Shown here: positions 1 to 64,000 of the stretch, one piece after another
Layout: each line of letters begins with the position of its first letter
Position numbering within the stretch: the first letter of the stretch is position 1
NCBI RefSeq assembly: GCF_011382985.1
Contig: NZ_CP049933.1
Span: 1,302,001-1,366,000, forward strand
Source of the DNA: Leucobacter coleopterorum
GTDB lineage: Bacteria; Actinomycetota; Actinomycetes; Actinomycetales; Microbacteriaceae
DNA length: 64,000 bases
Direction of reading: 5' to 3'
Translations under genes and position numbers: made by a program
Notes under the pieces: generated by a model
What the model was told of the DNA's origin: nothing
The model's database searches: none
What the model saw: the letters and a program-made list of their open reading frames with translations, nothing else

Positions 1-612
1 CACACCGAAGGCGTACAGGTCGCTGCGTGCGTCGGCAACGCCGCGAGTCACGAGTTCGGGCGAGAGATACGCGATCGTTCCCAGCAGCGCTTGTCCGGTT
101 GTGGTGTTGGCTGACACGGCGCGGGCAAGACCAAAATCACCAAGTTTGATGCGGCCGTCGTCGGCGAGCATCACGTTTTCGGGTTTCAGATCGCGGTGCA
201 CGATGCCTGACTGATGAGCTGCGGAGAGACCTGCCAACACAGCCTCACCGACCTCAAGCGTCTGCTCGATGGTCAAGTGCTTTTGCTGCTTGAGGAGGTC
301 GCGCAGTGTAATGCTTGGAAGGTACTCCATTACCAGGTAGGTGCGCCCGAGATCTTGACCCTGATCAAACACGTTTACCAAGTTGGGATGAGAGAGGCGA
401 GCCGCGCTGCGGGCTTCTTGCTCAAAGCGTCTCGTGAAGTTGTCGTCTTCGGCGAGATGTTCGTGCATCACCTTGACGGCGACGCGGCGTTCGAGTCGAA
501 GATCGTTTGCGAGGTAGACCATGGCCATACCGCCGCGAGCGATGCGTGAGCGAATCACGTATCGCTCGTCAAGCGTCTGCCCGATGAGCGGGTCGGAAGG
601 CACGGAGGACAC
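1..612 (-). CDS. Serine/threonine protein kinase (PknB type), N-terminal part, truncated by window edge
   Basis: About 204 codons of a Hanks-type kinase are visible; the rest lies beyond position 1. Reading from GTG at 612, the ATP loop is near residues 26-33 (ARGGMAMVY), the ATP lysine is K47 in RVAVKVM, the catalytic loop HRDLKPEN begins at about residue 139 and DFG at about 159. Such kinases phosphorylate Ser/Thr in signalling linked to growth and envelope synthesis. The first glycine of the usual GxGxxG loop is Ala here. The start at 612 is favoured over GTG at 603 because a TAAACT hexamer lies 6 bases upstream, fitting a leaderless transcript. The frame is intact throughout. PASTA domains and the transmembrane segment, if present, lie outside the window. 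Confidence 0.9.
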   Translation of the reverse strand, partial: MSSVPSDPLIGQTLDERYVIRSRIARGGMAMVYLANDLRLERRVAVKVMHEHLAEDDNFTRRFEQEARSAARLSHPNLVNVFDQGQDLGRTYLVMEYLPSITLRDLLKQQKHLTIEQTLEVGEAVLAGLSAAHQSGIVHRDLKPENVMLADDGRIKLGDFGLARAVSANTTTGQALLGTIAYLSPELVTRGVADARSDLYAFGV

Positions 613-618
613 AAGGAG

Positions 619-624
619 AGTTTA
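619..624 (-). promoter_or_regulatory. -10 hexamer of probable leaderless kinase promoter
   Basis: TAAACT on the minus strand ends exactly 6 bases before the GTG start of the kinase. No purine-rich ribosome site lies in between. The same arrangement recurs at many starts in the window. Confidence 0.5.
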
Positions 625-706
625 CGGAACAACTGCTGTGTGAAGCCGTGCGCGCGCCGTGCGGTCGAAGATTGCGCTCGCGCGAGGTCACTGGCAAAGT
701 TAAGGT

Positions 707-1053
707 GTGTCCGAGAAATCTACGTCCGAAACTGTTTATCTGACAATCCCCGATCTGGTTGAGCGGCTAGACCTCGCCCCGGAAAGATCCACCGGCTTAT
801 TGAGGATTCATACCTCGCCGCGGTCCGTGTCGACGGGGTGCTGAAGGTTCCCGCTGAGTTTGTGCAGGGTAACGAACCGTTGCCACCCCTTCGTGGAACG
901 TTGCTCGCGCTCTTCGACGCCGGATACTCCAACGAAGAAGCTGTTGCCTGGGTCTTTGAGCACAACGAAGAGCTCGGTGAGCGACCTATTGATTCGCTCT
1001 TGGCTGGGCGAAAGAGCGCAGTGCGCCGCGCAACACAGTCACTCGCGTTCTAG
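707..1053 (+). CDS. Rv2175c-family winged-helix DNA-binding protein (frameshifted)
   Basis: This small protein (about 115 aa when repaired) matches the actinobacterial Rv2175c type: an N-terminal winged helix (TVYLTIPDLVERLDL...KIHRLIEDSYLAA) followed by a C-terminal domain containing FDAGYSNEEAVAWVF. In mycobacteria the homologue binds DNA and is a PknL substrate; its divergent position next to a Ser/Thr kinase gene here fits such a pairing (inference). Reading from GTG 707, the frame breaks in the C-run at 777-780; adding one C restores it and joins the well-conserved second half. The neighbouring GTG at 705 is an alternative start but is out of frame. Confidence 0.75.
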
Positions 1054-1060
1054 CTCAGAG

Positions 1061-2160
1061 CTATGCGCTGCGTCGCGCCGCCCGCTCCGCAAGCTGCGTG
1101 AGCGAGGCGACCGCGTCTGAGCGAAGCGGCGCTCCGCTTACCGCTGCCGTTGAACGGGAGATGTTTCGTGAGATCATGCCCTCGACCTGATCGACGGCTC
1201 CGCTCTCCCGAATCGAGCGCTGCAAAATCGAGATCTGATTGGCATCGAGTTCGGTTCCCAGCAGATCATCAAAAATGCGCCGGTGTGTAGTCGGCAGATG
1301 CTCGCGGGCGAGCGTCACCAGAACCGTGCGTTTGCCTTCTGCGAGGTCGTCACCGCTCGGTTTGCCCGTGACTTCCTCGTCTCCGAAAACCCCAAGCAGA
1401 TCATCGCGCAATTGAAAAGCAACCCCCACAGGGAGGCCAAAGTTACTGAGGGCGGTTTCCTGTGCCTCGTTTGCGCCTGCCAATGCCGAGCCAATGAGTA
1501 GAGGCGCCTCGACGCTGTACTTTGCTGACTTGTAGACGAGTACCCTGGTTGAGCGCTCCAGCTGTTCCGCGTGTTCTGCGAACAGAGGCTGCTGTTCTTC
1601 TAACACGTCAAGGTACTGCCCAAGTGCAACTTCACTGCGCATGCGATTGAAGTGAGCACGTGCTGCGCGGGCGGCAGATGGATCCGGCACAGCATCGCAG
1701 GCTTTCTGCATAAACTCATCAGCCCAAGACTGCAACAGATCACCCAGCAAGATGGCCCGGCGAGTCCAAAGTGCTCTGAGGCTCCACGCCACCCGTGCTG
1801 CTGGTGCATCGCGGAAAACAGGCGGTGAGTCGAGGGTCGACCGCGGCGGGTGTCGGAGCGATCGATGAGGTCGTCGTGAATGAGCGCGGCAGCGTGAAAA
1901 AGTTCAAGGGCACATGCCGCGTCAAGAATGGCACCAAACTCGGAGGTGACTTCTCCCGTGAGGTCGAGGGGCTTCACGGCGCGGTAGCCGAGGGTCGCGA
2001 ACTGGGCCCGGAAGCGCTTGCCGCCAGAAAGAAATCCGAGGGCTTCGTCAAGAAGTGGCTCGGTATCGTGGCCGAGGGGTTTGAGGTCGCGTCGGTGGCC
2101 AGCGAGGGTATCGGAGATCCGCTCCTGAATAAGGCCTGCGAGTCGTGTCGTTTCGTGCAC
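1061..2160 (-). CDS. Polyprenyl (geranylgeranyl-type) diphosphate synthase (frameshifted)
   Basis: This trans-isoprenyl diphosphate synthase (about 366 aa repaired) condenses isopentenyl diphosphate with allylic diphosphates to make chains for menaquinone, carotenoids or carrier lipids. The first Asp-rich motif is DDLID at residues 96-100; the second is in FQLRDDLLG, followed by KPSGDDLAEGKRT. The frame breaks at the minus-strand GGG run (1756-1758); adding one G joins ...HFGLAG to AILLGDLLQSW. The start is GTG 2160, six bases after a TAGGCT hexamer, suggesting a leaderless mRNA. Product chain length cannot be told from the sequence alone. Confidence 0.85.
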
Positions 2161-2166
2161 GCAACT

Positions 2167-2172
2167 AGCCTA
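2167..2172 (-). promoter_or_regulatory. -10 hexamer of probable leaderless polyprenyl synthase promoter
   Basis: Minus-strand TAGGCT is followed by six bases and then the GTG start at 2160. No Shine-Dalgarno sequence is present. Confidence 0.5.
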
Positions 2173-2233
2173 GCCGTGGTGGGGCAGCGTAGACTGTTGT
2201 GACATCAGGATCCATCGACCGCAGGAGGGTGTT

Positions 2234-2605
2234 ATGGCTCTGTCAGAGCACGAACAGCGGCTGCTGGACGAAATGGAACGCGGTTTCTATCGCAGCGAAG
2301 CTGACGTTATGCAGACCGCTTCCGTGCGTCGCACTCGTACAAATTACCGATCTCTCGTGCTGGGCACCATCGTTTGCATCGTCGGTATCGGCGTGCTGAT
2401 TGGCGGTGTCGCTGCTCAGCAACTCTGGCTTGGGCTTATCGGCTTTGCCACCATGCTGGGTGGAGTGCTTCTCATGTTCGCGCGTGGCCCAGATGCCGAA
2501 GCGACCGATGAGGAGGGCTCGCCAATGAAGAAGAAGGAAGAGCGGGAGTCCTTTAGCGAGCGCATGGAGCGCCGTTGGGATGAGCGCATGGAAGGCGAGC
2601 GCTAG
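2234..2605 (+). CDS. DUF3040 domain membrane protein
   Basis: A 123-aa protein opens with the DUF3040 signature (LSEHEQRLLDEMERGF) and has two hydrophobic segments at about residues 40-60 and 64-82, then a charged tail rich in Glu, Arg and Lys. The family is actinobacterial and its function is unknown; it commonly lies just upstream of mraZ, as here. The ATG at 2234 is preceded by a good ribosome site (AGGAGG). It is divergent from the polyprenyl synthase and ends in a strong terminator, so it forms a separate transcription unit from the division cluster. Confidence 0.85.
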   Translation: MALSEHEQRLLDEMERGFYRSEADVMQTASVRRTRTNYRSLVLGTIVCIVGIGVLIGGVAAQQLWLGLIGFATMLGGVLLMFARGPDAEATDEEGSPMKKKEERESFSERMERRWDERMEGER

Positions 2606-2627
2606 TCGCATAAGCAGCAGTTTCTAG

Positions 2628-2657
2628 GGACCGTGGCATTAGCCACGGTCCTTTTTT
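2628..2657 (+). terminator. Rho-independent terminator after the DUF3040 gene
   Basis: A perfect 10-bp stem (GGACCGTGGC / GCCACGGTCC) with a 4-base loop is followed immediately by six T residues. Confidence 0.9.
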
Positions 2658-2708
2658 CTTGCCCACGGTGTCTGTCTCGCTTGGGTGCCTCTTTTGGGTG
2701 GTCAGTTG

Positions 2709-2724
2709 CTCCACTTTGCTCCAC
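2709..2724 (-). promoter_or_regulatory. Upstream pair of MraZ-like boxes in inverted orientation
   Basis: Two CTCCAC hexamers (minus strand GTGGAG) lie at 2709-2714 and 2719-2724, exactly 10 bp apart. They are the same hexamer found in direct orientation just before mraZ, about 140 bp downstream. Confidence 0.45.
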
Positions 2725-2851
2725 AATTGCGTGAAAGCTTGCATCTGCGGCTCCCAATTGTTGATTTCAAGCGGTGTCACGTGCTCAAGGGTGAGTTTGG
2801 CGTGCCAGAAGAATCGGCGCAATCGCGGGCAATTTCTGCATACCTTTAGTG

Positions 2852-2890
2852 AAGTGGAGTAAAAAATCATCTAAGTGGAGGAAAGTGGAG
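2852..2890 (+). promoter_or_regulatory. Putative MraZ operator: three AAGTGGAG boxes
   Basis: AAGTGGAG occurs at 2852-2859, 2873-2880 and 2883-2890, spaced 21 and 10 bp apart and so on the same face of the helix. MraZ proteins are known to bind tandem short repeats with about 10-bp periodicity upstream of their own gene, so this is very probably the autoregulatory operator of the cluster. Confidence 0.7.
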
Positions 2891-2932
2891 TAGTCTGGGG
2901 TCGTTGATCGCGTCAGGGAGAGGAGAGGTGCC

Positions 2933-3364
2933 ATGTTTTTGGGAACCTTCACGCCTCGCCTTGACGAAAAAGGACGGCTGATCCTTCCCGCAAAGTTTCG
3001 TGATGAGCTCTCTGACGGTCTTGTGATCACTCGTGGGCAGGAACGTTGCCTCTACGTGTTCAGCGAGGCAGAGTTCGCGTCGATGCACGAACGCATTCGA
3101 CAGGCACCAGTCACTTCAAAGCAGGCGCGTGACTACCTGCGTGTGTTTCTGTCGGGTGCGCACCCGGAAACACCGGATAAGCAGTCTCGAGTGACCATTC
3201 CCGCAGGCCTTCGCGAATACGCGGGGCTCGACCGCGAACTCGCTGTTATCGGCGCCGGATCCCGAGCCGAGATCTGGGATGCCGAAGCCTGGCAGGCTTA
3301 CCTGACGGCGCAGGAATCCGCATTCTCTGACATCGAAGAGGAGGTGATTCCGGGCATGTTCTAG
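2933..3364 (+). CDS. mraZ: Transcriptional regulator MraZ
   Basis: The protein has 143 aa, the usual length, with two AbrB-like half-domains: residues 1-50 ([18 protein letters not shown]) and about 75-120 ([18 protein letters not shown]). MraZ is a ring-forming DNA-binding protein that represses the division and wall cluster. The ATG is preceded by AGGAGAGG. The GTGGAG boxes 40-80 bp upstream fit autoregulation. It is the first gene of the mraZ-rsmH-ftsL-ftsI operon. Confidence 0.97.
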
Positions 3365-3375
3365 CCCGGAGACCC

Positions 3376-4347
3376 ATGACTCAACACGATGAACGAGACG
3401 CAAGCGCACTGCACACTCCGGTACTGCTGCAACGCTGCCTTGAACTCCTCGCTCCGGTTGCTTCGCAAGAGGGAGCCGTGGTGGTCGATGCAACCCTCGG
3501 CATGGGTGGCCACAGTGAAGCGCTCCTTGAGAGAAATCCTGGTCTCACACTGATTGGGTTGGATCGGGACACCGAAGCTCTGCGGCTGGCAGGGAACAGG
3601 CTTGCGAGGTTTGGTGAGCGAGCCATCCTGGTACACGCGGTCTATGACGAAGTCGCAGAAGCCGTGCTCGATGCCGGGTCTGACCGCATCGACGGAGTGC
3701 TCTTTGACCTGGGTGTCTCATCGCTGCAACTTGATGAGGCCGAGCGCGGATTTGCGTACGCGCAAGACGCGCCACTCGACATGCGAATGGATCAGAGCAG
3801 GGGTGAGACCGCTGCCGAGGTGCTCGCGGTTGCCCCCGAAGGGCGACTGCGCGCGATCTTTGAGCGCTACGGCGAGGAACCGCTCGCGGCACGGTACGCG
3901 AGGGCCATTATCGCGGCTCGTGCTGACTCGCCGATCGAGCGAAGTGGACAGCTCGTTGACATTTTGCAGCAGGCAACTCCCGCTGCGGTGCGTGACCAGC
4001 GGCATCCAGCAAAGCGCGTTTTTCAGGCGCTGCGGATCGAGGTCAACAGCGAACTTTCGGTGCTTGAGCGCGCGATCCCCGCGGCTCTTGACTTGCTCGC
4101 GCTGAACGGTCGAGCCGTCATCATGGCCTACCAATCACTTGAGGATCGCCTTGTGAAGCGAGAGCTTGCGCAGCGGTCCCGTTCGACGGCCCCAGCGGGG
4201 CTGCCCGTCGAACTTCCTGAACATCGTCCCGAGTTTCGCCTGCTTACACGCGGAGCGGAACTCGCCGACGAACAAGAACGTGCCCAAAACCCACGGGCAA
4301 TCCCGGTGCGCTTGCGCGCCGCTGAGCGAGTAAGGGGTGTGGAATGA
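3376..4347 (+). CDS. rsmH: 16S rRNA m4C1402 methyltransferase RsmH (MraW)
   Basis: The 323-aa SAM-dependent enzyme N4-methylates C1402 of 16S rRNA. It shows the N-terminal HTPVLL, the SAM-binding segment [16 protein letters not shown] at about residues 36-51, GLDRD, and [18 protein letters not shown]. The ATG follows mraZ by 11 bases, and its stop overlaps the next start in an ATGA junction. Confidence 0.97.
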
Positions 4348-4928
4348 GCATTACCGTTCCACTCGAACTGGACCGAGACCGGCTGCTTGGAGCAGTAGCA
4401 CCGCTGCCCGAGCCGACCGAGCGACCCCTGCGGCTCGCTGAGACCCACAAACCCGTCAGAAAGAGTCCCCTGGTTGGTGCTCTTGTTTCGGTCGGCATCG
4501 TGCTCGGTATTCTCGCAGCGCAGCTTGGCCTCAGCATTGCTATTTCGCAGGGCGCCTATGAGGTACGAGCTCTCGAGATTGAGAAGCGCGACCTCAGTCG
4601 TGTGCAGCGTCTACTGTCGCAGAATGTCGATAAGCTCGCTTCACCGCAAAACCTTGCCGCAAACGCTGCTGCGCAGGGCATGGTGCAGAATGTGCAGCCC
4701 GCAACGCTGCAACTCAGCACAGGGGCGATTCTTGGCTCGATGGATTCGAAAACCACCGAGGCAAACAGCAATCTCGTACCCAACGCAACTCTGAGCACCC
4801 TGCCGACAGTCGACGCTCAGGGCGTGTCCGTCTCGCGCAACACCGGACTCCCAGCTGCCACTACCGCCAAGTCAACTGACGCGCCGGTACGGTGGAAGGG
4901 GAAACTTCCGGCGCCAGACACGCACTAG
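4344..4928 (+). CDS. ftsL: FtsL-like cell division membrane protein
   Basis: This 194-aa bitopic protein has a cytoplasmic N-terminus, one transmembrane helix (about residues 40-63) and an extracytoplasmic region rich in Leu, Glu and Arg that could form a coiled coil (about 68-100), then a low-complexity Thr/Ser/Ala tail. Position between rsmH and ftsI and this topology identify the FtsL slot; sequence identity in this family is low. FtsL works with FtsB (DivIC) and FtsQ to activate FtsW-FtsI. It overlaps rsmH by 4 bases. The C-terminal tail is longer than in typical FtsL. Confidence 0.8.
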
Positions 4929-4953
4929 GTCCGGTTTTAGAGTGAGGAGCGGA

Positions 4954-6755
4954 ATGTTGAGACTGCGCCAATCGCGGTTTCGCCGCGCAATTGCCCTAGT
5001 GCTCGTGGTGAGTGCCTCGTTGGCTTTTCTGGTGAGACTGGCTGACGTGCAGTTGGTGTCAGCCGCGGCTTTGAATGAAGAGGCAAAAGATAAGCGTGCC
5101 GTGCCTGTCGAGATTCCGAGCATGCGCGGTGACATTGTCGATCGCAACGGCGTAGTGCTGGCGACCACGGATGCCCGCTACGACGTGCAGCTCTCTCCGA
5201 AGAACACGAAGCTGAACGGGGGAGTGTTCACCCGGCCAGACCCGAAGGGTGGCGTCGGCACGATCAACGTCACCGCAAAAGAGGCCTTTGAAGAGATCGG
5301 TGCCATCACCGGACAGAAAGCAAGTGAGATTCAGAAAACGGTTGACGACGCTCTGAAGAAGAACAAGAAATCAGACTTCGCCTACGTGAAGCGTTCCGTT
5401 GACCTTACTGTTCTGAACAAGCTCAAGGCGCTCAACATCCCGTGGCTCACGTTTAGCACCCACATGACTCGCACCTACCCGAACGGTGCCGTTGCTGGCA
5501 ACATCATCGGGTTTTCAGGTGCCGAAGACAAACCGCAGGCCGGTATCGAACTGTCACAGGACAAGTGTCTCACGGGCATTGACGGAACCGAGAACTACGA
5601 GCGCAGCGCCGACGGTGTACCGCTGCCAGGCAGCGTTGTCGTGACTCAGAAAACGCTCGACGGTGGCACGGTCAAGCTGACTCTTGACCGTGATCTGCAG
5701 TGGCAAGCCCAGCAGATCATCAACGAGCAGGTACAGAAGGTAAGCGCCGAGTACGGATACCTGGTCATCATGAACGTGAAGACGGGTGAGCTCGTGGCGG
5801 TTGCAGAGGACGGCTCCGTGGATCCCAACGACGTTGACGCCTCTGACCCTGCGAAGCGCGAGGCGCGATCCTTCGTGGCGCCCTACGAGCCGGGGTCTAC
5901 GTTCAAAGTGATCACCGCGGCGGCGCTCATCGATCAGGGGGCGGCGACCCCGAGACCCAGAACGCGACGCCTGAAAACTGGCGACCCGAGCCCGATGTGT
6001 ACTTTGAAGACGCCTTCAGCCACGAGGTGAAGCAGTGGACGCTGGCTGGCATCCTGACCACGTCCTCCAACGTGGGCACTTCGATGCTGGGCGCGAGGCT
6101 CACCCCTCAGGTTCGCTACGACTACCTGCACAAGTTCGGGGTCGGGACCGCGACCGAGTCGGGCATGCCTCTTGAAGACTCCGGCCAGTTATGGCCCGTC
6201 GACAAGTGGGACGCCCAGACCTCGTACAACACTATGTTTGGGCAGGGGCTCTCCTCCACTATTGTGCAGACCGCCGGTGTATATCAGACGCTTGCAAATG
6301 GAGGCAAGCGCGTGCCCCCGACCCTTGTTGAATCGTGCAAAACACGCGATGGAAAAACCGTGGTGCCAAAGCACGGTGACCCGGTTCAGGTGGTAAAGCC
6401 CGAGACGGCCCAGCAGATGATGAGCATGATGGAGACCGTTGCAACCCAGGGCTGGTTCAAAGCCGATCTCGTGATCCCGGGTTACCGCGTCGCTGGTAAG
6501 ACCGGCACCGCGGAAGAGGTGGACCCGAACACCGGCCTATACCGCACTGACGGTTACGTTAACTCGTTTGCCGGAGTCTTCCCTGCCGACAACCCGCAGT
6601 ACGTCGCGGTAGCATCTATTGGGTTCTCCGCCTCGGTGAATGATGGAAGCATGGCGGCCCGAATCGCATTCCGTGATGCGGCCGAGGCCACGATCCGTAC
6701 CTTCCATATTCCACCGTCCACGGGAGAATTCACCCCGTACCCAATAGAGTATTGA
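4954..6755 (+). CDS. ftsI: Peptidoglycan transpeptidase FtsI / PBP (frameshifted)
   Basis: This class B penicillin-binding protein (about 600 aa repaired) cross-links septal peptidoglycan with FtsW. There is an N-terminal membrane anchor (about residues 10-30), a dimerisation region (MRGDIVDRNG), and transpeptidase motifs: STFK with the nucleophile near residue 315, SSN near 371 and KTGTAEE near 516. The frame breaks at the C-run 5948-5951; one added C joins AATP to ETQNATPENW. The gene is essential, so a genuine null is very unlikely. ATG 4954 follows GAGGAGCGG; GTG 4942 is an alternative in-frame start. No PASTA domain is seen. Confidence 0.93.
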
Positions 6756-6785
6756 CCGAAGACCCGCCCAGGAGGCAAGAAGCAC

Positions 6786-8378
6786 GTGAGTTCCGGAGAC
6801 GCACTCAGTATTCGACCCAAAGCGCCAACGCCGGTACCCCTGGCCTCCCTGGCGGAGCGGTTTTCGCTTGAAGTGCACGGTGGTGCCAGTGGCTCCAGTG
6901 GGATCGATGGCGTTTCAACGACCGGGGTGACCCTCGACTCGCGTGACGTGCGTCCCGGCGATCTCTACCTGGGGGTGCCTGGAGCGCTGCGCCACGGCGC
7001 GGAGTTTGCGAGGCAGGCTGCCGAACTGGGAGCAGCCGCAGTCTTAACCGATGCGGAAGGTGCTGAGCTTGCAGTCGCCGCGCTTACGAACTCCGAGATC
7101 GCGCTGCCGATTGTGGTGACGTCGCTTCACCCTCGCCATATCGCTGGTGAAGTCGCTGCTGTCGTCTACGGAACCGACGAGCGCTTCGACGCCAAGACCT
7201 TTGGCATTACCGGAACAAACGGCAAAACCAGCGTCGTCTACATGCTCGCCGAACTGCTGAGCGCGGCGGGGTTTACCCCCGGCCTCAGCTCGACCGCTGA
7301 GCGCCGCATCGGCGACGAGGTCATTACGAGCAACCTGACGAGCCCGGAAGCGCCTGAACTGCACGGTCTGCTCGCGCGCATGCGAGAGGCCGGGGTGGAC
7401 GGTGTTGCGCTCGAAGTATCGGCGCACGCCGTCGAGCGCCACCGCATCGACGGTGTCCACTTCGACGTGGTTGCCTTCAACAATTTTTCACAGGACCACC
7501 TTGATGACTTCGGTGACATGGAGACGTACTTCGCCGCAAAGCTGGCGCTGTTCGCGCCCGAGCATGCGGAGCGCGGTGTGGTGGTTGTTGATTCGCCATA
7601 CGGGCAGAGGATCGCGCGTGAATCTCAGATTCCCGTGACCAGGCTCGCGACCGAGTTTGGGCAAGAGGCAGACTGGCACCTTGCAATCACCCGGCAGACG
7701 CTCGACGGAGTTTCGTTTGTGTTGCAGGGTCCTGCAGGGGAACACTTTCGCGGACGAGTTCCGGTGTTCGGTCGGTTCATGGCAGAGAACGCGGCGCTCG
7801 CGCTCATTATGTTGCACGAGGCGGGGATCCCCATCGCTCAGGTCGAGGCGGGTCTCGACGGGGGATTGATCCCGGTATACATTCCCGGTCGGCTTGAAGA
7901 GATGACTGATCACTCGAGCGACAACAAGCCACGTTTCTATGTTGACTACGGCCACACGCCCGGTGCCTTTGAAGCCATGCTCGAGGCTCTTGGCGAGGTT
8001 GCGCCCACGCGGGTCATTTTTATGTTCGGTGCCGATGGTGATCGGGACACGACCAAGCGTGAAGAAATGGGCAGGATCGCGGGGTCTCTTGCCGACACCG
8101 TGATCATTTGCGACTACCACCCACGATCGGAACCACCCGAACAAATCCGAGCGCAACTGCTGGCGGGTGCTCGATCCGCAAACCACGCGACGGTGATCGA
8201 AGAAGGGGATCCGCGGCGCGCGGTGCGGCTCGCCATTTCGCTTGCCGGGCCGGGGGACGTTATTCTATATGCCGGTCCCGGACACGAGGACTACCAAGAG
8301 GTCGCCGGGCAGATGATTCCCTACTCGGCGCGTGATGAAGTACGCGGCGCGCTCCGCGAGGCAGGATTGCTCACGTGA
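6786..8378 (+). CDS. murE: UDP-MurNAc-tripeptide synthetase MurE
   Basis: The 530-aa Mur ligase adds the third residue of the stem peptide using ATP. The P-loop GTNGKTS is at about residues 142-148; the Mur ligase middle and C-terminal domains follow. The GTG start is preceded by AGGAGG. The diaminopimelate-recognition motif DNPR is replaced by YHPR (near residue 443), so the amino acid added may not be meso-DAP; Lys, Orn or diaminobutyrate are known in Microbacteriaceae. The last bases overlap murF in a GTGA junction. Confidence 0.95.
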   Translation: MSSGDALSIRPKAPTPVPLASLAERFSLEVHGGASGSSGIDGVSTTGVTLDSRDVRPGDLYLGVPGALRHGAEFARQAAELGAAAVLTDAEGAELAVAALTNSEIALPIVVTSLHPRHIAGEVAAVVYGTDERFDAKTFGITGTNGKTSVVYMLAELLSAAGFTPGLSSTAERRIGDEVITSNLTSPEAPELHGLLARMREAGVDGVALEVSAHAVERHRIDGVHFDVVAFNNFSQDHLDDFGDMETYFAAKLALFAPEHAERGVVVVDSPYGQRIARESQIPVTRLATEFGQEADWHLAITRQTLDGVSFVLQGPAGEHFRGRVPVFGRFMAENAALALIMLHEAGIPIAQVEAGLDGGLIPVYIPGRLEEMTDHSSDNKPRFYVDYGHTPGAFEAMLEALGEVAPTRVIFMFGADGDRDTTKREEMGRIAGSLADTVIICDYHPRSEPPEQIRAQLLAGARSANHATVIEEGDPRRAVRLAISLAGPGDVILYAGPGHEDYQEVAGQMIPYSARDEVRGALREAGLLT

Positions 8379-9790
8379 TTGATCTGACGCTCGCCGAGAT
8401 TGCGGCGGCCATGAACGGGCGGCTGGTGATCGGCGAATCTGCCGGGGCCGTCTCTGAAGACACGGTTATCAATGGCGAATCACAGACAGATTCGCGTGAG
8501 GTGCGACCCGGGCAAATCTTCTTCGCCCGGCGCGGCGAAGAAACCGACGGTCACCTCTTTGTCGTGAAAGCGATTGATTCAGGCGCGGCTTTGCTGGTGG
8601 TTGAGCGCGAGGTTGATGGTCGAGTCCCGCAGATCGTGGTTGAAGACGCCACGGTCGCGCTTGGCCAGCTCGCCACTGAAGTTGTGCGACGTGTGCGCGC
8701 GGGTGGCGAACTGACAATCGTCGGGATCACCGGTTCGAATGGCAAGACCACCACTAAGAACTTGGTCGCCGCGATGGCTGAGCGACGCGGATCCTCCGTT
8801 GCCTCAGAGAAGTCCTTCAATAACGAGGTCGGTGGGCCGCTCACCATGCTTCGTGTGCAGTCGGACACCCGCACGCTCGTTGCCGAGATGGGTGCGAGCG
8901 CCGAGGGTGAGATTGCGCGCCTCACCGCGATGGCACCGCCGCACATCGGTGTGGTGCTGACCGTCGGACTCGCGCACGCCGGCGAGTTTGGCGGCATCGA
9001 AACGACATTCCGCACCAAGAGCGAGATGGTGCAGGATCTGCCGAACTCGGCAGTGGCAGTGCTCAATCGAGACGACGCGCATGTGTCTCGCATGGCTGAG
9101 TTGACCTCTGCCCGCGTGCGTTGGTTTGGCCTGCACCCTGAGGCCGACGTGCGCGCGAGCGACATCGACTCTGACGCCGCGGGCACCCGCTTCACGCTGC
9201 ATGTTGACGGCGAGTCAGCCCCGGTGAACTTTCACGTGCTCGGTGAGCACCACGTCACGAACGCCCTCGCCGCCGCGGCTGTCGGTCACGAGCTGGGGTT
9301 GAGCCTCGCCGAGATTGTTGACTCGCTACAGAGCGCGACAAAGGCCGCGCGTTGGCGCATGGAAGTTATGGGCGGCCGCGACGGCGTCACTATCGTGAAC
9401 GACGCCTACAACGCGAGCCCCGACTCGATGGCAGCGGGGATTCGTACACTCGCGCAGATCCGCAAGCCTGATGGTCGTGCCGTTGCCGTGCTCGGTGCGA
9501 TGAGTGAGCTCGGTGAATACTCGATCGAGGAACACATTCGCATCGGTTTGCAGGCCGTGCGCTTGCGCATTGACGAACTCGTGGTGGTTGGCAAAGAAGC
9601 CAGGCAACTGCACATCAGCGCCATCAATGAGGGTTCATGGGATGGCGAGAGTGTTTTCTTCGAGGGGCAAGACGACGCATTCGAGTACCTGATGAGCACA
9701 CTTCGCCCAAACGATACCGTGCTCGTAAAATCTTCTAATTCCGCGGGACTCCGCTTCCTCGGAGACCGACTCGGAGAGGCCTTCGCATGA
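8375..9790 (+). CDS. murF: UDP-MurNAc-tripeptide:D-Ala-D-Ala ligase MurF
   Basis: The 471-aa Mur ligase adds the D-Ala-D-Ala dipeptide, completing the pentapeptide. The P-loop [10 protein letters not shown] is near residue 120, followed by [11 protein letters not shown] and the [11 protein letters not shown] motif that is characteristic of MurF. The GTG start overlaps the murE stop by 4 bases, and its stop overlaps mraY (ATGA), so the three genes are translationally coupled. Confidence 0.96.
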
Positions 9791-10872
9791 TCGCCCTGTT
9801 GATTGCGGGCGGCTTTTCGCTGCTCTATTCGCTGTTGCTGACGCCACTCTTTGTGCGCGGCTTCCGCAAACTATCGTGGGGGCAGTTCATCCGTGAGGAC
9901 GGGCCCGAATCGCACTTCGCGAAGCGCGGCACTCCCACCATGGGCGGCCTGATTTTTATCTCTGGTGCGGTCATTGCGTACTTCCTCGGCAAATTCCTGA
10001 TGGGGGAGCAGCCGAGTCCCTCCGCGCTGCTCGTAATTCTGATGGCCGTTGGCTCTGCCGCTGTCGGGTTTATCGACGACTTTATGAAGACGCGTAAGCA
10101 GCAGTCCCTCGGCCTTGGTGGCTGGGCGAAAATTGGTGGTCAGGTGCTCGTGGCTATCGTGTTTGCGTTCCTCGCGCTCCGCTCGCCGAACGATTTCGGC
10201 GTTACTCCCGGCTCCACCCACATCTCGATTTTCCGTGACCTGCCATTTGACTTCATGTCGTTCGGCACGATTCTCGGTATTAGCCTGTTTGTGCTCTGGG
10301 TGATTGTGATCGTCGTTTCGACCACCAACTCCGTCAACGTGACCGACGGTCTTGACGGTCTCGCGGGCGGCGCCTCTATCATGGTGTTTGGCGCCTATAT
10401 GATCATCGGCTTCTGGCAAGCCTCGCAGAGCTGCTTCAGCACGGCGTATGAGGCAGGCTGCTATCTTGTGCGTGATCCGATGGATCTCGCCGTCGTTGCG
10501 GCCGCGTTCCTCGGCGGCCTTGGGGGCTTTCTCTGGTGGAACACGAGCCCCGCTCACGTCTACATGGGTGACACCGGATCCCTCGGACTGGGCGGTGCTA
10601 TTGCGGCGTTTGCGATCCTCACTCAGACCGAACTACTGCTCATCTTGCTTGGTGGGCTCTTTATTATCGAATCCGGATCCGTCATTCTGCAGCGCGCCTA
10701 CTTCAAAGTGACGCGCGGTAAACGTATCTTCCTGATGAGTCCAATCCACCACCACTTCGAGCTCAAAGGATGGGCCGAGGTGACGGTGGTTGTCAGGTTC
10801 TGGATCATTGCGGCGCTCTTTGTGATCGCCGGAGTGGGAGCCTTCTACGGAGAATGGTTGTTACAGCAGTGA
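9787..10872 (+). CDS. mraY: Phospho-MurNAc-pentapeptide translocase MraY
   Basis: The 361-aa polytopic enzyme transfers phospho-MurNAc-pentapeptide to undecaprenyl phosphate, making lipid I. There are about ten hydrophobic helices. Family motifs are GTPTMGG near residue 43, FIDDFMK near 98, [13 protein letters not shown] near 181 and HHHFELKGW near 321. It overlaps murF and murD by 4 bases each. Confidence 0.97.
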
Positions 10873-12377
10873 CGGAAGCATCAAACGCGGTTCGGGATCG
10901 AGTGCTAGGCCTGTCGAGCTGGCACCACGATTGGACTGGCCTGCGCGTCGCCGTGCTTGGGCTCGGGGTGACGGGGTTTTCGGTTGCGGACACGCTTGTT
11001 GAACTCGGATCGCGCGTACGCGTGATCTACGGGGCTCCAGACCCCGACCGTGAACGACTGCTCGATGTGATCGGTTCGGAACGCTACTGCGATGACAACA
11101 ACGATGGTCAGCTCACCGATCTGCGTGTGTTTGATCCCGAACTCATCATCGTGTCTCCGGGGTACCGCCCCGACCACCCGCTGACCGAGTGGGCTGGCGA
11201 GAACGGCATTGTTGTTTGGGGCGACATCGAACTCGGGTGGCGGCTGCGCGACAAGACCACGCGAATTGCCGACTGGATCTGCATCACCGGCACCAACGGC
11301 AAAACCACAACGACCGAACTCACCGCGCACATGCTCGTCGCGGGAGGACTGCGTGCGACACCGGCAGGCAACATCGGTACTCCAATTCTCGACGCGCTGC
11401 GTGATCCTCAGGGCTACGACGCGCTGGTTGTTGAACTCTCAAGCTTTCAGCTCGAGCGCCTGGGTGAGATCTCGCCCTATGCGAGCGCCTGCCTCAATGT
11501 TGCCGACGACCATCTCGACTGGCATGGCAGCCCCGGCGCTTACCGCGCGGCCAAGGCGAAAGTCTACGAGAACACGCAGGTGGCGTGCGTCTACAATCGC
11601 GCAGACGCGGCGACCGAGCACATGGTCGAAAACGCCGACGTGGTCGAGGGAGCCAGGGCGATTAGCTTCGGTCTCGACTCGCCGCCGCCGAGCGGCTTCG
11701 GTGTGGTCGAGGGCATTCTGGTTGATCGTGGATTCCACGCCGAGCGGCGCAACGAGGCCTTCGAACTGGTAACCGTCGAAGAGCTGCTTGAGCGCGGCAC
11801 CGCGGCGCCACACATGGTGCAGAACATTCTTGCCGCGAGCGCGCTCGCGAGGTCGCGCGGAGTGGAACCCACCGAGATCGCTGGCGCGATCCTCAGCTTT
11901 CAGCCCTCGCCGCACCGGGCGCAGCAGCTCGGTGAATACAACGGGGTTCGCTGGATCGATGATTCGAAGGCGACAAACGCTCATGCGGCTGACGCGTCGC
12001 TGCGCGCGCTGAGCGATGTCGTCTGGATTCTTGGGGGTCAGCTCAAGGGTGTGGACATCAACGAGCTCGTGAGCACCCACACCTCGAGGTTGCGCGGTGC
12101 AGTGGTGATTGGTTCCGAGCGCGCCGAGGTGATGGCCGCTCTGACTCGCCACCTGGGTGAACTGCCGTTCGTTGAGATCTCCGATGAGGACCCGGACGTG
12201 ATTATGGCCCGGGCGGTCGGGGCCGCGGCGAGGATCGCGCAGTCCGGTGATACGGTGCTCCTTTCGCCGGCCGCCGCCTCGCTTGACCAGTTCAGCGGCT
12301 ACACGGACCGCGGACGCCGTTTCCAGCGCGCGGTGGGCGAGCTGACCGGAGGAGCCGCGGGTGTCGTCGGGGAATAA
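10869..12377 (+). CDS. murD: UDP-MurNAc-L-Ala:D-Glu ligase MurD
   Basis: The Mur ligase (502 aa from GTG 10869) adds D-Glu to UDP-MurNAc-L-Ala. It has an N-terminal Rossmann segment ([17 protein letters not shown]), P-loop [11 protein letters not shown] near residue 142, SSFQLE, and [15 protein letters not shown] 10869 gives the GTGA overlap used elsewhere in this operon; ATG 10854 is an alternative with weak spacing to GGAG. The coding end overlaps ftsW by 17 bases. Confidence 0.94.
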
Positions 12378-13563
12378 ACCCGCCGCATTTGGTGCCCAGA
12401 CCCGCATTAGTCTGGGGGCCTCACTCAAGTCTGGCACCGACCGCACGGTAGCTGCGCTCTATGCCATCACGCTGCTGCTTGTTGGGTTCGGTCTGATCAT
12501 GGTGCTATCGGCCTCGTCCATTAGCTCTTACGTCGCCGAACAGGGCTTCTTCGGTGGGTTTTGGCGGCAGGCGCAGTTTGCCCTTATCGGGCTGCCACTC
12601 ATGCTGCTCGCCGCGGCGATGCCGGTCAGCTTTTGGAAGCGCTGGGCGTGGTGGTTGTTTGGCGTCGGACTGTTTTTACAACTGCTTGTGTTTACGCCGC
12701 TTGGTGTCGAAGTGTACGGTAACCGCAACTGGATTCAGATTGGCACCTCGTTCAGTGCGCAGCCGTCGGAGATGCTAAAGCTTGCGCTTGTGGTATGGAT
12801 CGGTGCGGTGCTGCTGAAGAAAGAGCCGTTGCTCGGACAAATGAAGCATGAGCTGATACCGGTGGTCTTTCCGGGGGCCTTGCTGGCTCTGGGGCTGGTG
12901 CTGCTCGGCGATGACCTTGGCACCGTGATGATTATGGCCGCGCTAGTTATTGGTGCCCTCTACTTCGGGGGCATGAGCTGGAAATCGCTCGGAGTGATTT
13001 TGCTCGGTGGAGTGCTCGCGGTTATCTTCTTTCTCGTTACGAGTCCCAACCGCATGGCGCGACTCTTCGGCCACGCTGATGGCAACACTGACTACAGCGG
13101 CCTCGGCTGGCAGCCGCTCCACGGGCTCTGGGCGCTTGCGGGCGGTGGTCTCTTTGGGGTAGGCCTCGGCGGGTCAAAAGCCAAATGGATGTGGCTGCCT
13201 GCTGCCGACAACGACTACATTTTTGCGATCATCGGTGAGGAACTGGGGCTCATCGGCGCGATCCTCGTGATCGCCCTGTTTGTGGTGCTTGCCGCCGTTA
13301 TGTTGCGAGTCATTTCGCGTGCGCGTGACCGTTTCGGTAAGGCCGTGGTCGGAGGTGTGCTGGTGTGGATCGTCGGTCAGGCATTCGTGAACATTGGTGT
13401 GGTGATCGGTATTCTGCCGGTGCTTGGTGTTCCGCTGCCTCTGATTAGCTCAGGAGGAACAGCCCTTATTGCGTGTTTGATCGCGATGGGCGTGGTGATT
13501 TCGATCGCGCGTGATGGCACGCTGTACCAGCGCGAACTCGCAGAGGGTAAGCTGCAACGATGA
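12361..13563 (+). CDS. ftsW: SEDS peptidoglycan glycosyltransferase FtsW
   Basis: The 400-aa polytopic SEDS protein polymerises lipid II at the septum, paired with FtsI. About ten transmembrane segments are visible, with GNRNWIQIG, QPSEMLKL, GLGGSKAKW and AIIGEELGL motifs, and PLISSGGTAL near the C-terminus. The GTG start lies inside the end of murD and follows GGAGGAG. Confidence 0.95.
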   Translation: MSSGNKPAAFGAQTRISLGASLKSGTDRTVAALYAITLLLVGFGLIMVLSASSISSYVAEQGFFGGFWRQAQFALIGLPLMLLAAAMPVSFWKRWAWWLFGVGLFLQLLVFTPLGVEVYGNRNWIQIGTSFSAQPSEMLKLALVVWIGAVLLKKEPLLGQMKHELIPVVFPGALLALGLVLLGDDLGTVMIMAALVIGALYFGGMSWKSLGVILLGGVLAVIFFLVTSPNRMARLFGHADGNTDYSGLGWQPLHGLWALAGGGLFGVGLGGSKAKWMWLPAADNDYIFAIIGEELGLIGAILVIALFVVLAAVMLRVISRARDRFGKAVVGGVLVWIVGQAFVNIGVVIGILPVLGVPLPLISSGGTALIACLIAMGVVISIARDGTLYQRELAEGKLQR

Positions 13564-14631
13564 CCAGCTATCTGCTTGCGGGGGGTGGCACTGCGGGGCA
13601 CGTGAACCCGCTGCTTGCTCTCGCCGATCTGATTCGTGCACAAGAACCTGACGCCGAGATCGTTGTACTCGGCACCCGAGAGGGACTCGAGGCCAGGCTT
13701 GTGCCTGAGCGCGGATATGAGCTCGCCTACATTGCTCGACTCCCTTTTCCGAGGCGCCCAAATCTCGCGGCGATCAAGTTTCCGACGCGTTTCGCTGGGG
13801 CCGTACGTGAGGTGCGCGAAATGATTCGTTCTCGGGGGATTGACGTTATGGTGGGCTTTGGTGGCTATGCGGCCGCTCCCGCCTACCGCGCAGCTAAAGC
13901 CGAAAACATCCCTTACGTGATCCATGAGGCGAATGCCAAACCCGGAATGGCAAACAAACTGGGCGCACGTAACACCGACTTTGTCGCCGTGACATTTCCT
14001 GGCACCCCTATTTCAGGGGCTCGGGTGACGGGGATGCCTCTGCGGCCAGAGATCACGGGGCTTGATCGTGCTGAGCTGCGACCGAGTGCACGTACACACT
14101 TCGGGCTTGATCCTGAACGACGCACGCTGCTTGTGACCGGGGGTCTCTGGGAGCGCGTGCGATCAATCGAGGGATTTCCTCGTCAGCAGCCGACTTGACC
14201 TCGGCAGGAGTGCAGGTGTTGCACGTGTGGGGAGGACTCACGGAGCTTCAAGACCCGGGGGTGCCCGGGTACAACGTGATTCCCTACTGCGACCGCATGG
14301 ACCTCGCATTTGCCGCTTGCGACTTAGCCGTATCGCGTGCCGGGTCCACCACGGTGAGCGAACTCGCTGGCCTCGGCGTGCCTGCTGTGTTGGTGCCCTA
14401 TAGTCACGGCAACGGTGAGCAGCGCTTCAACGCTGCGAGCGTGGTGTCGGCCGGGGTGCCTTGCTTGTTGAAGACGCTGAACTGACCCCTGCTTGGGTGC
14501 GAGAAACTCTCATCCCGTTGCTGGGCAATGAGGATCGGTTGGTGGAGATGTCAGAGCGTGCGCGAAGCGCGGGATCCCTTGACGGAACCGAACGGCTACT
14601 AGGTTTGGTGCGCGAGGCGCTGGCGGGCTAG
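13560..14631 (+). CDS. murG: Lipid II synthase MurG (two frameshifts)
   Basis: This GT28 glycosyltransferase (about 357 aa repaired) adds GlcNAc to lipid I on the inner membrane face. The N-terminal motif [13 protein letters not shown] and the C-terminal donor-site motif [18 protein letters not shown] are clear. Two breaks occur: G-run 14139-14143 (one added G gives the expected TGGSLGA) and G-run 14453-14456 (one added G gives [15 protein letters not shown]). Both are single-base losses in G runs. It overlaps ftsW by 4 bases. As MurG is essential, consensus error is the likely explanation. Confidence 0.93.
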
Positions 14632-14643
14632 CGATTTCCAAAC

Positions 14644-14701
14644 AATAGCGGAACTACGAAGCTGGGCGTGCTGGCCAGCTTCCAAGGCGTATAGCGCTAT
14701 T
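14644..14701. repeat. Nested inverted repeats between murG and murC
   Basis: Outer arms are AATAGCG (14644-14650) and CGCTATT (14695-14701); inner arms are GAAGCTGG (14658-14665) and CCAGCTTC (14675-14682). No T-tract follows, so a plain terminator is unlikely; it may be a regulatory hairpin or operator ahead of murC. Confidence 0.45.
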
Positions 14702-14731
14702 CTTGACGGGCAGACCCCAGAAGGAGCCCCG

Positions 14732-16162
14732 ATGATTTACCCTGATCTCGACCTGAAGATTCCCGCCGATCTCGGTAACGTCCACTTTGTTGGCATTGGC
14801 GGCTCAGGCATGAGCGGGATCGCACGCATGATGCATCAAGCGGGGGTCCGAGTTACGGGATCCGATCGCAGTGCAAACTACTCGACCAAGGCGCTTGAAG
14901 AGCTCGGGATTACGGTTGCAATCGGCCACGATGCAGCGAACGTTGGTGACGCCGACACTCTTGTGGTCACCGGCGCACTCTGGCAAGACAACCCTGAGTA
15001 CCAGCTGGCCCTTGCAAAGGGCTTGCCAGTGCTCCACCGCTCACAGGCGCTTGCCTGGTTGTCGCGTGGTAAGCGAGTGGTGGCAGTTGCCGGTGCCCAC
15101 GGCAAAACAACCTCAACCGGCATGCTGGTCACGGGAATGCTTGGGCTTGGTCTCGACCCCTCATTCGTGAATGGTGGGATCATCGAATCCCTCGGGGTGA
15201 GCTCGGGCGCGGGGACAGACGAACTGTTTGCGATTGAGGCAGACGAGTCCGACAAGTCCTTTTTGCTCTACGACACGGCAGTGGCGCTCATCACCAACGT
15301 CGATCCTGAGCATCTGGACTTCTACGGCTCCCGCGAAGCATTCATGCAGGCATTTGTCGACTTCGCTCGAGGTGCTACTGAGCAGATCGTGATTTCCGCC
15401 GACGACAAGGGGGCGCTTGAAGTTCTCGCTACCCTCCGTGCAGAGGGGACAACGACACCGATTCGCACCTTCGGGGAAGCCGCAAACGCCGACGTGCGAA
15501 TGGTCGATGTTGATGACTCGGGTCCGGTGCGCTTTGGTGTCGAGATTGACGGTGCTCGGTTCGAAGCGCAACTGGGTGTGTATGGGAGACACAACGCCGT
15601 GAACGCCGTTGGTGTGCTCGCGGTGCTGACCGCGCTTGGGCACGAACCCGGTGCAGCTCTCGCCGCGATTGCCGAGTTTGGTGGCACGAAGCGCCGTTTT
15701 GAGTTTCACGCAGATGTTGCGGGTGTGCGAGTCTACGACGATTATGCGCACCATCCGACCGAGGTCGCGGCTCTTCTGGAATCGGCTCGCGCCGTGGTGG
15801 GTGAGGGGCGCCTCATCGCAGTGCACCAGCCGCACCTCTTCAGCCGAACCCATACATTTCATAGGGAGTTTGCGGAAGCGCTTGAGCGTGGCGCAGATCA
15901 CACGGTCGTGCTTGCTGTCGATGGGGCGCGCGAAGATCCGGTTCCTGGTGTGACGGGTGAGCTTGTGTCGCGTGACTTTAGCGATTCCACAAAGGTGGCT
16001 TACCTCGACGACTGGCAGAACGCCGCAGATTACCTTGCCGGCATTGCCAAACCCGGTGACGTAATGGTCACGATGAGCTGTGGAACGGTCTACCAGATCA
16101 TTCCGCAGATCGTGGCGGCGCTGCAGAATCGATTTGACGCAGTGGAGTCTGCAGCGAAGTGA
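14732..16162 (+). CDS. murC: UDP-MurNAc:L-alanine ligase MurC
   Basis: The 476-aa Mur ligase adds L-Ala to UDP-MurNAc. The N-terminal [11 protein letters not shown] is near residues 22-32, the P-loop [10 protein letters not shown] near 122-131, and the [10 protein letters not shown] motif near 338. The ATG is preceded by AGAAGGAG. About 100 bp separate it from murG, the largest gap in this stretch, so a separate promoter is possible. The stop overlaps the start of ftsQ by 4 bases. Confidence 0.97.
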
Positions 16163-17141
16163 AACGACCGGGCGGGTTTGACCGAATGCCGGACCGGCAA
16201 GAGCCCGATGAAGAACTGACAGCTTCGGAGTCGGAATCCGATGAAAATACTGCGCCCGACCACTCGCGGCGGCTGCGCGGTGTGCTCAGTAGATTTCAGG
16301 CTGAACATTCGAGCGATCTTGAGTCAGCGCCCGTGCGCGCTTCGGAACCCGTGTACAGGGCCGAACCTGATCCTGTGGCCGAAGCCGAGCGCCAGCTACG
16401 CGAAGCCGCTCGACGGGCCAAAGCCCAGCGGCGGCGGGAGAGTCGCAGGTTCTCGGCGCATACGCGCCGACGTCGCCGCAACTGGTTGATAGCGCTCGGC
16501 ACCGTTATAGCCCTTGCGCTCTTTGTCGCCGTTGGTGTGTTTACGCCGCTCATGGCGGTGCGTCAGGTGCAAATTGAGGGTGCGTCGAGCGTCAAGGTTG
16601 AAGACCTAAAGAAGGCGCTTTCCGAGTTTGAAGGTGTACCGCTCGCCCTCGTCCAAGACTCCGCGATTCGAGATGCGCTTGAGCCCTTCCCTGGAATCGA
16701 GCGCTATTCCATGGAGGTGATTCCTCCGAGCACGCTCAAAGTGCGTATCGAGGAGCGTGTGCCGGTGCTTTCAATCGAAAAGGGCGGCACTTTTCAGCTC
16801 TACGATGCGGCGGGTGTGATGCTCGGGACCGCAGAGGCTCCGCCTGCGGGCGTACCACTTGCGAGTGGGCCAGCATCGGACAAAAAGTCGAAGGCCTTCG
16901 CTGCGTCAGCTCGCGTGCTGCGCGACATGCCGGCCGAACTGCGTGCGCAGGTTGTGTCGATCACCGCATCAAGCGGACAGGACGTAACGCTCAAGCTCGC
17001 GAGCGGGGTCGAAGTGATGTGGGCGACGCCGAGCTCTCGAAGAAGAAAGCCGTCGTGCTCACCTCGATGCTGGGTGCCCTCGGGGATCGCGCGATCACAC
17101 GCATCGATGTTTCGTCAACTGAAGCTCCCGTCTTCCAGTAG
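16159..17141 (+). CDS. ftsQ: Cell division protein FtsQ (frameshifted)
   Basis: This bitopic divisome protein (about 327 aa repaired) has a long charged cytoplasmic N-terminus, one transmembrane helix (about 112-134), a POTRA domain beginning [17 protein letters not shown], and the FtsQ beta domain. The frame breaks at the G-run 17021-17023; one added G restores [15 protein letters not shown] and an end at ...EAPVFQ. It overlaps murC by 4 bases. FtsQ links FtsL and DivIC to the divisome. Confidence 0.9.
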
Positions 17142-17170
17142 TTTCGGCGTGTCTCCGAGGGTCTTGCGTC

Positions 17171-17260
17171 CCTGGGACATACCTTGGTGCCCAGGAAATG
17201 TATACGGCGATACTAACTTTTAACTTCAGGTAGAGGTTGAAGGTTAGGGGCGGAGGAACC
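17171..17260 (+). promoter_or_regulatory. ftsZ upstream regulatory region
   Basis: The ftsQ-ftsZ gap contains the inverted repeat CCTGGG (17171-17176) / CCCAGG (17190-17195), AT-rich candidates for -10 sites (TATACG, GATACT, TAACTT), and a purine-rich leader ending in GGAGG. ftsZ in actinobacteria usually has its own promoters here; the exact start points are not certain. Confidence 0.4.
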
Positions 17261-17262
17261 AC

Positions 17263-18465
17263 GTGTCAACGAACCAGAACTACCTCGCGGTGATCAAGGT
17301 CGTCGGTGTTGGCGGCGGTGGCGTCAACGCTGTCAACCGCATGATCGAGCTTGGTCTGCGCGGAGTTGAGTTCATTGCCGTGAACACCGACGCACAGGCT
17401 TTGCTGCTCAGTGATGCGGATGTCAAGCTCGACATCGGGCGCGAGCTGACCCGTGGGCTCGGCGCAGGCGCCGACCCTGAGGTTGGCCGTCGCGCAGCCG
17501 AGGATCACGCTGAGGAGATCGAAGAGGCCCTTGCCGGGTCAGACATGATTTTTGTGACCGCGGGTGAGGGCGGTGGCACTGGCACCGGAGCGGCACCGGT
17601 CGTGGCGCGGATCGCAAAGTCGATTGGTGCGCTCACCATCGGTGTTGTGACCCGTCCCTTTAGTTTCGAAGGTAAGCGCCGTGCAGCCCAGGCCGATGCT
17701 GGTGTGCATACGTTACGCGAGGCGGTTGACACGCTCATCGTTGTACCAAACGACCGTTTGCTCGATATCAGCGAGCCGGGTATCAGCATGATCGAGGCGT
17801 TCGCTGCCGCAGACCAGGTGCTGCTCGCGGGTGTTTCGGGCATTACCGACCTCATCACGACCCCCGGTCTCATCAACCTCGACTTCGCCGATGTGAAGTC
17901 GGTTATGCAGGGCGCGGGTGCTGCCCTCATGGGTATCGGATCGGCGCGCGGTGCTGATCGCGCCATTAAGGCGGCCGAGCTTGCCGTTGCGTCGCCGCTG
18001 CTTGAAGCCTCGGTTGAGGGCGCGCACGGCGTGCTGCTCTCCATTCAGGGTTCCTCGAACCTTGCGCTCAGTGAGATCTACGAGGCGTCGACGCTCGTGC
18101 AAGACGTTGTGCACCCTGAGGCCAACATTATCTTCGGTACTGTCATTGACGACACGCTCGGTGATGAGGTGCGGGTCACAGTGATTGCAGCCGGTTTTGA
18201 TGATGAGCCCGTCGCACAGACTGCACCTGTCGAGCGCGGCCGTCGTGGGAGCCACGTCGAGGGGATCGACGAGGCTGCAAATACGGCACGCATTGCAGCC
18301 GGTGTCGGTGCTGTGAGCGCCAGTGGTGCTGAATCACTCTCCAGTCCCGCCACGGGGCAGTTCGGAGAAGTATTGTCGAACCCTCCCGTTGAGGCACAGC
18401 TGCCCGATCCCGCGTTTGATGGTGACGATGACGATGATCTCGACATTCCCGAGTTCCTGAGGTAA
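17263..18465 (+). CDS. ftsZ: Cell division GTPase FtsZ
   Basis: The 400-aa tubulin homologue forms the Z-ring. The GTP signature [10 protein letters not shown] lies at about residues 103-112, preceded by [14 protein letters not shown] and AVNTDAQAL; the T7 loop region is [12 protein letters not shown] variable linker leads to the conserved acidic C-terminal peptide ending DIPEFLR, which binds SepF and other partners. The GTG start follows GGAGG. Confidence 0.98.
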
Positions 18466-18469
18466 ATCA

Positions 18470-19171
18470 TTGGCAAGTGAAGCTCTGTCGTCTTATCCAG
18501 AACTCGGTGCTCGCCTGCAGTTCGTGCAGGCGGGTATCTCCGAGGCCTGCAAGCGGGCCTCTCGGGATGCTGGCGACGTCACGCTTATTGTGGTGACGAA
18601 GTTTCACCCCGCGAGTCTCGTGGCTGCCCTCTCTGAGCTGGGAGTCCGTGACGTGGGTGAGAATCGTCACCAAGAAGCCCAGGCAAAGGCTGAGGAGCTT
18701 GCCCAGCTTAATCTGAACTGGCACTTCATTGGTCAGTTGCAGACCAAAAAGGCTCGGCAAGCCGCCAGGTACGCGCACGCGATTCACTCGATCGATCGTG
18801 AACGGCTCGTCGATGCGCTCGCGGATAATGAAACTGGTCGAGTGATTGATGCGTTTGTGCAAATCAATCTCACTGACGATCCTGGTCGTGGGGGAGTTGC
18901 CCCCGACGGGATCGAGACTCTCGCTGAGAAAGTGTTACAAACGCCCTCGCTGCGGTTGCGGGGCGTGATGTCTGTGGCGCCGTTGGAGGAGCCAGCCGCC
19001 GCCGCATTCGAGCGTCTTGCCGGTTACTCGGATCGGGTGAGAGCGCTTGAACCTTCGGCCTCGGCGATATCTGCGGGTATGACCCATGACTACGTCGAGG
19101 CCATTGCGGCGGGCGCGACACACCTTCGTATTGGCAGCGCAATCACGGGTAATCGGCCGGAGCACCGGTAG
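18470..19171 (+). CDS. YggS/YlmE family PLP-binding protein
   Basis: The 233-aa single-domain alanine-racemase-fold protein belongs to the PLP homeostasis family. The PLP lysine lies in VVTKFHP near residue 45; GENRHQEA, WHFIGQLQTKKA and the C-terminal LRIGSAITG are conserved. Members help balance B6 vitamers and are routinely found between ftsZ and sepF in Gram-positives. The TTG start lies 4 bases after ftsZ and uses GAGG inside its end. Confidence 0.93.
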   Translation: MASEALSSYPELGARLQFVQAGISEACKRASRDAGDVTLIVVTKFHPASLVAALSELGVRDVGENRHQEAQAKAEELAQLNLNWHFIGQLQTKKARQAARYAHAIHSIDRERLVDALADNETGRVIDAFVQINLTDDPGRGGVAPDGIETLAEKVLQTPSLRLRGVMSVAPLEEPAAAAFERLAGYSDRVRALEPSASAISAGMTHDYVEAIAAGATHLRIGSAITGNRPEHR

Positions 19172-19201
19172 TCTCAAAACACCGCACCGTTGGGAGAGAA
19201 A

Positions 19202-19705
19202 ATGAGTAACGCGCTGAAGAAGACCATGGTGTTCCTGGGGCTCGCCGAGGAAGACCTCGAAGACCAGAACGCCACGGCGCAGCAGCCGACCCAGTCGGTG
19301 CAGCAGAGTTCTGTCGCGACGCCGGCGGCGAAGCCCCAGAACAGCCGCCCTGCTCCGCAGCGCGCTGCCGTCACTCCTCTGCGCAGGGTCACGCCCACCA
19401 GGCAGGCTGGCGCTCCAGTGATGAACGAGATTTTGACGGTTCACCCGGCAGAGTACCGCGATGCAAAGTCGATCGCGGAGGGCTTCCGCGATGGTCTTCC
19501 CGTCATCATCAATCTGTCGCGCATGAATGAACCGGATGCAAAGCGGCTCATCGACTTCGCAAGTGGTCTCACGATGGGTCTGAACGGGCGCATCGAGCGG
19601 GTTACCAGCAAGGTTTTTCTGTTGACCCCCGAGCATATCGAGGTTGGCAGCGACGAATCCGCACCGAACGACAGTGGTTCGTTCTTTGTGACACCTACTG
19701 CATAA
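19202..19705 (+). CDS. sepF: Cell division protein SepF
   Basis: This 167-aa protein has an N-terminal amphipathic segment (MSNALKKTMVFLGLAEED), a Pro/Gln/Ala linker and a C-terminal SepF domain (VHPAEYRDAKSIAEGF, VIINLSRM, RLIDFASGLTMGLNGRIERV). SepF tethers FtsZ to the membrane and is the main FtsZ anchor in actinobacteria. ATG 19202 follows GGGAGAG. Confidence 0.95.
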   Translation: MSNALKKTMVFLGLAEEDLEDQNATAQQPTQSVQQSSVATPAAKPQNSRPAPQRAAVTPLRRVTPTRQAGAPVMNEILTVHPAEYRDAKSIAEGFRDGLPVIINLSRMNEPDAKRLIDFASGLTMGLNGRIERVTSKVFLLTPEHIEVGSDESAPNDSGSFFVTPTA

Positions 19706-19706
19706 C

Positions 19707-20006
19707 GTGGAGATTTTGCTTTTTGGGGTGCTGACGACCATTCGTGTCGCTCTGCGCATTTATGTCATCGTGCTCTGGGCGCGGTTTGTGATCGACTGGA
19801 TCCGTGTGCTCAGCCGCAATTTCCGGCCGCGTGGCCCGATGGCTGTCGCAGTTGAGTTTGTCTACACCTTGACGGACCCTCCCATCCGAATGTTCCGCCG
19901 CCTTCTCCCTCCGATCCGTCTTGGGCAAGTTTCCTTGGATCTTGGCTGGCTGCTTACTATGCTGACTTGCTGGATCTTGTTAGCGGTCATTCCTGGCTAT
20001 TTGTAG
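19707..20006 (+). CDS. YggT family membrane protein
   Basis: The 99-aa protein has two hydrophobic segments (about 1-27 and 78-97) with the family features RFVIDWIRVL and a Pro-rich central stretch LTDPPIRMFRRLLPP. The family is of unknown function and sits between sepF and divIVA in many Gram-positives. The GTG start is one base after the sepF stop, indicating translational coupling. Confidence 0.9.
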   Translation: MEILLFGVLTTIRVALRIYVIVLWARFVIDWIRVLSRNFRPRGPMAVAVEFVYTLTDPPIRMFRRLLPPIRLGQVSLDLGWLLTMLTCWILLAVIPGYL

Positions 20007-20096
20007 TAGAAAATGGTGCGCGCTGCGAGAATCAGGCTTTTTTTGCTAGCGTTGTACTGATCACGTGAGTGAACCCGAATTGAAAGAGACGTAACG

Positions 20097-20759
20097 ATGG
20101 CCTTAACTCCTGAAGATGTCGTAAATCAGAAATTTACGATCACTAAGTTCCGCGACGGTTACGATCTCGACCAGGTCGACGATTTCCTTGACTCAATCGT
20201 CGAGTTGCTGCGCCAGCACGAGCTGGAGAAGTCTGAGCTTCAGGCACAGGTCGACGATCTCACCCAGAAGCTTGCGGCTTGCGAGGCCCGCTCCGGCGCC
20301 TCCGAAGAGGCGGTTTCCGAGCAGACCATCGTTGTCGAGGCACCGGTTGCTCCTGCGGCTCCTGCTGAGGCGCCAGCGGTGCAAGAAACACACGCTGCTC
20401 AGCCTGATGCCGTGAAGTCGAGCGCAATGCTGCAGCTCGCACTTGAACTGCACGACAAGCACGTTCGTGAAGGCGAAGCAACTCGTGACAGTCTCATCAG
20501 TGAGGCGCAGGCAAAGCGTGACCAGATGGTCGAAGACGCCGAGCTCACCGCAAAGCAACTCATCGAAGAAGCGCAGAAGCAGCGCGCTGAAGAACTTCGT
20601 CTGCTCGGCAACGAGCGCAGCGATCTGCAGTTCAAGATCAAAGATCTTCGTCAGTTCGAGAGCGAGTACCGCTCGACGCTGCGCTCCTACATTCAGTCGC
20701 AGCTGCGCGGCCTCGACGGCTCACCGGAGCCCGCTGGCGCACCTGACGGCCTGCAATAA
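20097..20759 (+). CDS. wag31: DivIVA / Wag31 polar growth protein
   Basis: The 220-aa coiled-coil protein starts with the DivIVA domain (LTPEDVVNQKFTITKFRDGYDLDQVDDFLD), has a coiled coil, an Ala/Pro/Val-rich linker (about 75-105) and a second long coiled coil. In actinobacteria it marks the poles and directs peptidoglycan insertion there. It follows a 90-bp gap with a T-rich stretch and a possible promoter, so it may also be transcribed separately. Confidence 0.96.
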   Translation: MALTPEDVVNQKFTITKFRDGYDLDQVDDFLDSIVELLRQHELEKSELQAQVDDLTQKLAACEARSGASEEAVSEQTIVVEAPVAPAAPAEAPAVQETHAAQPDAVKSSAMLQLALELHDKHVREGEATRDSLISEAQAKRDQMVEDAELTAKQLIEEAQKQRAEELRLLGNERSDLQFKIKDLRQFESEYRSTLRSYIQSQLRGLDGSPEPAGAPDGLQ

Positions 20760-20767
20760 TCGAGAGC

Positions 20768-21379
20768 GTGAGTGACACTCCCGAGGCTTCGGGAACTTCA
20801 GGGCAACCCGCTCCGCGTAAGCGCTGGATACCGCTGCTGCTACTTTTGGTAGCGGCAGCGGTCTTCATCGCTGACCAGCTCGTAAAAAACTGGGTTGTTG
20901 CGAATCTGCCAGAGGGAGAAACGGTCCCTGTTATCGGCGAGTTTTTGCAGTGGCACTTCGTGCGCAACCCGGGCGCAGCATTCTCCATGGCGAGCGGCTC
21001 GACCTGGATTTTCACGATTCTCGCTGCTGTCGTTGTTGTGGTGATTCTGTGGCAGATCCGTCGTCTGCGGTCGATCTCATGGTCAATATTCCTGGGGTTA
21101 CTGCTCGGCGGTGTGCTCGGTAATCTAACTGATCGGCTGACGCGCGATCCTGGCTTCCCAGTGGGACACGTCATTGATTTCATCTCAACCCCTTGGATGA
21201 TTCCTGCGATCTACAACATCGCAGACATGGGCATTGTGGTTGGCATGGTGCTGTTTGTGCTCATCACCCTGTTTGGGGTGCCGATCGACGGATCGCCACG
21301 CGTTCGGAAGAGCGCAACCGGCGAGCGGGAACCTCATTCCGATCCTGAGCTCAGCGAGGGAAACGATGGAACACCGTAG
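20768..21379 (+). CDS. lspA: Lipoprotein signal peptidase LspA
   Basis: The 203-aa inner-membrane aspartyl protease cleaves signal peptides of lipidated prolipoproteins. Four transmembrane helices are present, with ADQLVKNWV near residue 35 and the two catalytic aspartates in GNLTDR (about 121) and YNIADMG (about 152). It starts 8 bases after divIVA with GTG and overlaps rluD by 14 bases. The window also carries lgt, the preceding step. Confidence 0.95.
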
Positions 21380-22283
21380 TCTTCCCGTGCCCGACGGCCT
21401 CGCCGGTCAACGGGTCGATGCTGCGCTCGCGAAGTTGATGGGGTTCTCGCGGAGCTTCGCCGCAGAGGTGGCGCAGGCCGGAGGGGTGACCCTTGACGGA
21501 AAGGTGCTGGGAAAGTCAGACCGCTTGCACACTGATTCTTGGCTCGAGGTGAGCTGGACAGAAAAGACCGGGCCAGAGATCGTGCCGGTCGAACTGCCAG
21601 AACTCGGCATCATCTACGATGACGAAGACTTTGTTGTTGTTGATAAACCTGCGGGAGTCGCGGCTCATCCTTCTCAAGGCTGGGAAGGCCCTACTGTGCT
21701 TGGCGCACTTGCAGGGGCTGGGTATCGGATCGCAACCTCGGGACCGCCCGAGCGTCAGGGCATCGTGCACCGACTTGATGCGGGAACGAGTGGTCTCATG
21801 GCCGTAGCCAAGAGCGAACGTGCTTACAGCAGACTGAAGCGCGCTTTCAAACAGCGCGAAGTTGACAAAATCTACCACACAGTGGTGCAAGGACACCCAG
21901 ATCCCTTCTCCGGGACGATTGAGAGTGCTATCGGACGGCATCCCGGACACGAGTGGAAGTTCGCGGTTGTGCAAGAAGGAAAACACTCCATCACGCATTA
22001 CCGCACGCTCGAAGCGTTTCCCTACGCAACACTGCTTGAGGTCGAACTCGAGACTGGACGCACACACCAGATTCGCGTGCACATGTCTGCGCAGCGTCAC
22101 CCCTGCGTGGGAGATACAATGTACGGCGCCGATCCCACGCTTTCTGAGCGTCTGGGACTCGACCGTCAGTGGCTCCACGCGATGCGGCTGGGATTCAGGC
22201 ACCCAGGTACCGGTGAGCCTGTCGAGTTCGAGAGTGTCTATCCTAACGACCTGCAGCACGCCATTGACGTGCTTGACGCCTAG
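21366..22283 (+). CDS. rluD: RluD-family 23S rRNA pseudouridine synthase
   Basis: The 305-aa protein has an N-terminal S4 domain and an RluA-type catalytic domain with [11 protein letters not shown] (catalytic Asp near residue 138), [13 protein letters not shown] and CVGDTMYG. It makes pseudouridines in 23S rRNA. ATG 21366 fits the family N-terminus and lies inside the end of lspA. Its stop codon directly abuts the stop of the convergent glycosyltransferase. Confidence 0.95.
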
Positions 22284-23805
22284 TTAACCGCGCTTCTTGC
22301 GCAGATCCAGACTCAGATTGCCCTGGTTCGTGGCGTAGGCGAGGCCTCCAAGCTTCTGCCCCTTCTTGAGTGGCGCAGTGCGGACTCGCGTCTGGCGGCC
22401 GCTCAGGTTTGGATGGACCTCAGCTATGGTCCACATATCAACACGCTCACCAGGAAAGCGCCGAAGCAGTTCTTCGGGCAGCACAAACCGAAAGTGGAGA
22501 GATCCATTTTGTGCGCCAACCAGGCGGCCCGGCACGGCGATAGCGTTGCGCACTCGACGACCAGCAAGCATCAGGTAGGCGCCGGGTGCACGCCCAACCG
22601 CAATTTGTGAAAGTTTGCGGCTGAGGCCACGCGCAAAGTGGTGTCCAAAGAACGGGCGCAACACGCGGTGCACAAGACGGGCCAGGTTTAACCGCCATGC
22701 CGAGGGTGTGCGGCTCTGACCAAGAATGCTGGTTGGATCTTCGGGCGTGACCGCAACGAGAAGCTCCACACCGTAGGTGCCATGGGTCCCACCGAGATAT
22801 TGATTCGTGTGTACGAGCTCTTGCTCAGCAGCAATCAGGCGGTCGAGGCCGATGACGTCGCCCGCGCGTATCAGCATCACCTTGCGGCGATCAGTGACGT
22901 TTTGAATGAGGGCGTCGCTCTCTGACGGCACGAAATCGCGCAGAAACTGCTGGTGCAGGGTGACCCAACGCTGCTTGCGCTCGGCATCAAACTTCAGCCA
23001 CCGCTTCGCCGCATAGAAGCGCAGCCCCTTGCGAGAAAAGAACTGGCGAATCAGTCGTTCGGATCGCTTCGCATCAGGCACACCATCACGCAGTAGCTCG
23101 GCGATCTTGCGGCACGAAGAGACATAGTTGTCAGGATCTATGGGGCGCGCTGAGATGTTTTGCCCGTCATCGCGCTCGGCAATGAAATAGAGCGGGCCGG
23201 TACCGCAGAACGTAATTCGGCGGGCGATGGTGTAGGCGCGGGTGATGAAGATGCCGTCTTCGAGGCGAACCTTGCCCTCGGGAAAGCGCAGCTGATCCTG
23301 TTCGATCATGCTGCGGCGGAAGAGTTTCTGGGGTGAGAGCGTCTCCATTGCGCGGGGAAGACCAATGTCGCCCTCCGGGAAACTGAGGAAGAGGCCCTGC
23401 ACCTGACGACCACCGGTGCCCTGGAAACGCGGGATGACAATATCGGCCTGGCGATCCTCGGCCATGTTAACCATCGCGCTCAGAGCATTGCGGGCGAGCG
23501 TGTCGTCTGAGTCCATGAACATGACAAAAGTACCGCGCGCGATGTCGAGGCCGCGGTTGCGGGCATACCCGGCCAGCCGCTGTTCGGTTGGTGATGCACG
23601 GTGACACGGCTGTCAAGCGCGGCAAACCGGTCAAGTTCCTCGCCTGACCCGTCGGTTGAGCCGTCATTCACCGCGATGACCTCTAAGTCTTGGAGGTCTT
23701 GCGACAGGACCGACTCCATGGTCTCTGTGAGGTATGGCATCGAATTGTAGACCGGCAAAATGACGCTGACGGTTGGGGACTGGTGGTACCTGCAGATTCG
23801 CTCAC
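22284..23805 (-). CDS. Family 2 glycosyltransferase (two frameshifts)
   Basis: This protein (about 507 aa repaired) has an N-terminal GT-A domain (VSVILPVYNS, VNDGSTDGS, FMDSDD as the metal-binding DxD) and a long C-terminal region resembling those of teichoic-acid or capsule transferases. It probably decorates a surface polymer; the acceptor is unknown. Two breaks are repaired by single bases near 23775-23778 and 23574-23577. The repaired start, GTG 23805, lies 7 bases after a TAAAGT hexamer, which supports the reconstruction. It is divergent from an acyltransferase 40 bp away. Confidence 0.85.
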
Positions 23806-23812
23806 CCTCGCA

Positions 23813-23818
23813 ACTTTA
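23813..23818 (-). promoter_or_regulatory. -10 hexamer of probable leaderless glycosyltransferase promoter
   Basis: Minus-strand TAAAGT is followed by seven bases and then GTG 23805. Confidence 0.4.
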
Positions 23819-23833
23819 GCGCGCTCAGATTGT

Positions 23834-23839
23834 TAGCAT
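23834..23839 (+). promoter_or_regulatory. -10 hexamer of probable leaderless acyltransferase promoter
   Basis: TAGCAT is followed by six bases and then ATG 23846. It is back to back with the glycosyltransferase promoter in a 40-bp gap. Confidence 0.45.
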
Positions 23840-23845
23840 ATTCAG

Positions 23846-24911
23846 ATGGCGAAGGCGGGGCAGCAACAAAGTGCCTTCTCACGCGTGCAGCACTTCGACC
23901 TGTTGCGTGTGCTTGCAATTGTTGCCGTTGTGATGCTGCATGTCTCAATTACGGAGTGGCACGACCTGACTCCTGATAATCCACGCTGGGATGACCTAGC
24001 GGTGTTCGGATCTTTCCTTCGCTACTGTGTCCCCGTCTTTTTCATGATTTCGGGGGCGCTTTTTCTAGATCCAAAACGAGACGTGACCTGGCGCTCGTTG
24101 TTTCGCAGGAGCATCCCAAGGCTTCTGCTCCTGTATGCATTTTGGTCACTGTTCTACGCGACGCTTGAGGTGTACGGTCCAGGGGCAGCTGGGATCTGAT
24201 GGAGTTCGTTACCCGTGTTGTGACCGGTCACTTTCACCTCTGGTTTCTCCTGGCTCTCGCAGGACTGTATCTGGTCGCACCCATTCTGAGACTGATCGTT
24301 CGAGATAGGCGAGTCGCCTGGTATTTTGTCGCCCTTGCGATTCCGTTTGTGTTTGTTCTTCCTTTGTTGACACGTATTCCCGTGGCTGGTGAGTTGCTCG
24401 CTGAAGTGCTCGGAACGATCAGGCTGGAGTTGGTACTGGGTTACTCCGCGTACTTTTTACTGGGTTACCTGCTCAGCACCTGCAGGCTTGGCTCCCGTGC
24501 TGTGACCTGGTTGAGCGTTGCTGGCCTACTCGGGCTGGTGGGAACTATCGTCGGTACCGTGATGGTGTCGCACGCCCGAGAAGAATCCGATGAGCTGTTT
24601 TATCGATACTTGACGATCAACGTAGCGGTCGTTGCAGTTGCGGTGTTTGTGCTTGCGCGAGCGTGGGGTGAGCGGGTAAGGCTCTCGGGAAGCCACTACG
24701 TCTGGTGATGTTCTTAAGTGCGAATTCGCTTGGCCTCTATCTGATTCACCCGTTCTTCCAGTGGCTGTATAAACAGCTTGGCTTTGAAACCACCACGGGC
24801 CCGGTGTGGGCGACCGTGCCTCTGCTGACGTTACTTGTGTTGATCCCGAGCCTGTTTGTGACGGTGCTCATTCGGCGGATTCCGCGTGTCGGCAAATACC
24901 TCGGGTCGTAG
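23846..24911 (+). CDS. Acyltransferase family 3 membrane protein (two frameshifts)
   Basis: This polytopic protein (about 355 aa repaired) has the acyltransferase-3 layout: FDLLRVLAIVAVVMLHVS at the N-terminus with the conserved Arg and His, FFMISGALF, HLWFLLALAGLYL, and a last helix with SANSLGLYLIHPFF. Such enzymes O-acylate glycans at the membrane. Breaks at G-runs 24182-24185 and 24687-24689 are each repaired by one G. With the divergent GT2 gene it forms a likely surface-glycan modification pair. Confidence 0.85.
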
Positions 24912-24964
24912 CTCTCACATCAAAGCAGGGTAACCTTGAGTGGTCTGTGAAAGGGGCGTCCTCT

Positions 24965-27900
24965 GTGGCTGAAAATGACGGATTTGTTCACCTGCACGTG
25001 CACAGTGAGTATTCAATGCTTGATGGGGCAGCACGAGTTAAGCCGCTGATTCAGGCGGCGGCTGAGCAGAATATGCCGGCGATTGCAGTGACTGACCACG
25101 GCAACACGTTTGGCGCCTTTGATTTTTGGAAGACCGCAAACGATGCGGGCGTGAAGCCGATTGTCGGTATCGAGGCATACTTGACGCCGGGTACTCACCG
25201 CGGCGATCGCACCCGCGTTCGTTGGGGCGACGGTTCCGGTGACGACGTTTCTGGTGCTGGTGCATATACCCACATGACGCTGCTGTCGGAGACAACCGAG
25301 GGTATGCACAACCTCTTTCGGCTCTCAAGTCTCGCTTCGATGGAGGGCTACTACTTCAAGCCCCGCATGGACCGTGAATTGCTGCAGAAGTATTCAAAGG
25401 GTCTCATCGCAACAACCGGTTGCCCCTCTGGCGAGATCCACACCCGCATTCGCCTCGGCCAGTTAAAGGAAGCCCGTGAGGCTGCGGCTGAGTTTCAAGA
25501 TCTCTTTGGCAAAGAAAACTTTTTCTGCGAGCTGATGGATCACGGCCTCGATATTGAGCGCCGCGTAAAGACCGATTTGCTTGAGATCGCCCGCGACCTG
25601 AAGATCCCGCTCGTCGCCACGAACGATCTGCACTACGTACACGAAAGTGATGCTGAGGCTCACTCGGCGTTGCTGTGTGTGCAGTCCGGATCTCGCATGG
25701 ACGATCCCAACCGCTTTCAATTCAGCGGCAGTGGCTACTACCTCAAGTCAGCTGCAGAGATGCGGCACATCTTCCGTGAACTACCGGAAGCCTGCGACAA
25801 CACGCTTCTCATCGCTGAGCGCTGCGGATCCGAGTTCAACACCAGCGCAAACTACATGCCGCGCTACCCAGTTCCCGATGGCGAGACCGAGGAAAGCTGG
25901 TTTATCAAAGAGGTCGAGCGTGGCCTGCACTACCGATACCCAGACGGGATCCCTGACGCAGTGCGTAAGCAGGCTGAGTATGAGACTGGCGTGATTACCC
26001 AGATGGGCTTCCCCGGTTACTTCCTAGTCGTTGCCGACTTCATCAACTGGTCAAAAGACAACGGGATTCGAGTGGGACCCGGGCGTGGTTCGGGGGCCGG
26101 TTCGATGGCCGCTTATGCAATGAGGATCACGGACCTCGACCCGCTGCAGCACGGGCTCATCTTCGAGCGGTTCTTGAACCCCGATCGTGTGTCGATGCCC
26201 GACTTCGACGTCGACTTCGATGATCGCCGCCGTGGCGAGGTGATTCAGTACGTCACCGAAAAATACGGCGATGAGCGTGTTGCGCAGATTGTGACCTACG
26301 GCACGATTAAGTCGAAGCAGGCCCTTAAAGACTCTTCGCGTGTGCTTGGATTCCCGTTCGGCATGGGGAGAAACTCACCAAGGCCATGCCGCCCGCCGTG
26401 ATGGCGAAGGATATCCCGCTCTCTGGCATCACCGACCCCGCGCACCCCCGGTATAAGGAAGCCGCAGAGTTCCGTGCCGTTCTGGCCGAAGACGCGGAGG
26501 CCAAGCTGGTCTATGAGACCGCGCTCGGGCTTGAAGGTCTGAAGCGCCAATGGGGTGTGCACGCTGCTGGTGTGATCATGTCGAGTGACCCGCTCATCGA
26601 CATCATCCCAATTATGAAGCGTGAGCAAGATGGCCAGATCGTCACGCAATTCGACTACCCAACCTGCGAGGGTCTTGGACTCATCAAGATGGACTTCTTG
26701 GGGTTGCGTAACCTCACGATCATCTCTGACGCGCTCGAAAACATTCGCCTGAACAAGGGCGAAGAACTAGATCTTGAGCGACTCGCACTTGACGACGCCC
26801 CATCGTATGAGCTGCTTGCTCGCGGTGACACACTCGGGGTGTTTCAGCTCGATGGCGGTCCCATGCGTGGGCTCTTGCGGCTGATGAAGCCGGACAACTT
26901 CGAAGATATCTCAGCTGTGCTCGCACTGTACCGACCGGGACCAATGGGTGCAGACTCACACACGAACTATGCTCTTCGAAAAAACGGGCTGCAACCGATT
27001 ACCCCGATTCACCCAGAACTTGAAGAACCGCTGCGTGAGATTCTCGACACGACCTACGGTCTGATCATTTATCAGGAGCAGGTCATGTCGATTGCGCAGA
27101 AGGTCGCGGGTTTTTCGCTCGGCCAAGCGGATATTTTGCGGCGCGCAATGGGCAAAAAGAAGAAGGAAGAGCTCGATAAACAGTACGAGGGCTTTTCTGG
27201 GGCATGAAGGCGAACGGCTTCGGCGAAGCCGCAATCAAGGCGCTGTGGGACATTCTGCTGCCCTTCTCCGACTACGCCTTTAACAAGGCGCACTCGGCCG
27301 CCTACGGGGTGATCAGTTATTGGACCGCGTACCTCAAGGAACACTATCCGGCGGAGTACATGGCCGCGCTGCTGACCAGCGTCGGAGACTCGAAAGACAA
27401 GCTCGCGATCTATCTGAACGAGTGCCGCCGCATGGGCATCAAGGTGCTGCCGCCCGCGGTAAACGAGTCGTTTGCTGACTTTGCTGCTGTCGGCGAAGAT
27501 ATTCGCTTTGGGCTCGGCGCGATCCGTAACGTCGGCGCCAACGTTGTCGAGGGAATTCGTGAAGCTCGAGAGTCCCAGGGAGCCTTCGAGAGCTTTCACG
27601 ACTTCCTCAAGAAAGTGCCTCTTGTAGCCCTGAACAAGCGCACAGTTGAGTCGCTAGTGAAAGCCGGCGCGTTTGACGGTCTTGGCGGCACCCGGCGTGC
27701 GCTGGTTGAGATTCACGAGCCCGCGATCGAGAGCGCGGTAAAAGACAAGCGCGACGCAGAGAAAGGCAACGTTGGTTTCGACTTCGACAGCTTGTTTGCA
27801 GAGGCTGCAGAGGCTGGCGAGGTTGAACCCGAACAGGTATTGCAGATTCCAGATCGCCCCGAGTGGACCAAAAAGGACAAGCTTGCCTTCGAGCGTGAGA

Positions 27901-28523
27901 TGCTTGGGCTCTACGTCTCAGATCACCCGCTTCGTGGCCTCGAGTCGGCGCTCGCAAAAGAAGCGTCTGCGACGATCCAGCAGGTCACCGATCCCGACGC
28001 GAGCCCTGGGTTTGACGGTGAGATTGTGACGTTTGCGGGCCTGCTGACAAACGTGCAACATCGCACCGCAAAATCAGGCAACCTCTACGGCATGGTCACG
28101 ATCGAAGACTATACCGGTGAGGTGCAGGCTCTGTTTATGGGCAAGTCCTACCAGGAGTTTGGACAACTGCTTCAACCTGACTCGATTGTCGCACTGCGCG
28201 GCAAGATGAACTCTCGCGACGACGGTATGACCATGCACGCCTACGGTGTGCGCCCCATTAACGCGGCTGTGCAAGATGACGCGACAACACTCATGCTTAC
28301 GCTCTCTGACACCCGAGCAACCGAAGAACTCATGGAAGAATTGAAATCGATGCTCGGGCGGCACCGCGGTGATAGCGAGGTTCGCTTGAATCTGTTGACC
28401 AACAATGTCGTGCGAGTTTTTGAGTTGAAGCAGCAGGTCCGAGTGACAGCAGATCTTTACGGTGAACTCAAAGGGCTGCTTGGCCCGCGCTGCTTGAATT
28501 CAATTGAAGAAGCGTTTGCTTAG
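24965..28523 (+). CDS. dnaE: DNA polymerase III alpha subunit DnaE (two frameshifts)
   Basis: The replicative polymerase (about 1186 aa repaired) has an N-terminal PHP domain ([21 protein letters not shown]), the polymerase palm with PDFDVDF near residue 412, [17 protein letters not shown], and a C-terminal OB domain ([14 protein letters not shown]). Breaks at G-run 26365-26368 (repair gives [11 protein letters not shown]) and G-run 27199-27202 (repair gives FSGGMKANGF) are single-G losses in an essential gene. GTG 24965 follows AAAGGGG. Confidence 0.94.
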
Positions 28524-28560
28524 CCGGTCAGCATCGGAACCGAGAGATGACGGGGGCAAT

Positions 28561-29401
28561 GTGAAGAATATGCGCAAAACTCAGGGAGAGATCGTCGAGG
28601 CGCTCGGAACCGCGCCCGAAATAGACCCGACTGATGAGATTGAGCGGCGGGTGGCGTTTCTTGCTGACTATGCCTCCTCTCTTCCAGGGGCGCGTGGGTT
28701 TGTGCTCGGTATCTCGGGAGGCCAAGACTCCTCTCTCGCGGGTCGGCTCGCCCAACTCGCGGTTGAGAGGCTGCGTGCTGGGGCCGCGACGCCGAGTTCA
28801 TTGCGGTTCGCCTGCCTTACTCAGTGCAGCACGACGAGGACGACGCCCAGCTGGCGCTCTCGTTTATTCGTCCAGATCGATCGGTGTCTGTCAACATCGC
28901 GAGTGGGGTTGACGCGCTTACCGCAGAGGTTACTCGGGCGATGGGGGAGCCAGTCAGCGACTTCAACCGGGGCAACGTCAAGGCTCGGATGCGCATGATC
29001 GCTCAGTACGCCATAGCGGGTGAGCGTGGGCTGCTGGTTATCGGCACGGATCACGCCGCGGAGGCCATCACAGGGTTCTTTACGAAGTTTGGGGATGGGG
29101 CTGCGGATGTGCTTCCTCTCTCTGGATTGACAAAAGGGCAGGGGCAGCATTGCTGCAAGAGCTCGGTGCTCCTGAGCGGCTTTGGGAAAAGATCCCGACC
29201 GCCGATCTGCTTGATGGAGACCCAGGACATACCGACGAGTTGAGCCTCGGGGTGAGCTACACGGATATCGATGCTTACTTGCGAGGCGATGAGATTTCTA
29301 CGCCCGCGGCTGAAAACCTTGAGCGACGCTATCGTGCGAGTGAACACAAGCGTAGGCTTCCTGTCGGGCCCGCTGACACCTGGTGGAAGGAAACACTGTG
29401 A
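28561..29401 (+). CDS. nadE: NAD+ synthetase NadE, ammonia-dependent type (two frameshifts)
   Basis: The enzyme (about 280 aa repaired) amidates nicotinate adenine dinucleotide to NAD+. The P-loop is SGGQDSS near residue 55; [34 protein letters not shown] and [14 protein letters not shown] are typical. There is no N-terminal glutaminase domain, so it uses ammonia. Breaks at G-runs 28780-28783 and 29141-29144 are each repaired by one G. The stop overlaps the msrA start in a GTGA junction. Confidence 0.92.
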
Positions 29402-29936
29402 ATACAACACCCGCTCTCACTACCTACGTGGTCGCTGGAGGGTGCTTCTGGTGTCTCGACGCGGCTTATCGTCAACTCCGAGGAGTGACTGAAGTGCTCT
29501 CCTGCTACACGGGGGTCAAACGAATCAACCTAGCTACGAGCAAGTGTGCACCGGCACCACCGGTCATGCTGAGGCAGTCGCCGTGACCTTTGACGAGACC
29601 CTCGTTCCGTCTGAGGTGATCCTTGACGCATTCTTCACAATGCACGATCCCACCCAGGTGAATCGGCAGGGCAACGATGTTGGAACACAGTACCGTTCAG
29701 CGATGTTTCCCGCAGACGCCAATCAACGAAGTGTGTTTGAGGCGGCAATCAAGCGGGCGAGCGAGTGGTGGCCTGGCGAGATCGCGACCACTCTCGAACC
29801 CCTCGGGGAGGTATTTGCAGCCGAGGAATACCACCAGGATTTCTTCGCGAAGAACCCAACTCAGGGTTACTGTCTTGCCGTTGCGGTGCCCAAAGTAAAC
29901 AAAATACGTGCGGCCTTTACCGCTTACCTGCGCTAG
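29398..29936 (+). CDS. msrA: Peptide-methionine (S)-S-oxide reductase MsrA (frameshifted)
   Basis: This protein (about 179 aa repaired) reduces methionine-S-sulfoxide. The catalytic GCFWC motif is near residues 15-19; YTGG, EQVCTGTTGHAEAV, DPTQVNRQGNDVGTQYRS and EYHQDF follow. The frame breaks in the G-run 29511-29515 and one G restores it. It overlaps nadE by 4 bases and the convergent ssb gene by 4 bases. Confidence 0.92.
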
Positions 29937-30445
29937 GCAGCGGCGCTTACCTGGCTAAACCCATCGTTGTTCTGCCCCTGTTCGGGAGCATCCGCCGTAG
30001 TCAGCCACCCGTCATTCACTGAATTATTCAGGGGCTTCGGTTCAGCCGCCGTCATTTCTGTCGGCTCGGCATCGGGAACGGGCGTTCCAATCATGCGCTT
30101 TTTGAATGTCGAGACACCCCAGCGCAGGTCGTGCCCGAGTCCGTCGGCATCCAGCTCAACTGAGACCCCCTTGCGGTCTTGGGCTTCCCAGCGTTTCACA
30201 CGAAGCTTTCCGTTCACGATGACACGATCCCCGACCGAAAATGATTCTCGCGCGTGTTCAGCGAGACTGCGAAACGCATTGACTGAAAGCCATGTTGTCT
30301 CGCCGTCGACCCACTGGTTTTTCTCGCGGTCATAGCGTCTCTCGTTGCTCGCCACGCGGAACGTGCAGAACGAGGTCTTCCCCGCTGAGTTGAGAAGCTT
30401 TGGCTCTGTGGCGACGGTGCCGACGACACTGATTTGTATGGACAT
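29933..30445 (-). CDS. Single-stranded DNA-binding protein (paralogue)
   Basis: This 170-aa protein has an OB-fold SSB domain (ISVVGTVATEPKL, SFRVASNERRYD-like stretch, WLSVNAFRSLAEH, GDRVIVNGKLRVKRWE). The C-terminus ends FSQVSAAA and lacks the acidic DDDIPF-type tip of the replicative SSB, so it is more likely an accessory paralogue, as in competence or repair. ATG 30445 follows AGAGGAGA. Confidence 0.88.
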   Translation of the reverse strand: MSIQISVVGTVATEPKLLNSAGKTSFCTFRVASNERRYDREKNQWVDGETTWLSVNAFRSLAEHARESFSVGDRVIVNGKLRVKRWEAQDRKGVSVELDADGLGHDLRWGVSTFKKRMIGTPVPDAEPTEMTAAEPKPLNNSVNDGWLTTADAPEQGQNNDGFSQVSAAA

Positions 30446-30500
30446 GTGGTCTCCTCTGCTGAGTTTACTCGCGCAAATTGAATGGTGTGTTGAGATGAAA

Positions 30501-30542
30501 GAGCGGACGGGCCGTGCCGTGCGGGATCCGGACCGTCCGCTC
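30501..30542. repeat. Long inverted repeat between ssb paralogue and lipoprotein gene
   Basis: Arms GAGCGGACGG (30501-30510) and CCGTCCGCTC (30533-30542) are perfect over 10 bp, and flanking bases (GAGATGA / TCATCTC) extend the pairing imperfectly. It lies in the 250-bp divergent region, 56 bp upstream of ssb. It may be an operator or 5' leader hairpin. The rest of this gap shows no gene. Confidence 0.5.
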
Positions 30543-30682
30543 ATCTCCAGACTGCCTCGCCGGGTATCTTGGAGTGCTGAAGATTGAAAAATGTGGATAA
30601 GATCCTGAGCTAGCGGGAAAAATCGTACATGTGAACGAATGTCGTTTTGGATGACGCTCAGCAAGCTAGGGCGCAGCTTGCG

Positions 30683-30688
30683 TAAACT
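30683..30688 (+). promoter_or_regulatory. -10 hexamer of probable leaderless lipoprotein promoter
   Basis: TAAACT is followed by six bases and GTG 30695. Confidence 0.5.
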
Positions 30689-30694
30689 AGCGGG

Positions 30695-31195
30695 GTGACT
30701 GAATCCACAACTGTCAAGCGTCTGGGCCGCGCCGCGTTAGCGCTTGGAATTGCGCTGCCCCTGTTAGCCGGGTGCTCGGTCGTCGAAAGTGTGGTTGCGG
30801 GACCAACACCGCAGACCCCGAAGCGCGAAGAGACGACAAAGAAGCCAACTGTTGCTCCGGTATTCGTGCCGGATGGCACAGCGGAGCAGAATCTTCCTTA
30901 CTTCACCGAGGTCATCCGCAAGTACACCGCGGGTAAAGAGCCAATCGTGGGCAAACCGGTCGCGCAGGCCGTTATCGACGCCGGGTTTGATCCCACGATG
31001 ATGCAGTTCAGCTTCGATCAGACAAAGACGAACCTTGAAGCCGACAACATCTTTGTTTCCGTGCGTATCGGTACCGACTGCTTGATTGGGCAGTTGGTCA
31101 CTGCCGATCGCACCTTTGTCGCCAAAAATGAGCCCGCCGTCGGCCCAAACACAGACATATGTCTGATTGGCAACACGCGTTCAGTTGATTGGTAG
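30695..31195 (+). CDS. Secreted lipoprotein of unknown function (DUF6993-like)
   Basis: The 166-aa precursor has a signal peptide (about residues 1-26) ending in a lipobox LLAGC, with the lipidated Cys near residue 27. After a Pro/Lys/Thr-rich linker comes a domain with NLPYFTEVI, GFDPTMMQFSFD and a CLIGQL...CLIGN pair of cysteines that could form a disulfide. Comparable lipoproteins often lie beside ettA in Microbacteriaceae; function unknown. It would need Lgt and LspA, both encoded in the window. Confidence 0.8.
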   Translation: MTESTTVKRLGRAALALGIALPLLAGCSVVESVVAGPTPQTPKREETTKKPTVAPVFVPDGTAEQNLPYFTEVIRKYTAGKEPIVGKPVAQAVIDAGFDPTMMQFSFDQTKTNLEADNIFVSVRIGTDCLIGQLVTADRTFVAKNEPAVGPNTDICLIGNTRSVDW

Positions 31196-31288
31196 CTGCA
31201 CACACTTTTGCTGACCGCCGGTAGAGTAGTCAGAGTTTCGTTTTTCGCCTCTTAAAGCAGGGAGTTCGGGGACCACCCCGGAAGTTAT

Positions 31289-32971
31289 ATGGCTGAGTAC
31301 ATTTACCAGATGGTGCGCGCACGTAAGGCGCACGGCGACAAAGTAATCCTCGACGACGTAACCATGGCGTTTTTGCCCGGCGCGAAGATCGGTGTTGTGG
31401 GTCCGAACGGTGCCGGTAAGTCGACGATCTTGAAGATCATGGCCGGGATCGATACCCCTTCAAACGGCGACGCGATCCTGACGCCCGGATACTCCGTTGG
31501 CATCTTGATGCAGGAGCCAGAGCTCGACGAAGATAAAACTGTTCTCGAGAACGTTCAGCAGGGTGTCGCAGACATCAAGGGCAAGCTTGATCGCTTCAAC
31601 GAGATCTCGGCCGAAATGGCTGATCCAGATGCCGACTACAACAAGCTGCTGCCAGAGATGGGCGAGTTGCAAGAAGCGATCGACCACGTCGACGGCTGGG
31701 ATCTTGACAACCAGCTTGAGCAGGCGATGGACGCGCTGCGCTGCCCGCCTTCCGACGCCATCGTCAAGAACCTCTCGGGTGGTGAGAAGCGCCGCGTTGC
31801 GCTTTGCAAGCTGCTGCTTGAGAAGCCCGATCTGCTTCTGCTCGACGAGCCGACTAACCACCTCGACGCAGAGAGTGTGCTCTGGCTTGAGCAGCACCTC
31901 TCTAAGTACCCCGGAGCCGTCATGGCTGTGACTCACGACAGGTACTTCCTCGACCACGTTGCCACCTGGATTTGTGAGGTCGACCGCGGTCGCCTTTACC
32001 CATACGAGGGCAACTACTCGACGTACCTTGAGCAGAAGGCCGCGCGCCTTGAGGTGCAGGGCAAGAAGGACCAGAAGCTGCAGCGCCGTCTGAAGGACGA
32101 ACTCGAGTGGGTTCGATCCAACGCGAAGGGCCGCCAGGTCAAGTCGAAGGCTCGTCTCGCCCGCTACGAAGAAATGGCTGCTGAGGCCGAGCGCACCAAG
32201 AAGCTCGATTTCGAAGAAATCCAGATTCCTGCGGGCCCACGCCTTGGTAACCTAGTGCTCGACGCCAAGAACCTCAAGAAGGGCTTCGACGGGCGTGTGC
32301 TCATCGACGGGCTCTCGTTTACCCTTCCGCGTAACGGAATCGTCGGCATTATTGGCCCGAACGGTGTGGGTAAAACAACACTCTTCAAAACGATCGTCGG
32401 TGTCGAGCCACTCGATGATGGAGAACTGAAAATTGGCGAGACCGTCAAACTCAGTTACGTGGATCAGACCCGCGGTGGCATCGACCCGAAGAAGAATGTG
32501 TGGGAGGTCGTTTCTGACGGGCTCGACTACATTCAGGTCGGCAACACTGAGATTCCGTCGCGCGCGTATGTGTCGACGTTTGGGTTTAAGGGGCCGGATC
32601 AACAGAAGCTTGCAGGCGTGCTCTCCGGAGGCGAGCGCAACCGCCTGAACCTCGCGCTTACGCTCAAGCAGGGTGGCAACCTGCTATTGCTTGACGAGCC
32701 GACGAACGACCTCGACGTCGAGACCCTGTCGAGCCTCGAGAACGCACTGCTTGAGTTCCCCGGCTGTGCTGTGGTCATCACTCACGATCGGTGGTTCCTT
32801 GATCGCATCGCAACGCACATTCTTGCGTACGAGGGCACCGAAGAGAACCCGTCGAACTGGCACTGGTTCGAGGGTAACTTCGAGTCCTACGAAGCAAACA
32901 AGGTTGAACGTCTTGGCGCTGACGCCGCGAAGCCCTCGCGCGTGACCTACCGCAAGTTGACCCGCGACTAG
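31289..32971 (+). CDS. ettA: Energy-dependent translational throttle protein EttA (ABC-F)
   Basis: The 560-aa soluble ABC-F ATPase binds the ribosomal E site and gates early elongation according to ATP/ADP. Two nucleotide-binding domains are visible: GPNGAGKST near residue 37, LSGGEKRR, DEPTNHLD; then GPNGVGKTT near 354, LSGGERNR, DEPTNDLD. The arm and interdomain linker with KDQKLQRRLKDELEWV are present. Start ATG 31289 follows GGAAG. Confidence 0.95.
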   Translation: MAEYIYQMVRARKAHGDKVILDDVTMAFLPGAKIGVVGPNGAGKSTILKIMAGIDTPSNGDAILTPGYSVGILMQEPELDEDKTVLENVQQGVADIKGKLDRFNEISAEMADPDADYNKLLPEMGELQEAIDHVDGWDLDNQLEQAMDALRCPPSDAIVKNLSGGEKRRVALCKLLLEKPDLLLLDEPTNHLDAESVLWLEQHLSKYPGAVMAVTHDRYFLDHVATWICEVDRGRLYPYEGNYSTYLEQKAARLEVQGKKDQKLQRRLKDELEWVRSNAKGRQVKSKARLARYEEMAAEAERTKKLDFEEIQIPAGPRLGNLVLDAKNLKKGFDGRVLIDGLSFTLPRNGIVGIIGPNGVGKTTLFKTIVGVEPLDDGELKIGETVKLSYVDQTRGGIDPKKNVWEVVSDGLDYIQVGNTEIPSRAYVSTFGFKGPDQQKLAGVLSGGERNRLNLALTLKQGGNLLLLDEPTNDLDVETLSSLENALLEFPGCAVVITHDRWFLDRIATHILAYEGTEENPSNWHWFEGNFESYEANKVERLGADAAKPSRVTYRKLTRD

Positions 32972-32991
32972 CGTCGTGATAATGGTCTGAC

Positions 32992-33462
32992 ATGGCACGC
33001 ACCTACGTCGATATTGAGCTCCGCTGGGGCGATCAAGACGCGTACGGCCACGTGAACAACGTCGCCTACGCGCGCTACCTTGAGGAAGCGCGCGTACGCG
33101 TGTTCTGGCGTGGCAGTGGGCGCCAGGCCACCGGCATGGAGGGTTACTTTCGCGGTGACACTCCCGAGGGCCTGAAGATGCTCGTCGCGAACCAGCAGAT
33201 CGAGTTTCTCGGGGTGCTTGAGTACGGCGATACCCCGATCGTCGTTGAGATGTGGATCGGCAAACTCGGTGGATCGAGCCTTGAACTGCACTACGAAGTT
33301 GTCGACGCGGCGGCGGAGCCGGAACGCCGCGTGGTCGCCCGCGCGATTACCACGGTTGTGATCGTTGACGGTGTGCACCTGCGCCCGATCCGCATCCCCG
33401 CGGAGGCCAGGGCTGCTGTCGAACCCTGGAGGGACGAGCCGCTGAAGTTCCGCCGGGGCTGA
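32992..33462 (+). CDS. Acyl-CoA thioesterase, 4HBT hotdog family
   Basis: The 156-aa single hotdog-fold protein carries the 4-hydroxybenzoyl-CoA thioesterase signature (RWGDQDAYGHVNNVAYARYLEEAR), with the likely catalytic Asp near residue 14-16. It probably hydrolyses short or aromatic acyl-CoAs; the substrate is unknown. It lies 20 bases after ettA and ends at a bidirectional hairpin. Confidence 0.88.
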   Translation: MARTYVDIELRWGDQDAYGHVNNVAYARYLEEARVRVFWRGSGRQATGMEGYFRGDTPEGLKMLVANQQIEFLGVLEYGDTPIVVEMWIGKLGGSSLELHYEVVDAAAEPERRVVARAITTVVIVDGVHLRPIRIPAEARAAVEPWRDEPLKFRRG

Positions 33463-33472
33463 CACGACACAC

Positions 33473-33535
33473 CATCCGATAGTGCCAAGTGGTCGCTTCG
33501 TCTCGGACCAAGCGGCAAACCCGCACTACCGGATG
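33473..33535. terminator. Bidirectional terminator-like hairpin
   Basis: Arms CATCCGATAGTGC and GCACTACCGGATG pair over 13 positions with one G-T; an inner stem (TCGCTT / AAGCGG) is also possible. It lies between the convergent thioesterase and sigma-factor genes. There is no long T-tract. Confidence 0.55.
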
Positions 33536-33537
33536 GG

Positions 33538-34013
33538 TTATGGGTGAAGCTCAGCCCGCAACCGGGCGCGAAGCCTCGAGTAGCGCTGCCGAGCGGCCTC
33601 GGCCTTGAAGCCCAGTACGGCTCCGGCTTCGGCGACCGACAGGTCCTCCCACGCGACGAGCAACAGAAGTTCGCGATCCTTCTCCGCCAGCTTGGCGAGC
33701 GCGCTTGCAAGTTGAGGGTGAGGATCCGGGGCCACCTGGGGAGCCACCACCATTTCGCGCCGCAGCCGCTCTGCCAACTCGGTGTGCCGCACACGGCCAC
33801 GTCGGGCTTTGAGAAGCACTTTGCGGGCCACCCCAAAGCCGTACTGTCTGAGTGACTCGCGATCCCGGGGCGGCTGATCCTGCTTTCGAACGAGCACGAG
33901 CAACACATCAGCGGTGGCGTCAGCCGCGTCGTCGGGATCAGCGAGCCTGCGCAGAAAATATCCTGTGAGATCGGGCAATAACTCGGCAACAATCTGGTTG
34001 AAGTCGGTTTCAT
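33538..34013 (-). CDS. ECF-like RNA polymerase sigma factor (start region frameshifted)
   Basis: This small protein (about 158 aa repaired) has sigma-70 region 2 (LTGYFLRRLADPDDAADATADVLLVLV) and region 4 with a helix-turn-helix (LLLVAWEDLSVAEAGAVLGFKAEAARQRYSRLRARL). It should direct RNA polymerase to a special promoter set. No normal start codon is in frame upstream; ATG 34013 becomes usable if one A is added to the AAA run at 34008-34010, giving MKTDFNQIVAELLPDL. It lies just downstream of a membrane-protein gene that may control it. Confidence 0.8.
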
Positions 34014-34021
34014 TGTAAATG

Positions 34022-34050
34022 AACGAGGTTGAGAGCCTGGGTGTTCAAAT
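34022..34050 (-). promoter_or_regulatory. Candidate ECF-type promoter of the sigma-factor gene
   Basis: On the minus strand GAACAC is followed after 15 bases by CGTT, resembling the GGAAC...CGTT promoters of ECF sigma factors, and it ends just before ATG 34013. Autoregulation is an inference. Confidence 0.35.
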
Positions 34051-34080
34051 TGGTCAACGACCCTGGGGTGGAAAGCGCGG

Positions 34081-35116
34081 TCATTTGACGTCTCCGCCCT
34101 CTGACTGCTCACCCTTCCAGACCGGCTCGTCCTTCCACATCGATGGCCCGAGTCGACTGTGGCCTACCGCCGCCGCTGGATCTTTCACCCCTGCTGCCGT
34201 CGCAATGTTGACAAGCGCGCGGTCGTAGTCATCCCAGTAGGGGGAACCGGCGCTGGAGTCATCTTCGCTTGAGACAGTGTCGATTCCCGCGAGAATCTCG
34301 GTGATGAGCAGCTGCCGATCACGGTGATCCCATACCTCGTACAGTTTGTGAAATGCGGGGCCACGCGTTGCAAGCTGCTCGTCCGCGGGTAGAGCGTCGG
34401 TGAGGTCTAGCTCGATGAGCTGGTCCACCCGAGCAATCTGTCCGGTTTCGCGCTCGGCCAACGCTTGCGCGGCGACCCTGCGAGCCTGGGGATCTGCTAC
34501 GTTCATGCGAGCAACAAATGCCCACATGCTGTAGCGAATACCGCCACCGTCAGAACTCGCAATGTTCGGCCAGCTGGGTGCCTCGCGAAGCGCAGCCATC
34601 GCTGCCTCGCGCCTCACGTCGTCATTTTCGTGGTCCGCCATGATCCACTCTGCGATCCATGCCTGCCACAGCGTATTTTCGAAGTCACAAATGAGGGTGG
34701 CGTCTTCGATATAGCCGCCCTCATAACTTTGGTACCACTTGGCCGCGACCTTCGCTTCGGCGTCCCAGTCAAGCCACTCGGGTGCGGGCAGGTGCTTGGG
34801 AACAATACTCAAGAGGTACGACTCGTAGTCGGGACTGCCGGTGTAGATCCACTCGTTGCCGGCTTCTGACTCCGTGGTCTCCTCGGAGAACTCACCACTC
34901 TGTGCTTCAAAGATGCGCTCGGCAACGGCCGCGGTCGGGATCGCGAGCAGGCTCACAGCGATGAGTGCTGTCGGCATGAGCCAGATCCGACGGCGTCTGC
35001 GGTGACTCGCGGATCGCGCGGCCTCGTGCGTGAGAGCGAGTGCTACCGCAGAGTCAATTGCGGGGTAGGAGGAGCGAGCGAAGCTGCGCATCAAGCTCTT
35101 TGTCGGTGAGTGACAT
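34081..35116 (-). CDS. Single-pass membrane protein, putative sigma-factor partner (frameshifted near start)
   Basis: This protein (about 344 aa repaired) starts at ATG 35116 behind a strong AGGAGGT-like site (CGGAGGTCACC), reads MSLTDKELDAQLRSLLL, then breaks in the C-run at 35062-35065 (net +1 or -2) before AIDSAVALALTHEAARS. A basic stretch (HRRRRR) precedes one transmembrane helix (IWLMPTALIAVSLLAIPTAA), followed by a roughly 270-aa extracytoplasmic domain rich in Trp and acidic residues. I do not recognise this domain. Topology and position upstream of the sigma gene suggest an anti-sigma or envelope sensor role (inference). Confidence 0.65.
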
Positions 35117-35386
35117 GGTGACCTCCGTGGTTTGTTGTTCACCATGTACCTGCCAGTTTCACCGCAAACGTGACAAATTCTTCTGACGAGTCCCGTGGGG
35201 CGTTGCGGCCGTGAAGGTCGAAGCACATGCTAACTACGACTGGGCCACTTTTCGGCGGGGAAGTCCCGTGGGAAAGGGGCCCAATCGTTGGAGAGAGGTG
35301 GCTCGTGCAAACTGCAAACCTCGAACCCGGTGAGTGATGTAGCCACAGCCGCAACTGCCAACGCAGCCGCCGACAATGGCTTGAAA
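35117..35386. other. 270-bp intergenic region with an 11-bp direct repeat
   Basis: No gene is evident. AGTCCCGTGGG occurs at 35189-35199 and 35262-35272. The part nearest 35116 must carry the promoter of the membrane-protein gene; a short GTTT...AAAC inverted repeat lies near 35157-35170. Confidence 0.4.
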
Positions 35387-36256
35387 CTACTCTCCGCTGG
35401 GCAGTCGGATCATGCTCTCCTGTGCCACACTCGCGACCAGGTCGCCAGAGGTATTGTAGAAGCGTCCGTGCGCAAGCCCGCGGCCACCCTGCGCCGTGGG
35501 GGAGTCGAGCTCGTAGAGCAGCCACTCGTCGGCGCGGAACGGACGGTGGAACCACATCGAGTGGTCGAGGCTCGCGGTGCTGAGCCCCGGGGTCGCCCAC
35601 GGTACACCGTGGCGCCGTAGCACGGGCTCCATCAAAACATAGTCCGAGGCAAACGCAAGCGCGGCCGAGTGAATGAGCTGTGTGCCGGGCAACGTGTCGC
35701 GTGCCCGAAGCCACAACCGTTGGCGGCTTGCCTGATCCTCAACCCGCAGCACAATGTCAGACTCGACGTAACGCAGGTCGAACGGTCGGTTGAGTACCCA
35801 TGAGGCACGACCACTGTCGGCCAGGTGGCCGTATTTTTCCCATACTGTGGACAGGTCATCGGGTGAGGGGATCCCGGACATGTCCAGGCTTTCCTGGTGT
35901 TCGATGCCCTCTTCGATCCCCTGGAAGGAGGCGATCATCGACATCAGCACGTCACCGTTTTGGTACGCCTGTGCGCGCCGTGTTGAGAACGAACGGCCGT
36001 CGTAAAGCCGCGCGACCTCAAACGTCATGCGTTCCGAGCTGGATCCGGGCCGCAGAAAGTAGCCGTGCATCGAGTGGATTTCGCGCCCCTCGGCAACCGA
36101 GGTGCCGACCGCGGCAATGGCCTGCCCAAGAACTTGGCCTCCGAAGGAGCGACCGTGGGGTGTTGGCAGAGGCGGCCCCGTGAGAATGTCATAGTGGGTG
36201 CGCGCGTCGGAATCAATCACCGAGAGCATGGCGAGAAGTTCGGATTCTGCAGTCAT
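35387..36256 (-). CDS. tesB: Acyl-CoA thioesterase II (TesB family)
   Basis: The 289-aa double-hotdog protein has the TesB features GRSFGGQVLGQAIAAV near residue 34, HSMHGYFLRPG, and the C-terminal SLDHSMWFHRPFRADEWLLY with the catalytic Asp. It hydrolyses medium- and long-chain acyl-CoAs. ATG 36256 follows GGGAGGAA. Confidence 0.93.
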   Translation of the reverse strand: MTAESELLAMLSVIDSDARTHYDILTGPPLPTPHGRSFGGQVLGQAIAAVGTSVAEGREIHSMHGYFLRPGSSSERMTFEVARLYDGRSFSTRRAQAYQNGDVLMSMIASFQGIEEGIEHQESLDMSGIPSPDDLSTVWEKYGHLADSGRASWVLNRPFDLRYVESDIVLRVEDQASRQRLWLRARDTLPGTQLIHSAALAFASDYVLMEPVLRRHGVPWATPGLSTASLDHSMWFHRPFRADEWLLYELDSPTAQGGRGLAHGRFYNTSGDLVASVAQESMIRLPSGE

Positions 36257-36333
36257 GGTTCCTCCCTGCGGTTGACCTGGTATGGATCCAGGTAGTCTTG
36301 TCGGCAACCAGTCTATGGCCGCCGGGTGACCGC

Positions 36334-36339
36334 TAGGCT
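36334..36339 (+). promoter_or_regulatory. -10 hexamer of probable leaderless promoter
   Basis: TAGGCT is followed by seven bases and ATG 36347. Confidence 0.5.
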
Positions 36340-36346
36340 GATTGGA

Positions 36347-36994
36347 ATGGCTGCCACACTACTGCTCGCGGATGTCGCGACGCGAGACGACATGCGAATC
36401 TTTCTTGAGCGTCTGTTGCGCGCTGGGCAGGCTGAGGTGCGCCTCGTGACCCGCGGATCAACACTCGCCGTTTACGGCTGCACACAAATGCCGCGCGGGA
36501 TCACCGACGCCGTTCCCGTGGTGCTGGTCATGCGGGCGTTTGCGCTTGCCGAGCAACCCGCCGAACCCGTCGACACTACGGTGCAGGCGCGCGCGATCCT
36601 CGATCGAATTGCACGGCTCGGGATCGTTGGACGTACCCTGGAATTGCCCGATGTGACCGTGATGGCGGCGTGGGCCGGGGTGCTGCCGCCAACTTCGGGG
36701 TGGGAGCCTGCTGGGAGTGTCGACGGTAACTCGCTTGCTCAGGTCGCCGCCGAGGGGATCGAACGGGTGGTCTCGCTGCTGCCGGCGGACCCCGGTGAGG
36801 CCGTGGTGCAGAAGGTGCGCGCGAGTGTGTGGGGCGTTGAAATTGCGCCTGGTTTGCCAGCAGCCGCGGCGTTTGCCGCGGAGATGCTGGGGTTTTTGGT
36901 CGAGGGCGAACCGGTTCGCCGTTCCCGGTCGCTCACCTGGACACGTCTCACAACGGAACGCGGGCACGTGCTGGTGCGATCACTGTTGGGTTAG
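36347..36994 (+). CDS. Conserved hypothetical protein
   Basis: This 215-aa protein is rich in Ala, Val and Leu but has no clear signal peptide or membrane helix. It has an alpha/beta look (LLLADVATRDDMRIFLERLL, VVLVMRAFALAEQP) and ends in LTTERGHVLVRSLLG. I do not recognise a known domain. It lies divergent from tesB and just upstream of rpoZ. ATG 36347 is chosen for its TAGGCT-N7-ATG arrangement; GTG 36326 is an upstream in-frame alternative. Confidence 0.65.
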   Translation: MAATLLLADVATRDDMRIFLERLLRAGQAEVRLVTRGSTLAVYGCTQMPRGITDAVPVVLVMRAFALAEQPAEPVDTTVQARAILDRIARLGIVGRTLELPDVTVMAAWAGVLPPTSGWEPAGSVDGNSLAQVAAEGIERVVSLLPADPGEAVVQKVRASVWGVEIAPGLPAAAAFAAEMLGFLVEGEPVRRSRSLTWTRLTTERGHVLVRSLLG

Positions 36995-37012
36995 CCTATC
37001 CGGGGCCGACAG

Positions 37013-37018
37013 GGTACA
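37013..37018 (+). promoter_or_regulatory. -10 hexamer upstream of rpoZ
   Basis: TACAAT lies 29 bases before the rpoZ start; the leader then carries a GAGGAG ribosome site. Confidence 0.45.
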
Positions 37019-37047
37019 ATGGCTAGGTCTATTAGAGGAGTGTTTAC

Positions 37048-37314
37048 ATGGCCAATGTTAACGGCATCATTGATCCGCCCATCGACGAGCTGCTCGATAA
37101 GGTGGATTCGAAGTACGCTCTGGTGATTTTCGCTTCGCAGCGCGCGCGTCAGATTAACAACTACTACACCGATTTGCACGACGGCAACCTGTTCGACAAT
37201 GTCGGTCCGCTGGTCGACTCGTCTGTTGATGACAAGCCCCTGTCGATTGCGCTGCACGAGATCGTTGAGGGCAAGCTCACGATGACGAAGCACGAAGAGA
37301 GCGCTGCACTGTAG
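37048..37314 (+). CDS. rpoZ: RNA polymerase omega subunit
   Basis: The 88-aa protein has the omega signature: [27 protein letters not shown], and the C-terminal [17 protein letters not shown]. Omega assists folding and assembly of beta-prime. ATG 37048 follows AGAGGAG. In most actinobacteria coaBC follows rpoZ; here metK does. Confidence 0.96.
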
Positions 37315-37352
37315 CGTTCACGCGTAACTTACTGCTGCACAAGCGGCAATGT

Positions 37353-37392
37353 CAGTGGCGTCGGATACTCTGTAGAGAGTCCGGCGCCACTG
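37353..37392. repeat. Strong hairpin between rpoZ and metK
   Basis: Arms starting CAGTGGCG (37353) and ending CGCCACTG (37392) pair over about 19 positions with one or two wobbles. The following T-content is modest, so it may be an rpoZ terminator or a leader element of metK. Confidence 0.55.
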
Positions 37393-37447
37393 TCGTTTGC
37401 GGCTTTCGGATCTGTCATTTTTGTTCGTTTTACGACCTAGGAGCATC

Positions 37448-38638
37448 GTGTCGCTGCGCCAGTTCACCTCCGAGTCCGTGACCGAGGGGCACCCCGATAA
37501 GATCTGTGATCGCATTTCAGATTCGATTCTTGACGCCATTCTGAAACAGGACCCGGGTGCGCGTGTTGCCGTTGAGACGCTCGTGACGACGGGGCTTGTG
37601 CATGTTGCCGGTGAGGTCTCGACTTCGGGGTACGTCGAGATTCCGCAGATTGTGCGTGAGGCCGTGCGCGATATCGGCTACACGAGCTCAGATATGGGCT
37701 TCGACGGTTCTTCTTGTGGCGTCTCGATTTCTATCGGCCAGCAGTCGCCCGATATCGCGAGTGGTGTTGACACCTCGCTTGAACAGCGCAGCGGTGCCAC
37801 CGACGACGGCTTGAGTCGCCAGGGCGCGGGCGACCAGGGCATTATGTTTGGTTTTGCGACAGACGAGACTCCCGAGTTGCATCCGCTACCAAGCTGGATC
37901 TCACATCGTTTGGCCGAGCGCCTCACCAACGTGCGCAAGAGCGGACTGCTGCCCGAACTGCGGCCAGATGGCAAGACTCAGGTGACCATTGGGTATGACG
38001 GGGATCGCCCAGCGACCGTTGAAGCCGTGGTCGTATCGACGCAGCACCAGCCCAGCATCACGCAGCCCGCGTTACACGACGCCGTCATGCGTGAGGTCAT
38101 TCGGCCAGTGCTCGACCGGGTTGATCTCACGAGTAACGACACCCAATACTTCATAAATCCAGCCGGGCCGTTTGTTGTTGGTGGCCCAATGGGCGATGCT
38201 GGCCTGACCGGGCGCAAGATCATTATTGACACCTACGGTGGTTCAAGCCGTCACGGTGGTGGGGCCTTTAGTGGTAAAGACCCCTCGAAGGTCGACCGCT
38301 CGGCGGCCTACGCGATGCGTTGGGTAGCGAAGCACGTGGTGCGTGCGGGGCTCGCTCGACGGGCCGAATTGCAGGTGGCCTACGCCATCGGTCGCGCCCA
38401 CCCCGTTGGATTGTACGTTGAGACCTTTGGCACCGAGACTGTACCGCGGGAGAAGATCGAAGTCGCCGTGCGCGAGCTCTTTGACCTGCGCCCGCTCGCC
38501 ATCATTCGGGACCTGCAGCTGATTCGACCCATTTATGCTGCCACGAGTGCCTATGGCCACTTTGGTCGTGAGCTGCCCGAGTTTACCTGGGAAGCGACTC
38601 CTCGGGTCGCGGAGTTGCGCGCCGCTGTTGGCCTGTGA
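37448..38638 (+). CDS. metK: S-adenosylmethionine synthetase MetK
   Basis: The 396-aa enzyme makes SAM from methionine and ATP. It shows [49 protein letters not shown] and [20 protein letters not shown] 37448 follows AGGAG. SAM would feed the RsmH and RsmB methyltransferases encoded nearby, among others. I see no SAM riboswitch in the 130-bp leader, only the hairpin noted separately. Confidence 0.97.
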
Positions 38639-38663
38639 ATGAAGCCTTAGGAAGTCTCTGAAC

Positions 38664-40718
38664 GTGGCGGCTGTCGTGAATATCGCGAGCGCCTATGAGC
38701 TTGCAGAACCCGCTGCCGGACGACCGGTAGCGCAGGTGCTGCTCGACTCCGCCTTGCCGCAGCTTGATCACCTCTTCGATTATGCAGTGCCGGTAGACCT
38801 CGCTGAAACCCTGCGCGTCGGGCAGCGAGTGCGTGTGCCGTTCCGTTCGAAAGACCGAAAGACTTTCGGGTACATCGTCGGGTTTGCTGACCGCAGTGAG
38901 TTTGGCGGCGAACTGTCTCCCATTGCAGACATCGTCACGACGGTTCCGCAGCTGACGCCTGACGTGTGGCGCCTTGCGCGTGCCGTCGCGGATCGGGCTG
39001 GCGGTTCGGCAGGCGATATCTTGCGCCTTGCGATCCCGACCCGGCAAGTGAGGGTTGAAAAGAAACACCTCGCGGGCGAGGCAAAGGGCGCAGTCACGGT
39101 CGCAGCTGCCGAGGGTGCACCCGAGCGTGAGATAGAGACAACCCCAGAAGGAGCGATCGCAGCGGAGCTGATTGTCGGAGCGCGCCTGTCACACACGGCC
39201 TCACACGGGCCAGAACGTCTGCACACCGGCGAGTGGGTCGGTGGGTGGGCAGCTCAAATGGCTCGTGTTGCGCTCGCGGTGTTTGCGAGCGGTAGGAGCG
39301 CGATCCTCGTTGCCCCCGATTACCGAGACCTCGATCAGTTGCGCGACGCTTTAGCGGCGCTGGGGCACCCCGACGTGGTCCGGGTGGATTCCCGGCAGTC
39401 AAACTCCGAGCGTTACGCAGCATTTTTGCGCGCGCTCGATGCGACACCTCGAATTGTGCTGGGTAATCGCTCCGCGGTGTACGCGCCGGCTCATAATCTG
39501 GGTGCGATCCTGCTCTGGGATGATGGTGACCCCGTGCTGGCGGAACCGCTCAGCCCCTACGTGCACGCGCGTGACGCGGCGTTGATTCGCGCTGAGCAAT
39601 CGGGCGCAGGGTTGCTGTTCGCCGGGCATGTGCGCAGCGCAGAGGTGCAGCGTCTCGTTGAGATTGGGTATGTACTGGCGCAGCAGAATCTGCCGCGGCG
39701 CACCCGCGTGTTTCACGCAGACGCCGCGCGCGCGCCAGATGCCTTTGCGGGTCGTGTACCTGAGTTTGCTGCGCAGACCATTCGTGAGGGCTTGAAGACC
39801 GGTCCCGTGCTTGTGCAGGTCGCGACGCCCGGGTACGCGCCGGTGGCGGTGTGCGGTGACTGCGGCGATCTTGCCCGCTGTATGAACTGCGCCGGGCCGA
39901 TTGGGTTCCGAGTGGTGGGTCGGGCTTCGTGCCGATGGTGCGGCGAATTCGCGAACGCCTGGCGGTGCGGCAGCTGCGGCAGCGGGCGCCTGCAGGAGCG
40001 CGGCATGGGATCCGGACGCACCGTTGAACAGTTCGAGCGTCAATTTGCCGGGGTGCGAGTGCTGCTGAGCGACGGCGAACACCCGCGTGAGCGCGTTGAT
40101 GCCAGACCAGCCCTCGTCGTTGCGACTCGCGGGGCCGAGCCACTTGCTGCCGGGGGATACCGCGCGGTGGTGCTGCTTGATGCTGAGCGGTTGCTCGGCA
40201 TTGAGACCCTGCGCGCGGGCGAGGACTGTTTGCGATGGTGGGAGAACGCTGCGGCACTCGCAGCCCCCGACGGTCTGTGCCTCGTGGCTTCGGGCGGGGG
40301 TCCCGTAGTGCAGGCTTTTGTTACGGGCCGCAGCGAAGAATGGCTGCGGGGCGAGGTGCGGGATCGGCACACGTTGCGCTACCCGCCCGCCGTGCGGGTG
40401 GCGAGTGTGAGCGGCGGATCCGAAGAAGTCGAGCGTGCGCTGCACACCATTGCCGATCTGCCTGGAGTTGATTATCTCGGTCCAACTCAGGTTCCGGTGC
40501 GTGTTACTCAGGGCGGAGCTGCCTCACCCGCGGGGATCGTGCGTGCGATCGTGCGCTTCGATTACGTTCAGGGAGCAGAAGTAGCGAAGCGTCTTCGTGG
40601 CGCCCTGGTTGCGGATGCAGCAGGATCCGCCTCCCGTGCCAAAGGCCGCGCCCCGGGCCGTGCCCGACCCGAGGCGCTGCGCCTGCGCTTCGACGATCGT
40701 GGTGTGTTCGACGGATAG
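38664..40718 (+). CDS. priA: PriA-like primosomal protein with degenerate helicase
   Basis: The 684-aa protein has the PriA DNA-binding domain (about 27-130; AQVLLDSALPQLDHLFDYAVP) and the paired zinc sites (CGDCG, CMNC, CRWC, CGSCGSG near residues 395-445). The Walker A and DEAH-type motifs of helicase PriA are absent: the expected P-loop region reads ALAVFASGRSAILVAP, and LLWDDGDP replaces the Walker B box. Actinobacterial PriA proteins are known to be predicted non-helicases. It is coupled in place to metK and normally to fmt. Confidence 0.9.
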   Translation: MAAVVNIASAYELAEPAAGRPVAQVLLDSALPQLDHLFDYAVPVDLAETLRVGQRVRVPFRSKDRKTFGYIVGFADRSEFGGELSPIADIVTTVPQLTPDVWRLARAVADRAGGSAGDILRLAIPTRQVRVEKKHLAGEAKGAVTVAAAEGAPEREIETTPEGAIAAELIVGARLSHTASHGPERLHTGEWVGGWAAQMARVALAVFASGRSAILVAPDYRDLDQLRDALAALGHPDVVRVDSRQSNSERYAAFLRALDATPRIVLGNRSAVYAPAHNLGAILLWDDGDPVLAEPLSPYVHARDAALIRAEQSGAGLLFAGHVRSAEVQRLVEIGYVLAQQNLPRRTRVFHADAARAPDAFAGRVPEFAAQTIREGLKTGPVLVQVATPGYAPVAVCGDCGDLARCMNCAGPIGFRVVGRASCRWCGEFANAWRCGSCGSGRLQERGMGSGRTVEQFERQFAGVRVLLSDGEHPRERVDARPALVVATRGAEPLAAGGYRAVVLLDAERLLGIETLRAGEDCLRWWENAAALAAPDGLCLVASGGGPVVQAFVTGRSEEWLRGEVRDRHTLRYPPAVRVASVSGGSEEVERALHTIADLPGVDYLGPTQVPVRVTQGGAASPAGIVRAIVRFDYVQGAEVAKRLRGALVADAAGSASRAKGRAPGRARPEALRLRFDDRGVFDG

Positions 40719-40765
40719 GTTTGACGCTTGCGCAGAGGGCTCGCCCCGCAGTGAAAACGATCCTC

Positions 40766-41971
40766 TTAGGCTCCGCGCAGGCGATCCGCGACGAAGTCTA
40801 CGTCTTTGTCACCGCGGCCCGAGAGGTTCGCGATGATGATTGCGTCGCTCGGAAGTGTCGGGGCAAGTTTGACGACCTCCGCCAGAGCGTGTGCAGACTC
40901 GAGGGCCGGGATGATGCCCTCCTGCCGAGTCAGTAGCTGGAACGCTGACACTGCCTCCTCGTCAGTTACCGAGACGTATTCGACTCGACCCAGCTGTTCA
41001 AGGTGCGCGTGCTGCGGCCCGACTCCCGGGTAGTCGATGCCCGAGGCGATGGAGTGCACTGCGGAGGGCTCACCGTCTGAGTCCTGCAACACCTTCGTGT
41101 GCATACCGTGCAGCACACCCGGTACACCGAGTGTCATGGTTGCGGCGTGCCGATCCCCATCGAGCCCCTCACCCGCGGGCTCAACCCCGATGATTCGCAC
41201 GGACTCGTCTTCGAGAAACGCGTCAAACAGGCCCATCGCGTTTGAACCACCACCGACAGCTGCCACGAGCACTTCGGGCAGGCGCCCCTCTTCCTCAAGA
41301 ATCTGAGCGCGCGCCTCGCGCCCAACGACGGACTGGAAATCGCGCACCATTGAGGGGTACGGGTGCGGCCCCACAACCGATCCGATGGCGAAGAAATAGT
41401 CTTCGGGCTTTGAAGCGAAGACCGCAAACGCCGAGTCGACTGCCTCCTTGAGCGTCTTTCCACCCTCTTCAACGGGTACAACCTTGGCACCGAGCAGCTC
41501 CATGCGCACCACGTTTGGGTGCTGCTTTGCGATGTCGACCGCTCCCATGTGGATCTCGCACTCCAGCCCAACGAGGGCGGCGGCGGTCGCGAGCGCAACG
41601 CCGTGCTGGCCCGCCCCGGTCTCGGCAATGAGCGTCTTTTTGCCCATGCGCTTTGCGAGCAGAGCCTCACCGAGACAGTGGTTAATTTTGTGGGCACCGG
41701 TGTGGTTCAGATCTTCGCGCTTGAGGTAGATACGAGCGCCTCCGAGAGTAGCCGTCAGGTTCTCAGCGAAGTACAGCAGAGAAGGGCGGCCAACGTACTT
41801 TGTGAGTAGCGACTGCAGCTGGCGCTGAAACTCGGGGTCTTGTGACGCCTGCTCGTAGGCGGTGGCCACTTCGGTGATCGGCTCCACCAAAAACGGCGGT
41901 AGTGCGGATCCGCCAAACTCGCCGAAAAATCCAGCTTCGTCAGCGCGGTAGGGAGAAAGTGTGATGGTCAT
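40766..41971 (-). CDS. trpB: Tryptophan synthase beta chain, solo copy under Trp attenuation
   Basis: The 401-aa PLP enzyme condenses indole and serine. It has [21 protein letters not shown] (PLP Lys near residue 89), [17 protein letters not shown] and the C-terminal NLSGRGDKD. It is clearly different from the 420-aa trpB at 55981, so this is a paralogue, not an assembly duplicate. It stands alone, convergent to priA, without trpA. Its 5' leader encodes a Trp-rich peptide and attenuator. ATG 41971 follows AAAGGA. Confidence 0.93.
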
Positions 41972-42009
41972 AACTTCTGGTCCTTTGCTTCATTGCGCCG
42001 CCCATAGAC

Positions 42010-42038
42010 AAAAATACCGCCTACGAGGAGGCGGTATT
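42010..42038 (-). terminator. Trp attenuator terminator hairpin (3:4)
   Basis: On the minus strand AATACCGCC (42038-42030) pairs perfectly with GGCGGTATT (42021-42013) around an 8-base loop, then runs into TTTTT. It lies between the leader peptide and the trpB start. Confidence 0.9.
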
Positions 42039-42079
42039 GGAAATATGCGTATGCGCACGGGAAACCGCCCTCAGGCGGT
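42013..42079 (-). promoter_or_regulatory. Trp attenuation leader with alternative hairpins
   Basis: Segment 1 is ACCGCC (42079-42074), segment 2 GGCGGT (42069-42064), segment 3 contains ACCGCC (42035-42030), and segment 4 GGCGGTATT (42021-42013). Segments 1:2 and 3:4 pair, or alternatively 2:3. Segment 1 starts directly after the tandem Trp codons, so a ribosome stalled on them would free segment 2 to form the antiterminator. Confidence 0.85.
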
Positions 42080-42103
42080 CCACCACTGAATCACAATGTG
42101 CAT
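42071..42103 (-). CDS. trpL: Trp leader peptide (MHIVIQWWTA)
   Basis: Ten codons and TGA, with two adjacent TGG codons at 42085-42080 just before hairpin segment 1. There is no ribosome site; TACACT lies six bases upstream of the ATG, so the leader is probably on a leaderless mRNA. The tandem Trp codons sense charged tRNA-Trp supply, as in other bacterial trp leaders. Confidence 0.88.
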   Translation of the reverse strand: MHIVIQWWTA

Positions 42104-42109
42104 GAGGGG

Positions 42110-42115
42110 AGTGTA
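42110..42115 (-). promoter_or_regulatory. -10 hexamer of trp leader promoter
   Basis: Minus-strand TACACT is followed by CCCCTC and the leader ATG at 42103, so transcription would begin at or next to the A of the ATG. Confidence 0.6.
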
Positions 42116-42166
42116 GCAGGTGTGCACCGCACCTTGGCAAGCAGCAAAAGCTGCGAGAATGGTCGA

Positions 42167-43081
42167 ATGCGAGTTGTCTTTGCCGGGACCCCGGAGTTTG
42201 CCGTACCGAGCCTGCGTGCGCTCGCTCAGAGTGACCACGAAGTCGTTGGTGTCATCACGAGAGAGGACGCACCGCTCGGGCGCAAGCGGATCCTCACCCC
42301 TTCGCCGGTTGCTCTTGCGGCTGACGAACTCGGCATCCCCGTATTCAAGGCAAACAAACTCGGTGACGAGGCTACTGCCTGGGTTCGCGACCTGGCCCCG
42401 GAGCTCGGTGTGATTGTCGCCTACGGCGGACTTGTTCGCGAGCCACTGCTGTCGCTGCCAACCCTGGGGTGGATCAACCTGCACTTCTCAGATCTCCCGC
42501 GCTGGCGCGGTGCCGCGCCTGTGCAGCGCGCGCTGCAAGCGGGGGAGCAGGAACTCGGTGTGACCGTGTTCCGCCTGGTTGAGGCGCTGGATGCGGGTGA
42601 CGTGTTGACACGTGATTCGCAGGCTTTTGCCCCCGGAACATCCGCGGGGGAGGCTCTCACCGCGCTCTCACAATCCGGCACGGATGCCCTGCTTGCTGCG
42701 GTCGATGGGCTTGCTGATGGCTCTCTCGTAGGCGAGCCGCAGACCGGCGACGCGAGCTATGCGCACAAGCTGAGCCGAGAAGATGGGCGACTAGATCTCA
42801 GCCTTCCCACACAGAGCGTGCTCGCCCACTGGGCGGGAGTGACACCGGAGCCCGGTGCATTTGTGCAGGTTGACGACCAACCATTGAAGGTGCTTGAGGC
42901 GAGCGCGGTCGAGCAGATCACCGGTGTGCTCCCTGGTGCTGCAACGATTCAAAAGGGTAAGGCGGTCCTGAATCTAGTTGATGGCGCGCTCGAACTCACT
43001 CGGGTGCAACCGGCCGGAAAGGCCGCGATGGATGGGGCCGCGTGGCTACGTGGCCGCGGTGAGGAAGCGGTGGCGCGATGA
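42167..43081 (+). CDS. fmt: Methionyl-tRNA formyltransferase Fmt
   Basis: The 304-aa enzyme formylates initiator Met-tRNA. It has VVFAGTPEFAVPSLRAL at the start, the formyl-transfer site region (VVAYGGLV-like, with LGWINLHFSDLPRWRGAAPVQRA; catalytic Asn and His) and a C-terminal anticodon-side domain. ATG 42167 fits the family start. It diverges from the trp leader 63 bp away and overlaps rsmB by 4 bases. Confidence 0.95.
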   Translation: MRVVFAGTPEFAVPSLRALAQSDHEVVGVITREDAPLGRKRILTPSPVALAADELGIPVFKANKLGDEATAWVRDLAPELGVIVAYGGLVREPLLSLPTLGWINLHFSDLPRWRGAAPVQRALQAGEQELGVTVFRLVEALDAGDVLTRDSQAFAPGTSAGEALTALSQSGTDALLAAVDGLADGSLVGEPQTGDASYAHKLSREDGRLDLSLPTQSVLAHWAGVTPEPGAFVQVDDQPLKVLEASAVEQITGVLPGAATIQKGKAVLNLVDGALELTRVQPAGKAAMDGAAWLRGRGEEAVAR

Positions 43082-44559
43082 GTGAGCGGCAAATACGTGG
43101 CGGTCAGGGCAAGCAGCGGGGCGGTCAAAATCGCAGCCAGGATCGCCGGCCTCGTGTATCCCGAGTCGAGATCTCTCCGGCTAGGTTGGTTGCTTATGAC
43201 GTGCTGCGAGACGTAGAAGACCGAGACGCGTACGCGAACCTTGCGCTGTCTTCGCGGATTCGCGAGGCTAATCTTGACGGGCGTGATGCTGCGCTCGCGA
43301 CGGAACTCGCCTCGGGCACGCTGCGTGAACGAGGACGTTACGACCGAATTATCGAATTAGCCGCGAACCGCGCTGTGAGTGATATTGATACTCGAACCCT
43401 CAACGTGCTTCGCCTCGGCGCTCATCAACTGCTGTCGATGCGCACGGCGGCGCACGCCGCGGTGAACGAGAGCGTCGAACTTCAGCGTCGTGTCGCAGGT
43501 CAGAGCGGCGTTGGCTTTGTGAACGGTGTATTGCGCGCGATCGGGCGTTCAACGCCGGCTGCGTGGGAGGCGAAGATCGTAGAGTCGGCAAGTTCTCCCG
43601 ACGAGGCTCTGGCTGCGCGGGATTCACATCCGGCCTGGGTGGTGCGTGCGCTGCGTGACGCATTGCGTTCCGAGGGACGTGAGCAAGAGCTCAAGGCTCT
43701 TCTCTCCGCAAATAATGAGTCACCCCGAGTCAGCCTTGTTGTGCTGTCAGGCTGGCACGCTGGAGATACGGAAGCTTTGGCAGACGCCGACGATCTCACC
43801 GCGAACGGACCGTCTCCTCTCGGGCTCGAACTGGCGGGAGGAGATCCCTCGCGCGCGATCAGTGCACTCGGGTTTCCTGAAGGCGTCGTGCGTGTGCAAG
43901 ATCAGGGCTCGCAACTTGCAGCACTCGCTCTCACCCGGCTACGGCCCGTAGCTGAGGGGGAGCGCTGGCTGGATCTGTGTGCTGGCCCGGGGGGCAAAAC
44001 GGCGGTGCTTGCTGCAGAGCTGCGCGGCGATACGCCTCCTGTGCGCGCCAATGAAGTGTCTGAGCACCGGGCCGAGCTCGTGCGACGCTCAGTTATTGCG
44101 GTCGCAGATAGCGTAAACGTGGTGAGTTTTGATGGCCGCGAAGCTGATGCTTACGGCGACGCGGACGCGCGATTCGACCGCATTCTTGTCGATGCGCCCT
44201 GTTCAGGGCTCGGCGCGCTGCGTCGCCGACCGGAGGCGCGCTGGCGCAAGCAACCCTCTGACCTGCCTGAGCTGACCGCTCTGCAGGGGGAACTGCTTGA
44301 TGCTGCGGTGGCGCGACTCGCCCCAGGCGGGGTGCTCGCTTATGTGACGTGTTCGCCTCACCTTGCGGAGACCAGAGTGACGGTTGACCGACTATTGAAG
44401 CGCAACTCAGAGATTCGTGAACTCGATGCGAAAGCCGTGCTTCAGCGTGTGGCGCGTGGTGATTTGGATCTCGCGGGCAGCGCCTTGAGTGCACAGCTGT
44501 GGCCGCATCGTAACGGTACAGACGCGATGTTTATCGCGCTGTTCGAGCGGGTCTCCTAG
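43078..44559 (+). CDS. rsmB: 16S rRNA m5C967 methyltransferase RsmB (Sun/Fmu)
   Basis: The 493-aa protein has a basic Gly/Gln/Arg N-terminus, a NusB-like RNA-binding domain (about 30-170) and a SAM methyltransferase domain with LDLCAGPGGKTAVLA near residue 300, VDAPCSGLGALRRRPEARW and TCSPHLAE. The two cysteines of PCSG and TCS are the m5C catalytic pair. ATGA overlap with fmt. Confidence 0.95.
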   Translation: MSERQIRGGQGKQRGGQNRSQDRRPRVSRVEISPARLVAYDVLRDVEDRDAYANLALSSRIREANLDGRDAALATELASGTLRERGRYDRIIELAANRAVSDIDTRTLNVLRLGAHQLLSMRTAAHAAVNESVELQRRVAGQSGVGFVNGVLRAIGRSTPAAWEAKIVESASSPDEALAARDSHPAWVVRALRDALRSEGREQELKALLSANNESPRVSLVVLSGWHAGDTEALADADDLTANGPSPLGLELAGGDPSRAISALGFPEGVVRVQDQGSQLAALALTRLRPVAEGERWLDLCAGPGGKTAVLAAELRGDTPPVRANEVSEHRAELVRRSVIAVADSVNVVSFDGREADAYGDADARFDRILVDAPCSGLGALRRRPEARWRKQPSDLPELTALQGELLDAAVARLAPGGVLAYVTCSPHLAETRVTVDRLLKRNSEIRELDAKAVLQRVARGDLDLAGSALSAQLWPHRNGTDAMFIALFERVS

Positions 44560-44616
44560 CGGTCTACCGTATTTCGACATGATCATCACCCCCTAGAGAA
44601 TGTCGGTGGTGCGATT

Positions 44617-44622
44617 TAACCT
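44617..44622 (+). promoter_or_regulatory. -10 hexamer of probable leaderless MFS promoter
   Basis: TAACCT is followed by six bases and ATG 44629. Confidence 0.4.
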
Positions 44623-44628
44623 GTCTGC

Positions 44629-45993
44629 ATGAGTGCAGAGAGCAAGAATGCAGCGCAGAACGCCGACGCGCTCCAAACTAAGAAGAATATGCGTACCTTC
44701 TTGCAGGTGCTCGTGAACACTGCGGTTGCCAACCTCACCACTAATTTCTTATGGTTCGCGATTGTTTTCTGGGTGTACCTAGAAACCAAGAGCATTTTGG
44801 CCACGGGAGTGCTCGGCGGGGCGTACATGATTTTGCTTGCGTTGAGCTCGATGTGGTTTGGGTCGCTCGTGGATCGCCTGCGCAAGCGGCGGGTCATGCT
44901 GATTTCAGCTTGGTCCTCGCTTGTCGCGTTTGTGATTGGCTGCGTGATGTATTTCACGCTGCCCGAGTCGGTGCTGCTTGATATTCAGGGTCCGTGGTTT
45001 TGGATCTTCACGTTCATTTTGCTGGCGGGCTGCGTTGTTGAGATGCTGAGAAATCTGGCCCTCGCCACCACCGTGACGCTGCTCGTGCCCGTCGAGCGCC
45101 ATGCGAACGCGAACGGGCTCGTCGGCACGGTGCAGGGAATCGCGTTTATCGCCACGAGTGTATTCAGCGGTCTTTCTGTAGGGTTGCTCGGCATGGGGCT
45201 CACCATGCTCATTGCGACGGTGTTTGTGGCGGTGCCCATTGTGCACTTGTATGTGCTGCAGATTCCTGAGCCAGAGGTCGTGCCAGATCCTGACCGCAGC
45301 GCCATCGACTTCAAGGGTGGGATGGCGGCGATGGTCGCAGTCCCAGGACTGTTTGCCCTCGTGCTGTTTACGATGCTGAACAACCTATCCGGTGGAGTGT
45401 TCATGACGCTGTTGGATCCTTACGGTCTCAACATGTTTCCGGTGGAGGCGTGGGGCATCGTGTTTGGGGTCGCCTCTACCGGTTTTATTGTCGGAGGCAT
45501 CGTCGTGGCAAGGTGGGGGCTCGGCAAGAATCCGATTCGAACCATGCTGATACTTGTCGGTGTACTCGGGGCACTCGGTATGGTCTTCACGCTTCGTGAA
45601 TGGCCGTGGCTGTTTGTCGTCGGCATCTGGGTATTTATGGCGATCATGCCAGCCGTTGAGGCCGCTGAACAGACCGTTATTCAGAAGGTTGTTCCCTTCG
45701 AAAAACAGGGGCGGGTGTTTGGACTCGCAATGACGTTTGAGGCGGCCGCCGCACCGATCACCGCGCTGCTCATAGCGCCGGTCGCCGAGTTTTGGGTGGT
45801 GCCCTACATGGCGGGGCAGGCCGGTCAAGACCGCTGGGGGTGGTTGCTTGGCGAAGGGGAGAGCCGAGGTATCGCGCTCATCTTCCTGGTGTCAGGCGCC
45901 GCTATGATATTGCTCGCGGTGGGGGCTTCACTCACGAAGCAGTATCGATTGCTCTCGCGCAGCTATTCCGAGGCGTTAGTTGAAGTACGCTGA
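44629..45993 (+). CDS. Major facilitator superfamily transporter
   Basis: The 454-aa protein has about twelve hydrophobic helices and a GSLVDRLRKRRVML loop between helices 2 and 3, a hallmark of MFS exporters. LLVPVERHANANGLVGTVQGIAF and the long loop after helix 11 recall the enterobactin-exporter/macrolide-efflux branch. The substrate is unknown. It starts an accessory block between rsmB and rpe. Confidence 0.88.
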   Translation: MSAESKNAAQNADALQTKKNMRTFLQVLVNTAVANLTTNFLWFAIVFWVYLETKSILATGVLGGAYMILLALSSMWFGSLVDRLRKRRVMLISAWSSLVAFVIGCVMYFTLPESVLLDIQGPWFWIFTFILLAGCVVEMLRNLALATTVTLLVPVERHANANGLVGTVQGIAFIATSVFSGLSVGLLGMGLTMLIATVFVAVPIVHLYVLQIPEPEVVPDPDRSAIDFKGGMAAMVAVPGLFALVLFTMLNNLSGGVFMTLLDPYGLNMFPVEAWGIVFGVASTGFIVGGIVVARWGLGKNPIRTMLILVGVLGALGMVFTLREWPWLFVVGIWVFMAIMPAVEAAEQTVIQKVVPFEKQGRVFGLAMTFEAAAAPITALLIAPVAEFWVVPYMAGQAGQDRWGWLLGEGESRGIALIFLVSGAAMILLAVGASLTKQYRLLSRSYSEALVEVR

Positions 45994-46004
45994 CGCGGTT
46001 ATGC

Positions 46005-47275
46005 TCACTTTTTCCAGGTAACCGTTGGCTTTTCTGCCGCGAAGTCAACGGTTGGGGTGAGCAATGGGCCGCCGTAGACCCGACGAGACCGGTTAGCATC
46101 TCCATTTGTGAGGCTCACCTCGATGTCGACGAGGGCAAACGCAGAAACCGATGATGGAGATTCAAAGTCTGACCGTGTCTTGAGTCCCTTCAGATCTGTC
46201 TCACCCTCAGCAGTCAGGGTCCGCCGAATGTCGCCGTCAGCGACAGTCGAACCGTCGGAGAGTTTTGCGTCGACGTTGTTGCCGCAGGGGGTTGTGAGAG
46301 TTTTGAGAGCGAGACACTCTTTGAGTGAGGTGCTTACGAGTTCGGTGAAGAGCTTATTTGCGTTCTCAGTGAGAACGGGGTGAGTCTTTCGCTGTGCGAA
46401 TAGGCAGTGTCGTGCGTGAGCGCGACGGTATTCGTTCCGCCTTCGAGGGTGAACGCCTCAACCGACATATCAACTTCGTAGGTGCCGGGGAAGAGTTGAA
46501 CATAATCGTCCTTCACGGGGACACCGTTGAGAGAGACTCCCAAGCCCTTGAAAGCAGACAGGGACACATCGGCAAGTCCGTCTTCGAGTTCCCACTCGCC
46601 CTCATAGTTATCGTAGACGCTGAAATCACGGGTGATCGTTTTGCCTCCGAGATCGAAAGAAGCTGAAACGGTTGCCCCGTAAGAGTCCTGCTGGATCGAG
46701 TTGTCGTCTACCGAGATGTTGGTCATCGGTGCGAACTCAAGTGACTTCTTCAGGACCTCGTTAGATAGCAGTTTGTTGGAAGAGGTTTCACCAACGATGT
46801 CGCGGGCGGCGTCAGCATCACCGTCTGCGAGGGCGTTGAGGTACTCCTCCACGATGTCACTGGGGGAGCCCAGGGCCGGATCCTCATTGTCGTAGTCAGA
46901 TGACCAACTCGAACTGCTCGAAGCTACAGCACCAGCAAGGACGGCACCGACTGCGACGATACCTCCAAATGCCAGCAGCAAGAGTAATACGAAGGCACCC
47001 GCACCCGCGACGATCCCGATGATTGCCCCCGCAGAGAGCCCTCTCTTGGGTGGCTGTGGCGCGCCGTACTGGCCCGGGTAGCTGGTGTGCTGCTGAGGTG
47101 GTGGCTGCTGCGCATAGTGAGGCTGGGTTGGCTGCGCATACTGAGATGCGTACTGCGGCGACTCGGTAGGAGGCGCATATTGCGGTGGCTGGGACGGCTG
47201 CACCGGCTGTGTCGGCTGTGTCGGCTGTGTCGGCTGCGTGAACTCTGGTTGCTGGGGATCCTGGGGCACAGTCAT
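46005..47275 (-). CDS. TcaA-like bitopic surface protein with TQP repeat tail (frameshifted)
   Basis: This protein (about 423 aa repaired) has a cytoplasmic N-terminus of Pro/Gln/Thr/Tyr-rich repeats (TQP units), a transmembrane helix (about residues 87-112) and an extracytoplasmic part with DIVEEYLNALADGDADAARDIV and beta-rich TcaA/YvbJ-like domains with a Cys pair. The frame breaks at the minus-strand AAA run (46387-46389); one A joins AYSHSEK to THPVLTENANKLF and adds 126 residues. ATG 47275 lies 7 bases after TATGCT. Function is unknown; envelope-stress or antibiotic response roles are known for TcaA relatives. Confidence 0.7.
47204..47239. repeat. 9-bp tandem repeat encoding TQP units
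   Basis: Three exact copies of CGGCTGTGT and one variant (CGGCTGCGT) lie in tandem in the N-terminal coding part of the TcaA-like gene, a likely site of length variation. Confidence 0.8.
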
Positions 47276-47282
47276 GGATTCC

Positions 47283-47288
47283 AGCATA
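47283..47288 (-). promoter_or_regulatory. -10 hexamer of probable leaderless promoter, TcaA-like gene
   Basis: Minus-strand TATGCT is followed by seven bases and ATG 47275. Confidence 0.45.
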
Positions 47289-47320
47289 TTTGTATGTGAC
47301 CCCAGCTAGAAATTGCGGCT

Positions 47321-47503
47321 CTAACTCACCAGGTTGGCAACACCTGAACCAATGAGTTTCGCCCCAAGCATCAGGAACAGGATGGTCATGATCTCTGAGC
47401 GGTTTGAAGGCCAGCCAATCCCGCATTCCGCTCAGTCTTGCCTCGACCGCGTTCGACGGGATGACACTGAATAGCCAGGGGGTGCCCCGACCCAACTCGG
47501 TCG
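47321..47503 (-). pseudogene. C-terminal remnant of a GAP (Sap) family membrane protein
   Basis: Between the gad stop and 47321 the minus strand encodes about 60 residues (GTPWLFSVIPSNAVEARL, RDWLA, then in a shifted frame SNRSEIMTILFLMLGAKLIG...NLVS) matching the last helix and approach of GAP/Sap-type membrane proteins. The 5' part is absent and the frame changes near 47412. It looks like a gene truncated at the edge of the glutamate decarboxylase locus. Confidence 0.55.
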
Positions 47504-47505
47504 TA

Positions 47506-48915
47506 TCAGTGGTGGAAATGCGATCCGCTGCTGGCCTTGCGGGGCAGAGGCGTCTCCAACGTCTCCAAGAACTCAACCTCACCCTTGATGTCGGAGAGCA
47601 GAGCGGTCGCGAGATCGCGGCTCATGCCAACCTTGACGACGATGCGCTGAAGCACCATGTCAGAGAGGTCGTCTGCCATGGGGTAGGCCGGTACGAGCCA
47701 ACCCTTCATGCGCAGCCGATCCGCCAGATCATAGAGAGTCCAGTTCTTTGTTGCACCGTCCTTCAAGATCCAGGCGAACACGGGAATTGTGTCGCCCCTG
47801 GTGACCAGCTCGAACGGGCCGATCTCTGCGATGCCTGCCGAGAGGTACTGTGCCACGTCGAGCGAGTTCTGCTGGACGGCACGATAGCCCTCTCGGCCGA
47901 GGCGCAGGAACTGGTAGTACTGCAGCAGCACCTGCGCGCCAGGTCGCGAGAAGTTCAGCGCCAGGGTTGGCATGTCCCCGCCGAGGTAGCTGACGTGGAA
48001 GATCATGCTCTCGGGCAGCACCGCGGTATTGCGCCAAATGACCCAACCTACACCTGGGTAAACGAGACCGTACTTGTGGCCAGAGGTGCTGATCGAATTG
48101 ACCCGGTCGACTTTGAAGTCCCACTCAAGCTCTGGCTGGCAGAACGGCGCGATCATGGCACCTGACGCACCGTCGACGTGAATCTTCACGTCGAAACCGG
48201 TGTTCGCCTGAATCTCATCGAGCTTCTTCGCGATTTCCCTGACCGGTTCGTAGGCTCCGGTGAAGGTCTGGCCAAGGATAACCACAACGCCGATAGTGTT
48301 CTCGTCCACGTACTTTTCGAGGTTGTAGCCGTCGAAGAATAGGTGCTCCTTCGTAATGGGCACGTAGCGCGGCTCGACGTCCCAGTAGTTGCAGAACTTC
48401 TCCCACACCACCTGTACGGCAGCCGACATGATCAGGTTTGGCTTTTCGGTTGACTTGCGCTCAGCCCTGCGTCTCTCTTGCCACAGGCGCTTGAGTGCCA
48501 GGCCACCCAACATGCAGGCCTCCGACGAGCCGATGGTCGAGGTGCCGATGGTGTCGTTAGGATCCGGCACGTGCCACAGGTCAGCTAACATTCGCCAGCA
48601 GCGCTCCTCGATCGCGGCCGTCGCAGGGTATTCGTCCTTGTCGATCATGTTCTTGTCGGCGGCCTCGGCGTATAGCTTCTTCGCTTCGTCATCCATCCAC
48701 GTGGTGACAAAGGTTGCGAGATTCAGGCGTGAGTTGCCATCGAGCATGGCCTCATCGTGAACGATCTGGTAAGCGGTCTCCGGCAGGCTTGGTTCGTCCG
48801 GCATCACGAACTTGCTAAATTCGGTTGCCTCGCCGGGGCGTACGAACACCGGGTTGATGCTCAGCACGGGGTCGACGTTGCTTGACTGACGTGCTTTGCT
48901 GTTAGTGGTAGCCAT
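47506..48915 (-). CDS. gadB: Glutamate decarboxylase
   Basis: The 469-aa PLP enzyme converts glutamate to GABA, consuming a proton. It has GTSTIGSSEACMLGGLALK, IHVDGASGAMIAPF, and the PLP lysine in STSGHKYGL near residue 280. Length and C-terminus (ending HFHH) resemble E. coli GadB, whose penultimate-region His shuts the active site at neutral pH. No glutamate/GABA antiporter is adjacent, though the nearby MFS protein cannot be excluded. ATG 48915 follows GAGGAG. Confidence 0.95.
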   Translation of the reverse strand: MATTNSKARQSSNVDPVLSINPVFVRPGEATEFSKFVMPDEPSLPETAYQIVHDEAMLDGNSRLNLATFVTTWMDDEAKKLYAEAADKNMIDKDEYPATAAIEERCWRMLADLWHVPDPNDTIGTSTIGSSEACMLGGLALKRLWQERRRAERKSTEKPNLIMSAAVQVVWEKFCNYWDVEPRYVPITKEHLFFDGYNLEKYVDENTIGVVVILGQTFTGAYEPVREIAKKLDEIQANTGFDVKIHVDGASGAMIAPFCQPELEWDFKVDRVNSISTSGHKYGLVYPGVGWVIWRNTAVLPESMIFHVSYLGGDMPTLALNFSRPGAQVLLQYYQFLRLGREGYRAVQQNSLDVAQYLSAGIAEIGPFELVTRGDTIPVFAWILKDGATKNWTLYDLADRLRMKGWLVPAYPMADDLSDMVLQRIVVKVGMSRDLATALLSDIKGEVEFLETLETPLPRKASSGSHFHH

Positions 48916-49002
48916 TTCTTCTCCTCAGAGTGGGTTCAAAGACTTCCTCGGGCGTGGCCACTGGGTGATTGGGCAAGCGATGCACCCGCGACCAGCAAGT
49001 GC

Positions 49003-49259
49003 CTACCCTTTGCGGTTCTTCCGAGGGCGGAACCAAGGAAACAGGGAGCCGATCACTACACCGGCGAGAAGAACAGCAAGAAACCATGCCCAGGTCGGCA
49101 TCGTGAACCTTAGAAAGAGAAAGTGCAGAGTTGCGTCGCCCACGTTTGAGAATACGAAGGCGAGCGCGGTGATAGTCAGAACAATCGCAACAATTGGTTT
49201 GGTGTAGTTCTGTTGTTCCACCGCTGACCCCGAGACGTTGATTGATCCTTGGTGCTCAT
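49003..49259 (-). CDS. LapA-family (DUF1049) small membrane protein (frameshifted)
   Basis: This protein (about 85 aa repaired) has two transmembrane helices (PIVAIVLTITALAFVFSN and PTWAWFLAVLLAGVVIGSLF) and a basic tail FRPRKNRKG, typical of LapA/DUF1049. ATG 49259 follows AAGGGGGAAG; the frame breaks at the minus-strand GGGG run (49228-49231) and one G joins MSTKDQSTSRG to SAVEQQNYTK. GTG 49221 is a shorter alternative. It lies just upstream of gad on the same strand. Confidence 0.75.
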
Positions 49260-49581
49260 GATTGCTTCCCCCTTTTTTTGTGATCTTATGTAAAAACGTC
49301 CTGAAATCTTAGTGAGATCTTATGCCAGGGTGGTTCTAGAGTGAAGCCTAGTGTCCGAGGAGCGATCTACGGTTTTGGGTCTACTTAGATTGTTGAGCGG
49401 AGAAACACCACATTGCTTCCGGGCGAGCGGTGGCACGGGTGTGGCGATGCTCTATGCAAAACGATTGAGCGGCCCGGTCCGGCCCAGCGCGCTGAAGCCG
49501 CGGTGCTTTCTCGGGGCTGAGGGCTTCGAGATGAACCAACTCTTGCTTGCCGCAGGAAGAATCGGAGGCTGTCGAGTAACG
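49260..49581. other. Intergenic region without a recognisable gene
   Basis: About 320 bp separate the LapA-like gene from rpe. Short ORFs on both strands have no recognisable features. GATCTTATG occurs twice (49282-49290 and 49316-49324), and a T-run precedes the LapA-like start. The region ends in the rpe promoter. Confidence 0.4.
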
Positions 49582-49587
49582 TAGGCT
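49582..49587 (+). promoter_or_regulatory. -10 hexamer of probable leaderless rpe promoter
   Basis: TAGGCT is followed by seven bases and GTG 49595. Confidence 0.5.
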
Positions 49588-49594
49588 AGTTTTT

Positions 49595-50257
49595 GTGACC
49601 GCGCAGCGTATTAATCCGAGCATCCTTTCCGCCGACTTCGTGAACCTTGAGTCAGAGTTGAAGGCGATTCGTTCCGCCGACCTTGTGCACGTTGACGTGA
49701 TGGACAATCACTTTGTGCCAAATCTCACGATGGGGCCGCCGATTGTTGAGCGCATTCAAGCGGTGTCACCCATCCCGCTTGATGTGCACCTCATGATCTC
49801 GGATGCGGATCGCTGGGCACCGGGCTACGCAGAGCTTGGTGCCTACTCCGTGACGTTTCACGCCGAAGCCGCGGCCGATCCCGTGGCGCTCGCCCGTAAA
49901 ATTCGTGAGGTTGGTGCCCGCGCTGGCATCGCGCTCAAGCCCGGCACAGATCCTGAGCCATACCTCGAACTGCTGCCTGAGTTCGACCAGGTGCTGGTTA
50001 TGACGGTGGAGCCTGGTTTTGGAGGGCAATCATTTATGGCTGACATGATGCCAAAATTGCGCCGCTTTGCTGAGGCAAAGTCTAGGCAGGGGCTTGATCT
50101 TTGGTTGCAGGTAGACGGTGGTATTACGGTCGACACAATTGGGATCGCGGCCGAGGCTGGAGCCGATACGTTTGTTGCAGGCTCTGCAGTCTACGGTGGC
50201 GTTCCCGAGGATCGCATTGCCCAACTGCGTACCGCTGCGGCAGGACACGCACACTAA
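49595..50257 (+). CDS. rpe: Ribulose-phosphate 3-epimerase
   Basis: The 220-aa TIM barrel interconverts ribulose- and xylulose-5-phosphate. It has [33 protein letters not shown] (metal-binding His and Asp), [19 protein letters not shown] and VDGGI. In related genomes it follows rsmB directly; here an accessory block separates them and rpe has its own leaderless-type promoter. Confidence 0.96.
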
Positions 50258-50293
50258 AAAACAGTCCGGAATCCAAGACACCGCAAGACAGGA

Positions 50294-50299
50294 TACGCT
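50294..50299 (+). promoter_or_regulatory. -10 hexamer of probable leaderless hisE promoter
   Basis: TACGCT is followed by six bases and GTG 50306. Confidence 0.5.
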
Positions 50300-50305
50300 A
50301 GACGA

Positions 50306-50569
50306 GTGAAATCCTTCGAAGAACTGTTCGCTGAGCTTGGCGAGAAGGCGTTGACCCGCCCGGAGGGTAGCGACACTGTCGCGCGGCTCGACGCCGGTGT
50401 GCACTCAATCGGCAAAAAGATTGTGGAGGAGGCCGCCGAAGTTTGGATGGCCGCCGAGTACGAGTCGAAAGACGCGTGCGCCGAGGAGATCAGCCAACTG
50501 CTGTACCACCTGCAGGTCATGATGCTCGCAAAGGGCATCAAACTCGAAGACGTGTACACGCATCTCTAG
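50306..50569 (+). CDS. hisE: Phosphoribosyl-ATP pyrophosphatase HisE
   Basis: The 87-aa all-alpha MazG-like enzyme does the second step of histidine synthesis. [37 protein letters not shown] contains the Glu/Asp metal-binding helices. Together with hisG, hisF and hisI it forms half of a split his pathway; hisA, hisB, hisC, hisD and hisH are not in the window. Confidence 0.95.
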
Positions 50570-50603
50570 CGTCGGTGCGACGGTCCCCATCCGCAGCCGA
50601 CGC
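50569..50603. repeat. Inverted repeat between hisE and hisG
   Basis: GCGTCGG (50569-50575) and CCGACGC (50597-50603) flank a 21-base loop in the 94-bp gap. No T-tract follows. A regulatory role is only a guess. Confidence 0.3.
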
Positions 50604-50663
50604 CAGCCGCTGATTTCTCTACTCCGGCCGCGACACGGCCACCACGGAAGGATCCATTCGACC

Positions 50664-51506
50664 ATGCTGCGTATTGCCGTTCCCAACAAGGGTTCGCTCT
50701 CCGAAATTGCCGCCGAAATGCTCGCCGAGGCGGGCTATTCTGGACGTCGCGATAGTCGCACTCTCGTGCACACCGATGCTCGCAACGATGTCCAGTTCTT
50801 CTACCTGCGTCCTCGCGATATTGCGACCTACGTTGGTTCCGATGCACTCGACGTCGGCATTACGGGCCGGGATCTGCTGCTCGATTCCGGATCCAACGCC
50901 AGTGAAATTGCCGAGCTGGACTTTGCAGACTCTACGTTCCGTTTTGCTGCTCCCGCGGCTGGCGACATAGCTGAGATCGCTGACCTGAGAGGCCGTCGCG
51001 TCGCGACCAGTTACCCCAAGCTCGTAGATGACTTCTTGCGCTCACACGGGGTTGAGGCGACGCTCGTGCAGCTTGACGGTGCGGTCGAATCAGCTGTTGA
51101 ACTCGGTGTTGCTGACGCTGTCGCCGATGTGGTTTCGACCGGCGCGACGCTGCGTGCAGCCGGCCTCGAAATCTTCGGTCCCGTGATCCTCGAGTCGACC
51201 GCGGTGTTGATTCGCGGTGAATACGAGCACCCAGGTATTGCTCGCCTGCTACGTCGCTTGCGCGGTGTACTTGTAGCGCGCAAGTACGTGCTCATGGACT
51301 ACGATTTGCCGGTCGAGCAACTGGACGCCGCAATCGCGGTTGCCGGTGGCATCGAGTCACCCACTGTCTCGCCGCTGCGAGATGAGAAGTGGGTCGCCGT
51401 TCGGGTCATGGTGTGTGCTGACGAGGCAAACGAAGTCATGGATCGCCTCTACGATTTGGGTGCGAAGGCGATTCTCGTGACCGCTATCCACGCGGCGCGC
51501 CTGTAA
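50664..51506 (+). CDS. hisG: ATP phosphoribosyltransferase HisG (long form)
   Basis: The 280-aa enzyme starts histidine synthesis. It has [11 protein letters not shown] at the start, [10 protein letters not shown], the phosphoribosyl-binding [18 protein letters not shown], and a C-terminal regulatory ACT-like domain (about 210-280), marking the histidine-inhibited long form that needs no HisZ. ATG 50664 has only a distant GGAAGG. Confidence 0.96.
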
Positions 51507-51521
51507 GAGATAGGGGCAGAC

Positions 51522-52312
51522 ATGTCAGTTGCAACACGTGTGATTCCATGCCTCGACGTTGCGGGTGGCCGCGTCGTGAAAGGCGTGAACTTTCTGAATT
51601 TGCGAGACGCGGGGACCCGGTTGAACTGGCCGCGCGCTACGCAGAGCAGGGTGCCGACGAACTCACCTTTCTTGACGTCACCGCAACCGTCGACGACCGC
51701 TCAACCACTTACGATGTGGTGCAGCGTACCGCCGAACAGGTTTTCATTCCGCTCACCGTGGGTGGGGGCGTGCGCAAGGTCGACGACGTTGCCCGATTGC
51801 TCGCTGTTGGGGCCGATAAAGTCGGGATCAACAGCGGCGCAATCGCGAGGCCCGCGGTGATTGGTGAAATCGCTGACCGTTTTGGTGCGCAGGTGCTTGT
51901 GCTCTCTCTCGATGTGAAACGCAGTGACCGTACCCCCTCTGGTTTTGTGGTGACCACCCACGGAGGTAAGCATGAGACCGATCTCGACGCGCTGGAGTGG
52001 TGCAGCGAGGCGGTTGAGCGTGGCGCGGGAGAGCTGCTCGTTAACTCAATGGATGCTGACGGTACACTTGCGGGTTTTGACTTAGAACTGACGGCAGCGG
52101 TGCGGGAACTCGCGACGGTCCCGGTGATCGCCTCGGGTGGTGCTGGCAAACTTGAGCACTTCGCGCCGGCGATCGAGGCGGGAGCCGATGCCGTGCTGGC
52201 AGCCTCGGTCTTTCACGACGGCACGTTTACCGTTGGCCAAGTCAAGCAGGCCCTTGCTGATGCCGGGCACACTGTGCGGCTGACGAATACCAGTGCCGGG
52301 GCCTACGCATGA
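51522..52312 (+). CDS. hisF: Imidazole glycerol phosphate synthase subunit HisF (frameshifted)
   Basis: This TIM-barrel cyclase (about 263 aa repaired) acts with HisH. It has [19 protein letters not shown] with the catalytic Asp, [24 protein letters not shown] and [11 protein letters not shown]. The frame breaks at G-run 51611-51614; one G joins NLRDAG to [12 protein letters not shown] 51522 lies 15 bases after hisG; the stop overlaps hisI (ATGA). Confidence 0.93.
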
Positions 52313-52674
52313 ACCCCGTAGACCCCGTTCCTGCGGATCTCGTTTTCGATGCGAACGGCCTGATCCCCGCCATTATCCAAGACGACGAGTCGGGTGATGT
52401 GCTGATGCTTGCGTGGATGGATCACGAGGCAATACGACGTACGCTCACCACCGGTAGAGTGACCTTCTGGTCGCGCTCTCGCGGCGAATACTGGCGCAAG
52501 GGCGACACCTCTGGCCACAGGCAGTACGTTCGTAGCGTTGCCGCCGATTGCGACAGTGACACGCTGCTTGTGCGCGTCGTTCAAATTGGGGCGGCGTGTC
52601 ACACTGGCACCCCCAGTTGCTTCACAGACCGGCAGATTCCCGCGCTTGTGGGGGATCCAGACTCACCTGTCTAG
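52309..52674 (+). CDS. hisI: Phosphoribosyl-AMP cyclohydrolase HisI
   Basis: The 121-aa zinc enzyme opens the adenine ring in step three of histidine synthesis. It has [37 protein letters not shown] and CHTGTPSCF with the zinc cysteines. It is separate from hisE here and precedes trpE by 20 bases. Confidence 0.96.
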
Positions 52675-52694
52675 CGGCCATGGCGCGATAGGCT

Positions 52695-54290
52695 GTGACG
52701 GTGACTCTGACGACAACGCGAGCCGCCTTTGACGCTGCGCGTGCATCCCATGCCGTTCTTCCTGTGTGCCGCGAGATTTTCGCGGACGCTGACACGCCCG
52801 TCAGTATTTATCGCAAGGTGGCCGGTGGTCGCGCCGGAACGTTTTTGCTTGAATCGGCGGAACAGGGTGGGGTGTGGACTCGCTTCAGCTTTGTTGGAAC
52901 AGGCAGCTTCGGGGTGCTCGGCGAGCGAGACGGCCGCGCTCACTGGGTGGCGAACCCTGATGATCAAAGCCTGTCTGAAGAGAGACTGCTGCTGGGCGGC
53001 GTGAGCGAACTCGCGCCAGTGGAAGCGCTGCGCGCCGTGTATGAGCGTTGGAGGTCACCCCAAGTTGAGGGATTGCCTCCGCTCGCGAGTGGTTTTGTCG
53101 GTTATGTGGGCTGGGACACGGTGCAGCAGTTTGAGCGCATCGAGGGTGGTGCTGTGGCAGCTGGCTCAGGGCCGGGCCTGCCTACCCAGGGCCTGAGCTT
53201 TGTGTCCGAACTTGTGGTGATTGACCATCGCGAGGGTTCCGTGGTGCTGTTGGTGAATGTGCTCAACGACGATGAGACCGTCTCAGGTAACGATCAGTGG
53301 GCATACGCACAGGCCCGGCTCGACTCATTGCAGGCCACCCTTGCTGCTCCGGCGTCATCGCCGCTGGGGGCGCTTGACCCGGATGCGATGCCGTATCCAA
53401 CTCGCCGCACGACGAGTGCTGAGTTCATGGAGACTGTCAATACAGCGAAGCGCCACATTGTTGACGGCGACATTTTTCAGGTTGTACCCTCCCAGCGTTT
53501 CGAGCAGGAGTGCTTGGCTGATCCGCTCGACGTCTACCGGGTGTTGCGCCACCTAAACCCGAGTCCTTACCTCTACCTATTGCAGCTCGAAGACAACGAG
53601 GGCCGCCCGTTTGCAGTTGTGGGGTCGAGCCCCGAGGCGCTCGTGACAGTCCAAGAGAATGGACACGCGATCACGCACCCGATTGCTGGTTCGCGCCCGC
53701 GTGGGGCGACGATTGAAGAGGATCAGCAGCACGAGCGTGAACTGCTCGCAGATGAGAAGGAGCGGGCCGAGCACCTTATGCTCGTGGATCTTGCGCGCAA
53801 CGACCTGTTGCGGGTTTGCCAGCCCGACTCGGTGGAGGTCACCGAGTTCATGCGAATCGAACGTTTTAGCCACATCATGCACATCGTGTCTACTGTTGAG
53901 GGGCAGGTGAGCGAGGGGAATAACCCCGTTGACGTATTCCGCGCCACGTTCCCCGCTGGCACACTCTCTGGAGCCCCAAAACCGCGTGCTTTGCAGATTA
54001 TCAACGAACTCGAGCCCGTCCCTCGTGGTGTCTACGGTGGAGTCGTTGGCTATTTTGGCCTCGGCGGTGCCGCTGATCTGGCGATTGCGATCCGCACAGC
54101 AACGATTCGTGACGGCATCGCGGTTGTGCAGGCGGGTGCCGGAATTGTTGCGGATTCCGTCCCTGAGACCGAGGATGCGGAGTGCCTCAGTAAAGCAGCC
54201 GCACCTCTGAGAGCGGTCGCCGTGGCAAACACATTGCGCCCATTGATCACCGGACTACAGACGAGTGTGGAGGGAAGCAATGCGCGCTAA
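52695..54290 (+). CDS. trpE: Anthranilate synthase component I TrpE
   Basis: The 531-aa chorismate-utilising enzyme makes anthranilate with a TrpG glutaminase encoded elsewhere. It shows FQVVPSQRFEQE, NPSPYLYLLQLED, PIAGSRPRG, ERAEHLMLVDLARND, and GTLSGAPKPRALQIINELEP. The N-terminal feedback-site region has LLESAEQGG, where most enzymes have LLES. No leader peptide is found in the 20-base gap after hisI, unlike the solo trpB. Confidence 0.96.
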   Translation: MTVTLTTTRAAFDAARASHAVLPVCREIFADADTPVSIYRKVAGGRAGTFLLESAEQGGVWTRFSFVGTGSFGVLGERDGRAHWVANPDDQSLSEERLLLGGVSELAPVEALRAVYERWRSPQVEGLPPLASGFVGYVGWDTVQQFERIEGGAVAAGSGPGLPTQGLSFVSELVVIDHREGSVVLLVNVLNDDETVSGNDQWAYAQARLDSLQATLAAPASSPLGALDPDAMPYPTRRTTSAEFMETVNTAKRHIVDGDIFQVVPSQRFEQECLADPLDVYRVLRHLNPSPYLYLLQLEDNEGRPFAVVGSSPEALVTVQENGHAITHPIAGSRPRGATIEEDQQHERELLADEKERAEHLMLVDLARNDLLRVCQPDSVEVTEFMRIERFSHIMHIVSTVEGQVSEGNNPVDVFRATFPAGTLSGAPKPRALQIINELEPVPRGVYGGVVGYFGLGGAADLAIAIRTATIRDGIAVVQAGAGIVADSVPETEDAECLSKAAAPLRAVAVANTLRPLITGLQTSVEGSNAR

Positions 54291-54857
54291 ACCACTGGTT
54301 CTGCTCGGGATCGCCGCCGCGGGCGCTGCTTCGTTGCTGGCGGGTTCGCAGGCCTGGGTGTCATTTATGCTTGAGGGCGTCCACAAAGTCGAGACAGTGC
54401 CGGGGCAAGATATTAACCCGGCACTCACACCACTTGCCCTCGCTCTTGTTGCCGCAGCCCTTGCGCTCACGATCGCCGGTCCGGTGTTTCGGAGGGTGCT
54501 CGGTGTGCTGGTAGCGTCGCTGGGTGCTGGATCGGCTGCCCTTACATGGAGTGCACTTGTTTCCCCCTTAGCGCCATCTCTGGCAAAGTAACGGAGCTCA
54601 CCGGTATTACGGGGACCACATCGGAAGCGGCCATCGTCTGGTCAGAGGTGTCACCCTGGAGCTACGTCACCCTCGTGCTCGGGGTCGTGGCAGCGTTGCT
54701 CGGGATCACCGTTGTTGTTTGGGGTGGACGCTGGGGATCGGCGGGACGTAAGTATGACGCCGAGCGCAAGCGCCAAGAGTGCAAAGCTGACGGCCCCGAC
54801 CGCATCTCCGACTGGGATGCGCTCAGCGACGGCGACGATCCAACACAACCGCAGTAA
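54280..54857 (+). CDS. Trp biosynthesis-associated membrane protein (frameshifted)
   Basis: This protein (about 192 aa repaired) has four hydrophobic helices and the SQAWVSF motif after helix 1, the pattern of the Trp-operon membrane protein family found next to trpE in actinobacteria; function unknown. The frame breaks in the C-run 54563-54567; one C joins TWSALVSP to LSAISGKVTELTG. ATG 54280 overlaps the trpE end and follows GGAGGGA. Confidence 0.82.
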
Positions 54858-54961
54858 CTGCGGTGAGCGGTCGCCAAACTCAGCGCGCAGCCGCCAGCGG
54901 CTCAAGAAGCTGAGAATATCCGGTAGGCTTGAGTCGTTCACTTCGCATCTAGAGGAGATTC

Positions 54962-55195
54962 ATGAGTACCCAGCACGGAGACCCCGGCCACGGCGATTCA
55001 CCCGCCGCATGGACAGCAGTTATCGTGATGCTTCTTGGCGTCGCAGCTGGTGCAGTCTTCTTCTTCCTGCACATCCCAGTCGGCGTTTACGCCTGTGTTG
55101 GTGTTGTGGTTCTGGGTGCACTGCTCGGTTTTGTGCTCTCGAAGGCCGGGTACGGTGTCAACGGGCCAAAGTATTCGCCCAAGACACACGAGTAA
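54962..55195 (+). CDS. Small membrane protein with HGDSPAAW motif (DUF6704-like)
   Basis: The 77-aa protein has an N-terminal His/Gly-rich stretch (STQHGDPGHGDSPAAWTAV), two transmembrane helices and a short tail KYSPKTHE. Such proteins with the HG...SPAAWTAV opening occur between trpE and trpC in many actinobacteria; function unknown. ATG 54962 follows AGAGGAG. The 104-bp gap upstream has no other gene. Confidence 0.8.
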   Translation: MSTQHGDPGHGDSPAAWTAVIVMLLGVAAGAVFFFLHIPVGVYACVGVVVLGALLGFVLSKAGYGVNGPKYSPKTHE

Positions 55196-55196
55196 G

Positions 55197-55966
55197 TTGC
55201 TGCAGCAACTCCTCGCCGGCTCGCTCGAAGACGCAGCCACTAGGAGGCAACAGCGTCCGTTCTCGGAGGTTGAGGCCGAGGCGCTGGCGCGTCCTGTTGC
55301 GCTAGACGTGCTCGAAGCGCTCTCTCCGGCGGAACACATTAAGGTCATCGCCGAGGTGAAGCGGGCTAGTCCTTCCCGTGGCGACCTGGCAGAGATCGCC
55401 GAACCTCGCGCCCTTGCCGCCCAGTACGAAGCTGGTGGGGCAAGCGTAGTCAGCGTATTGACCGAGGAGCGAAAGTTTAAGGGATCACTCGCCGATCTCG
55501 AAGACGTGCGCAAGGCTGTGAGCATTCCGGTGCTGCGCAAGGACTTTATTGGCGATGAGTACCAGTTGCTTGAGGCACGTGCCGCCGGCGCCGATCTTGC
55601 GCTGCTCATTGTTGCGGCACTTCCGCAAGCGACCTTGGAACGCCTCTATGCTTTCACCCGAGAACTGGGAATGACCCCGCTCGTCGAAACCCACTCTGCT
55701 GACGAGGTCGCGCGTGCCGTTGATCTTGGTGCTCAGTTGATCGGCGTGAATGCGAGGGATCTCTCCACATTTGAGCTTGATCGTGATCTGTTCGGTCGTG
55801 TCGCTGACCAGATCCCGCGGGCGTTATTCGTGTGGCAGAGTCTGCGGTGCTCGATGTTACCGATGTGGTGCACTATCGCGAGGCCGGCGCTGACGTTGTG
55901 CTGGTTGGCGAAGCGCTCGTCACGAATGATCCCATTGCAACACTCTCTTCATATTTGAGCGTTTAA
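55197..55966 (+). CDS. trpC: Indole-3-glycerol phosphate synthase TrpC (frameshifted)
   Basis: This TIM barrel (about 256 aa repaired) converts CdRP to indole-3-glycerol phosphate. It has VIAEVKRASPSRGDL (catalytic Lys), LTEERKFKGSLADL, VLRKDFIGDEYQLLEARAAGAD, and VNARDLSTFE. The frame breaks at the C-run 55814-55816; one C joins DQIP to AGVIRVAESAV. The probable start is TTG 55197, one base after the preceding stop. Confidence 0.92.
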
Positions 55967-55980
55967 CCTGACAGGCAGAA

Positions 55981-57243
55981 ATGACAAACCAGCAATCCGA
56001 TGTAGTGGCGTCGCGAGCACCAGGCCAAGGCCTGAGAACTCAGACAGGCCCCTTCTTTGGCGAATTTGGTGGCAGGTTCATGCCCGAATCGTTGATCGCG
56101 GCACTCGACGAGGTGCAGCGCGCTTACGAGGCTTCCAAACAAGATCCTGAATTTGCTGCCGAGCTCGCTGAGCTGCACCGCAGCTACACGGGCCGCCCGT
56201 CCATTCTTACCGAGGTGCCTCGATTTGCGGAGCACGCGGGTGGTGCGCGCATTATCTTGAAGCGCGAAGACCTGAACCACACCGGTTCCCATAAGATCAA
56301 TAATGTCTTGGGTCAAGCCCTGCTCGTGAAGCGGCTCGGCAAGACCCGCCTCATCGCCGAGACGGGTGCGGGCCAGCACGGCGTGGCCACTGCGACAGCC
56401 GCCGCGCTTTTCGGCATGGAGTGCACAATTTACATGGGTGAGGTTGATACCGAACGGCAGGCACTCAACGTCGCGCGCATGCGGCTTCTCGGAGCCGAGG
56501 TCATTCCGGTAAAAACCGGTTCTCGCACGCTGAAGGACGCAATTAATGAGGCGTTTCGCGACTGGGTAGCAAACGTTGAGAACACTCACTATTTGCTCGG
56601 CACGGTCGGTGGGCCGCACCCGTTTCCCGAGATGGTGCGCGACTTTCACCGCTTTATTGGTGAGGAAGCCCGCGAGCAAGTCCTTGAACTTACGGGAAAG
56701 CTCCCCGATGCGGTAGCTGCCTGTGTAGGCGGCGGATCGAACGCAATTGGTATTTTCCACGCGTTTCTCGATGACGCCGATGTGGCTCTTTATGGCTTCG
56801 AGCCTGGCGGCCACGGCATCGAATCCGGTGAGCACGGTGCCACTCTTAGCGAGGGGCGTCCCGGAGTCTTTCACGGTACCAAGACTTACCTGCTGCAGGA
56901 CGAGGACGGGCAGACCAGGGAGTCGTACTCGATTTCTGCTGGCCTCGATTACCCGGGTGTTGGACCCGAGCATGCTTGGCTGAAAGACCTCGGTCGCGCG
57001 ACTTACGAGTCGGTGACCGATGACGAGGCAATGCAGGCGCTGCGACTCCTCAGCCGCACCGAAGGCATCATTCCGGCGATCGAATCGGCGCACGCTCTCG
57101 CGGGTGCAATCCGCATCGGCAAGAATCTCGGTCCAGACGCTGTGATTCTCGTGAACCTTTCTGGTCGTGGTGACAAAGACATGGTGATGGCAGGTCGGTA
57201 CTTCGGCCTGCTTGATGGCGATCAGACGGAGGTTATGGGATGA
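55981..57243 (+). CDS. trpB: Tryptophan synthase beta chain TrpB (operon copy)
   Basis: The 420-aa PLP enzyme pairs with TrpA. It has [29 protein letters not shown] (PLP Lys near residue 101), [30 protein letters not shown], and [10 protein letters not shown]. It lies 14 bases after trpC and overlaps trpA in an ATGA junction. A divergent paralogue at 40766-41971 is regulated separately. Confidence 0.97.
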
Positions 57244-58034
57244 GTGCGCGTGAGTCCCAGGTTTCCCGGGTTATTCGAGAGGCGAACGAAAGTCGCCGAG
57301 GTGCGCTGATCGGTTACCTGCCCATCGGTTTCCCTGATCTCGACACAAGTGTTGAAGCGGCTATTGCGATGGCCCGTAACGGCGTCGACGTAATCGAGCT
57401 CGGCATCCCTTACTCTGACCCCGTCATGGACGGTGTTGTGATCCAGGAAGCAACTCTCACTGCGCTCAACGAGGGATTTCACGTCTCGCAAGCGTTTGAA
57501 GCCGTACGGCGCGTGCGCGAAGCCGTCGACACACCCGTGCTGATCATGACCTATTGGAATCCGGTCATGCAGTACGGGGTCGATCGTTTTGCTCAAGATC
57601 TTGCCGCGGCGGGTGGTGCTGGGCTCATTACCCCAGACATCACACCTGATTCCGCAGATGACTGGATCGTTGTCAGCGAAGCCCACGGCCTTGACCGCGT
57701 GTTCCTAGCGGCTCCCACCTCAGCAGATGATCGTCTCGAAATGATCGCCCGAAGTGCTACAGGATTCATCTACACGGTCTCGACGATGGGCATCACGGGG
57801 GAGCGAGCACAGCTTGACGCTGCTGCGCGTCGCCTCACTGAGCGCCTACGTGAGCACGGTGCCGAGCTTGCGTGTGTGGGGATTGGCATCTCCACAGCAG
57901 ATCAGGTTGCGGCAGCACTTGAGTATGCCGATGGCGCGATTGTTGGCACGGTGTTCGTTCGTGCACTGCGTGACGTTGGTGTTGAAGGTCTCGCCGCCAC
58001 CGTCCGAGAAATTGCTGCAGGAACAGTGCGATAG
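57240..58034 (+). CDS. trpA: Tryptophan synthase alpha chain TrpA
   Basis: The 264-aa TIM barrel cleaves indole-3-glycerol phosphate to indole. It has [24 protein letters not shown] (catalytic Glu and Asp), [32 protein letters not shown], and [11 protein letters not shown]. The ATG overlaps the end of trpB. It ends the trp cluster here; trpD and trpG are not in the window. Confidence 0.97.
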
Positions 58035-58125
58035 CGCACGCTAGGATTGATCCGTCCGTCTGAATGACGTGGCGGAACCAGCAAGCAGGATTCAGCGGCG
58101 ATAGTCGCCAGCGAAAGAGAAGTGA

Positions 58126-59160
58126 ATGATTCTCCCGTTCAGTATTCCGAGCCCGGATGTGCAGTACATCGACTTCGGCACGTACCAAATATTCGGTTTT
58201 ACGTTCTCGCCGGTCGTCCACTTCTATGCACTGTGCATTATCGTCGGCATCATCTTCGCTGGCATTTGGACGGCTCGCCGTCTTGGGCAGCGTGGTGGTG
58301 AACGCGGTGCAGTGTTCGACTTCATCGTTTGGTCGCTCGTCATGGGAATTGTTGGCGCGCGTCTCTACCACGTGGTAACCCACTGGGGTGATTTCTTCGG
58401 CCCAGACAAGAATCCGCTCGACGTCTTTGCGTTCTGGAAGGGCGGCATCGCGATCTTTGGTGCGCTGCTCGGCGGCGCGATCGGTGTGCTCATCGCATCA
58501 CGACTCACCGGTATTCGGTTCCTGTCCTTCGCTGACGCGCTTGTTCCCGGTCTGTTGCTTGCGCAGGCTATTGGCCGCTTGGGCAACTGGTTCAACCACG
58601 AGCTCTTCGGTGGCCCAACCACACTTCCATGGGGTCTCGAGATAGAGTCGAGCAACCCCGCGTTCCCGATCGGGCTTCCTGAGGGAACACTCTTCCACCC
58701 CACGTTCCTCTACGAGGCCGTGTGGAACATTCTGGGCATCATCGTGCTGCTGGCGATTGAGCGAAAGTGGCGTCCGCGCTGGGGCAAGTTCTTTGCCATG
58801 TACCTTATCTGGTACGGCATCGGACGAACCTTCACCGAGTCGCTGCGAGTGGACCCCAGCTTGCTGTTCCTCGGACAGCGAACCAACGTACTCGCTGCGG
58901 CGCTTGCGGCGGTGCTTGGCATCGTGATTCTCATCGTGCAGCACCGCCGTCACCCAGGCTTGGAGCCTTCTCCCTACCTGCCGGGCCGACAGAATCCCGC
59001 CGATGCCGTACTGAAGTACACCTCGAATCCTGACGAGTACTACCACGTGATTGACCGTGGAGAGAGGCCAACGGATGCATCGAACGATGAAGATCTTGAA
59101 CATGCCTCAGAAGAAGAGGCTGCCGCGGATACCGCACTAGCCAGCCCAACCAACTCCTAA
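58126..59160 (+). CDS. lgt: Prolipoprotein diacylglyceryl transferase Lgt
   Basis: The 344-aa polytopic enzyme attaches diacylglycerol to lipobox cysteines. It has GARLYHVVTHW, the Lgt signature GRLGNWFNHELFGGPT near residue 150, HPTFLYE and GIGRTFTESLR, and about seven helices. A hydrophilic C-terminal extension rich in Glu/Asp/Ala (about 280-344) is typical of actinobacterial Lgt. The 91-bp gap after trpA has no gene. ATG 58126 follows AAAGAGAAG. Confidence 0.95.
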   Translation: MILPFSIPSPDVQYIDFGTYQIFGFTFSPVVHFYALCIIVGIIFAGIWTARRLGQRGGERGAVFDFIVWSLVMGIVGARLYHVVTHWGDFFGPDKNPLDVFAFWKGGIAIFGALLGGAIGVLIASRLTGIRFLSFADALVPGLLLAQAIGRLGNWFNHELFGGPTTLPWGLEIESSNPAFPIGLPEGTLFHPTFLYEAVWNILGIIVLLAIERKWRPRWGKFFAMYLIWYGIGRTFTESLRVDPSLLFLGQRTNVLAAALAAVLGIVILIVQHRRHPGLEPSPYLPGRQNPADAVLKYTSNPDEYYHVIDRGERPTDASNDEDLEHASEEEAAADTALASPTNS

Positions 59161-59176
59161 GCAGCAGGGAAGTTAC

Positions 59177-60652
59177 ATGCGCCACGCAAAGATCGTTGCA
59201 ACCTGGGGGCCCGCGGTCTCTAGCTACGACCACACACTCGACCTGATTCGGGCCGGTGTGAACGTGGCACGGCTGAATATGTCCCACGGTACCTACAACG
59301 TGCACGAGGGCATCTATCGCAATATTCGGCGCGCCGAGGCCGAGGTTGGCCGCCCCATCGCGGTGCTGGCCGACCTGCAAGGCCCCAAGATTCGCCTCGG
59401 CAAGTTCGAGGGTGGTCCGTACGAGCTTGAGGTTGGTGACGAGTTTGCGATCACTACACGCGACATCGTTGGAGGCCGTGAGATTTGCGGCACCACCCAC
59501 AAGGGCTTGCCCGGTGACGTGAACGTGGGGGATCCGCTGCTCGTTGATGACGGTAAGGTTGGGCTGCGCGCCCTTCGTGTGACTGAGGACACGGTCTACA
59601 CGGTCGTCGAGATTCCGGGGGCGGTGTCGAACAACAAAGGCATAAACCTGCCCGGTGTTGCGGTGAACGTGCCCGCGCTGTCGGAGAAAGACGAAGAAGA
59701 CTTGCGTTGGGCGATCAAACTTGGTGCTGACTACATCGCGCTCTCGTTTGTGCGTGACGCGGCCGATATTGTGCGCGTGCACGAGATCATGGATGAAGAG
59801 GGTGTGCGCCTTCCTGTCATTGCCAAAATCGAGAAGCCGCAAGCGGTTCAGCACCTCGAAGAGATCGTTGATGCCTTCGACGGCATCATGGTCGCCCGTG
59901 GTGATCTCGGCGTAGAGTTGCCGCTCGAGCAGGTTCCGCTCGTGCAGAACGAGGCGATCAAGCTTGCCCGTCAGAACGCAAAGCCGGTGATCGTTGCGAC
60001 CCAGGTGCTCGAATCGATGATCGAGAACCCCCGTCCCACACGTGCCGAGGCCTCCGATTGCGCAAACGCAATTCTTGACGGTGCCGACGCGGTCATGCTG
60101 TCGGGCGAAACCAGCGTTGGTGCTTACCCGGTTGAGGCCGTTGCCACAATGGCCCGGATCATCGAAGCGACCGAGGATCACGCGCTCGACCGCATCGAGC
60201 CCCTTGGCACGCCGCCCCGAACGCAGGGAGGGATCCTGACCCTTGCTGCGGCCGAGGTTGCAGAGTTTATTGGTGCTAAGTACATCTGCGTGTTCACGGA
60301 GTCCGGCGATACTGTGCGCCGTATGTCGCGGCTTCGTAAGCCCAAGCCGATTGTGGTGTTCACACCGGATCCCGAGACCCGTCGCCGTATGGAGCTCACC
60401 TGGGGGGCGCGCAGCTACCTGGTGGATCGTGTCGGCAGCACCGACGAGATGTACGTTCAGGTTGATCAGGTGATGCTTGATCACGACCGACTTGAGGTCG
60501 GCGATAAAGTTGTGATTATTGCCGGTTCCCCTCCCGGGGTCGTTGGTACGACCAACACCTTACGCATTCACCGTGTTGGCGAGGCGACTGGCCAACTGCC
60601 TGAAGCTGGGCCGCGTAAGCACGTTGTTGGCCGAGGCAAGGTGTTTGTCTAG
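59177..60652 (+). CDS. pyk: Pyruvate kinase
   Basis: The 491-aa enzyme makes pyruvate and ATP from PEP and ADP. It has KIVATWGPA, NVARLNMSHGTY, VLADLQGPKIRLG, the active-site segment VIAKIEKPQAVQHLEEI, MVARGDLGVELPLEQVP, and AVMLSGETSVGAYPVEAV. A C-terminal allosteric domain is present. ATG 59177 follows CAGGGAAG and lies 16 bases after lgt. Confidence 0.96.
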   Translation: MRHAKIVATWGPAVSSYDHTLDLIRAGVNVARLNMSHGTYNVHEGIYRNIRRAEAEVGRPIAVLADLQGPKIRLGKFEGGPYELEVGDEFAITTRDIVGGREICGTTHKGLPGDVNVGDPLLVDDGKVGLRALRVTEDTVYTVVEIPGAVSNNKGINLPGVAVNVPALSEKDEEDLRWAIKLGADYIALSFVRDAADIVRVHEIMDEEGVRLPVIAKIEKPQAVQHLEEIVDAFDGIMVARGDLGVELPLEQVPLVQNEAIKLARQNAKPVIVATQVLESMIENPRPTRAEASDCANAILDGADAVMLSGETSVGAYPVEAVATMARIIEATEDHALDRIEPLGTPPRTQGGILTLAAAEVAEFIGAKYICVFTESGDTVRRMSRLRKPKPIVVFTPDPETRRRMELTWGARSYLVDRVGSTDEMYVQVDQVMLDHDRLEVGDKVVIIAGSPPGVVGTTNTLRIHRVGEATGQLPEAGPRKHVVGRGKVFV

Positions 60653-62153
60653 CCCGCAGGCGACCAGCTATCGCTCGGATCCCTCCGTTCTCGGGGTGCT
60701 GCGTTCGCCTCGTCTGCTAACGCGGGAGGCTCTCGCGGGTCTGGTCGTTGGCCTTGCCCTGATCCCCGAGGCAATTGCTTTTTCCGTTATCGCGGGGGTT
60801 GATCCGAAGGTCGGGTTATTCTCGTCGTTCATCATGGCGGTCTCGATTGCCTTTTTGGGTGGTCGACCCGCGATGATTACGGCGGCGACGGGTGCGGTTG
60901 CCCTCGTTGTTGCGCCAATTGTGCCGACCTATGGGCTCGACTACCTGATTGCAACGATCATTCTCGCCGGGGTGTTTCAGATCCTGTTTGCGCTGTTGGG
61001 GGTCGCGAAACTCATGCGGTTCATTCCGCGAAGTGTGATGGTCGGGTTTGTGAACTCGCTTGCGATCCTGGTGTTTATCGCCCAGTTGCCGCACCTTATC
61101 GGAGTGCCCTGGCTCGTGTATCCGTTGGTGGGTGCAGGGATTCTCGTGATCATCTTTATGCCGAGGATCACGAGGGCGATCCCGGCTCCGCTCATATCTG
61201 TCATCGTGATTACTGCGACGGCAGTGGTGTTTTCGCTGAACGTGCCGACCGTCGGTGACCAGGGTGAGTTGCCGCACAGTTTGCCGGAGCTGTTCATGCC
61301 GCAGCTGCCGCTGAACTGGGAGACCCTCACGGTCATTGCGCCGTTCGCGTTTGCGGTCGCGATCGTGGGGCTGCTGGAGTCGTTGCTGACAGCGAAGCTG
61401 GTCGACGAGATTACAGATACCCACTCGAACAAAACGCGCGAGTCGTGGGCTCAGGGTGTCTCGAACGTGCTGTCGGGGTTTTTCGGCGGCATGGGCGGCT
61501 GCGCCGTTATTGGGCAGACCATGATGAACGTGAAGGTGTCAGGGGCGCGCAGCCGGGTCTCAACGTTTCTGGCGGGTGTGTTTTTGCTCGTGCTGGTCGT
61601 GGTGCTCGGCGATGTGGTGAGTGTGATCCCGATGGCGGCCCTTGTTGCCGTGATGATCATGGTGTCGGTCGCGGCTTTCGACTGGCACAGCATTGCACCG
61701 AGCACGCTCCGCCGCATGCCGAAGAGCGAAACTTTTGTGATGGTAACAACGGTGCTCGTCGTTGTGCTGACCCACAATCTCGCTATCGGTGTGATCGTTG
61801 GAGTGGTGGTGGCCTCTGTGCTGTTTGTACGTCGTGTCGCGCACTTCGTATCGGTGGAGCGCACGGTGAGTTCGGCATTTGGCGTAGAGACCGCGCACTA
61901 TTTTGTGACTGGGGAACTATTCTTTGCATCGAGCAACGACCTCACGACACTTTTCTCTTATGGCGAGGACCCCGAGCGTGTTGTGATCGACATGTCGCAG
62001 GCGCATGTCTGGGATGCGTCGACGATCGCCGCTCTCGACGCGATCACCACGAAGTACACTCATCGCGGCAAACGCGTCGAACTGTTGGGCATGGACGAGG
62101 CTGCAACCTCACTTCACACGCGACTCTCAGGTGGGTTTGGGGCCGAGAACTAG
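60645..62153 (+). CDS. SulP-family anion transporter with STAS domain
   Basis: From TTG 60645 the protein has 502 aa. It shows about ten to twelve hydrophobic helices, the SulP opening LVVGLALIPEAIAFSVIAGVDPKVGLFSSF, GGRPAMITAATGAVALV, and FGGMGGCAVIGQTMMNVKVSGARSR. A cytoplasmic STAS domain lies at about 420-500 (VVIDMSQAHVWDASTIAALD). It probably carries sulfate or bicarbonate; the Gly/Met-rich GGMGGCAVIGQ form is typical of short bacterial SulP proteins. The start overlaps pyk by 8 bases behind GAGGCAAGG. Confidence 0.9.
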   Translation: MSSPQATSYRSDPSVLGVLRSPRLLTREALAGLVVGLALIPEAIAFSVIAGVDPKVGLFSSFIMAVSIAFLGGRPAMITAATGAVALVVAPIVPTYGLDYLIATIILAGVFQILFALLGVAKLMRFIPRSVMVGFVNSLAILVFIAQLPHLIGVPWLVYPLVGAGILVIIFMPRITRAIPAPLISVIVITATAVVFSLNVPTVGDQGELPHSLPELFMPQLPLNWETLTVIAPFAFAVAIVGLLESLLTAKLVDEITDTHSNKTRESWAQGVSNVLSGFFGGMGGCAVIGQTMMNVKVSGARSRVSTFLAGVFLLVLVVVLGDVVSVIPMAALVAVMIMVSVAAFDWHSIAPSTLRRMPKSETFVMVTTVLVVVLTHNLAIGVIVGVVVASVLFVRRVAHFVSVERTVSSAFGVETAHYFVTGELFFASSNDLTTLFSYGEDPERVVIDMSQAHVWDASTIAALDAITTKYTHRGKRVELLGMDEAATSLHTRLSGGFGAEN

Positions 62154-62159
62154 CGCCTT

Positions 62160-62402
62160 CTACGCTTCTTCGTTGGGTGTTGGTGTCTCTTCACCTGTTG
62201 AAGTGTGGCGGATCAACTCGGGGTTGTCCATGCCGAATCGAGGATCCACGTCTTCGTCGTAGTGTTCTGTGGACCCGTCAAGAATCGGGTGCCTGAGTGT
62301 TTCGCCTCGCGGTGAGTGATGAACGGTACCGAGCCCGTTTGCGGCTTCGGTCTCGCTCTCACCGTGTGGAGCGTGGGCGTCGTGCGTTGGCTGAGACATC
62401 AT
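62160..62402 (-). CDS. Small acidic hypothetical protein
   Basis: This 80-aa soluble protein is rich in Glu, His, Thr and Pro (HDAHAPHGESETEAANG, STEHYDEDVDPRFGM), with no membrane helix or known domain. ATG 62402 follows GGAGGGTC, and the gene is convergent with the SulP gene, so it is probably real though its function is unknown. Confidence 0.6.
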   Translation of the reverse strand: MMSQPTHDAHAPHGESETEAANGLGTVHHSPRGETLRHPILDGSTEHYDEDVDPRFGMDNPELIRHTSTGEETPTPNEEA

Positions 62403-62510
62403 TGACCCTCCTTGGCTTGCGTGCTCCCATGCTAGAACGGTTCGCGCTTTAGCTCTAGTGCCTTGAAGGCACTGCCAGGAGAAGGTGACAGAACCTATGC
62501 CAATATCTTG

Positions 62511-62592
62511 TGCCGGATGAGGGACTCGAACCCTCACGTCTTTCGACAACGCATTTTGAGTGCGCCGCGTCTGCCAATTCCGCCAATCCGGC
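62511..62592 (-). tRNA. tRNA-Leu (anticodon CAA)
   Basis: Minus-strand 82-base tRNA: the acceptor stem GCCGGAT/ATCCGGC closes with discriminator A, the anticodon loop CTCAAAA gives CAA, a class II variable arm is present, and the T-loop is GGTTCGAGTCC. The CCA end is not encoded. Confidence 0.95.
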
Positions 62593-62723
62593 TTGCTATT
62601 TTGTTGTGTGCCATTCCGTTTCAAGCGGAACACCAGATCTACCTTAGCGTAGGTTTTGGTCCGAAGAATCTACGTTATTGATAAGTGCCGGGAATGTTGC
62701 AGACTCTCACCAGCCTGAGCCGG

Positions 62724-62729
62724 TAAGCT
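62724..62729 (+). promoter_or_regulatory. -10 hexamer of probable leaderless ANTAR regulator promoter
   Basis: TAAGCT is followed by seven bases and GTG 62737. Confidence 0.5.
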
Positions 62730-62736
62730 AAACGGC

Positions 62737-63345
62737 GTGAATGACCAAAGCACTGCCCCGAGCACCCCGCGTCGCGTTGTCGTTGCGGAGGACGAGTCCC
62801 TGATCCGCCTTGACATCGTTGAGACCCTTCGCGATAACGGATTCGATGTAGTTGGCGAGGCTGGTGACGGCGAAACCGCTGTGAAGCTGGTTGAAGAGCT
62901 GCGCCCCGACGTCGTTGTGATGGACGTGAAGATGCCTGTGCTTGACGGTATCTCTGCAGCCGAGCAGATCAACAAGACCCACATGGCCCCCGTGGTGTTG
63001 CTCACCGCTTTCAGCCAGCGTGAGCTTGTTGAGCGCGCCAGCGAGGCGGGTGCGCTTGCCTACGTGGTGAAGCCGTTCACTCCTGCTGATCTGATCCCCG
63101 CGATCGAGATCGCTCTCTCGCGTTTCCAGCAGATTGTCGCCCTTGAGAGTGAAGTCTCTGACCTCGCCGAGCGTTTCGAAACCCGAAAGCTGGTTGACCG
63201 CGCCAAGGGCATCTTGAACGACAAGATGGGTCTCAGTGAGCCTGAGGCGTTCCGCTGGATTCAGAAGGCATCGATGGACCGCCGCCTCACCATGCAGGAC
63301 GTGGCAAAGACCATCATTGATCAGCTTGGTGCCAAAAAAGACTAG
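62737..63345 (+). CDS. pdtaR: ANTAR-domain response regulator (PdtaR type)
   Basis: The 202-aa protein has an N-terminal receiver domain (VVVAEDESLIRLD, phospho-acceptor Asp in VVVMDVKMP near residue 68, LTAFSQRE, VVKPF) and a C-terminal ANTAR RNA-binding domain (LAERFETRKLVDRAKGILNDKMGLSEPEAFRWIQKASMDRRLTMQDVA). ANTAR proteins bind dual-hairpin RNAs to prevent termination. The partner histidine kinase PdtaS is not in the window. It ends at a terminator. Confidence 0.95.
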   Translation: MNDQSTAPSTPRRVVVAEDESLIRLDIVETLRDNGFDVVGEAGDGETAVKLVEELRPDVVVMDVKMPVLDGISAAEQINKTHMAPVVLLTAFSQRELVERASEAGALAYVVKPFTPADLIPAIEIALSRFQQIVALESEVSDLAERFETRKLVDRAKGILNDKMGLSEPEAFRWIQKASMDRRLTMQDVAKTIIDQLGAKKD

Positions 63346-63356
63346 TTGTTACACAG

Positions 63357-63397
63357 AGATGCCCGAAAGCCACCAAGGTTTTCGGGGCATCTGTATT
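63357..63397. terminator. Terminator between ANTAR regulator and thioesterase
   Basis: AGATGCCCGAAA (from 63357) pairs with TTTCGGGGCATCT (63380-63392) with one bulged C, followed by GTATTTT. It serves two convergent genes. Confidence 0.7.
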
Positions 63398-63411
63398 TTC
63401 AGAGCACGAAA

Positions 63412-63840
63412 TTAGCGTTTGAGCTTCTTGTAGTGGTTCGTGATCCTTACGGTTGAACAACGCCGCCCGTTCTCATCGCTCACAACGATCTCGTGGACCG
63501 CGACCGAGCGGCCACTGTGTATCGGCGTGCAGACGCCCGTGACAAGCCCTGAGGTTGCTGACCCCGTGTGGGTCGCGTTGATATCAACTCCGACCGCAAC
63601 ATATCCCTCGGGTGCCATTAGGTTTGCGTGCATTGAACCGAGCGACTCGCCGAGCACAACATACGCGCCGCCGTGGAGCAGCATGATGGGCTGTGTGTTT
63701 CCCTCAACCGGCATCGTTGCTACAGCACGCTCAGCCGTGAACTCAAGCATTTCGATGCCCATTTTTTCGGCCAAAGCGCCGAGGCCGCGCTCTCGAACGT
63801 AGGCGAGTGCATCAATGTTGACGGAGGAGGATTCGGTCAT
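63412..63840 (-). CDS. PaaI/YdiI-type hotdog thioesterase
   Basis: The 142-aa hotdog protein has GNTQPIMLLHGGAYVVLGESLGS with the catalytic region, VGVDINATHTGSATSGLVTGVC and GRSVAVHEIVVSDENGRRCS. It likely hydrolyses aryl- or polar acyl-CoAs, for example DHNA-CoA in menaquinone synthesis, but the substrate is not proven. ATG 63840 is divergent from polA. Confidence 0.88.
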   Translation of the reverse strand: MTESSSVNIDALAYVRERGLGALAEKMGIEMLEFTAERAVATMPVEGNTQPIMLLHGGAYVVLGESLGSMHANLMAPEGYVAVGVDINATHTGSATSGLVTGVCTPIHSGRSVAVHEIVVSDENGRRCSTVRITNHYKKLKR

Positions 63841-63891
63841 TTCAGCATCTTTCTCTGCGGGGCAACTGTGGTCGCGAGCAGCCCAGGCTTG

Positions 63892-63897
63892 TAGGCT
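63892..63897 (+). promoter_or_regulatory. -10 hexamer of probable leaderless polA promoter
   Basis: TAGGCT is followed by seven bases and GTG 63905. Confidence 0.5.
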
Positions 63898-63904
63898 TGT
63901 GTGC

Positions 63905-64000
63905 GTGTCGAATACGCCTCAGCCTACCCTCATGATCATTGATGGACACTCGTTGGCCTTCCGGGCCTTTTACGCGCTGCCCGTTGACAATTTCCAGACG
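63905..64000 (+). CDS. polA: DNA polymerase I, N-terminal fragment cut by window edge
   Basis: The 32 codons from GTG 63905 read SNTPQPTLMIIDGHSLAFRA then FYALPVDNFQT, the start of the 5'-3' exonuclease domain (LMIIDGHSLAFRAFYAL with the first metal-binding Asp). The rest lies beyond 64000. There is no ribosome site; the start is set by TAGGCT-N7-GTG. Confidence 0.9.
   Translation, partial: MSNTPQPTLMIIDGHSLAFRAFYALPVDNFQT

What the first reader, a model, noticed from the sequence alone, without database searches (positions are those of the whole stretch)
42010..42115. Compact Trp leader-peptide attenuator controlling a solo trpB paralogue
Minus strand, in order: TACACT -10, six bases, a 10-codon leader MHIVIQWWTA with tandem Trp codons at 42085-42080, then segments ACCGCC / GGCGGT / AATACCGCC / GGCGGTATT and a T-tract. 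Segments 1:2, 2:3 and 3:4 are mutually exclusive, and segment 1 begins directly after the Trp codons, so ribosome stalling should favour antitermination. The controlled gene is a lone trpB without trpA, inserted between priA and fmt. The main trpE...trpA cluster in this window has no such leader.
Basis: partly seen in the sequence, partly recalled or inferred. Interest (0 to 1): 0.85.

Follow-up and report, generated by a model that had tools for sequence, protein, structure and literature searches.

The report
Tryptophan-starvation switch for lone trpB
Just upstream of a stand-alone tryptophan-synthase gene in a Leucobacter-like bacterium lies a ten-codon reading frame with two adjacent tryptophan codons followed by hairpin-forming segments, conserved in relatives that carry the gene and predicted to be an RNA switch that would turn the gene on only when tryptophan runs short: a known kind of switch on an unusual target.

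Summary
Minus strand: extended -10 (TGC-TACACT), six bases, a 10-codon ORF MHIVIQWWTA, segments 1-4, T-tract, then an SD and trpB. The leader lies intact upstream of the orthologous lone trpB in 34 of 35 congeneric genomes that carry the gene; in the 35th an insertion splits it. All 34 keep WW, exactly two codons to the stop, a -10 box 6-7 nt before the ATG, and all three predicted helices. Footprint geometry fits stall-dependent antitermination. Best reading: a leaderless, ribosome-mediated Trp attenuator of a lone trpB added between priA and fmt. The mechanism is a known kind (leaderless trpL of Streptomyces lividans and Sinorhizobium; C. diphtheriae trpB1 leader). Less usual is the target, a TrpB clade not found beside trpA, probably for indole salvage. 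Seven Patescibacteria-type genomes in which no TrpA was found also have a WW mini-ORF before a related trpB, but common descent of that switch is not shown. Transcript ends and response to Trp are untested.

The parts
42135..42140 (-). weak -35-like TTGCCA, 19-nt spacer (tentative)
   Evidence: by eye; the sigma-70 scan reports no promoter in the region at its threshold, so the site would rest on the extended -10
42110..42118 (-). extended -10: TGC TACACT, last base 6 nt before leader ATG
   Evidence: TANNNT 6-7 nt before the leader ATG in 34 of 34 leaders, TGN before it in 30 of 34
42071..42103 (-). leader ORF MHIVIQWWTA* (10 codons), predicted leaderless
   Evidence: 31 of 34 leaders are exactly 10 codons
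42080..42085 (-). tandem Trp codons 7 and 8
   Evidence: TGGTGG in 34 of 34 leaders, always two codons before the stop (TGGTGG was also the search handle, but the 35th, split leader has it too)
42074..42079 (-). segment 1 ACCGCC
42064..42070 (-). segment 2 GGGCGGT
42045..42058 (-). small spacer hairpin GTGCG-CATA-CGCAT; many relatives have GCATNTGCAT here
42030..42038 (-). segment 3 AATACCGCC
42013..42021 (-). segment 4 GGCGGTATT (terminator with segment 3)
   Evidence: 10-bp stem, loop 6; 4 terminator pairs with both sides changed in relatives
42010..42014 (-). T-tract
41981..41986 (-). Shine-Dalgarno AAAGGA of trpB
   Evidence: by eye
40766..41971 (-). lone trpB (401 aa), the controlled gene
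   Evidence: tree
42164..43081 (+). fmt, divergent neighbour; its start codon is 23 bp from the -35-like site
   Evidence: TIGR00460
38664..40718 (+). priA, convergent neighbour
   Evidence: best NCBIfam match is a PriA equivalog, below its curated cut-off

Best explanation
The minus strand at 42118-42010 carries an extended -10 box, a ten-codon reading frame with two adjacent tryptophan codons and complementary segments ending in a T-tract, which together are predicted to be a leaderless ribosome-mediated transcription attenuator that would allow the lone trpB to be transcribed only when charged tRNA-Trp is scarce. Likely steps: RNA polymerase starts at or next to the A of the leader ATG (inferred from the -10 to ATG distance); a ribosome initiates on the 5' AUG without an SD (inferred). 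With little Trp-tRNA it stalls at codon 7 or 8, covers segment 1 and leaves segment 2 free; 2:3 forms, the terminator cannot form, and trpB is read (predicted). With enough Trp it runs to the UGA, covers segment 2, and 3:4 plus the U-tract ends transcription (predicted). Without translation, 1:2 and 3:4 form and transcription also ends (predicted). The gene product is a TrpB of a clade not seen next to trpA here, so the likely benefit is to make Trp from free indole and serine during Trp shortage, beside the main trp cluster (inferred).
For: Sequence. Conservation: of 54 congeneric genomes 35 have this trpB (34 intact, G018 in two pieces); the leader is intact in 34 of 35; in G003 a roughly 1-kb insertion with a 324-aa ORF that reads like a DDE transposase (recalled) splits it at the leader stop codon, both halves remaining. 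Specificity: model R1 hits those 35 genomes at E 0.01 or better and 0 of the 19 others; the model was built from 32 leaders of this set, so the informative parts are G003 and the 0 of 19. Constraints: 34 of 34 have two codons from WW to the stop and a -10 6-7 nt before ATG. All three helices fold in 34 of 34 (1:2 -8.9 to -17.4, 2:3 -10.9 to -20.8, 3:4 -13.8 to -21.0 kcal/mol). Both-sided changes: 4 terminator pairs; in 1:2, GGCACGCC/GGCGTGCC (2 leaders) and ACCGTC/GACGGT (2 leaders) against the common ACCGCC/GGCGGT. Geometry (front edge assumed 15 nt past the first P-site base): stalled at the first Trp codon at least 6 nt and at the second at least 5 nt of segment 2 are free in 34 of 34; at the stop at most 3 nt are free in 32 of 34, 7 nt in two. 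Leader and gene move as a unit: in G036 and G037 both are inverted against priA and in G037 also against fmt. Relatives: WW leaders precede trpB of the same clade in Zimmermannella, Boudabousia, Gleimia and other Actinomycetales and TrpE-like genes in other genera. Independent: the best Rfam match, sub-threshold, is RcsR1 (RF02552, 28.6 bits, E 2.8e-4), reported to come from the same position as the rhizobial trp-attenuator RNA rnTrpL (PMC7143759, passages).
Against: No transcript or reporter data. A WW mini-ORF alone is at chance level. Single-sequence fold z is only -1.79 and the MFE lacks the terminator. The consensus scan finds no sigma-70 promoter and no excess of terminators in 40700-43200 (2 found, shuffles 2.1 +/- 1.5). 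Because the segments hardly vary, the cognate-versus-swapped pairing test is weak (cognate at least as good in 654 of 1044, 622 of 1044 and 787 of 1032 comparisons). trpB of the same clade exists without this leader in other actinobacteria: 2 of 5 further family genomes (G140, G202), 4 of 6 further order genomes (G461, G479, G543, G345), 6 of 11 named non-Leucobacter actinobacterial loci. One terminator (L100) has an interrupted T-tract. Several of the 19 congeners without the gene are incomplete, so their absences are weak. The promoter lies close to fmt, which could have other reasons.
Confidence: 0.9

Rival explanations
1. The terminated leader RNA or the leader peptide works mainly in trans, as rnTrpL/peTrpL do in Sinorhizobium, and attenuation of trpB is secondary.
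For: Best Rfam match is RcsR1, linked to the trans-acting rnTrpL (PMC7143759 and PMC7298713, passages); the small spacer hairpin is partly conserved.
Against: The leader sits immediately upstream of the lone trpB, was not found in the 19 congeners without it, and is inverted together with it in G036 and G037; peptide residues 2-6 vary. The Rfam match is below the curated cut-off.
Confidence: 0.1
2. A fixed, unregulated promoter with a terminator that only lowers trpB expression; the WW codons are incidental.
For: No expression data; the WW mini-ORF alone is at chance level in one sequence.
Against: WW and its distance to the stop are kept in 34 leaders while other codons change; segments 1 and 2 are conserved although a bare terminator needs only 3 and 4; the genes around are priA and fmt on the other strand, and the only ORF upstream on this strand is antisense to fmt.
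Confidence: 0.04
3. The hairpins act at translation (leader translation exposing the trpB ribosome site) rather than on transcription.
For: The MFE of the 133-nt leader pairs segment 3/4 sequence with bases near 42000.
Against: A 10-bp stem followed directly by T has the form of an intrinsic terminator; the SD lies 23 nt beyond the T-tract and is not part of helices 1:2, 2:3 or 3:4.
Confidence: 0.05

Closest known systems
Streptomyces lividans trpL1-trpE attenuator (PMC8079986; passages read)
   Same: Actinobacterial, leaderless Trp leader peptide with adjacent Trp codons, hairpins and U-rich stretch before a single gene
   Different: Controls trpE (and trpL2 controls trpS), WWW in an 18-residue peptide; here WW in 10 residues before a lone trpB
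Corynebacterium trp attenuators, including the one before trpB1EDGC of C. diphtheriae (PMC1262725, first of three parts and passages; PMC5784534, passages)
   Same: Classical attenuator; in C. diphtheriae the first gene after the leader is a trpB
   Different: There trpB heads a trp operon; here trpB stands alone. The conserved gGCC-rGCy-GGCC motif reported there is not in this leader (by eye)
Sinorhizobium trpL / rnTrpL (Rfam RcsR1, RF02552) (PMC7298713 and PMC7143759, passages)
   Same: Transcript begins at the leader ATG, short peptide, attenuator of a Trp gene; best Rfam match
   Different: Alphaproteobacterial, before trpE(G), acts also in trans; match is 28.6 bits against a cut-off of 60
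Naturally stand-alone TrpB of Pelodictyon luteolum and LBCA-TrpB (PMC11917138, abstract and passages)
   Same: TrpB1-type enzyme not encoded beside trpA; the best PDB match of the lone TrpB is LBCA-TrpB 5ey5 (550 bits, next 487)
   Different: By my own mapping only about 2 of the 6 Res6 positions agree

Membership tests
Ribosome-mediated Trp leader-peptide attenuators (mechanistic class) | Short ORF with tandem Trp codons just upstream of a Trp-related gene | tested here: met
Ribosome-mediated Trp leader-peptide attenuators (mechanistic class) | Intrinsic terminator (3:4) between leader ORF and gene | tested here: met
   as sequence and predicted fold
Ribosome-mediated Trp leader-peptide attenuators (mechanistic class) | Alternative antiterminator 2:3 and protector 1:2 overlapping it | tested here: met
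   34 of 34 leaders, predicted folds
Ribosome-mediated Trp leader-peptide attenuators (mechanistic class) | Stall site positioned so that segment 2 is free on stalling and covered at the stop | tested here: met
   footprint length assumed; 2 of 34 leave 7 nt uncovered at the stop
Ribosome-mediated Trp leader-peptide attenuators (mechanistic class) | Read-through rises on Trp starvation and depends on leader translation | not testable with these tools
   no expression data
Attenuators of the Corynebacterium/Streptomyces trp operons as aligned in PMC1262725 | conserved gGCC-rGCy-GGCC triples | tested here: not met
   segments are GGCGGT/ACCGCC/GGCGGT (by eye); so it is filed under the mechanism, not under that aligned set
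Rfam RcsR1 (RF02552) | score at or above the gathering cut-off | tested here: not met
   28.6 against 60 bits
Rfam Trp leader and T-box families | a match in the region | tested here: not met
   window at gathering: only a tRNA; 41950-42150 up to E 5: five matches, none of these families
TrpB (TIGR00263) | score above curated cut-off, catalytic motifs | tested here: met
   571 against 392 bits; HTGAHKIN, ETGAGQHG, GGGSNA, GRGDKD read in the translation (motif roles recalled)
Res6-type stand-alone TrpB (PMC11917138) | all six LBCA residues | tested here: inconclusive
   about 2 of 6 agree in the LBCA alignment; position mapping is mine

The most novel reading that the evidence does not exclude
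A TrpB that has left TrpA behind and carries its own Trp-starvation switch forms a portable indole-salvage cassette, used by Actinobacteria as an emergency supplement and by ultra-small, TrpA-less Patescibacteria as their route to tryptophan; classical leader-peptide attenuation would then operate in the Candidate Phyla Radiation.
Probability: 0.3. Interest if true: 0.75.

Novelty: new member of a known kind. Interest (0 to 1): 0.45.

Why it matters
If true, Trp attenuation singles out a stand-alone TrpB while no such leader was found on the trp cluster of the same genome, so the cell would treat indole-to-Trp capacity as an emergency function. The cassette is compact, predicted leaderless and self-contained, with a natural insertion mutant (G003) and inverted copies (G036, G037), which makes it a clean system for testing attenuation on leaderless leaders. 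If the Patescibacteria cases hold, indole cross-feeding by host-dependent bacteria becomes directly testable.

Tried and rejected
T-box, riboswitch or known Rfam leader: nothing at gathering but a tRNA; weak matches only. Leader of the main trp cluster: none found. Leader as terminator of an upstream gene: only an ORF antisense to fmt lies upstream on this strand. Same leader in Patescibacteria by descent: model R1 does not find those leaders (L062 at the right place with E 0.62, the other six no match there), so homology is not shown. Exact three-way segments of 5 nt or more with WW there: L028, L033, L034, L065; 4 nt only in L062 and L027; none in L061. That script is strict: it also misses L038, which R1 finds at E 2e-12. 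WW mini-ORFs in the 49 remaining loci (mostly Gammaproteobacteria): 4 of 49 (L041, L050, L058, L064); three show no segments and L064 is not re-found by the stricter script; taken as chance. TrpA within about 4 kb: none of 80 loci by tblastn with the window TrpA, without a positive control for distant TrpA; ORF lists of L034, L065, L072, L063 and L049 show none by eye. Swap test of cognate segments: weak. Further Patescibacteria TrpB: 7 more of 334 genomes drawn, 49-58% identical; WW mini-ORF in one of the seven, with AT-rich 4-nt matches only (L211). Papers: in the listings I saw (capped: 20 of 39, 9 of 9, 15 of 73, 20 of 32, 10 of 269, 10 of 462, 4 of 4) no title or abstract start told of a Trp attenuator on a lone trpB in Microbacteriaceae or Patescibacteria. 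Korolev et al. 2015 on Trp attenuators in Actinobacteria is cited in PMC4833913 (reference list, passage); I did not look for it as a paper, and it may already list related leaders.

Full report
OBSERVATION. The minus strand reads exactly as described: TGC-TACACT, six bases, ATGCACATTGTGATTCAGTGGTGGACCGCCTGA, GGGCGGT, a spacer, AATACCGCC-TCCTCGTA-GGCGGTATTTTT, then an SD and trpB at 41971. In a shuffled window a WW mini-ORF alone turns up about once (mean 1.07), but the combination with repeated complementary segments and T-run was found once in the window and in none of 150 shuffles. One fine point: 2:3 excludes 1:2 and 3:4; 1:2 and 3:4 are compatible.

GENE AND PLACE. The gene is a full TrpB (TIGR00263, 571 bits, cut-off 392), 55% identical to the main TrpB of the same genome. 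It is convergent with priA and divergent from fmt. Of 54 congeneric genomes, 35 carry this trpB: 34 intact and one in two pieces (G018). In the other 19, several of them incomplete, priA and fmt lie within 300 bp of each other in 12 and within 750 bp in 15; in two (G041, G046) they are more than 2 kb apart and in two (G038, G045) priA was not found. So the gene looks like an addition to the priA-fmt gap; in some carriers (for example G044, G053) that interval is longer and must hold more than trpB. In G036 and G037 leader and gene are inverted together against priA; in G036 fmt is on another contig. The nearest named relatives by TrpB are Leucobacter species; the name of the genome itself is not given.

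CONSERVATION. The leader was extracted from the 35 genomes. In 34 it is intact; in G003 an insertion of about 1 kb carrying a 324-aa transposase-like ORF splits it at the leader stop codon. The 34 leaders (32 distinct sequences aligned) all have TGGTGG (the search handle), exactly two sense codons to the stop, and TANNNT 6-7 nt before ATG; 30 of 34 have TGN before the -10 and 31 of 34 are exactly ten codons. Where several in-frame ATGs existed my script took one with a -10 box; this concerns L090, L098, L099, L108 and L114. Covariance model R1, built from the 32 sequences, finds the leader in the same 35 of 54 congeners, G003 as two halves, and in none of the other 19 at E 0.01.

STRUCTURE. 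Helices 1:2, 2:3 and 3:4 fold in 34 of 34. Four terminator pairs show changes on both sides. For 1:2, two variants, GGCACGCC/GGCGTGCC and ACCGTC/GACGGT, keep pairing by matched changes. The segments vary too little for a strong covariation test: swapping segments between leaders gave cognate pairs at least as stable in 654 of 1044 (1:2), 622 of 1044 (2:3) and 787 of 1032 (3:4) comparisons. With an assumed ribosome front edge 15 nt beyond the first P-site base, a ribosome stalled at the first Trp codon leaves at least 6 nt of segment 2 free and at the second at least 5 nt, in 34 of 34; at the stop codon at most 3 nt are free in 32 of 34 and 7 nt in two. That is the geometry a classical attenuator needs.

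WIDER DISTRIBUTION. R1 was run over 249 family genomes (46 with a match at E 1) and 297 order genomes (39 with a match). Of the 54 loci examined, 42 have a WW mini-ORF: 31 before a TrpE-like gene, 4 before trpB of the lone clade (L123, L124, L132, L149), 2 before a TrpB nearer the main type (L168, L170, with WWW), and 5 with no match to the query genes (L155, L157, L158, L161, L167). I read the gene after L155 as trpS and that after L167 as an ABC substrate-binding protein, by eye. Of the 12 without one, L148 does have a leader near a contig end; the rest were treated as noise. Protein searches show the lone-clade TrpB in 5 further family genomes (leader in 3) and 6 further order genomes (leader in 1, probably on another contig in G521, absent in 4). 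Among the 80 loci, WW mini-ORFs occur in 12 of 12 Leucobacter-type, 5 of 11 other actinobacterial, 7 of 8 Patescibacteria-type (the eighth, L017, holds only 153 nt upstream) and 4 of 49 other loci (grouping by title and the tree). The tree (94 rows) sets the lone-TrpB rows apart from the one main TrpB included and from L168/L170; the leader label needs 6 changes on it against 29.3 in shuffles.

PATESCIBACTERIA. In seven genomes of 0.5-1.2 Mb with this TrpB no TrpA was found (0 of 7; control 14 of 14). Five are named as Nomurabacteria or Pace(i)bacter(ot)a, two (L033, L062) are unnamed and placed there by the tree. Completeness is not told. Their leader peptides are longer and most of the leaders AT-rich, and R1 does not recover them, so common descent of the switch is not shown.

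MECHANISM. Shown: the sequence elements, their conservation, their linkage to the gene. Predicted: folds and footprint logic. Inferred: start at the ATG, leaderless initiation, Trp response, indole salvage. The consensus scan sees no sigma-70 promoter here and no terminator excess, and the full-length MFE does not show the terminator although the centroid does.

KNOWN OR NEW. Leaderless Trp leaders are known from S. lividans (trpL1 before trpE) and Sinorhizobium, Trp attenuators from Corynebacterium and Streptomyces, with one before trpB1EDGC in C. diphtheriae. The best, sub-threshold Rfam hit is RcsR1, reported at the same position as the rhizobial trp-attenuator RNA. So this is a new member of a known kind. 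What I have not seen described, in the capped listings and with Korolev 2015 unread, is such a switch on a lone TrpB.

Noticed in passing
L027, L028, L033, L034, L061, L062, L065: Patescibacteria-type genomes in which no TrpA was found carry a trpB preceded by a WW mini-ORF and hairpins; a sequence that looks like trpR (by eye) lies just upstream in L027 and L065.
   Followed up: partly
L028, L033, L034 between terminator and trpB: A second short ORF with the shared end HCTE(Y/F)W lies between the attenuator and trpB (by eye), reminiscent of a further regulatory peptide.
   Followed up: no
L117 about 2300-3420: In G003 a transposase-bearing insertion with ends TGTACTGACC/GGTCAGTACA sits at the leader stop codon, flanked by the repeated CCTAG: a natural attenuator disruption.
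   Followed up: partly
G018 C11:69091-70274: Lone trpB broken into two overlapping pieces while its leader is intact.
   Followed up: no
L155, L157, L158, L161: Leader ending MQWWPA; in L155 the following gene reads like tryptophanyl-tRNA synthetase (by eye).
   Followed up: no
L167: WWW leader before an ABC-type substrate-binding protein (by eye), possibly of a tryptophan importer.
   Followed up: no
L122, L125-L131, L133-L141 and 14 order loci: WW leaders before a TrpE-like gene about 30-36% identical to the window TrpE, probably a fused anthranilate synthase in some.
   Followed up: partly
window 42000-41981: A block like GGCGCAATGAAGCAAAGGA before trpB recurs in several relatives and contains an out-of-frame ATG.
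   Followed up: no
window 52309-52695: trpE begins 20 bp after an ORF that looks like hisI (by eye), suggesting a his-trp supra-operon without its own leader.
   Followed up: no
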